Assembly: GCA_020725705.1 (NCBI GenBank)
Contig: DYEN01000356.1
Coordinates: forward strand, 1 to 34,498
From: Anaerolinea sp.
GTDB lineage: Bacteria; Chloroflexota; Anaerolineae; Aggregatilineales; Aggregatilineaceae
Length of the DNA stretch: 34,498 nucleotides
Reading direction: 5' to 3'
The translations under genes were made by a program, and so were the position numbers. Positions 1-34,498 of this stretch are shown here, in pieces. Each line of letters starts with the position of its first letter. Positions within the stretch are counted from its first letter, which is position 1. The notes under the pieces were generated by a model. The model searched no databases, was not told the DNA's origin, and saw only the letters and a program-made list of their open reading frames with translations.

Positions 1-1038
1 ACCGGGCGCGCCGCCAAGCGCCTCAGCGAGGCAACCGGCTACCCCGCGCGCACCATCCACCGCATGTTGGGTTTCAGCCCGTCCGACTACAGCTTCGCGC
101 ACAACGAAGAGAACCCGCTCGACACGGACCTGGTCGTTATCGACGAAGTCTCGATGCTCGACCTGGTGCTGTTCTACAATCTGCTCAAGGCCATCCCGCC
201 GGACGCGCATCTGCTGCTGGTGGGGGATGTGGATCAGCTTCCGAGCGTGGGCGCGGGCGACGTGCTGCGCGATGTGATCCGTAGCGGGCGCGTGCCGGTC
301 ACGCGGCTGGACGTGATCTTCCGCCAGGCCGAAACCAGCCAGATTATCCGCAACGCCCACCGCATCAATCAGGGTGAAAGCCCGGATACATCCAACCGCA
401 GCGACGATTTCTTCCTGTTCGTCGAAGAAGATCCCGAGGCTGCTGCCCGGCTGCTGGTCGAGATCGTGCGCGATCGGATCCCGCGTAAGTTCGGGCTGGA
501 CGCGCTGGACGATATCCAGGTGATGGCACCGATGTATCGCGGCCCGATCGGGGTGCTGGCGCTCAACGAGGCGCTGCAAGAGGCGCTCAACCCCTCGCAC
601 GATCGCAAAGCCGAGCGCCGGCTGGCGGGCCGCCTGTTCCGCGTGGGCGACAAGGTCATTCAGACGCGCAACAACTACGAAAAAGACGTCTATAACGGGG
701 ACATCGGGCGTGTCTACAGCATCGACATGACCGACCAGGTGCTTACGGTCGTCATCGACGGGCGCTTCGTCCAATATGACTGGGCCGAGGCCGACGAGCT
801 GTCTCACGCTTACTGCATCAGCGTGCACCGCGCCCAGGGCGGCGAATACCCCTGCGTGGTCATGCCGATCATGACCCAGCATTATATGCTGCTCCAGCGC
901 AACCTACTCTACACCGCCGTGACGCGCGCGCGGCAGCTTGTCGTGCTGGTCGGCACACGCAAGGCGATCGCGATCGCGGTCAAGAACGATCAGGTGGCGC
1001 GGCGCTGGAGCGCGCTCGACTGGCGGTTGAGCGGTTAA
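1..1038 (+). CDS. RecD2-like ATP-dependent DNA helicase (AAA/UvrD-C), C-terminal part; 5' end truncated by window
   Basis: Frame open from base 1. DLVVIDEVSMLD (Walker B), LLLVGDVDQLPSVGAGDVLRD, and C-terminal SHAYCISVHRAQGGEYPCVVMPI...LLYTAVTRARQLVVLVG are typical of RecD helicases. Confidence 0.9.
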   Translation, partial: TGRAAKRLSEATGYPARTIHRMLGFSPSDYSFAHNEENPLDTDLVVIDEVSMLDLVLFYNLLKAIPPDAHLLLVGDVDQLPSVGAGDVLRDVIRSGRVPVTRLDVIFRQAETSQIIRNAHRINQGESPDTSNRSDDFFLFVEEDPEAAARLLVEIVRDRIPRKFGLDALDDIQVMAPMYRGPIGVLALNEALQEALNPSHDRKAERRLAGRLFRVGDKVIQTRNNYEKDVYNGDIGRVYSIDMTDQVLTVVIDGRFVQYDWAEADELSHAYCISVHRAQGGEYPCVVMPIMTQHYMLLQRNLLYTAVTRARQLVVLVGTRKAIAIAVKNDQVARRWSALDWRLSG

Positions 1039-1092
1039 GAACAGCGCAAAGCAGCCAGAACGGCTAAAGGCAGCGAAGAGCGGCAAAAGCAG
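1039..1092. repeat. degenerate GCAGCnAAAG-like repeat element directly after the helicase stop codon
   Basis: gaacagcgcaaagcagccagaacggctaaaggcagcgaagagcggcaaaagcagg; shares gcagccaga(g)acggctaaa(a/g)gcagc with the array at 16387-16510. Confidence 0.6.
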
Positions 1093-1226
1093 GGGCGTGT
1101 AGAGGGCGCGGCGTGTTCCGCCCGTTTTCATTAGAAACCGGGTGGTATCCGAGATCTACCTGTTCCGTGCACGATCAGAACGGGCGCGCCCAGGGGCGAA
1201 GTGCGTGCAATGCAGCGTTGCCCCGC

Positions 1227-2471
1227 CTATCCCGCTTCGGGCAGGGTGGGCGGGTGCGCGGGCGGGCGCGGTTCGGGCGGTGTGGGATGGCTGCGCACGT
1301 AGGCCGCCAGCACCTGCGGGTAGACGCGCAGCGCGTCCCCCTGACCGGTCGGCTGGAGCAGCGACTTGGCGATCAGTTCCTGCACGACCCGCTCGTCGGG
1401 GGTGGGTTTGTTCTGGGCGACGGCATACAGCGCCGCGATCTCGGCGGCGGTCAGCGCGCGCAGCAGAGTCCGGCATTCGGCCTGGACGTTCGGCTCGGCG
1501 CTGAGCCGGGCAGCGGCCAGCTCGATGGCGTGCGGGTAGGTGCGGGCCTGGATGGCGGCCAGCTTGTCGGCGTGCTGAAACCCGGCCCGCATCAATCCGG
1601 CGAACCCACCCGTCGCCCGGATCAACAACCCCAGCGGATAGTCGTCCTTCGAGACACTGCGCTTCTCAAGCTGCTCGATCATGCGCCAGGCGTCGTCGTC
1701 GCCGAAGGGCTTGAGCCACACGACGTTATCGTGGAACAGCTCGAGGAACGGCTCCAGCACCGGCAGGCGGCTCCCCGCCAGCAGCGGCAGGCTGTTGCGC
1801 GTGAAGGTGGCGAACATCACCTGATATTTGAAGCGGTCGCGGATGCTGCGCAGCGCCACGAAGAAGTAGTTGGGCATTGTGTCCAGCAGCCGGTCGAACT
1901 CGTCCATCAGATAGGCGATGCGGATCGGGCGCCCAAGCAACCGATGGCCGGTCAGCGCCGCGTCGAGGATCGACTCTAGGTGGCGCAGCGCCAGGTGGGC
2001 GTGCAGGTGATCCTCGAAATCGGTGACGTCCGGGTGCGCGTTTTCGAAATGAGCTTGCAGGCGGGCGATCTTCTCGGCCAGCTCCGGGTCGGATTCCTGC
2101 CCTTCCACGGGGCGGTAGACCGGGTAGAGCTGCGGCGCGATCGTAGTGCGGTGGACCAGCAGCTCGAAACCCGGCCAGGCACGGGCCGCGATTTCCCCGC
2201 GATCGCCGGGGAGCGCCGGCAGCAGTGCGTTCGGGTCGACGTTGATCACGACGATCGGGCCGTGCTGAGCCGAGCGCGGCGCAAAGCGGTTCCAGGGGCT
2301 GGCCGGGTCGTTAGGCGCCAGCCGCTCCTGATCCAGATAGCGCAGCAGGTTGGTCTTGCCGATGCTGGGCGGGCCGATAACCGACACAGACTGCCCCTGA
2401 TCGAGCGCCTCGATAATGGCGGCGACCTCGGCCTGCCGATAGTCAGGATGGTAATAGCGCGGTGTGCTCAT
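1227..2471 (-). CDS. stand-alone AAA family ATPase (Orc1/AAA_16-like)
   Basis: Start MSTPRYYHPDYRQAEV at 2471, inside ORF 1227..2609. Walker A GPPSIGKTNLL, Walker B IRIAYLMDEFD. Confidence 0.75.
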   Translation of the reverse strand: MSTPRYYHPDYRQAEVAAIIEALDQGQSVSVIGPPSIGKTNLLRYLDQERLAPNDPASPWNRFAPRSAQHGPIVVINVDPNALLPALPGDRGEIAARAWPGFELLVHRTTIAPQLYPVYRPVEGQESDPELAEKIARLQAHFENAHPDVTDFEDHLHAHLALRHLESILDAALTGHRLLGRPIRIAYLMDEFDRLLDTMPNYFFVALRSIRDRFKYQVMFATFTRNSLPLLAGSRLPVLEPFLELFHDNVVWLKPFGDDDAWRMIEQLEKRSVSKDDYPLGLLIRATGGFAGLMRAGFQHADKLAAIQARTYPHAIELAAARLSAEPNVQAECRTLLRALTAAEIAALYAVAQNKPTPDERVVQELIAKSLLQPTGQGDALRVYPQVLAAYVRSHPTPPEPRPPAHPPTLPEAG

Positions 2472-2560
2472 GGGTCCGTCCGTGCCAGATAGACGCGCCG
2501 GGGAGCGGCGGTCGGCGGAACACTGCCTAAAATTCCATTGTAAAACGAAAGCCAGGGCGT

Positions 2561-2589
2561 TTGCCAATGGCTGGCGCGATATGTACAAT
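2561..2589 (+). promoter_or_regulatory. sigma70-like promoter for the 2-oxoacid dehydrogenase operon
   Basis: TTGCCA (2561-2566), 17-bp spacer, TACAAT (2584-2589), upstream of the E1alpha start at 2676. Confidence 0.5.
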
Positions 2590-2675
2590 CTCCATGATGC
2601 CGCCACCAAGTCAGTTCTCTCTTACAGGCGCACACTCCCGCCTGTTTTCGCGCTATCTCAACAGGGAATGGGTCT

Positions 2676-3656
2676 ATGGCAACACCAAATAAGGAAACAC
2701 TGCTCGATTGGTACCACCAGATGGTGCTGATTCGACGGTTCGAAGAACGCTGCGCCGAGCTATACCAGCAGGGGTTGATCGGCGGGTTTCTGCATCTGTA
2801 CATCGGCCAGGAAGCGACGGGAGTTGGCGCGGTCGCGGCGCTGAAAGAGCATGATCACGTCATTACTGCCTACCGGGATCACGGGATCGCGCTGGCGCGC
2901 GGGCTGGACCCCAAGCGGGTAATGGCCGAGATGCTCGGCAAGGTCGATGGTGTCAGCGGCGGCAAGGGCGGCTCGATGCACCTGGCGGATCGCGAGCGCC
3001 GCTTCTGGGGCGGCTACGGGATCGTCGGTGGGCATTTGCCGCTGGCAGCCGGGATCGCGCTGGCCTCGAAGTACGAGGACCGTGGCGAGGTGGTGCTGTG
3101 CCTGATGGGCGACGGCGCCACGAATATCGGCTATTTCCACGAATCGCTCAACCTGAGCGCGGTGTGGGAGCTGCCGGTCGTCTGGCTGATCGAGAACAAC
3201 CAGTACGGTATGGGGACCTCGGTGGCACGCGCCAGCGGCGTGACGGAGTTGGTCAAAAAGGCGCGTGCGTACGGCGATAACGGGCGCGGCATGAAAGAAG
3301 GCCCGCGCATCGACGGCATGAACGTGCTCGAAGTCTACGAGCAGGTCAGCGAGGCCGTCGAGTACGCGCGCAAGCACGGCCCGATCCTGGTGGAATCCCT
3401 GACCTATCGCTTGCAGGGGCACAGCATGGGCGACCCGGAGCGGTATCGCACCAAGGAAGAGGTCGAGCAGTACGTCGCCAGCGGCCCGATTGGCCGCTTC
3501 CGCACCTATCTCATCGAGAAATACAAGAACATCGAACCCAAGCTTGATGAGATCGACGCGCGAGCTCTCGAAGAAGTCGATGAGGCGGTGGAGTTCGCCA
3601 AGAACAGCCCCGACCCGACCTTCGAAGACCTGGTTCGTCACGTGTACGTGGATTGA
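2676..3656 (+). CDS. pdhA: pyruvate/2-oxoacid (acetoin) dehydrogenase E1 component, alpha subunit
   Basis: MVLIRRFEERCAELYQQGLIGGFLHLYIGQEA, and TPP motif MGDGATNIGYFHESLNLSAVWELPVVWLIENNQYGMGT. Confidence 0.93.
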   Translation: MATPNKETLLDWYHQMVLIRRFEERCAELYQQGLIGGFLHLYIGQEATGVGAVAALKEHDHVITAYRDHGIALARGLDPKRVMAEMLGKVDGVSGGKGGSMHLADRERRFWGGYGIVGGHLPLAAGIALASKYEDRGEVVLCLMGDGATNIGYFHESLNLSAVWELPVVWLIENNQYGMGTSVARASGVTELVKKARAYGDNGRGMKEGPRIDGMNVLEVYEQVSEAVEYARKHGPILVESLTYRLQGHSMGDPERYRTKEEVEQYVASGPIGRFRTYLIEKYKNIEPKLDEIDARALEEVDEAVEFAKNSPDPTFEDLVRHVYVD

Positions 3657-3663
3657 GGGCAAA

Positions 3664-4650
3664 ATGGCAGACAGACCGATTACCATTCGCGAGGCGCTGA
3701 GCGCGGCCCTGCGCGAGGAAATGCAGCGCGACGAGCGCGTGTTCATCATGGGTGAAGAAGTCGGCGTGTGGGGCGGCACCTACGCCGTGACGCGCGGCTT
3801 TCTGGACGAGTTCGGCGAAAAGCGCGTGCGCGACACACCCATCGCCGAGATGGTGATCGCCGGTGCAGCCGTCGGCGCGGCGATGGCCGGGCTGCGGCCT
3901 GTGGCCGAGATCATGACGATCAACTTCGCCTTCCTGGCCCTGGACGCGATTGTGAACCACGCGGCCAAAGTGCGCTACATGTTCAACGGGCAGTTCACCG
4001 TTCCGCTGGTCATCCGCACGACGACGGGCGGCGGCAAACAGCTCGGCGCGACCCATTCCCACGCGCCCGAGGTGATCTTCGCCCACTTCCCCGGCCTGTA
4101 TGTCGCCGTGCCCGGCACGGCCTACGACGCCAAGGGTATGCTCAAGGCCGCCATCCGCGACGACAACCCGGTGCTCTTCGTCGAACACAGCACCATGCTC
4201 CAGCGCCGCAGCCCGGTTCCCGACGACCCAGACTTCTTGCTGCCCATCGGCAAGAGCGATGTCAAACGCCGGGGCGACGATGTGACGATTGTGACCTTTA
4301 GCAAGGGCCTGGAGTGGTCGATGGCAGCGGCGGAGACGCTGGCGCAGGACGGCATCGAGGCCGAGATCATCGATCTGCGCTGGCTGCGCCCGCTGGACCT
4401 GGAGCCGGTCTTCGAGAGCTTCAAGAAGACCAACCGCTGCGTGGTGGTCGAGGAAAGCCTGCCGATGTTCAACGTCGGCGCCGAGATTGCCGCGCGGCTT
4501 CAGGACGAGCTGTTCGACTATATGGACGCGCCGGTCAAGCGTGTGGCGGCGATGGACGTCCCGCTGCCCTATGCCGCCGAGATCGAGCGGATGGCGCTGC
4601 CGAGTCCTGAGAAGATCGTCAAGGCGGTGAAGGAGGTCGTCGGTGGCTGA
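3664..4650 (+). CDS. pdhB: pyruvate/2-oxoacid dehydrogenase E1 component, beta subunit
   Basis: ITIREALSAALREEMQRDERVFIMGEEVGVWGGTYAVTRGF; start ATG 3664 inside ORF 3490..4650. Confidence 0.93.
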   Translation: MADRPITIREALSAALREEMQRDERVFIMGEEVGVWGGTYAVTRGFLDEFGEKRVRDTPIAEMVIAGAAVGAAMAGLRPVAEIMTINFAFLALDAIVNHAAKVRYMFNGQFTVPLVIRTTTGGGKQLGATHSHAPEVIFAHFPGLYVAVPGTAYDAKGMLKAAIRDDNPVLFVEHSTMLQRRSPVPDDPDFLLPIGKSDVKRRGDDVTIVTFSKGLEWSMAAAETLAQDGIEAEIIDLRWLRPLDLEPVFESFKKTNRCVVVEESLPMFNVGAEIAARLQDELFDYMDAPVKRVAAMDVPLPYAAEIERMALPSPEKIVKAVKEVVGG

Positions 4651-6004
4651 GACACTCACCATGCCCAAGCTGGGCTTCGACATGGCAGAAGGCACGCTGA
4701 TCGCCTGGACCAAGTCGGTCGGCGATACGATTAACAAGGGGGATGTGATCGCCGAGATCGAGACCGACAAGGCCACGATCGAGATCGAAGCACAGGCGGG
4801 CGGCACGATCTTGAAATTCCTGGCCGAGCCGGGCGATGTCGTCCCGGTGGGCGCGCCGATCGCGTATGTTGGCGCCGAGGGCGAGCAGGTGCCCGAGGAA
4901 GGCGCTCCGCCGCCCGCCGCGGAGCCGCCCAGCCAGGCCGAGGCCGAGGCTGTGGCCGCACCGCCCAAGCCCGAAGCCGCGCCCGGTAAAACCGAAGACA
5001 AGGACGAAGGCGAGGCGCGGCCCCAGTACGCCGAAGCCAAAGCCGAAGCTGAGGCAGAGGGCACTGAGGAAGCCGGTTTCATCAAAGCCAGCCCGATCGC
5101 GCGGCGCATCGCCGACGAGCGCGGTATTGATCTGCGCCGCGTCAAGGGGACAGGACCCGGCGGGCGGATCGTCAAGCGCGACGTCGAGGAGTTCCCGGTC
5201 GAGGAAGCCCCGGCAGCCCCGGTCAAAGAGGCCGCGCCTGCGCCTGCAGCGGCACCCGCGCCGTCTGTTGAGCTGCCGCAGCCCTCGGTTGGCGAAGTGC
5301 CGTCCGGCCCGGATGTGGAGATCATCGAGATCAGCCGGCTGCGCAAGCGTATCGGCCAGCGGATGGTCGAGAGCAAGCTCTACGTCCCGCACTTCTATGT
5401 CACGACGGCTATCGACGTCACGGCACTACTTGAGCTGCGCAAGCAGTTGAACGAGAGCATCCCGGACGAAGCGCGCAAGATCAGCGTCAACGACCTGATC
5501 GTCAAAGGGGCGGCGCTGGCCCTGCGCGAGTACCCAAACCTCAACACGCACTTCTACGGCGACCGGCTCGTGCGGCACAAGCGCATCCACATCGGGATCG
5601 CTGTGGCGCTGCCCGGCGGCGGCCTGATGAACGTGGTCGCGCGGGACGCCGACAAGACGGCGCTGGGGACGATGGCGGTCCAGAACCGCGAGATGATCGC
5701 CCGCGCCCGCGAGGGCAAGGTCCGCGCCGAGGATGTAGAAGGTAGCACCTTCAGCGTCAGCAACCTGGGTCCGTACGACGTCGATCACTTCGCGGCGATC
5801 ATCAACCCGCCCGAAGCCGCGATCCTGGCCATCGGCGCGGCCCGCAAGACGCCGGTCGTGCTGGATGACGATACGGTGGGCGTGCGCATGATCATGAAGG
5901 CGACGATCAGCGTCGATCACCGTGTCAGCGACGGGGCCGAGGGTGCGGAGTTTCTCAAACTCTTTAAAGATCTGCTCGAAAACCCGATGCGGCTGCTGAT
6001 GTAG
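4643..6004 (+). CDS. pdhC: dihydrolipoamide acyltransferase (E2) of 2-oxoacid dehydrogenase complex
   Basis: Lipoyl domain (ETDKATIEIEAQAGG), peripheral subunit-binding domain (ASPIARRIADERGIDLRRVKGTGPGGRIVKRDV), C-terminal ISVDHRVSDGAEGAEFL. GTG start overlaps the E1beta stop. Confidence 0.92.
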   Translation: MAETLTMPKLGFDMAEGTLIAWTKSVGDTINKGDVIAEIETDKATIEIEAQAGGTILKFLAEPGDVVPVGAPIAYVGAEGEQVPEEGAPPPAAEPPSQAEAEAVAAPPKPEAAPGKTEDKDEGEARPQYAEAKAEAEAEGTEEAGFIKASPIARRIADERGIDLRRVKGTGPGGRIVKRDVEEFPVEEAPAAPVKEAAPAPAAAPAPSVELPQPSVGEVPSGPDVEIIEISRLRKRIGQRMVESKLYVPHFYVTTAIDVTALLELRKQLNESIPDEARKISVNDLIVKGAALALREYPNLNTHFYGDRLVRHKRIHIGIAVALPGGGLMNVVARDADKTALGTMAVQNREMIARAREGKVRAEDVEGSTFSVSNLGPYDVDHFAAIINPPEAAILAIGAARKTPVVLDDDTVGVRMIMKATISVDHRVSDGAEGAEFLKLFKDLLENPMRLLM

Positions 6005-6046
6005 CCCTGGCGTGGCCCATGCGGCGCGCCTGAGCATGACGAATCG

Positions 6047-6086
6047 AACCGGGGCCGAGCATGGCTGCTCCCCCGGTTTTGTTTTG
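6047..6086 (+). terminator. Rho-independent terminator after the 2-oxoacid dehydrogenase operon
   Basis: AACCGGGG...CCCCGGTT perfect 8-bp stem followed by TTGTTTT. Confidence 0.7.
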
Positions 6087-6156
6087 GCGCGGGCAATCGT
6101 TTCAGTTGGAGCGGTGAAGCGGTGATAGATAGTACTGTCTGCCGCTGAAAGAAGCA

Positions 6157-6165
6157 TGCTATACT
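6157..6165 (+). promoter_or_regulatory. extended -10 promoter element upstream of glpABC
   Basis: TGCTATACT, 35 bp upstream of the TTG start at 6200; no clear -35. Confidence 0.45.
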
Positions 6166-6199
6166 CGCCTACACAATCGGCACTGGATAGGAGTCACCT

Positions 6200-7819
6200 T
6201 TGGAAACGACGTCAGTTGATGTCCTCGTCGTGGGTGGGGGGGCGACGGGTGCCGCAGCGGCCTACGACCTGGCGCGGCGCGGCGTTCGGGTGTTGTTGGT
6301 GGACCAGAACGACCTGACGACCGGCACGTCCGGGCGCTATCACGGGCTGCTCCATTCCGGCGGGCGTTACGTCATCACCGACTTTGACACGGCGGTGGAA
6401 TGCATCACCGAGAACCTGATCCTGCGCCGCATCGCGCCCTTTGCCATCGAAGATACGGGCGGGCTGTTTGTGGCGACTTCGCAGGATCCCGATGATTTCC
6501 CGGCGCGCTGGGTTGCCGCCTGCGCCAGAGCCGGCATCGCCACCGAGGCCCTGACCCCGGAGCAGGCGCGCGCGCTGGAGCCGGCCCTGACGCGCGACAT
6601 CACCGCTGTCTACCGCGTGCCGGATGCCTCGTGCGATTCGTTCGATCTCAATCACGGCTTCATCACGGCTGCGCGCACCTACGGCGGCGATGCCTGGATC
6701 TATCAGCGCGTGACGGGCTTTCTGACCGACGGCGACGCGGTGGTCGGCGCGGAGCTGGAAGACACGCGCACCGGCGAGCGGCGGCGGGTGCATGCCGCGT
6801 GCGTGCTCAACGCGACCGGCCCCTGGGCCGGCGTCGTCGCCGGGCTGGTGGGTCTGGACGTGAAGATCCGGCTCGACCGTGGCTCGATGGTCGCCATGAA
6901 CATCCGCTGGGTGAACACGATCGTCAACCGGCTGCGCCCGCCCTCGGACGGCGACATCCTTGTGCCGGTCGGGACGGTCTGCGTGTTGGGCACGACCTCG
7001 ATCCGCACCGAGGATCCAGCCGACACACATGTGGACGTGTCGGAAGTCAGCACGTTGCTGCGTGAGGCCGACGTGGTGGTGCCCGGCATCCGGCAAGGGC
7101 GGGCGCTGCGCGCCTGGGCGGGTGTGCGCCCGCTCTACGAGCCGCCGGCAGAGCTGGCACAGCTTGAGAGCGGGCACAACGTCAGCCGGCGCTTCGCGGT
7201 GATCGACCACACCGAGCGCGACGGGCTGCGCGGCCTGGTGACGGTGGTGGGCGGCAAGCTGACGACCTGCCGTCTGATGGCCGAGCAGGCGGTCGATGTT
7301 GTCTGCCGGCAGCTTGGCATCTCGGCGCGTTGCACGACCGCCGACGAGCCGCTGCCCGTCCCCGAAACCTCGCCGCGACATTATCACCAACTGACTCACC
7401 GCGTGCACCGGCTGGAGCACGGCGAGATGCCCGGCGCGCTGATCTGCGAGTGCGAGGTTGTCACGCGGCCGCAGTTGGAAGCGCGCATCGCCGCCTATGG
7501 GGATCAGCCGGTGGCGCTGGACGACCTGCGCCGCGATCTGCGCCTGGGGATGGGCCCATGCCAGGCGGGGTTCTGCGGCTATCGCGCGGCGGGCATCCTG
7601 CACGCGGCGAAGGGGCTGTCACCCGGAGACGCGACACGCGCGCTGGGCGCGTTCGTCGGCGAGCGGTTCCGAGGCGTGCGGCCGCTGCTCTACGGCCACC
7701 AACTGCGCCAGCTCTATCTGGACGAGCTGATCTACCGGCGCACGCTGGGCCTGGACACGCTTTTGACGCTCGACCAGCCGCAACCTGAGGGGGTGAGCGA
7801 TGCCGGCAGCGAAGCCTGA
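6200..7819 (+). CDS. glpA: anaerobic glycerol-3-phosphate dehydrogenase subunit A
   Basis: FAD motif VLVVGGGATGAAAAYDLARRG, TSGRYHGLLHSGGRY, and C-terminal BFD-type [2Fe-2S] motif CECEV...GPCQAGFCGYR. TTG start with ATAGGAG upstream. Confidence 0.92.
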   Translation: METTSVDVLVVGGGATGAAAAYDLARRGVRVLLVDQNDLTTGTSGRYHGLLHSGGRYVITDFDTAVECITENLILRRIAPFAIEDTGGLFVATSQDPDDFPARWVAACARAGIATEALTPEQARALEPALTRDITAVYRVPDASCDSFDLNHGFITAARTYGGDAWIYQRVTGFLTDGDAVVGAELEDTRTGERRRVHAACVLNATGPWAGVVAGLVGLDVKIRLDRGSMVAMNIRWVNTIVNRLRPPSDGDILVPVGTVCVLGTTSIRTEDPADTHVDVSEVSTLLREADVVVPGIRQGRALRAWAGVRPLYEPPAELAQLESGHNVSRRFAVIDHTERDGLRGLVTVVGGKLTTCRLMAEQAVDVVCRQLGISARCTTADEPLPVPETSPRHYHQLTHRVHRLEHGEMPGALICECEVVTRPQLEARIAAYGDQPVALDDLRRDLRLGMGPCQAGFCGYRAAGILHAAKGLSPGDATRALGAFVGERFRGVRPLLYGHQLRQLYLDELIYRRTLGLDTLLTLDQPQPEGVSDAGSEA

Positions 7820-9113
7820 GCGACACAGTGTCGCGTCGCATCCGGCCGCCGAGACCGACGTCATCGTGATCGGCGCCGGGCTGGCCGGGCTGATGGCGGC
7901 GGTGTTTGCCGTCGAAGCGGGCGCGCGCGTCCGCCTGATTGCGCAGGGGTGGGGTCAGCAGCTTGTCACGCCGGGCTGGATCAGCGTCTGCGACCGCGCC
8001 GAGGACGATGTGATCGCCGAAGTGCGCGGGTACGCCGCGCTGCACCCGGAGCACCCCTACGGCCGGGCGGGCGACGACGCGATGGTGAACGGGCTGGAGC
8101 GGTTCCGCGCCGCCACCGAGGCGGTCGGCCTGCCCTACGAACTGCGCCGGAAGGACGGGCACAACATGCGCCTGATGACCCTGCTAGGCGGCATCCAGCG
8201 CGTGATGCTGGCGCCGCGCGGGCTGGCGGCAGGCGACCTGACCGACGTGCGCGGGCCGATCCTGCTGGTGGGATTTGCCGGCTGGCGCGATTTCTTCGCC
8301 GACCTGGCCGCGGCCAACCTGCGCCGCCAGGGTATCGACGCGCGCGCGCTGGCGATCCAGCTCCCCGACCCGGACCGCTATTGGGACCTCTGGCCGGGCG
8401 ATCTGGCGCGCCATTTCGATTCGGCGCTGTTTCGCGAGGCGATGGCGCGGCAGGTAGCACCCCATGCCCGCGATGCGGAGCGTGTGGGCTTCCCGGCTGT
8501 GCTGGGCATGGACGATCATCCGCGCGCGCTCGATGACCTGAGTGGGCAGATCGGGCGCCCGGTCTTCGAGATCCCCACCCTGCCGGAGAGCGTGCCGGGC
8601 GTGCGCCTCAGCAACCGCCTGCGCCGCTGGCTGCTGCGCCAGGGCGCGCGCGTGCAGATCGGGCATCCGGTGGTGCGCGGCGTGGTCGAAGGGCGGCGCT
8701 GCGTCGGGGTTGAAGTGCAGTCCTTGGGGCACACCACGCTCTTCCGCGCCGATCACGTCATCCTGGCGACGGGTGGTCTGTACGGCGGCGGGATCGAAAC
8801 CGACGAGAGCGGGCGCGTGTGGGAGCCGCTGTTCGGCCTGCCTGTGCTGGCGCCGGAAGTGACGAGCCGCGCGGAATGGTATTACGACGACCTGCTCATC
8901 GAGCGCGGCCACCCCATTCACCGCCAGGCCGGGCTGCGCGTCAACACGCGCCTGCAGCCGCTTGACGAGTCGGGCGAGCCGGTGCTGGAAAATGTCTATG
9001 CTGCCGGGCAGATGCTGGCCGGGTTCAACCCGCTGACGGACGGCTGCGCCGAAGGCATCGCCCTGGCGACGGCCTACAAAGCGGTGCAGACCGCGCTTGG
9101 TCTGGACGAATGA
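7800..9113 (+). CDS. glpB: anaerobic glycerol-3-phosphate dehydrogenase subunit B
   Basis: DVIVIGAGLAGLMAAVFAVEAGARV; NVYAAGQMLAGFNPLTDGCAEGIALATA; located between glpA and glpC. Confidence 0.9.
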   Translation: MPAAKPERHSVASHPAAETDVIVIGAGLAGLMAAVFAVEAGARVRLIAQGWGQQLVTPGWISVCDRAEDDVIAEVRGYAALHPEHPYGRAGDDAMVNGLERFRAATEAVGLPYELRRKDGHNMRLMTLLGGIQRVMLAPRGLAAGDLTDVRGPILLVGFAGWRDFFADLAAANLRRQGIDARALAIQLPDPDRYWDLWPGDLARHFDSALFREAMARQVAPHARDAERVGFPAVLGMDDHPRALDDLSGQIGRPVFEIPTLPESVPGVRLSNRLRRWLLRQGARVQIGHPVVRGVVEGRRCVGVEVQSLGHTTLFRADHVILATGGLYGGGIETDESGRVWEPLFGLPVLAPEVTSRAEWYYDDLLIERGHPIHRQAGLRVNTRLQPLDESGEPVLENVYAAGQMLAGFNPLTDGCAEGIALATAYKAVQTALGLDE

Positions 9114-10447
9114 TGCAGACTGCGAGCGACACTGTTATGAACGACCACACGCTGAGCCTGATCGAACTCACGGCGTTTACCGCCGATCACTGCGTCAAGT
9201 GCAACATCTGCACCTCAGCCTGTCCCTTTGCCAAGGTCACGCCGCTGTTTCCCGGCCCGAAGGTCGTCGGGCCGCAGTGGCAGCGCCTGCGCGATCCGGA
9301 TGCCCCCTCCCCCGATCACTCGCTCGATTACTGCTCAAGCTGCGGGATCTGCACGCTGGTCTGTCCGCACGGTGTCAAGGTGATGGAGATCAACACGCAG
9401 GCCAAGGCCAGGTTGGTCGAGACGCACGGCCTGTCGCTGCGCAACTGGTTTCTGGCCCGCAACGAGCTATGGGGCCGGCTGGGGACGCCCTTCGCGCCGC
9501 TGGCGAACTTCGCGCTGCGTAACCGGCTGGTGCGTTGGGCGGCGGAGAAGGTGATCGGCGTTTCCCGGCGCGCGCCGATGCCGGGCTGGGCCGGGTACAC
9601 CTTCCGCGGCTGGTGGCAGCGCCAGCTACGCCATCACCCCCGCCCGGAGCCTGTGTCCGACGCCGACCGCGTGGTGTACTTTCACGGCTGCTCGACCAAC
9701 ACCTACGAGCCGCATATCGGTAAGCTGGCGGTCGCAATTCTGGAGCACATCGGGCTGCATGTGGAAGTTCCGCCGCAGACGTGCTGCGGGCTGCCCGCGC
9801 AATCCAACGGCGATTTCCCCGGCGCGCGGCGCTATGCACGGAAGAACATCGAGAGTCTGGTTGAGTACGCCCGGCGCGGCATCCCGATCGTGGGCACGGC
9901 GGCAAGCTGCATGACGGCGATCAAAGGTGACTACCAGCACGTGCTCGGCCTGGACGATGCCGACGCCCGGCTGGTGGCCGCGCACACCTACGATTTTATG
10001 GAGTTCCTGTGGAAGCTGCACCGGGAAGGGCGGCTGCCGACCGATTTCCACCCGATCCATCAGGTGCTGCCCTATCACGCGCCGTGCCAGCTTAAGGCAC
10101 ATGGCTTCGGGCGCCCGGCGCTCGACGTGCTGTCGCTGATTCCCGAACTAAAGCTGTGGGAGATCGACGCGGACTGTTGCGGCATCGCCGGGACATACGG
10201 CTTCAAGGCGGAAAAGCGCGAGATCTCCGAGGCGGTGGGCTGGCCGATCGCGCAGCAGGTGCAGGAAGCGGGCGCCGAGGTTGTGGTCTGCGACACTGAA
10301 ACCTGCCGCTGGCAGATCCAGGCACTGACCGGTGGCACGGCGATCCATCCGGTTGTGTTGTTGGCGGAAGCCTACGGGCTGTCGGTGGACGACTATCGCC
10401 CGCCGGTGCGTGCCGATAAGCGCCGCGCGCCTGCCGGCGTGTGGTAG
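9110..10447 (+). CDS. glpC: anaerobic glycerol-3-phosphate dehydrogenase subunit C (2x[4Fe-4S], two CCG domains)
   Basis: CVKCNICTSACPFAKVTPLFPGPK, CSSCGICTLVCPHGVK, CCGLPAQSNGDFPGA, CCGIAGTYGFKAE; ATGA overlap with glpB. Confidence 0.93.
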   Translation: MMQTASDTVMNDHTLSLIELTAFTADHCVKCNICTSACPFAKVTPLFPGPKVVGPQWQRLRDPDAPSPDHSLDYCSSCGICTLVCPHGVKVMEINTQAKARLVETHGLSLRNWFLARNELWGRLGTPFAPLANFALRNRLVRWAAEKVIGVSRRAPMPGWAGYTFRGWWQRQLRHHPRPEPVSDADRVVYFHGCSTNTYEPHIGKLAVAILEHIGLHVEVPPQTCCGLPAQSNGDFPGARRYARKNIESLVEYARRGIPIVGTAASCMTAIKGDYQHVLGLDDADARLVAAHTYDFMEFLWKLHREGRLPTDFHPIHQVLPYHAPCQLKAHGFGRPALDVLSLIPELKLWEIDADCCGIAGTYGFKAEKREISEAVGWPIAQQVQEAGAEVVVCDTETCRWQIQALTGGTAIHPVVLLAEAYGLSVDDYRPPVRADKRRAPAGVW

Positions 10448-10496
10448 CGAACGCCGCACCCGCGGTCGTTTGGGCAGCGGGAGCGCGGGCCGGCTG

Positions 10497-10976
10497 CTAC
10501 TGGCCCGCTTTGCCGACGATCTCCGGAGTCAGCATCCAGCGCATCGACCACGTGCCCGCTTCGTATTCCAGGCAGAGCGTGCCGGATGTAGTGAACCAGA
10601 CCGGGCGCCCGCTATTCTGCCCGGTCAGCAACAGGCTCGCCAGCTCTTCCATGAACGGGTTGTGCCCCACGTACATAACCGGATCGGTCTCGTGCGGCAG
10701 CGCGCGCGCCAGCGGCTCGACCGGGTCGCCGTAGAGCAGGCCGGAGACGGCGACCACGCCGCCCGGCGGGTTGAGCGCGCGCCCGAAGATCTCGGCGGTT
10801 TCGCGTGCGCGCACCATCCCGCTGTGCCGGATCTGGTGGACGGCGATGCCCGCCTTCGCCATGCGCCGCGCAATGCGCTCGACGTCGGCCCGGCCCCGCT
10901 CGGTCAGCGGACGGTCCGCGTCGTGGGCGTAGCCGCTGCGGGCTGCTTTGCCATGTCGGACAAGATAAACACGCAT
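10497..10976 (-). CDS. sixA: phosphohistidine phosphatase SixA-like (histidine phosphatase family)
   Basis: MRVYLVRHGKA...DRPLTERGRADVERIARRM...SGMVRARETAEIF...VMYVGHNPFMEELASLLL; start at 10976 inside ORF 10497..11234. Confidence 0.85.
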   Translation of the reverse strand: MRVYLVRHGKAARSGYAHDADRPLTERGRADVERIARRMAKAGIAVHQIRHSGMVRARETAEIFGRALNPPGGVVAVSGLLYGDPVEPLARALPHETDPVMYVGHNPFMEELASLLLTGQNSGRPVWFTTSGTLCLEYEAGTWSMRWMLTPEIVGKAGQ

Positions 10977-11023
10977 AACCCCCTCCCTGAGCGCACTCAC
11001 CCGCGCCTGGCCGGGCGACCTGC

Positions 11024-11449
11024 TCACCACAGGTCCAGCTCGCCGGGCGGGTTGTGCAGCGTCTCCCAGAATTCCTCGTGGGTGAGCGGTACGAACGTTT
11101 TCGGTTTGACCCAGTACGCTTTGTCTTCCATCACCAGGAACAGCCGCTCGCCCCGGTCGCGCTTGAGATTGGCGGCGACGTTGGGCAGCAGCAAGTCGTC
11201 CCGGAACTCGTAGCGCCCTTTGACCTCGACCCAAGTGTGCAGGTCCGGCAGGTAGAAGTCGACCAGATAGTGACCTGCCCCGATGCGTTCCGGTTCGTAC
11301 CGCCAGTGGATGCCGCGCCGCTCCAGTTCCTCGGCAAACCAGACCTCAAGCTGCGAGCGCAACTCGACGCCCTTGACCACGCCGGGCAGCGACATGATCC
11401 GGCGTTTGCCCCGACGGGGCGCCGGTCCACTGCGGTGAAGGGGAGTCAT
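11024..11449 (-). CDS. PDDEXK-like (TnsA/endonuclease I-type) nuclease-fold protein
   Basis: RSQLEVWFAEELERRGIHWRYEPERI...HYLVDFYLPDLHTWVEVKGRYEF gives an E...VDF...VEVK pattern. An alternative start is at 11395. Confidence 0.6.
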   Translation of the reverse strand: MTPLHRSGPAPRRGKRRIMSLPGVVKGVELRSQLEVWFAEELERRGIHWRYEPERIGAGHYLVDFYLPDLHTWVEVKGRYEFRDDLLLPNVAANLKRDRGERLFLVMEDKAYWVKPKTFVPLTHEEFWETLHNPPGELDLW

Positions 11450-11496
11450 CGCGTCGTTCTCCGTCGAACTCGGCGCAGCGACGGGCGCGGCACGCC

Positions 11497-12675
11497 TCAA
11501 TCGGACGCGCGGCGGCTGCGGCGCTCGCGTTTGCGCTCGCGGCGCACGGCGAACGGGTCCGGCGTGTAGCCAGGATCGTCGACGGCGCGTGGTGCAACCC
11601 ATTTTTCTTGCGGCGCGGCTGCCTGGGCGGTTTCGATGGTCGGTTCCGCCGGGGCGGGCGCCGCAGTTGCGGCGGGTGTTTCGCGGATGCTGCGTGGCGA
11701 CGCAACCCCGCGCTGGAGCAGCAGGAAAAGCTGGAGCGCCTCGTCGAAGGGCACGTCCAGATCGGCGGCGACGTGTTCGATCTCGCGCAGCATCTCGGCC
11801 TGGCTGCGACCCTGCGCCCCTGCCGTCCACAACGCCTGATATGCCGCGCGAACGGCAGGCGGCGCGCTGACCACCACGGTCACGGGGCGGTCGCTGGCCG
11901 GTAGCAGGCCGTACGCCTGATAGGCCGCCAGCTCGTCCTCGATCACGCTTTCGAGCGTCTTGACATCCAGCGGGACGGGGTCGCCGCCGATCAGGCGCAG
12001 GCGGGCGAGGTGCTCGTAGACAATATCGCGCACGCTGTCGCCGATCAGCGCCTCGAACTGATCCTGACCGGTATACTGTCGCAGCGTGTTGAAGTGCGTT
12101 TCGTCGGCGTAGGTGGGGTTGAAGTACAGCGAGACGGACACCTCAAGATCGACCGGCAGCTCGTCCGAGTCCAGGACGTTCTCCACCCGCTCGGTCACCT
12201 CGACGGTATTGAAATCCACATACGGCACGGCGCGCGCGTTCCAGCGCCAGGGCACGATCATCCGCCCCGGTTCCAGGTAGTCGTAGGTCGTCGTGCCATC
12301 CTCGACGGCGAAATACCAGCGCGGGGGGACGGCGACGATCCAGCGGGCGGTGAGCGGCGCGGCAAGATAACGCACGAAGACGATCACGCCGCCGACGATC
12401 AGCGCGATTCCCAGCCGGCCCAGCCACAAGAGGTTCGCCCCGACGGCGATCAGCAGATACCAGATCAGCCCGAACAGCGCCAGCGCCAGCCCAAAGACCA
12501 GCCCCTGCGCCACCATCCACGCCCACCAGGTGAGGCTGTTTGCACCGGCGCGATCGCGCAGCATGGCATAGCGGTGCAGCCAGCCGGTGCGGCCACCCCA
12601 GCGCGCGCCCATCAGCGACGGGGGTAGCGTGCGGGACTCGGAACCGGACCGGTTAGAGGGCGGGCCATGTGTCAT
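11497..12675 (-). CDS. membrane protein with divergent SPFH/band-7-like domain
   Basis: Two hydrophobic segments (WWAWMVAQGLVFGLALALFGLIWYLLIAVGANLL; LGIALIVGGVIVFVRYLA). Then VPYVDFNTVEVTERVENVLDSDELPVDLEVSVSLYFNP...FEALIGDSVRDIVYEHLARL resembles the SPFH fold. Confidence 0.55.
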   Translation of the reverse strand: MTHGPPSNRSGSESRTLPPSLMGARWGGRTGWLHRYAMLRDRAGANSLTWWAWMVAQGLVFGLALALFGLIWYLLIAVGANLLWLGRLGIALIVGGVIVFVRYLAAPLTARWIVAVPPRWYFAVEDGTTTYDYLEPGRMIVPWRWNARAVPYVDFNTVEVTERVENVLDSDELPVDLEVSVSLYFNPTYADETHFNTLRQYTGQDQFEALIGDSVRDIVYEHLARLRLIGGDPVPLDVKTLESVIEDELAAYQAYGLLPASDRPVTVVVSAPPAVRAAYQALWTAGAQGRSQAEMLREIEHVAADLDVPFDEALQLFLLLQRGVASPRSIRETPAATAAPAPAEPTIETAQAAAPQEKWVAPRAVDDPGYTPDPFAVRRERKRERRSRRASD

Positions 12676-12962
12676 GATGAGCGCATCCTTCACCCCAGGC
12701 GGGCAGTCTACCGGAGCAGACAGCGCGCCGGTGGTCGGGCCTCTGACTCGATTGTCGTACGGCGTGGGGCGCGCTGCAACCTGCGCGCTGCCCGGAACGC
12801 CGCCCAAACGGTGCGGGCGTTCCAATCTGCATTCTAGTGGCAAACGGGCGCCGGGTAAAGCCGCGCCGCCTGCCGATCACTTTGCAGAACGCCCGCGCTG
12901 GCGTATCCTTAACAGGCAGCAGCCGGCGTCCGCCACGCGGGCAGCCGGTCGAGCCGGAAAGG

Positions 12963-14285
12963 ATGGGCACCATGTCGAGCGAAAGCGCACACGCCCGATC
13001 GGGCGCCCGATCGGGCACCTGGGTCAGCCGCCTGGCGCCCCTCTGGCCGCTGCTGGCGGTGGCGTTCGCGGCGGGCGCGTTGTTTCTGGCCTGGAAGGCA
13101 GACCGGCGCGCGGGGCTGGTGATCAGCGATCAGGTGCCGCCGGGCGAGGCCGCTGCTCTGCTGGAGCGCGCCAACGACGCGGTGAACTTCGCCGACAGCG
13201 TGCTCAGTTTTCTGGAAGGCGCCTCGGTGGTGCTGGGCGTGATGATCGCGCTGGGCGCGTGGATGCTGCGCAACAGCGTGCAGGATCAGATCGCCGGAAT
13301 TCGCGCTGAGAACGAGCTGGTGCAGAAGCGCCTGGCCGACCGTGAAGCGACCTTGCAGGCGCTTGAGACCGAGGTGGCCGAGCGTCTGGATGCCGCGCTG
13401 GCAGACACCCAGCGCGAGATCGAAGAGGCCCGCCAGCGCGCCGACCGCTCTTTCAAACTGCTCAACAGCCTGGTGCTGGCCGAACAGCAGGTTCGCGCTC
13501 ACAACCACGCCAGCGCGCTGCGCATCCTGACGGACGTGCTGGACCTGGAGCCGGATAACTACGCGATCAACTATCTGCTCGGCTACCTCTACTCGCTGCG
13601 CAAGGAATATGACCGCGCCATCCGGCACCTCGAAGACTCGCTGGCGCGCGAGGACGGCTTCGCGCCGGCGATTGCTGCGCTGGGGCTGGCGCTGCGGCGC
13701 AAGGGCGACAGCCTCTCGGACCCGGCAGATCGCGAGCGGCGGAATGAGTATTGGGCGCAGGCTGAGGCTCGTCTGCTGGCTGCGTTGCGGCTCGACCCGC
13801 ACCTGACCGACGCCGAAGGCGAGTCGTATTACGGCTCGTTGGGCGGGCTGTACCGGCGCCAGGGCCGCTACGGCGACGCCATCGAGGCGTACCGGCGCGC
13901 CGAGCAGGTCACGCCTAGTTCGTCGTATCCGCTCATCAACCTCGCCAGCCTGTACTGGCATCAGGGCGACACACAGCAGGCGCGCGAATATTTCCGGCGC
14001 GTGCACAACGCCGCCCGCCTCAAGCTGGACACCAACCCGCTCGACAACTGGGCGCGGGCCGACTACGCGCAGGCCCTGGTGGTGCTGGGTCAGCGCGACG
14101 AAGCCCTGCGCCAGATTGACTTCGTGCGCGAAAATCATCCGGAGGAAGGCTTGTTGCTGACGATTCGAAGCGGGCTGGAGTTTCTGGCAGGCGCGCCGAC
14201 CCCGATCGATGGGCTGGATACGCTGATCGCGGCCATCGACCGGGCGTTGGCGGTGCTGTTCTCGCATAGTTCCGGCCAGCCATGA
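12963..14285 (+). CDS. membrane-anchored coiled-coil/TPR-repeat protein
   Basis: N-terminal TM (LAPLWPLLAVAFAAGALFLAWK), second TM (VVLGVMIALGAWML), coiled coil, then TPR-like repeats (NYAINYLLGYLYSLRKEYDRAIRHLEDSL; YYGSLGGLYRRQGRYGDAIEAYRRAEQ). Confidence 0.75.
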   Translation: MGTMSSESAHARSGARSGTWVSRLAPLWPLLAVAFAAGALFLAWKADRRAGLVISDQVPPGEAAALLERANDAVNFADSVLSFLEGASVVLGVMIALGAWMLRNSVQDQIAGIRAENELVQKRLADREATLQALETEVAERLDAALADTQREIEEARQRADRSFKLLNSLVLAEQQVRAHNHASALRILTDVLDLEPDNYAINYLLGYLYSLRKEYDRAIRHLEDSLAREDGFAPAIAALGLALRRKGDSLSDPADRERRNEYWAQAEARLLAALRLDPHLTDAEGESYYGSLGGLYRRQGRYGDAIEAYRRAEQVTPSSSYPLINLASLYWHQGDTQQAREYFRRVHNAARLKLDTNPLDNWARADYAQALVVLGQRDEALRQIDFVRENHPEEGLLLTIRSGLEFLAGAPTPIDGLDTLIAAIDRALAVLFSHSSGQP

Positions 14286-15199
14286 ATGATGCAGCCTCGC
14301 CGGAGATTGCCAGCGTCCTGCGGCTGGCGTTTGGACGCAGCGTGCCGACCGTCGCGATCCCCCTGGCGGTCGGGAAGTCGTCCCACACGCTGGCTTTCGC
14401 CCTGGATGACCCGGCGCTGCCGGCGCGCGTGCTGCTGCGCCGCTATCCCCCGCAGCATCACGCGCGCGGTCTGTGCGCTTTCACCGCGCTGCAGGCACTG
14501 CACGCGCTGAATTTCTGCGCCCCGGATGTCTACTTTCTGGGATGGAGCTATCACACGCGCTTCCTGTTGCTGCTGACCGAATACGTCGAGGGGCGCGGGG
14601 TCGAGGGGCAGCCGCACCCGTTTTTCGCGCGGGTGGGGGTCAGTTTCGCCCAGACTCTGGCGCACCTGCACGGGCTACACTGGACGGATCTGCCCGACCT
14701 GCCGGTCAAGCCGCGCGGCTTCCTGCTGGAGAGCCTTGGCCGCGCGGCGGATGAGCTTGGCACGCCGGAGCTGCGCAACGTGCTTGACTGGCTGGAATCT
14801 CAGGCCGGGTCGGTCCCGGAGCTGCCGCACACGGTGACGCATGGCGATTACACGCTGCACAACGTGCTGGCCGAAGGGACCCGGATCGTTACCGTGCTCG
14901 GCTGGGAGAACGCGGCGATCGCCGACCCGCGGCTGGATGTCGGCTATGCCGCTGCCGCGCTGGCCGCGTACGGCCTGCCCCTCGCCGATCAGTTCATCGA
15001 GGCATACGAGGCGGCTGCGGGGACGGTGCCGCACCGGGCTTTCTGGGAGACGCTCGGCGCGCTGCGCGTGATGACGCGCATCGCCCAGACGCTCGCGCAG
15101 GCGTCCCCTGAAGAGGTCGAAGATCGGGTCGCGCAGGTCTGGCCGGTGTGGGAGAATCTGCTGCTTTATGTGGAGAACCGGACGAACCACTCGGTTTGA
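14282..15199 (+). CDS. aminoglycoside phosphotransferase (APH)-fold protein, possibly catalytically altered
   Basis: THGDYTLHNVLAEGTRIVTVLGWENAAIADPRLDVGYA; ATGA overlap with the TPR gene. Confidence 0.75.
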   Translation: MNDAASPEIASVLRLAFGRSVPTVAIPLAVGKSSHTLAFALDDPALPARVLLRRYPPQHHARGLCAFTALQALHALNFCAPDVYFLGWSYHTRFLLLLTEYVEGRGVEGQPHPFFARVGVSFAQTLAHLHGLHWTDLPDLPVKPRGFLLESLGRAADELGTPELRNVLDWLESQAGSVPELPHTVTHGDYTLHNVLAEGTRIVTVLGWENAAIADPRLDVGYAAAALAAYGLPLADQFIEAYEAAAGTVPHRAFWETLGALRVMTRIAQTLAQASPEEVEDRVAQVWPVWENLLLYVENRTNHSV

Positions 15200-15279
15200 T
15201 CGTCCGCTTGATCGTCGGTACTACCTTTGTCCGGGCCGGTAGCATCACCGGCGCCAAAGATGGGAAGGATTTTTTGCTC

Positions 15280-16386
15280 ATGGACAGCCGTATCCAAAAG
15301 CTTGCCAGCGTGCTGGTGCGGTACTCGGTCGCGCTCAAGGAAGGCGAGCGCCTGCTGATCCGCGCGATGAGTCCCGAAGCCGAGCCGCTGGCGCAGGCGC
15401 TGTACGAGGAAGCGTTCAACGTTGGCGGCCTGCCGTTCGTCTACATTCAGATGAAGCAGGAAGACGAGATCGCGCTCGAATCCGGCGCGACGCTGGTGCA
15501 GCTTGAGACGGTCAACCCGATGCTCAAGCTGATGTACGAGACCTGCGAGTGCATCATCCGCATCGAAGCCGACCAGAACCCACGCGCGCTGTCGCAGTAC
15601 CCGCCCGATCGCCAGAAGGCTCGTGCTCGCTATAACAACCAGTTGATCGCGATCCAGATGGAGCGCCAGGCCAACAAGACCCTGCGCCGCTGCACGACCC
15701 AGTACCCGACGATGGGCTACGCGCAGACGGCCGGGATGTCGCTGCGGCAGTACGAAAACTTTCTGTACCGGGCGTGCAAAGTGGATCAGGATGATCCGGT
15801 CGCGCTGTGGCAGGACGTGTATCGCTCGCACGAACGGCTGATCGAGTGGCTGAAGGGCAAGAAGCACCTGCACGTGCGGGGCGAGAATATCGATCTGGAG
15901 ATGTCAATCGACGGGCGGACGTTCAGCAACGCCGGGGGACGCCAGAACATGCCCGATGGCGAGATATTTACCGGTCCGGTGGAAGACAGCGTCAACGGCT
16001 GGGTGCGCTTCACCTATCCCGCTTACTACCAGGGCAACGAGGTCAAGGGGATCGAACTGCGCTTCAAGGATGGGCTGGTGGTCGAGGCGAAGGCGCAGAC
16101 GAACGAGCGTTTCCTGCTTAGCACGCTGGATAGCGACCCCGGCGCGCGCCGCCTGGGCGAGTTCGCGATCGGCACCAACCGCGATATTCAAGACTTCACC
16201 GGTACGATTTTGTTCGACGAGAAAATCGGCGGCACGGTGCACATGGCGGTCGGCCAGGGCTATGCCGAGACCGGCAGCGTAAACCAGTCGCTGGTCCACT
16301 GGGACATGATCTGCGATATGCGCGCCGGTGGCGAGATCGTGGTCGATGGCGAGCTGTTCTACAAAGACGGCGAGTTTGTGATCTGA
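15280..16386 (+). CDS. aminopeptidase, M29 (thermophilic metallopeptidase) family
   Basis: MDSRIQKLASVLVRYSVALKEGERLLIRAMSPEAEPLAQALYEEAF...HVRGENIDLEMSIDGRTF...NMPDGEIFTGPVEDSVNGWVRFTYPA...GELFYKDGEFVI. Confidence 0.9.
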   Translation: MDSRIQKLASVLVRYSVALKEGERLLIRAMSPEAEPLAQALYEEAFNVGGLPFVYIQMKQEDEIALESGATLVQLETVNPMLKLMYETCECIIRIEADQNPRALSQYPPDRQKARARYNNQLIAIQMERQANKTLRRCTTQYPTMGYAQTAGMSLRQYENFLYRACKVDQDDPVALWQDVYRSHERLIEWLKGKKHLHVRGENIDLEMSIDGRTFSNAGGRQNMPDGEIFTGPVEDSVNGWVRFTYPAYYQGNEVKGIELRFKDGLVVEAKAQTNERFLLSTLDSDPGARRLGEFAIGTNRDIQDFTGTILFDEKIGGTVHMAVGQGYAETGSVNQSLVHWDMICDMRAGGEIVVDGELFYKDGEFVI

Positions 16387-16557
16387 GCGAAGCGACGAGC
16401 AGCCAGAGACGGCTAAAAGCAGCCAAAGGCAGCGAAAGGCAGCCAAAGGCGGCGAAAGGCAGCTAAAGGCGGCGAAAGGCAGCGAAAGGCAGCGAGAAGC
16501 AGCCAGGAACAATGAAGGGCTGTTCCTGGCTGTTCTTTGCTGCCGTTCGCTGCTCTT
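16387..16557. repeat. decameric tandem repeat array (AGCnAAAGGC, about 10 units) leading into a long imperfect inverted repeat
   Basis: agccaaaggc/agcgaaaggc/agccaaaggc/ggcgaaaggc/agctaaaggc/ggcgaaaggc/agcgaaaggc/... at 16411-16510. Perfect 12-bp stem CAGCCAGGAACA (16500-16511) / TGTTCCTGGCTG (16521-16532), with imperfect pairing extending outward. Confidence 0.85.
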
Positions 16558-16562
16558 CCAAC

Positions 16563-16592
16563 AAAAAACCCCGGCCTGCGCGGTCGAGGTTT
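16563..16592 (-). terminator. Rho-independent terminator of tRNA-Asn
   Basis: Minus strand AAACCTCGACC-GCGCA-GGCCGGGGTTTTTT. Confidence 0.65.
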
Positions 16593-16598
16593 CACGTG

Positions 16599-16670
16599 CT
16601 CCTCAGGTAGGATTCGAACCTACAACCCTCCGGTTAACAGCCGGATGCTCTGCCGTTGAGCTACTGAGGA
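16599..16670 (-). tRNA. tRNA-Asn(GTT)
   Basis: Minus strand TCCTCAGTAGCTCAACGGCAGAGCATCCGGCTGTTAACCGGAGGGTTGTAGGTTCGAATCCTACCTGAGGAG; TCCTCAG/CTGAGGA acceptor stem, anticodon loop CTGTTAA. Confidence 0.95.
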
Positions 16671-16682
16671 ATAACCGCCAAA

Positions 16683-16711
16683 AGGATACCAAAGCGCCCC
16701 TGGGCTGTCAA
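16683..16711 (-). promoter_or_regulatory. sigma70-like promoter for tRNA-Asn
   Basis: Minus strand TTGACA, 17-bp spacer, TATCCT just upstream of the tRNA. Confidence 0.65.
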
Positions 16712-16797
16712 GCCTGCCTTTTGTGGCAGAACACACAAACCCCCTGCCGCGCGCCGCATGACGCGCGCTGTTTGAGAGCGTTGATGGACGCCGGATG

Positions 16798-17136
16798 CTA
16801 ACCTGTGCGGCTGACGTAGACCCTGTCCTCAACCACCCGCACATGCCACATCGGCAGCCAGTGCGACGACAGCGGCGACAACCCGCCGCCGATGTAGCGC
16901 CCGGTCGTCAGATTGTAGCGCGCGCCCGTGTTGGGCGAAGTCAGGACGCAGTCGATCACCTCGCCGGTCGCCAGCGAGCCGCCGGTCTGCGGATCGCGGT
17001 CCTCAAGGGCGTACAGGCCGCTGTCGCAGGCGATGAGCAGCAGTTTGACGTCGTCCAGGTGAATCGCCTTCTTACCACGGGCCGGCAGGTCGGCCAGGTC
17101 ACACACGTAGCGGTATCCTTCAAGCGTCGTGGCCAT
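16798..17136 (-). CDS. Rieske-fold (NirD-like) protein lacking canonical [2Fe-2S] ligands
   Basis: VCDLADLPARGKKAIHLDDVKLLLIACDSGLYALEDRDPQTGGSLATGEVIDCVLTSPNTGARYNLTTGRYIGGG follows the Rieske pattern, but the CPH and CPxH positions read DPQ and SPNT. Confidence 0.65.
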   Translation of the reverse strand: MATTLEGYRYVCDLADLPARGKKAIHLDDVKLLLIACDSGLYALEDRDPQTGGSLATGEVIDCVLTSPNTGARYNLTTGRYIGGGLSPLSSHWLPMWHVRVVEDRVYVSRTG

Positions 17137-17400
17137 AAGCTTCACTCCACACGATCACCATCGGGTTTCGGCATAAGTTTCCGGAGTGAGGGCTGGCACA
17201 ACAGCCGGGACGGAACGGGCAGAAGGCCCCAGAGGCGCGCCGCCACAATGTCAGCGGCGCCTGCGTGCTTACCCTCATTATACACGACAGTCGCTCCGCT
17301 TTGGGCGCGCCATCAGCAAAAGCATTGCCAGCCGCCTGTCGGGTGAGTATCATCGTCCGGGTTGGGCGACCTTGCCCGATTGTGATACCATCTACAAGCT

Positions 17401-17425
17401 TTTAGTTCGTTTTGAATGAACTAAA
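17401..17425. promoter_or_regulatory. operator-like inverted repeat upstream of the ubiD-family gene
   Basis: TTTAGTTC-gttttgaat-GAACTAAA: perfect 8-bp arms, 9-bp spacer, 29 bp upstream of the start codon. Confidence 0.5.
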
Positions 17426-17454
17426 CGACACACGCCCGACGGAGAGCGCCCGCG

Positions 17455-19272
17455 ATGGCCTACAACGATCTGCACGCGTTTGTCGCCCGCCTGGAAGCTG
17501 CAGGCGAGCTGGTGCGCATCAGCACGCCGGTTAGCCCGCATCTGGAGATTACCGAGATCACCGATCGCGTCAGCAAGGGGCCGGCCGGTCGCAACAAAGC
17601 GCTGCTGTTCGAGAACGTTGAGGGCAGCAGCATGCCGGTGCTGATCAACGCGTATGGGTCGCCCCGGCGCATGGCCTGGGCGCTGGGCGTGGACAACCTC
17701 GAAGACCTGCGCCACAACCTGGCCAAACTGATCGATCCGCGTCTGCCCAAAGGCAAGCGGGCCATGGCCGCGCGCGGGCTGGAGCTGCTCGGCGCGCTGC
17801 GCAGCATCGGGCTGGGGCCGAAGTACGTGCGCCAGGGCAAGGCGCTCTGCCAGCAGGTGATCATTACCGAGAATCCGTCGCTGGACCGGTTGCCGATCCT
17901 GACCTGCTGGCCGGGGGATGGCGGCCCGTTCATCACCCTGCCGCAGGTCATCACGCGCGATCCGGCGACCGGCCAGCGAAACGTCGGCATGTACCGCCTG
18001 CAGAAGGTGGACGAGCGCACGCTGATGATGCACTGGCAGCGCCACAAAGGCGGCGCCGATCATGAGCGCGAGGCGCGCGCCCTGCAGAAGCCGCGCATCC
18101 CCGTTGCCGTGGCGCTGGGCGGCGACCCCGTCGAGATGTGGTGCGGCTCTGCGCCGCTGCCGCCCGGCATCGACGAGTACCTGTTGGCGGGCTGGCTACG
18201 CGGCAAGCCGGTCTCGTTCGTCAAGTGCATCACCCAGAACCTGGAAGTGCCCGCCGACGCGGAGATCGTGATCGAGGGCTATCTGGACCCCAACGAGCAG
18301 CGCCCCGAGGGGCCGTTCGGCGATCACACCGGCTTTTACACGCCACAAGATCTCTTTCCGGTAATGCATGTGACCGCCATCACCCACCGGCGCGACCCCA
18401 TCTACCCGACGACCATCGTCGGCAAGCCGCCCATGGAAGATTACTGGATGGGCAAGGCAACCGAGCGCCTGTTCCTGCCGCTGATGCAGCTTTTCCTGGG
18501 CGAGATCGTGGACGTCAATATGCCCGCCGAGGGGGTGTTCCACAACCTGGTGATCATCAGCATCAAGCCACGCTTCCCCGGCCACGCGCAAAAGGTCATG
18601 TACGGGCTGTGGGGGCTGGGCCTGATGATGCTCGCCAAAGGCTTCATCGTTGTCGATGCGGATGTGAACGTGCACGATCTCGACGCCGTGGCCGAGGCCG
18701 TGCTGCGGCATGTGGACTGGAAGCGGGATGCGACCGTAGTCGATGGCCCGGTCGATCAGCTCGATCACTCGGCGATCCGCGACTCATACGGCGGCAAGAT
18801 CGGCGTGGACGCCACGCGCAAGCCCGATCGCGCCCCGGTTGAGGCGGGGCGGCTGGACCGCACCGGGCTGGACCGGTTGCCGGGGGTGCGCGCCTGGACA
18901 ACGGTCAAGGATGGCGTGCTGATCGCCGCCATCGACAAGACGCACCTGCCCATCGCCGAGGCATACGAGGCCCTCTGGGCGTTGGCGCCGGGGTACAATC
19001 TGGTGCTGCTGGACGCGAGCGTCGATGTCCACAACCTGTCGGACGTGGCCTGGCGCGCGTTGGGCAATGTCGACTGGCGGCGCGATATTCTGATTCAGAA
19101 CGGCGGGATCGATCACTTTGCGCCGCCGGGCGCTCCGTCCTGCATCGGGATCGACGCGACGGCGAAAGGCCCGCGCGACGGGCACCCACGCGGCTGGCCG
19201 GACGAGATCGTCATGAGCGACGAGGTCAGGCGCCTTGTCGACGAGAAGTGGGCGCAGTATGGGATCGACTAA
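17455..19272 (+). CDS. UbiD family decarboxylase (possibly MqnL-type)
   Basis: YNDLHAFVARLEAAGELVRI...PVLINAYGSPRRMAWALGV...EDYWMGKATERLFLPLMQLFLGEIVDVNMPAEGVFHNLVIISIKPRFPGHAQKVMYGLWG. Confidence 0.92.
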   Translation: MAYNDLHAFVARLEAAGELVRISTPVSPHLEITEITDRVSKGPAGRNKALLFENVEGSSMPVLINAYGSPRRMAWALGVDNLEDLRHNLAKLIDPRLPKGKRAMAARGLELLGALRSIGLGPKYVRQGKALCQQVIITENPSLDRLPILTCWPGDGGPFITLPQVITRDPATGQRNVGMYRLQKVDERTLMMHWQRHKGGADHEREARALQKPRIPVAVALGGDPVEMWCGSAPLPPGIDEYLLAGWLRGKPVSFVKCITQNLEVPADAEIVIEGYLDPNEQRPEGPFGDHTGFYTPQDLFPVMHVTAITHRRDPIYPTTIVGKPPMEDYWMGKATERLFLPLMQLFLGEIVDVNMPAEGVFHNLVIISIKPRFPGHAQKVMYGLWGLGLMMLAKGFIVVDADVNVHDLDAVAEAVLRHVDWKRDATVVDGPVDQLDHSAIRDSYGGKIGVDATRKPDRAPVEAGRLDRTGLDRLPGVRAWTTVKDGVLIAAIDKTHLPIAEAYEALWALAPGYNLVLLDASVDVHNLSDVAWRALGNVDWRRDILIQNGGIDHFAPPGAPSCIGIDATAKGPRDGHPRGWPDEIVMSDEVRRLVDEKWAQYGID

Positions 19273-20182
19273 ACGCGCGCTGGAGAGCGCCGAAGCGCGC
19301 GGTCTGCGACCCGGCACGCTGGCCTATAAGGTCCGCGTCTTTCTGGACCTGGTGCGCTTCGAGCACACTATTTTCGCCCTGCCGTTCGCTTATATCGGCA
19401 TGGTGCTGGCTGCCGAAGGGCTGCCTACACTGTGGGATTTCGTGTGGGTGAGTGTCGCGATGGCGGCGGCGCGCACGCTGGCCTTTGCCGTGAACCGGCT
19501 GGCGGATCGGACCTACGACGCACGCAACCCGCGCACGCGCAACCGGCCCAGCGTCACCGGTGCGATCGCGCCCGGCACGATCGCGCTCTTCGCGGGTGTG
19601 GCGCTGGCGGTGCTGCTGATCGCCGCTGCACTGCTCGATCCGCTGGCGCTCAAGCTGGCGCCGCTGGCCGTGCTGTTCTTGGTGGGCTATAGCTTCACCA
19701 AACGCTTCACCGTGCTGGCGCACTGGGTGTTGGGCTTCACCGACGCGCTGGCTGTGGGCGGGGGGTGGATCGCGGTGCGCGGCTCGTTCTTCACGCCGGA
19801 CGACCTGCCCGCCTGGCTGCTGATCGCGGCGGTGATGTTCTGGATCGCGGGTTTCGACCTGATCTACGCCTGCCAGGACTACGAACACGACCTGGCCGAG
19901 GGGTTGCACGCCTGGCCCGCCAGGTTCGGGATCGCGGGGGCGCTGCTGCTGGCGAAGCTCAACCACGTGGCGTTTCTGGCGTTCCTGATGTTGGCCGGGC
20001 TGGTTGCCGGGCTGGGATGGCCGTTCTACGCTGCCGCCGCGCTGACCGCCGCGCTGCTGGTCTACGAGCACCGGCTGGTATCGCCGGACGATCTCAGCCG
20101 TGTCAACGTGGCGTTCTTCAATATGAACTCGTATATCGCCGTCACACTGCTGGCCGGGACGCTGCTGGCAGAAGTGATTTAG
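19259..20182 (+). CDS. UbiA family prenyltransferase (4-hydroxybenzoate octaprenyltransferase-like, possibly MqnP-type)
   Basis: FLDLVRFEHTIFALPFAYIGMVLA...AFAVNRLADRTYDARNPRTRNRP...DLIYACQDYEHDLAEGLHAWPARFG. ATG at 19259 overlaps the ubiD end. Confidence 0.92.
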   Translation: MGSTKRALESAEARGLRPGTLAYKVRVFLDLVRFEHTIFALPFAYIGMVLAAEGLPTLWDFVWVSVAMAAARTLAFAVNRLADRTYDARNPRTRNRPSVTGAIAPGTIALFAGVALAVLLIAAALLDPLALKLAPLAVLFLVGYSFTKRFTVLAHWVLGFTDALAVGGGWIAVRGSFFTPDDLPAWLLIAAVMFWIAGFDLIYACQDYEHDLAEGLHAWPARFGIAGALLLAKLNHVAFLAFLMLAGLVAGLGWPFYAAAALTAALLVYEHRLVSPDDLSRVNVAFFNMNSYIAVTLLAGTLLAEVI

Positions 20183-20260
20183 CGGCCAGCCGGCCGGTTG
20201 GTATTCACCGCCGGTTGCTGCTTTGATGGGTTGCTTTCATCACAAGGAGAGTTTCCAACA

Positions 20261-21520
20261 ATGCGTACTCTGTCCCTTTCTCTCGTGCTGGCGCTGGCGC
20301 TGCTGCTCGGCGCGCTGACGCCGGGTGTGTCGGCTCAGGACGAGCCGCTGCGGATGGGGCTGCTGCCGATCCTGGACGTGCTGCCCTTCTACGTCGCGCA
20401 GGAAGCGGGCTATTTCGAAGAAGAAGGCGTTGAACTGGAACTGATCCCGGTCAGCAGCGCGCTGGAACGCGACCAACTGCTGCTCGCCGGCGAGATCGAC
20501 GGCATGCTCAACGACCTGATCAGCACCGGGATCTTCAATCAGGATCAGACTCGCATTGTGATCGTCGCGCTGGCGCGCAAGGCCTATGAAGAGGCGCCGC
20601 AGTTCCGTATCCTGGCCGCGCCGCGCAGCAACATCACCATCCCGTCCGATCTGGTCGGCAAAGAGATCGCGATCAGCGAGAACTCGGTTATTCACTACAT
20701 CGCCCAGCGCATGCTGGAGCAGGCCGGCATCAGCGCGGATGACGTCACCTGGCGGCCCGAGCCGAACATCCCCGTCCGCTATCAGCTTTTGATGGAAGGT
20801 CAGCTTCCGGTCGTGGTGCTGCCGGATCCGCTGGCGCAGGCGGCGATGGTGGGCGGCGCGATCCTGGTGATGGACGACAGCTCCCTGGTCGAGACCGAGT
20901 TCAGCCAGAGCGTGCTGAGCTTCCGCAAGGAGATCGTGGACGAGCAGCCGGAGAAGGTCGAAGCCTTCCTGCGGGCGTGGATGCGCGCTGCCGAGGACAT
21001 CAACGCCGATCCGGAAGCGTACCGCGAGCTGTGGATCGAGCACACCAACGTGCCGGACAGCGTCAAGGACAGCTACCAGCTTCCGCCCTTCCCGACCTAT
21101 GCCATTACCCAGCCGGAAGCCTGGGAAGACACGGTCGACTGGCTGATCGAGCAGGGGATCATCGACGAGCGCCCGGCGTATGAGGACACGGTCGATCCAC
21201 GCTTCATCGAGGCGATCGCGCCTGAGAGTGTTGCCGGCGACCCCGAAGCGGGTGCCGCGGTTTATGTCTCGCTGGGCTGCGCGGGCTGCCACGCAACGGA
21301 AGGCGACACCGTGATGGTCGGGCCATCGCTGGCCGGGCTGGCCGGGCGCGCGGGCGAAGAGGTCGAAGGGCTGAGCGCGGCGGAGTACATCGAGCAGTCG
21401 ATCGTCGAGCCGGACGCGCACGTGGTCGAGGGCTTCAACCCCGGCATCATGCCGGCCTATACCGGCCTGAGCGACGAGGACCTGGCAAACCTGGTCGCCT
21501 ACCTGCTCTCGCTGGACTGA
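20261..21520 (+). CDS. exported ABC-transporter substrate-binding protein (SsuA/THI5/NMT1-like) fused to a C-terminal cytochrome c domain
   Basis: Signal peptide MRTLSLSLVLALALLLGALTPGVSAQ. SBP body LRMGLLPILDVLPFYVAQEAGYFEEEGVELELIPVSSALERDQLLLAGEIDGMLNDL. C-terminus GDPEAGAAVYVSLGCAGCHATEGDTVMVGPSLAGLAGR...GIMPAYTGLSDEDLANLVAYLLSLD. AAGGAGA upstream. Confidence 0.9.
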   Translation: MRTLSLSLVLALALLLGALTPGVSAQDEPLRMGLLPILDVLPFYVAQEAGYFEEEGVELELIPVSSALERDQLLLAGEIDGMLNDLISTGIFNQDQTRIVIVALARKAYEEAPQFRILAAPRSNITIPSDLVGKEIAISENSVIHYIAQRMLEQAGISADDVTWRPEPNIPVRYQLLMEGQLPVVVLPDPLAQAAMVGGAILVMDDSSLVETEFSQSVLSFRKEIVDEQPEKVEAFLRAWMRAAEDINADPEAYRELWIEHTNVPDSVKDSYQLPPFPTYAITQPEAWEDTVDWLIEQGIIDERPAYEDTVDPRFIEAIAPESVAGDPEAGAAVYVSLGCAGCHATEGDTVMVGPSLAGLAGRAGEEVEGLSAAEYIEQSIVEPDAHVVEGFNPGIMPAYTGLSDEDLANLVAYLLSLD

Positions 21521-21536
21521 TCGCTGCATTCGCAGA

Positions 21537-21565
21537 GCCGGGGCGGCCCCGGTGGCTGCCCCGGC
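21537..21565 (+). promoter_or_regulatory. intercistronic GC-rich hairpin between SBP-cytochrome gene and ATPase gene
   Basis: GCCGGGGC (21537-21544) pairs with GCCCCGGC (21558-21565), or partly with the adjacent GGCCCCGG (21545-21552). Confidence 0.5.
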
Positions 21566-21604
21566 GCCGATGATGGGACGACGGAAACAAGAGAAGCGAG
21601 GCGT

Positions 21605-22420
21605 ATGGCTGCTGTTGATTCACCGCCCGATGTGATGGTGGCGGTGGACCGGCTGACGTTCCGCTATGGCGCGCGGGGCACACCGGTTTTTCAAGACTTT
21701 AGCTGGCAGGTGCGCGCGGGCGAGGCGTGGTCGATTATCGGCCCGTCCGGCTGCGGCAAGACGACGCTGCTGACGCTGATCGCCGGGCTGCGCCGCGCCA
21801 CCGCCGGGACGATCACCGTCGGCGGGACGCGCATCGAGCGCCCGCGCCCGGAGACGGGCCTGATCCTGCAGGATTACGGCTTGCTGCCCTGGGCCACCGT
21901 CGAAGCGAATGTGGCGCTGGGGCTGCGCGTGCGCCGTTTCTACGGGCCGGACGGCAAACACGCGCCGCGTGCGGAGAAAGTCCTGGGGCGGCGTGAGGCC
22001 CGCGAGGTGGTCGAAAGCTGGTTGCGGCGGCTCAACATCTACGAGCAGCGCGCCAAGTTCCCTGCCGCGATCTCGGGCGGGCAGCGCCAGCGGACCGCTA
22101 TCGCGCGGACGCTCGCGCTCCAGCCGGACCTGCTGCTAATGGACGAGCCGTTCAGCAGCCTGGACGCCCCGACGCGGGAAGACCTGCAAAACCTGATCTT
22201 GCAGCTTCAGCGCGAGATGAACCTGACCAGCATCATTGTGACCCACGCCATCGAGGAAGCCGCCATCCTGGGCCGGCAGATCCTGGTGCTGGGTCAGCCG
22301 CCGAACACCGCCCCGGTGATTGTCCCGAATCCCGAGGCAGGCACGCCCGGTTATCGTAGCACATCAGCGTTTCTGGACCGATGCAACCAATTACGCACCC
22401 TTCTGGGCCTGAAGGTCTGA
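21605..22420 (+). CDS. ABC transporter ATP-binding protein (SsuB/TauB-type)
   Basis: Walker A IGPSGCGKTTLL, signature ISGGQRQRTAIARTLAL, Walker B LLLMDEPFSSLD, H-loop IIVTHAIEEA. Confidence 0.95.
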   Translation: MAAVDSPPDVMVAVDRLTFRYGARGTPVFQDFSWQVRAGEAWSIIGPSGCGKTTLLTLIAGLRRATAGTITVGGTRIERPRPETGLILQDYGLLPWATVEANVALGLRVRRFYGPDGKHAPRAEKVLGRREAREVVESWLRRLNIYEQRAKFPAAISGGQRQRTAIARTLALQPDLLLMDEPFSSLDAPTREDLQNLILQLQREMNLTSIIVTHAIEEAAILGRQILVLGQPPNTAPVIVPNPEAGTPGYRSTSAFLDRCNQLRTLLGLKV

Positions 22421-23235
22421 CCACCACGCGGCCCGACGCTGCGCTGCCCGCGCCGCACCCGCTGCACCTGGCTCTGCGCCAGACGGGGCGCCAGCTGCTC
22501 AATCTGGCGCTGGCGATCGGTATTTTCCTGGTGTGCTGGGTCGCGCTGGCGGCCTATCTCGACCGCGAGATCATGCCCTACCCCTGGCAGGTGATCCCGG
22601 TCTTTGTCAAGGAAATGCAGGGCAGTCTGTGGGATCATACGCTGGTCAGCGCGCGGCGCGTGTTGAGTGCCATCGCCGCGGCGGTGCTGGTCGCGACGCC
22701 GGTTGGGCTGGGGCTGGGGCAGATCCGCGTGCTCAACCGCATCTTCTCCCCGCTGATCGGGCTGGTGCACCCGATCCCCAAGGTCGTCTTTTTGCCCGTG
22801 ATTCTGGTGGTTATGGGCATCGGCGAGACGTCGAAGGTCTTTTTGATCGCGCTGATCTTGTTCTTCCAGATCCTGGTCGTGGTGCGCGACGAAGCCGCCA
22901 GTCTGCGCCCGGAGCTAATCCAGTCGGTGCGCTCGCTGGGGGCCGGGCGGCGCGCGCTGTTCCGCTATGTCTACCTGCCGGCCTCGCTGCCGGCGGTGCT
23001 GACCGCGCTGCGCGTTTCGGTCGGCACGGCGATCGCGGTGCTGTTCATCGCAGAACAATACTCGACGCGCGACGGGCTGGGGTATTATATTGTGACGCTC
23101 ACCTGGCAACGGCTGCGGTTTGCGGAGATGTACGCCGGGATTCTGGCGATGTCGCTGCTGGGCCTGGTGCTCTATCTCGTCGTCGACGTGCTGGAGCGGA
23201 TCGTCGGGCGCTGGCGGCTGGCGGGCGAGAGCTAG
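22381..23235 (+). CDS. ABC transporter permease (SsuC/TauC-type, BPD_transp_1)
   Basis: Multiple TM segments, EAA loop SVRSLGAGRRALFRYVYLPASLPAVLTALRVSVG; overlaps the ATPase gene by 40 nt. Confidence 0.92.
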   Translation: MQPITHPSGPEGLTTTRPDAALPAPHPLHLALRQTGRQLLNLALAIGIFLVCWVALAAYLDREIMPYPWQVIPVFVKEMQGSLWDHTLVSARRVLSAIAAAVLVATPVGLGLGQIRVLNRIFSPLIGLVHPIPKVVFLPVILVVMGIGETSKVFLIALILFFQILVVVRDEAASLRPELIQSVRSLGAGRRALFRYVYLPASLPAVLTALRVSVGTAIAVLFIAEQYSTRDGLGYYIVTLTWQRLRFAEMYAGILAMSLLGLVLYLVVDVLERIVGRWRLAGES

Positions 23236-23284
23236 CTCCCTGTCGCCCCTGGCCGTTGGGTGGCCGGTGAAGCGCTGGCATTTG

Positions 23285-23328
23285 CGGTAGTAGGCGAGCA
23301 AGCTCCGCCCGCGACTACCGAAGGATTT
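23285..23328 (+). terminator. hairpin/terminator-like element after the ABC transporter
   Basis: CGGTAGT (23285-23291) ... ACTACCG (23314-23320), followed by aaggatttta. Confidence 0.4.
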
Positions 23329-23439
23329 TATTCGGCGGCGGGGGGCGTGCGCATCGTCCCGATGTAAGAGATCAGCCGCCGCCCGTTTATACTGCTGACA
23401 CAGAAGACTGGCCGGAGCACTTCGGCGGAAGGAGACCCC

Positions 23440-23931
23440 ATGAGCACAGATACCGTCCTGCGCGAGCAAGTGCTTGGGCTGCTGCGGGGTGGCCACGCGC
23501 ATATGTCGCTCGACGAAGCCGTGGCCGATTTCCCGCTGGATCGGATTAACGACCGCGCGCCGCACGTGCCCTACACACCCTGGCATCTGCTGGAGCACAT
23601 CCGCATCGCCCAGGAAGATATTCTGGAGTTCACCCGCGACCCGCAGTGGGTCTCGCCCCCCTGGCCGGAAGGCTACTGGCCCGCCCGCGACGAACAGGCC
23701 GACGCAGCGCGCTGGAACGCGACGATCAACGCGATCCGGCGCGACCTGGAAGCGATGCAGGCGCTGGTCGCGGACCCGGCCAACGACCTGACCGCCGACC
23801 TGCCGCACGCGCCCGGCTACACCCTGCTGCGCGAGGCACTGCTCGTCGCCGACCACAACGCCTATCACCTGGGCGAGTTTGCCATCCTGCGGCAGGTGAT
23901 GGGTACCTGGCCGGCCAACCGCGCCGGCTGA
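23440..23931 (+). CDS. DinB/YfiT superfamily protein
   Basis: PYTPWHLLEHIRIAQEDILEFT...LLVADHNAYHLGEFAILRQVMGTW gives the metal-binding His pattern. Confidence 0.85.
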   Translation: MSTDTVLREQVLGLLRGGHAHMSLDEAVADFPLDRINDRAPHVPYTPWHLLEHIRIAQEDILEFTRDPQWVSPPWPEGYWPARDEQADAARWNATINAIRRDLEAMQALVADPANDLTADLPHAPGYTLLREALLVADHNAYHLGEFAILRQVMGTWPANRAG

Positions 23932-23949
23932 GCCGCGCTCGCCTGTGCG

Positions 23950-24678
23950 ATGACCGAGCCATCTCCGCCCACCGACCACGCGCGCTACGTGCAGGATATG
24001 TTCGGGCGCATCGCAGCGCGCTATGACCTGATGAATCGCCTGATGACCTTCGGGCAAGACCGGCGCTGGCGGCGCTTCGTTGTGCAACAGGCACATCTGC
24101 CGCCGGGCGGCTGGCTGCTCGACATCGCCACCGGCACGGGCGACATCGCCCTGGAAGCCCGGCGCCAGGTCCCGACGGCGCGCGTGATCGCGGCGGACTT
24201 TACCCTGCCGATGATGCAGGTCGGGCGGCGGCGGGCGGGGGCGAGCGCGATCGCGTGGCAGGCTGCCGACACGCTGCGTCTGCCGTATGCCGACGGTGTG
24301 TTCGACGCGGTCGTCAGCGGCTACCTGTTCCGCAACGTGAGCGATATCCCCGCCGCGCTGCGCGAGCAGGTGCGCGTCTTGAAACCGGGCGGGCGGCTTG
24401 TCACGCTGGACACGACGCCCCCGCCTGGCGGCCCCCTGCGCCCGCTGATCCAGTTTCATCTGCGGGTGGTGATCCCCATGCTAGGGCGGCTCGTCTCCGG
24501 CCAGGCCGACGCCTACCGCTATCTGCCGGAAAGCACGCTCGGCTTCAAGAGCGCCGAAGAACTGGCCGGGTTGATGCGCGCCGCCGGGCTGGTCGAGGTC
24601 GGCTTCCGACGCTTCATGTTCGGCACGATGGCGGTGCACTGGGGCACGCGCCCCGCCGTGGCTGTGCCGGAAAGCTGA
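23950..24678 (+). CDS. ubiE: UbiE/MenG family demethylmenaquinone/2-methoxy-benzoquinol methyltransferase
   Basis: YVQDMFGRIAARYDLMNRLMTFGQDRRWRRFVV...LLDIATGTGDIALEA...VSGYLFRNVSDIPAALREQVRVLKPGGRLVTLDTTPP. Confidence 0.93.
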   Translation: MTEPSPPTDHARYVQDMFGRIAARYDLMNRLMTFGQDRRWRRFVVQQAHLPPGGWLLDIATGTGDIALEARRQVPTARVIAADFTLPMMQVGRRRAGASAIAWQAADTLRLPYADGVFDAVVSGYLFRNVSDIPAALREQVRVLKPGGRLVTLDTTPPPGGPLRPLIQFHLRVVIPMLGRLVSGQADAYRYLPESTLGFKSAEELAGLMRAAGLVEVGFRRFMFGTMAVHWGTRPAVAVPES

Positions 24679-24739
24679 CAGTGTGCTATTATGAGTCTGG
24701 TGAATTGGCGGCGAGTCACGCCGCGGGGGGAGAAGCGAC

Positions 24740-24955
24740 ATGAAAACCAGCGCCCGGAACCAGCTTAAAGGCACGATCAAGCGCATCACGCCCGGCGCGG
24801 TCAACGCCGAGGTGGTGATCGAGCTGCCCGGCGGCATCGAAATCGTCTCGGTGATCACCCTGGCGTCCGCGCAAAGCCTGGGGCTGCGCGAGGGGCAGGA
24901 TGCCTATGCTGTGATCAAGGCGTCGGATGTGATGATCGGCGTGGAGCACGACTGA
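24740..24955 (+). CDS. single-domain Mop/TOBE protein (molbindin-like)
   Basis: MKTSARNQLKGTIKRITPGAVNAEVVIELPGGIEIVSVITLASAQSLGLREGQDAYAVIKASDVMIGVE. Confidence 0.9.
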   Translation: MKTSARNQLKGTIKRITPGAVNAEVVIELPGGIEIVSVITLASAQSLGLREGQDAYAVIKASDVMIGVEHD

Positions 24956-25022
24956 GCCGCCGCACGGTGTACCGCGCTGCCGCCGGGTTGATCGGCTGCC
25001 TCACCGGAGCGGATCGCATACC

Positions 25023-25613
25023 ATGACCCAGCCACCCCAACGTGTTGTCGTCGGCATTTCCGGCGCCAGCGGCGTGATCTACGGCATCCGCCTGCTGGAA
25101 GCCCTGCGCCAGCATGGCGCTATCGAGACACACCTGATCATTACCCCGGCAGCGCGCATTACCATCGCCCAGGAAACAACGTGGTCCGTCGGCCAGGTCG
25201 AGGCGCTGGCGGATGTTGTCCACAAGCCGGAGAATATCGGCGCCAGCATTGCCAGCGGCTCGTTTGTCACGCTGGGGATGGCAGTTGTGCCGTGCAGCAT
25301 CAAGAGCCTGTCTGCGATCGCGCACAGCTACGCGGACGATCTGCTTGTGCGCGCGGCGGACGTGCACCTCAAGGAAGGGCGACGGCTGGTGCTGGTGGTG
25401 CGCGAGACGCCGCTGCATCTCGGCCATTTGCGGCTCATGGCGCAGGCGGCGGAGCTGGGCGCGGTGATCCTGCCGCCGGTGCCCGCCTTCTACGACCGGC
25501 CGCAGACGGTGGACGACGTGATCAACCAGACGGTCGGTCGTATCCTGCTGCGGCTCGGCATCGACAACGACCTTTACTTCGAGTGGCTTGGACTGCGAGG
25601 GAAGCCGGTATGA
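25023..25613 (+). CDS. ubiX: UbiX family flavin prenyltransferase
   Basis: RVVVGISGASGVIYGIRLLEAL...IGASIASGSFVTLGMAVVPCSIKSLSAIAHSYADDLLVRAADVHLKEGRRLVLVVRETPLHLGHLRLM. Confidence 0.95.
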   Translation: MTQPPQRVVVGISGASGVIYGIRLLEALRQHGAIETHLIITPAARITIAQETTWSVGQVEALADVVHKPENIGASIASGSFVTLGMAVVPCSIKSLSAIAHSYADDLLVRAADVHLKEGRRLVLVVRETPLHLGHLRLMAQAAELGAVILPPVPAFYDRPQTVDDVINQTVGRILLRLGIDNDLYFEWLGLRGKPV

Positions 25614-26092
25614 ATGAGCTGCCGCTGCTACCGGATGACCTGCGGCCGGTGCTGCACGCGTTTCTGGCGAGTCAGTCGACCATGGCGCTGGCGACGGCTG
25701 GCGATCAGGACGGCCGGCCCCAGGTGGCGCCGCTCTTCTACGCCAGCGACGAAGCGTTCAATATCTACTGGGTGTCCAGCCCGGACAGCCGTCACAGCGT
25801 CAACATCGCGAGCTGGAACGATGTCGCCGCCACGATCTACGCCCCGACCTGGGACTGGGCCGGCATCAAAGGGGTGCAGCTCGCCGGGGACGCCATGCCG
25901 GTTACCGATGAAGAAGAGCGCCGCCACGCGCTGGCGATCTACAGCGCCAAATTCCCCTTTGTTAACGACCGCTTCTCCGAGCTGATCGAGAACAGCGTGT
26001 TCTACGTGCTGCGCCCTACCTGGCTTCGCTGGCTGGACAACGAGCGGCGCTTCGGCTACAAGCAGGAATTCCGCCTGGAGCGCAGCGAGTAG
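25610..26092 (+). CDS. pyridoxamine 5'-phosphate oxidase-like FMN-binding split-barrel protein
   Basis: MNELPLLPDDLRPVLHAFLASQSTMALATAGDQDGRPQVAPLFYASDEAFNIYWVSSPDSRHSVNI; ATGA overlap with ubiX. Confidence 0.82.
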   Translation: MNELPLLPDDLRPVLHAFLASQSTMALATAGDQDGRPQVAPLFYASDEAFNIYWVSSPDSRHSVNIASWNDVAATIYAPTWDWAGIKGVQLAGDAMPVTDEEERRHALAIYSAKFPFVNDRFSELIENSVFYVLRPTWLRWLDNERRFGYKQEFRLERSE

Positions 26093-26117
26093 CGGGCGGC
26101 GCGTGTCGCGCGGTGCG

Positions 26118-26402
26118 TCAGCGCACGCCGTGCTGCTCAAGCAGTTCGATCAGGGTGTTGTTGATCATTTTCTGGCCGAGCAGTTCCCTGAAGCGCACGG
26201 TTTTTTGCTTGCCCTCGTCGCGCAGCCGATCCAACTCGCGCTGAATCCTTTCCTGCCGGGCGAGCAGGTCCGCATGGGCGTTCTCAAACCGGGCCAGCCG
26301 CTCGATCGCCTCGCCGGAATATCCGCCCGCGTCATGCGTGATATACGCTTCGTCCACTACGTAGCCTGCGCCGTCTTCGCGCTGGCGGGTCAGTCGTGCC
26401 AT
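26118..26402 (-). CDS. small hypothetical protein with phage-protein-like sequence style
   Basis: MARLTRQREDGAGYVVDEAYITHDAGGYSGEAIERLARFENAHADLLARQERIQRELDRLRDEG..., start at 26402. Confidence 0.5.
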   Translation of the reverse strand: MARLTRQREDGAGYVVDEAYITHDAGGYSGEAIERLARFENAHADLLARQERIQRELDRLRDEGKQKTVRFRELLGQKMINNTLIELLEQHGVR

Positions 26403-26459
26403 GTCGCCACCTCGCTTTGTGTCCCAACAGGCTGATGATGCGCTGCGGCCCAGAAAACA

Positions 26460-26496
26460 GAAAGAAGACAATCCCGGCGGGCAATTGGCTTCTTTC
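26460..26496 (-). terminator. terminator downstream of tRNA-Met/Ile2
   Basis: Minus strand GAAAGAAG-c-CAAT...ATTG-t-CTTCTTTC followed by TGTTTT. Confidence 0.65.
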
Positions 26497-26517
26497 GGCG
26501 TGAGGTGAACGTTGAGG

Positions 26518-26590
26518 TGGGCCCAGCAGGATTCGAACCTGCGACCGACCGGTTATGAGCCGGCTGCTCTGACCGCTGAGCTATAGGCCC
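26518..26590 (-). tRNA. tRNA with CAT anticodon (elongator Met or Ile2)
   Basis: Minus strand GGGCCTATAGCTCAGCGGTCAGAGCAGCCGGCTCATAACCGGTCGGTCGCAGGTTCGAATCCTGCTGGGCCCA; anticodon loop CTCATAA. Confidence 0.93.
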
Positions 26591-26606
26591 GGCTGTGTCG
26601 GTGTGC

Positions 26607-26629
26607 AAAAAAGCCCAGAGAACCTGGGC
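26607..26629 (-). terminator. terminator downstream of tRNA-Gly
   Basis: Minus strand GCCCAG-GTTCT-CTGGGC-TTTTTT. Confidence 0.7.
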
Positions 26630-26635
26630 AGCCTG

Positions 26636-26706
26636 AGCGGGCAACGGGATTCGAACCCGTGACAACAGCTTGGAAGGCTGTTGTGTTACCACTACACCAT
26701 GCCCGC
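26636..26706 (-). tRNA. tRNA-Gly(TCC)
   Basis: Minus strand GCGGGCATGGTGTAGTGGTAACACAACAGCCTTCCAAGCTGTTGTCACGGGTTCGAATCCCGTTGCCCGC; anticodon TCC. Confidence 0.95.
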
Positions 26707-26719
26707 GCCTTCCTTCATA

Positions 26720-26748
26720 ATCTTACCCGATGGAGTGCCCCTTGACAA
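26720..26748 (-). promoter_or_regulatory. sigma70-like promoter for tRNA-Gly
   Basis: Minus strand TTGTCA, 17-bp spacer, TAAGAT upstream of the tRNA. Confidence 0.55.
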
Positions 26749-26771
26749 TAGCCGGTTGGCGCGGCAGGCGC

Positions 26772-27089
26772 TCAGGCGAGCCACTGTAGCAGCCACAGCG
26801 CCGCCATGCCGACCGCAATCGGCAGCAGAGTGCGGCGGGTGGCCCAGGCGACCAGCGCCGCGACGATCCCGGCCAGCAGCCGCAGGTTCCCCGCCGACAG
26901 GTCGAGTGCTCCGTCCGGCGCGACCAGCGCGGGTAGCACGATCGCGCTCAGCGCCGCCGGGGGCACATAGCGCAGGGCGCGCATGAACCCCTCGGACAGC
27001 GTCCCATTGCGTAGCAACGCGATCACAGACAGCCGCACGCCGTAGGTGACGACCATCATCCCCGCCACGATCAGCCACAGACGCATCAT
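26772..27089 (-). CDS. azlD: branched-chain amino acid exporter small subunit, AzlD family
   Basis: MMRLWLIVAGMMVVTYGVRLSVIALLRNGTLSEGFMRALRYVPPAALSAIVLPALVAPDG; overlaps the azlC stop. Confidence 0.88.
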   Translation of the reverse strand: MMRLWLIVAGMMVVTYGVRLSVIALLRNGTLSEGFMRALRYVPPAALSAIVLPALVAPDGALDLSAGNLRLLAGIVAALVAWATRRTLLPIAVGMAALWLLQWLA

Positions 27090-27829
27090 GGCTCGCGCTC
27101 CGGGTTTGGGGAGCGAGCCACCAGGCGCGGCCCGCGCAGGCGCTCGGCGGCCAGCCCGGTAGCGATGCCCGCGATCACGCCCGCGCTCAGGCCCAGGTTG
27201 TAGGGCAGGCCGCGCGCAGCGACGGCCACGATGCCTGCCGCCGCGCAGGCCGCGACCGCCGGACGATCGCGCAGGGCCGGGGCCAGCAGCGCGATGAAAG
27301 TTAGCGGCAGGGCGAAATCCAGCGACCAACTTGACGGGATCTGGGCGCCGAGCAGATAACCCGCCGCGCTGCTGAGCTGCCACGCCACCCACAGCGTCAG
27401 CCCGGCGCCGAGGTAGAACCAGTGCAGCGCCGTGCCGGGAGCATCTTCGGGCCGGTGCGGGCGATAGTGGGTAATGGTCACTGCGTAGGTTTCGTCGACC
27501 AGCAGAAACGCCAGCAGCCATTTCCACGCCGGCGACAGATGGCGCACGTATGGCGCGACCGACGCGCTGTAGAGCAGGTGACGCAGGTTGACGACAAACG
27601 TCGTCAGCACGATCACCGGCCCACCCGCGCCGGTGGCGAATAACTGCGCCGCGATGAACTGCGCCGACCCGGCGAAGACGAGCATAGACATCGCCAGGGC
27701 GACGCTCATAGGCAGCCCGGCCTCGTGGGCAACGATGCCGTAGATCATCCCGAAGGGGCTGACGCCGAGCAGGATGGGCAGTTGGGTGCGCACACCGCCC
27801 CAGAATTCGGCGCGCGGAGATATCAGCAT
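27086..27829 (-). CDS. azlC: branched-chain amino acid exporter, AzlC family
   Basis: LPILLGVSPFGMIYGIVAHEAGLPMSVALAMSMLVFAGSAQFIAAQLFATGA...TTFVVNLRHLLYSASVAPYV; start at 27829. Confidence 0.9.
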   Translation of the reverse strand: MLISPRAEFWGGVRTQLPILLGVSPFGMIYGIVAHEAGLPMSVALAMSMLVFAGSAQFIAAQLFATGAGGPVIVLTTFVVNLRHLLYSASVAPYVRHLSPAWKWLLAFLLVDETYAVTITHYRPHRPEDAPGTALHWFYLGAGLTLWVAWQLSSAAGYLLGAQIPSSWSLDFALPLTFIALLAPALRDRPAVAACAAAGIVAVAARGLPYNLGLSAGVIAGIATGLAAERLRGPRLVARSPNPEREP

Positions 27830-27933
27830 AGCAGGTTCCTGTGGGATCAGGGCGTCGCAGCAGAGTGTACTGCGCGGCCCCGGTGTGGACAATAGACAGT
27901 CTGCACAAGCAAGCCGCCCCGCGGGGTCTACGC

Positions 27934-27939
27934 TATAAT
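27934..27939 (+). promoter_or_regulatory. -10 element (TATAAT) upstream of the DUF6062-like gene
   Basis: Perfect TATAAT 50 bp upstream of the start at 27989; no convincing -35. Confidence 0.35.
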
Positions 27940-27988
27940 CTGCCCACGAACGCCGCGCCGGACCGCCAATTTGCCGCCGGGATCGATT

Positions 27989-28663
27989 ATGAAGCTCTCG
28001 TCACGCGCTTACAGTCTCTACGACGCCTTCTCGAAGCCGGGCTGCCCCGTCTGCCGCCTGACGCTGGACAGTGTTCATCACTATCTGGACAGCCTGATCT
28101 ACGAATACGTCAACGATCCAGACACCCATCAAGCCCTGCGTGCGGCACGCGGCTTGTGCCCGGTCCACGCCTGGCATGTGCAGGACGAGATCAATGCCAG
28201 TGCGCTGGGCATCGCGGTGCTGTACGAGGGCGTGATCCGGCATCTGCTGGCGGATATGGGCCGGATCGAGACGGACGGCGGGCGGCGCCAGGTCAGCCAG
28301 GCGCAGAGCGCGCTGGCGGCGCGTGGGCCATGCCCGGCCTGCGAGCATCAGGCGCATGTCGAGGAACACCTGCTGCGCAACCTGCTGAGCCACATCGCGC
28401 ACGCCGAGTTCGCCGCGCGGTTCAGGCAGTCGGCCGGGCTATGCCTGCCGCATCTTCGCCGGGCGCTCGATCTGAACGCCAGCGCCGAGCACAAGGCGCA
28501 GATGCTCGCCATCCAGCAGGCGATCTGGGGCGAGCTGCAGGCGCACCTGGCGGAGTTCATCCGCAAGCACGACTACCGCTTCACCGCCGAGGGATTTGGC
28601 GCCGAAGGGTCCAGCCCGCGCCGCTCCATCGAGGCACTCGCCGGGCAAAAAGGGCTGCGCTAG
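27989..28663 (+). CDS. DUF6062-like Cys/His-rich protein
   Basis: MKLSSRAYSLYDAFSKPGCPVCRLTLDSVHHYLDSLIYEYVNDPDTHQALRAARGLCPVHAWHV...GPCPACEHQAHVEEHLL...GLCLPHLRRAL. Confidence 0.7.
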   Translation: MKLSSRAYSLYDAFSKPGCPVCRLTLDSVHHYLDSLIYEYVNDPDTHQALRAARGLCPVHAWHVQDEINASALGIAVLYEGVIRHLLADMGRIETDGGRRQVSQAQSALAARGPCPACEHQAHVEEHLLRNLLSHIAHAEFAARFRQSAGLCLPHLRRALDLNASAEHKAQMLAIQQAIWGELQAHLAEFIRKHDYRFTAEGFGAEGSSPRRSIEALAGQKGLR

Positions 28664-28929
28664 GCGGCGCTTTCGACGATCAGGAAGACTTTGTCGCCTT
28701 TGCGGACCGGCGAATCGACCTGAATCGCCACTTCCTCGCCCCCCGGCACCTCGGTCACGGCCTGATGGTCGATCTCCATAGAGCGCACCTGCTGCTCAAA
28801 ATCGGTGTGCTTGCCGAAGAACGCGACCCAATCGCCCTGATAGAGTGCCTGCTCCAGGCGGATCACTGCCACGCCGAGCCGGTCGAAGTAGTGCGTCACT
28901 ACCCCGATGTACTGGTATTCTGCGTCCAT
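28660..28929 (-). CDS. translation elongation factor-like (EF-Tu domain 2-like beta-barrel) small protein
   Basis: EYQYIGVVTHYFDRLGVAVIRLEQALYQGDWVAFFGKHTDFEQQVRSMEIDHQAVTEVPGGEEVAIQVDSPVRKGDKVFLI. Confidence 0.75.
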   Translation of the reverse strand: MDAEYQYIGVVTHYFDRLGVAVIRLEQALYQGDWVAFFGKHTDFEQQVRSMEIDHQAVTEVPGGEEVAIQVDSPVRKGDKVFLIVESAA

Positions 28930-28987
28930 AGCCGCCTCTCCTGACCTGCTTTGATTATCTGGCAGGCGGGGACGGCGGTCAAGCAAG

Positions 28988-30208
28988 CTACCAGCTAAAG
29001 ACGCCGATGCGCCCGTCCATCAGGGCGCGGGCTGTGCCGGCGCCGGTGGTATCGACCAGCGAGACCACGCTGCGGCCATCGTCGAGCAGCTCGGCATAGG
29101 TCAGATAGCGGCTGTCCGGCGACCAGAGGCGGTGGCTGCGCGCGAACTGGTCGAAGAAGCGCAGGTAGTAGATCATCTCCGGGTTCGGCACGAAGCTCGC
29201 CAGCCGGCTGATGATGCCCAAGTCCGGCTCGAACACCACCCACTGCAAGAGCGGTGCGCCCTGCTGGCGTGTGAGGACCTGCTGGCCCGGCGTCGGGAGC
29301 GTTACATAGGCCAGGCGGGCGCCATCCGGCGCCCAGAAGAACGCGTACACATCGTCCGGCGCGGCGGCGACCGGGGCGCCCGTGCGCGCGTCGACGACCG
29401 TCAGGACGGCGCGCTGCTCGTCTAGAAACGCGACGCGCCTGCCGTCCGGCGACCACTCGAACGAGACGGCCCCGCGCAGATTGTCGGCCAGGACGACGCG
29501 CTCGGCGCCGTCGAAGATCGCCAGGCTGTTGCCGCGCCCCGGCTGGCGAATGGCGGCCAGCAGCCGGTCATCTACCGGCGACCAGTCAACGGCGCGCTGG
29601 AAACCGGGCCGATCCTCAAACGTCTCGGTGATCGCGCCGCTGGTGCTATCGAAGATCGACAGCTCGGACCCGAAGCGCGCCCAGAACATCGCCGCGCCGT
29701 CCGGGGACCAGTCCCAGTAGTGTGGGCCGCCCTCGGATAGCTCGGTGATCGAAACGGCGCCATCCACCCGCACCCGGCGCAGCGCCAGGCTGCCGCGGGC
29801 TGTGGTGTAGAGCACGGCCAGATCGCGACAGTTGCCGGCGGGGCAGTCGGCGGGCGCCCAGTTGGCATAGGTGAAGGTTTCGTTGCGCGAGGTATATAGG
29901 CGCTCGGTTTCGCCCAGTGCCCGCTGGAGAAAGATGCCGAGCTGGTAACGATCGCCCGGCAGCGTGCTGGTGCCGAAGAACGCCAGACGGCCATCGTTCG
30001 ACCACGTCGGCCAGGTGTAGACCTTGCGGTTGGCGACGGCGTCCTGCGTCAGTGGAACGGTGAGATCGGCGGCCAGGTCGTAGAGGTAGATGTTGCCATC
30101 CTGCGCGGCAATCGCGATCTGGCCGGCGCTCTGGGCGCGCCCGGCGAGCGCGGACCCGCCGAGCACCAGAAGCAATGTAAGGACGGTGAGCAGTCGGATG
30201 CGAATCAT
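28988..30208 (-). CDS. exported TolB/WD40-like beta-propeller protein
   Basis: Signal peptide MIRIRLLTVLTLLLVLGGSALAGRAQS, repeated blades with (D/S)WSPDG motifs (YWDWSPDGAAMFWA, FEWSPDGRRVAFLD, FFWAPDGARLAYV, LWSPDSRYLTYA). Confidence 0.82.
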   Translation of the reverse strand: MIRIRLLTVLTLLLVLGGSALAGRAQSAGQIAIAAQDGNIYLYDLAADLTVPLTQDAVANRKVYTWPTWSNDGRLAFFGTSTLPGDRYQLGIFLQRALGETERLYTSRNETFTYANWAPADCPAGNCRDLAVLYTTARGSLALRRVRVDGAVSITELSEGGPHYWDWSPDGAAMFWARFGSELSIFDSTSGAITETFEDRPGFQRAVDWSPVDDRLLAAIRQPGRGNSLAIFDGAERVVLADNLRGAVSFEWSPDGRRVAFLDEQRAVLTVVDARTGAPVAAAPDDVYAFFWAPDGARLAYVTLPTPGQQVLTRQQGAPLLQWVVFEPDLGIISRLASFVPNPEMIYYLRFFDQFARSHRLWSPDSRYLTYAELLDDGRSVVSLVDTTGAGTARALMDGRIGVFSW

Positions 30209-30379
30209 GGTGCTGTATCTCCGGCCTGGATGACGGTTAGCTCCATTATCGCAGACTCGGCGCCGCACAGGCATGAACGTTGGATAAATCTGAGGGGGCG
30301 GTGGGCTGTGTGTGCAGGGCACCACAAACGGCGGGCGATCAACGACCGCCCGCCGCGGGTACGCTTCCCGGTGCAGTCT

Positions 30380-31381
30380 CTACTGAGCAGGCGTCGCGAT
30401 CTCGGCCTGGCTCATCAGCGACTCCAGATCGAACAGGAACGGGCTATTGGACGGGATGATCATCAACTGCACGTTCGGCCCCAGCGACTCGATATAGCGC
30501 CACTGGAGCAGCAGCGGGTTCTGCGAAAGTTGCTCGTTAATCAGTTGGAGCGCGGCAGCCTCGCCCTCGGCACGGATGCGCGCGGCGTCGGCCTCACCGC
30601 GTGCCAGGGCGCGGGCCTGCTCGGCTTCCTGCTCGCGCTGGCGGACGCGGAACTCCGCTTCCTGCGCCTGCTGCTGGGCGACCTGCTTCTGCTCGATCGA
30701 CGCCACGTATTCCGGCGAGAACGTGATATTGCGGATCAGCACGTTGGTTACCTCGAACCCTTCCGGCTCGATCAGTCTGCGCACGCCTTCTTCGACGGTC
30801 TGCTCCAGTTCGCTGTGTTCGGTGCCGTAGATTTGCTCAACGCGGAACTGCGTCAGCGCGCTCCGCACCTGGTTGCGTAGAGCCGGGCGCACCAGACCGT
30901 TGACATAGCGATCCTGCCAGTTGCGGTGCACGATGTTGGCGTTGGCCGGGCTGATGCGAAAGATAACCGTGACATCCAGTTCGACGCGCTGCCCGTCCTG
31001 CGTCAGCGCGACGACGGCGTCATCGCCGCGCACGGCTCCGGTGCTGACCGAGCCGGCCATCGTATATTCCTGCTGCGCGATGGAGTAGATCGTCGCTTCC
31101 TGAATGCCGGGGATGATCACGTGCAGGCCGGGGCCAAGCGGCGTGTCGAGCAGGTCGCCCGTCAGGACGTTGAAGACGACTGCCACCTCGTTCGGCTGGA
31201 CCTCGATCACGCCCGCGCCCATGACGAAGAACACGATCGCCAGCACCAGCCCGACGATCGTGATCAGCACCCCGCCGCGAATAGATGCGTTGCGGGACAG
31301 CAACTGAAGAATCATAAACCCGCCGAACCCCGCGATGGCAAGCCCGGCCAGAGCCAGCACATTGAAGACAATGTTGATCAT
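30380..31381 (-). CDS. SPFH/Band 7 (prohibitin-like) family protein
   Basis: MINIVFNVLALAGLAIAGFGGFMIL...VIEVQPNEVAVVFNVLTGDLLDTPLGPGLHVIIPGIQEATIYSIAQQEYTMAG...RNQVRSALTQFRVEQIYG; start at 31381. Confidence 0.92.
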   Translation of the reverse strand: MINIVFNVLALAGLAIAGFGGFMILQLLSRNASIRGGVLITIVGLVLAIVFFVMGAGVIEVQPNEVAVVFNVLTGDLLDTPLGPGLHVIIPGIQEATIYSIAQQEYTMAGSVSTGAVRGDDAVVALTQDGQRVELDVTVIFRISPANANIVHRNWQDRYVNGLVRPALRNQVRSALTQFRVEQIYGTEHSELEQTVEEGVRRLIEPEGFEVTNVLIRNITFSPEYVASIEQKQVAQQQAQEAEFRVRQREQEAEQARALARGEADAARIRAEGEAAALQLINEQLSQNPLLLQWRYIESLGPNVQLMIIPSNSPFLFDLESLMSQAEIATPAQ

Positions 31382-31659
31382 GCTGCAACTACTCCTCGTT
31401 TGTTCACGCTCGATCCTCTGGGAAAGCGCCGTTCGCTCTGCGCTGAAGCGGCATAAGGCGGTGATTGCCGCCCGTGAGGCGGCGTCCCTGACCATTATAG
31501 CGGGTCGGGCGGCCCTGTGGCGGACGCTAAGCTGACATTCTGGGGACAGCGCCGCGTGTTGACACCGGCCAGATTTGGCTTTAACGTGGGGAAGATTATA
31601 GGATATCTCACGACTGCGGTCGAGTTTCTCTGGCGTGTGGCCCGCTGGCCAAGGAAGCG

Positions 31660-32511
31660 ATGAACCCGATCTTGATCGAAGCCGGGCCGCTCACCCTGCG
31701 GGCCTACACCGCCTGGCTGGGGGGCGGCCTGCTGCTGGCACTGGGCGTGATCGCGTGGCGCGGGGAGCAGCACGCGCCGGGTGCGGCGACGCGCTGGCTC
31801 GATGCGGCGCTGGCGGCGTTGGCGGCGGGTGTGGTGGGGGCGCGGCTGCTGCATGTTGCGCTCGAATGGGACTACTTCGCCGATCGCCTGGGGGAGATCC
31901 CTCGCGTGTGGCTGGGCGGCCTGGCGTGGCACGGCGGCGTGCTGCTGGCGCTGCCGGTGGCGCTGGTGGTCGTGCGCCGGCGGCGCGTGCCGCTCGCTGC
32001 CTGGACCGACGCGCTGGCGATCGCCTGGCCGTTGGGGATGCTGGCTGCCTGGATGGGCTGCCGCACGGCGGGATGCGCCTACGGGTACGAGGTCCGCACC
32101 CTGGCGGACCGGCCCGCCTGGATGGTGGCCGAGCTGCCGGATGTCTACGGGATCGTCGCGCCGCGCCTGGACGTGCAGCTTGCCGGGGCGGTGTTGAGCG
32201 GAGCGCTGCTGGCGCTCATGCTACTGCTGACCTGGCGCGGCTGGCTGAGCGGGCTGCGCTTCTGGCTGCTGCTGGCGCTGAGCGGCCTGGGGTTCTCTCT
32301 GCTCGGTTTTTTCCGCGCGGACCCCGCCGCCATGCTGCTCGATCGGCGCGCCGATCAGGTGTTTGACTTGATGATTCTGCTGCTGGGGACGGCGGGGGCC
32401 TGCCTGGTCTGGATCGAGCAGCGCCGCGCCGCACCTGCCCGGTGGCATGCAGAGGAGACAGGCGATGAAGCTGACTCTGGGGATCGCTCAGACCAGCCCG
32501 AAGCTGGGTGA
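31660..32511 (+). CDS. prolipoprotein diacylglyceryl transferase (Lgt)-like membrane protein
   Basis: MNPILIEAGPLTLRAYTAWLGGGLLLAL...GLAWHGGVLLALPVALVVVRRRRVPLAAWTDALAIAWPLGMLAAWMGCRTAGCAYG. Confidence 0.75.
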   Translation: MNPILIEAGPLTLRAYTAWLGGGLLLALGVIAWRGEQHAPGAATRWLDAALAALAAGVVGARLLHVALEWDYFADRLGEIPRVWLGGLAWHGGVLLALPVALVVVRRRRVPLAAWTDALAIAWPLGMLAAWMGCRTAGCAYGYEVRTLADRPAWMVAELPDVYGIVAPRLDVQLAGAVLSGALLALMLLLTWRGWLSGLRFWLLLALSGLGFSLLGFFRADPAAMLLDRRADQVFDLMILLLGTAGACLVWIEQRRAAPARWHAEETGDEADSGDRSDQPEAG

Positions 32512-33337
32512 TGTTCCGGCGAACCTGGCGCACCATCTCGAGCTGATCGAGCGCGCGGCGGCACAGTCGGTCGAGCTGCTGCTCTTTCCGGAGCTGTCAC
32601 TGACCGGCTACAACCTGCAAGACCTGGTCTACGAGGTCGCTGCCCGGCCAAGCGCGGACGATCCGATCTTCGGCCCGTTGCTGAGCGCGACGCATGACCA
32701 CGGCGTGGATGTGCTGGTCGGTTTCGTCGAGGAAGACCGGCGCCACCGCTTCTACATCTCGCAGGCATATCTCAGCGGCGGCGCGGTGGTGCATGTGCAT
32801 CGCAAGGTCTACCTGCCGACCTACACGCTGTTCGACGAGGGTCGCTACTTTGCCTGGGGCGACAGCGTGCGCGCCTTCAACACGCGCTTTGGGCGCGTCG
32901 GCGTGCTGATCTGCGAGGATTTCTGGCACGCCTCGCCGCCGTATCTGCTCTGGCTGGACGGCGCGGATATGCTTCTGCTGCACAGCGCCAGCCCTGGCCG
33001 CGGCCTGGACACGAGTGACCGGCTGGCGAGCGCCCGCTGGGTGGAGCGCATCAACCAGGCGTATGCAGGCCTGTTCACCAACTTCGTGATCCACGCCAAC
33101 CGCGTCGGTTTTGAGGATGGCCTGAATTTCTGGGGCGGCAGCACCATCGCGGACCCGGATGGCGAATTTCTGATTCACGGGCCGTATTTCGAAGAGGCGC
33201 TGCTGGTCCATACCATCGATCTCAACCAGCTTCATCGCACACGTAGCCGCCTGCCCCTGCTGCGCGACGAGCGCACTGGCCTTATGGCGCGCGAGCTGGC
33301 GCGCATCCTCGAAAATTCGGAGCAGGGGATGCGCTAG
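32465..33337 (+). CDS. carbon-nitrogen hydrolase (nitrilase superfamily; resembles NAD synthetase glutaminase-type amidases)
   Basis: Glu-Lys-Cys catalytic pattern: LLLFPELSLTGYNLQDL; HRKVYLPTYTLFDEGRYF; GVLICEDFWHASPPYLL. Confidence 0.88.
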   Translation: MKLTLGIAQTSPKLGDVPANLAHHLELIERAAAQSVELLLFPELSLTGYNLQDLVYEVAARPSADDPIFGPLLSATHDHGVDVLVGFVEEDRRHRFYISQAYLSGGAVVHVHRKVYLPTYTLFDEGRYFAWGDSVRAFNTRFGRVGVLICEDFWHASPPYLLWLDGADMLLLHSASPGRGLDTSDRLASARWVERINQAYAGLFTNFVIHANRVGFEDGLNFWGGSTIADPDGEFLIHGPYFEEALLVHTIDLNQLHRTRSRLPLLRDERTGLMARELARILENSEQGMR

Positions 33338-33605
33338 CCGGCCAACTGCTGGCAGGACTGGTATCTTCATCGCGCATTTCCGCTACGCATTCGTCAAGCC
33401 GTGTTCTTCCGAAAGTGTGCAGGCACATGCGCAGGTCTGGTGATCTGCACGCCACTCGGCCATCGATGACACGCTTCTAACGCCCCGCTGACGCCATTCT
33501 AATACCCCCCTGATAGACTTACGCTGCGATAATCGGATTTATCGGAACTTATGAAGAACGGAAAAAAAGGACCACAAACAATTCGAACGTGGGGGATGAT
33601 GAGAG

Positions 33606-34498
33606 ATGGATCTCAACCGGTTTACGACTAAAGCGCAGCAGGCGGTGATCGCGGCCCAGCGCCTGGCTGAGTCTTACAATCATAGTGAGCTAGAACCGCT
33701 ACATTTGCTGCTGGCGCTGCTCCAGCAGACCGACGGCGTGGTGCCGCAGGTGATCAGCAAGATCGGCGCGCGGCTGCAAAGCGTGCTGGCCGACGTGCAG
33801 AGTGCGCTTGCCAGCCGGCCGAAAGTCTACGGCAGCGCGGCGCAGGTGGGCGCCAGCCGCGCCGCGATTGACGTGCTGACGCGGGCCGAGTCCGAAGCGG
33901 GCAAGATGCGCGACGATTACGTCAGCACCGAGCATATTTTGCTGGCGCTGACCCAGGATCGCACCGCCGGCGATCTGCTGGCGCGGCACGGCGTCACTGC
34001 CGACGAGGTGCTCAAGGCGCTGACCAGCATCCGCGGCGGGCAGCGTGTCACCACGCAAGACCCGGAGAGCACATTCCAGGCGCTCGAAAAGTACGGGCGC
34101 GATATCACGGCGCTGGCGCGGCAGGGCAAGCTCGACCCGGTCATCGGGCGCGATGAAGAAATTCGCCGGGTGATCCAGGTGCTCAGCCGCCGCACCAAGA
34201 ACAACCCGGTGCTGATCGGCGAGGCGGGCGTCGGTAAGACCGCCATCGTCGAAGGGCTGGCGCAGCGCATCGTCAACGGCGACGTGCCTGAAGGGCTGAA
34301 GGATAAGCGCATCGTCGCGTTGGACATGGGCGCGCTGGTGGCGGGCGCCAAGTTCCGCGGCGAGTTCGAGGAGCGCCTCAAGGCCGTGCTGAAGGAAGTC
34401 AGCGACGCGCAGGGGCAGATCATCCTGTTCCTGGACGAGCTGCACACCATCGTCGGCGCGGGCCGGGCCGAAGGCTCGATGGACGCCAGTAACATGCT
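33606..34498 (+). CDS. clpB: ATP-dependent chaperone ClpB, N-terminal part (truncated by window end)
   Basis: [41 protein letters not shown]...[63 protein letters not shown]...[16 protein letters not shown]. Confidence 0.95.

Follow-up and report, generated by a model that had tools for sequence, protein, structure and literature searches.

Why does the substrate-binding protein (SBP) of an ABC transporter end in a heme c motif, and what does it bind? We addressed this question for a gene of Anaerolinea sp. in a stretch of 34,498 nucleotides, referred to as the window. Positions 20261–21520 of the forward strand were translated as a single uninterrupted ORF of 419 amino acids, and AAGGAG sits 11 bases ahead of its ATG. 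The protein is predicted to consist of a signal peptide, an NMT1/SsuA-type SBP domain, a short linker and a class I cytochrome c domain (Table 1). A preliminary description, made from the letters alone, had proposed the same ORF with a Sec signal peptide, an SsuA/THI5/NMT1-like domain and a C-terminal cytochrome c, and all of these were recovered; its CAGCH motif and the Met of GIMPAY were found where it had placed them.

The NMT1 profile (PF09084) matched residues 40–253 with 88.6 bits against a gathering cut-off of 20.5, and NMT1_2 also exceeded its Pfam gathering cut-off (E 9e-17). At the other end, Cytochrom_C (PF00034) matched residues 329–418 above its gathering cut-off, which settles the doubt, raised in the preliminary description, that the C-terminus might give no cytochrome c match. 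Cytochrome_CBB3 exceeded its gathering cut-off on the same protein as well (E 2e-10). The CXXCH motif, the Cytochrom_C match and the predicted axial Met together indicate a class I cytochrome c. Consistently, the top matches of the C-terminus in a PDB sequence search were class I cytochromes c, led by 1w2l, which is deposited as a cytochrome oxidase subunit II. Both domains were visible in an AlphaFold2 model (mean pLDDT 89). The linker, counted from the last conserved Phe of the SBP up to the initial Cys of the heme motif, measured 21–29 residues, a span that also contains the first helix of the cytochrome. A lipobox scan of the signal peptide found none, and PF02621 (VitK2_biosynth, MqnA/MqnD) matched neither this protein nor any other in its genome.

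Table 1. Predicted features of the window around the SBP–cytochrome c gene.
Feature	Positions	Strand	Basis
Rieske_2 ferredoxin-like protein, divergent, upstream of operon	16798..17145	-	Pfam PF13806, E 2e-11
UbiD-family menaquinone decarboxylase, MqnL type	17455..19272	+	TIGR03701, 625 bits (cut-off 496)
MqnP-like prenyltransferase of the UbiA family; actual start probably more internal	19235..20182	+	TIGR01475 above cut-off
Signal peptide of SBP–cytochrome c, Sec/SPase I type, VSA|Q	20261..20335	+	Translation, motif only
NMT1/SsuA-like substrate-binding domain	20348..21208	+	Pfam NMT1, E 7e-25; SsuA_fam profile, residues 30-316; Foldseek TauA/Thi5/PqqT/SsuA
Class I cytochrome c domain, C-terminal	21239..21517	+	Pfam Cytochrom_C, E 2e-12; 14/18 family genomes
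Heme c attachment motif CAGCH (predicted)	21278..21292	+	Sequence; CXXCH in 14/14 fused orthologues
Axial Met397 of GIMPAY (predicted)	21449..21451	+	Sequence; column is Met in 14/14 fused orthologues
ABC transporter ATPase	21605..22420	+	Pfam ABC_tran, E 7e-31; downstream of SBP in most relatives
ABC transporter permease, TauC/SsuC/SaoP-like	22381..23235	+	Pfam BPD_transp_1, E 2e-17
DinB_2 family protein, within operon	23440..23931	+	Pfam PF12867, E 1e-5
MenG/UbiE demethylmenaquinone methyltransferase	23950..24678	+	TIGR01934 above cut-off
UbiX flavin prenyltransferase	25023..25613	+	PRK06029 and TIGR00421 above cut-off
PNPOx-family protein, operon end	25610..26092	+	Pfam PF01243, E 1.5e-11

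The SBP gene, together with those of an ABC ATPase and a permease, is embedded in a late menaquinone operon, a context that the preliminary description had not recognized. All genes from the MqnL-type UbiD through the MqnP-like UbiA, SBP–cytochrome c, ATPase, permease, DinB_2, MenG and UbiX to the PNPOx-family protein lie on the forward strand. The ATPase and permease genes adjoin the SBP gene (21605–23235) in a conserved arrangement, as is expected of an ABC transporter SBP. The prenyltransferase had MqnP_DT as its best match, but under the strict cut-off of that profile. This operon order recurs across the family wherever contigs are long enough. The divergent Rieske_2 gene occupies the same place at L060, L061, L062, L063 and L065, and in several family genomes Rieske_2 and DinB_2 genes go together with this operon.

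MqnP prenylates 1,4-dihydroxy-6-naphthoate, and MqnL is a UbiD enzyme that takes off the carboxylate with the cofactor from UbiX, which supplies prenylated FMN to UbiD enzymes. MenA prenylates 1,4-dihydroxy-2-naphthoate (DHNA) with loss of the carboxylate, and MenG methylates the product of MqnL or MenA. MqnP, MqnL, MenG and UbiX of the late futalosine pathway are all four represented in the window operon, whereas MqnA, MqnC and MqnD are missing here and a putative ABC importer stands in their place. Only the steps from the prenyltransferase onward are kept; therefore, the naphthoate would be needed from outside the cell. An ABC importer whose genes lie among the late ones, and solely in genomes that lack the early ones, would be the natural supplier of the naphthoate.

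We postulate that the SBP serves an ABC importer as its receptor, with a soluble dihydroxynaphthoate precursor of menaquinone as the ligand, and we consider this likely. The SBP domain would trap the naphthoate outside the cell and hand it over to the permease and ATPase. Inside the cell, MqnP would prenylate it, MqnL with the UbiX-made cofactor would decarboxylate the prenylated naphthoate, and MenG would methylate the product to menaquinone. Accepting that the transport is inward, the ligand here would most likely be 1,4-dihydroxy-6-naphthoate released by other microbes. The prenyltransferase partner predicts the ligand, i.e., 1,4-dihydroxy-6-naphthoate with MqnP and DHNA with MenA, and the same SBP family probably imports DHNA in MenA lineages. 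The early menaquinone (futalosine) pathway seems to have been replaced by this transporter.

The position of the SBP gene was then compared across relatives. Of 396 class genomes sampled, 103 contained the SBP. A quinone gene lay within 6 kb of it at 31 of 40 class loci, compared with a chance expectation of approximately 1 in 40, which is rough arithmetic from gene number and genome size and not a simulation. The neighbors at the 40 loci were MqnP (19), MqnL (18), MenG (9), UbiX (5) and MenA (4); polyprenyl diphosphate synthase was present at five loci and was the nearest quinone gene at four of these. The remaining nine loci showed no quinone gene near the SBP, some of them owing to a short contig. 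About ten more families of the class show the same linkage. Within the order, an SBP–ATPase–permease–MenG block was found in three other families, with MenA beside the block in families f4 and f8. The type of the adjoining prenyltransferase switches approximately four times on the SBP tree, suggesting that the shared element is the dihydroxynaphthoate substrate.

Several variants of the locus were observed. At five loci (L017, L129, L130, L140 and L146), the SBP gene lies directly 5' of polyprenyl diphosphate synthase, and the locus contains no corresponding ABC genes beside it. Locus L083 of G131 (5427–12908) carries seven tandem SBP paralogues ahead of a single ATPase gene and a single permease gene, and MenA is close by; one transporter may serve many receptors. 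A related SBP in G078 (L082, 9518–10882) has a C-terminal Fasciclin domain (E 5e-29). In G008 (L063, 10161–12250), the SBP gene is duplicated in tandem, and the conserved LPILDVLPFYVA motif of the first copy has diverged.

The nearest profiles and folds of the SBP are SsuA, TauA and Thi5. Therefore, the system might import a substrate that has nothing to do with quinones (e.g., a sulfonate, taurine or the pyrimidine of thiamine), and it might lie in the operon only incidentally. The SBP shares its fold, Pfam family and ATPase and permease partners with the SsuA/TauA/NMT1 (NitT/TauT-type) SBPs. However, it scored under the family cut-offs of both SsuA (SsuA_fam, 96.9 of 163.5 bits) and TauA (taurine_ABC_bnd, 21.7 of 304 bits), and differs from these proteins in its menaquinone operon and C-terminal heme c motif. 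The linkage to quinone genes in about ten families and the mutual exclusion with early genes described below also argue against an unrelated substrate, which we regard as improbable. Using Foldseek, the SBP matched the fold of binding proteins that take small anionic or aromatic ligands, including PqqT, a PQQ-binding SBP whose ligand is an acidic quinone (PDB 9b1u and 9b1v; structural match E ~1e-15). PqqT is only ~18% identical and has no cytochrome, and the ligand predicted here is a biosynthetic precursor.

If the importer replaces the early pathway, the SBP and the early genes should not occur together. All 29 order genomes that bear the SBP lacked MqnA/MqnD (PF02621) and also MqnC. PF02621 was present in 20 order genomes without the SBP, all of family f6. 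As a control, the MqnC profile strongly matched all seven MqnA/D genomes tested, five of them above its strict cut-off. MenD exceeded its cut-off in 75 order genomes, only one of which (G020) is SBP-bearing, and the same genome was the only one of the 29 with MenB above cut-off. In G020, a fragment of the SBP coexists with MenB and MenD; the early pathway was absent in the other 28. Any early gene was found in 1/29 SBP-bearing genomes and 94/125 others (Fisher p 3e-13, relatedness ignored); because the genomes of the order are related, this exclusive pattern represents few independent events. Independent support comes from the class-wide linkage to quinone genes and from the repeated switches of the adjoining prenyltransferase type. 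Among 36 order genomes with a strong MqnP match, 17 had the SBP only, 19 had MqnA/D only, and none had both or neither. Most genomes are metagenome assemblies, yet all 18 genomes of the family agree on the early-gene absences. The late-gene linkage across the class and the early-gene absence across the order are two properties expected of the proposed importer, and comparative genomics argues strongly for precursor import.

Thirty-one genomes of the order contained neither the SBP nor the known early genes, and most of them retain MenG, indicating that other routes exist. These genomes may use another uptake or synthesis route. Among 15 such genomes inspected for a diverged importer near MenG, ABC genes were found in G145 only, as a MenA–MenG–permease–ATPase cluster on a contig that ends inside the ATPase. 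The same 31 genomes would be compatible with an early menaquinone pathway of an unknown kind, in which case the ABC system would import a different, earlier precursor or a cofactor of that pathway. We consider this rather unlikely since the genes kept in SBP-bearing genomes begin exactly at the prenyltransferase step.

Next, we considered the fused cytochrome c. Every one of the 18 genomes in the GTDB-style family of this bacterium had the SBP, and it was fused to cytochrome c in 14 of them; the SBPs of G001, G004, G006 and G008 lack the cytochrome. The CXXCH motif and axial Met were kept in every fused member. The cytochrome domain is under purifying selection, with dN/dS values of 0.09–0.28 in closely related pairs, which in most cases somewhat exceed those of the SBP. 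The more distant pair G000–G011 gave 0.70 with a dN of 0.46, indicating that the cytochrome domain evolves faster than the SBP. The fusion is real, conserved and selected. The preliminary description had named an assembly error joining two ORFs as a threat to its reading; a chimera or chance ORF is ruled out by the recurrence of the same fusion in 14 genomes and by purifying selection, and its probability is negligible.

Its question of whether the architecture occurs elsewhere was answered within the family and by one further genome, G033, of another family. The cytochrome c of G033 is of another subtype (best Pfam match Cytochrome_CBB3, E 9e-13), and its SBP clusters with unfused MenA-linked SBPs on the SBP tree; therefore, this fusion was most likely acquired separately. 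Several changes are required on the SBP tree within the family, and a constraint keeping all fused members together, i.e., a single origin, was marginally rejected (AU p 0.036). Either a single gain followed by losses or repeated gains may explain the history. The 40 SBP loci of the wider class gave no CYTC match, indicating that the fusion is a local elaboration. A split pair, with a separate cytochrome c gene adjoining an unfused SBP, was sought and not found in the loci examined.

The preliminary description had further suggested that ligand capture is coupled to electron transfer. The architecture on which this idea rested is real and conserved; however, coupling cannot be essential to uptake because four of the 18 family genomes and nearly all class relatives carry this SBP and its ABC transporter but no cytochrome c. 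The domain is better described as an accessory, a putative tethered electron carrier added in one family. The domain is 55% identical to G000:C331, a stand-alone lipoprotein cytochrome c of the same genomes, and the fused domains form no clade of their own. The genome also encodes a CoxB with the same kind of cytochrome c domain. These observations, and the absence of the cytochrome in four family genomes, suit a passenger on the precursor importer, which would shuttle electrons between respiratory complexes and gain only co-expression with quinone synthesis from its position. We consider this a serious possibility, although somewhat short of probable. The class I lipoprotein cytochromes c of these genomes and caa3-type CoxB domains share the CXXCH, the axial Met and 42–55% identity with the fused domain, whereas the latter is joined to the SBP by a short linker, without a lipid anchor. 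The linker contrasts with the long tether of the lipoprotein cytochrome and fits a fixed neighbor better than a roaming carrier. The second fusion in G033, with a different cytochrome c, also speaks against a mere passenger.

The missing anchor raises another explanation. A lipobox was found in 34 of 40 class relatives, and in none of the fused family SBPs with an intact N-terminus, nor in G033. The cytochrome c might therefore dock or anchor a non-lipidated SBP beside a membrane respiratory complex. However, the unfused family members also lack a lipobox, suggesting that the cytochrome is not simply an anchor replacement, and we consider docking unlikely.

The likely ligand, a dihydroxynaphthoate, is a hydroquinone, which makes coupling of capture to electron transfer more plausible than the preliminary description could argue. 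We tentatively prefer, as a weak guess, that the heme would set the oxidation state of the captured hydroquinone or pass its electrons to the respiratory chain; a redox action on the captured ligand is possible, if doubtful. The potentials of class I cytochromes c are usually positive and those of naphthoquinones lower; therefore, the favored flow would be from hydroquinone to heme to respiratory chain. The more specific version, in which the dihydroxynaphthoate exchanges electrons with the heme at the receptor and is oxidized or kept in a given redox state before import, with the electrons going to the respiratory chain, is slightly more doubtful still. DHNA triggers an oxidative stress response in Lactiplantibacillus plantarum (PMC10746273), and control of the redox state at the receptor could thus be useful. 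If this version is true, building-block scavenging and electron harvesting would be combined in a single protein, and this arrangement would have at least two origins (in family f1 and in G033). In the open-licence papers covered by a full-text search, no description of an SBP–cytochrome c fusion was found, so this architecture would be new to that literature.

Many bacteria possess only the last menaquinone steps and are thought to depend on precursors shed by neighbors. Importers of soluble menaquinone precursors have been argued to exist and to await annotation (PMC4746308), transporters for these precursors had not been described (PMC5738691), and the quinone uptake pathways of L. plantarum are yet to be identified (PMC10746273). 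We found no later description of such a transporter in the open-licence literature, which was screened mostly by title and abstract. The menAG-only DHNA scavengers, e.g., gut bacteria, likewise retain late genes only and are expected to obtain the precursor from neighbors, but no dedicated importer was known for them (PMC4746308 and PMC5738691), whereas a candidate is named here. It is a three-gene transporter for which each subgroup has a defined predicted ligand. If the proposal is true, it explains the quinone dependency of a large, mostly uncultured lineage and points to a medium supplement for growing it, and one purified protein would make the transport testable.
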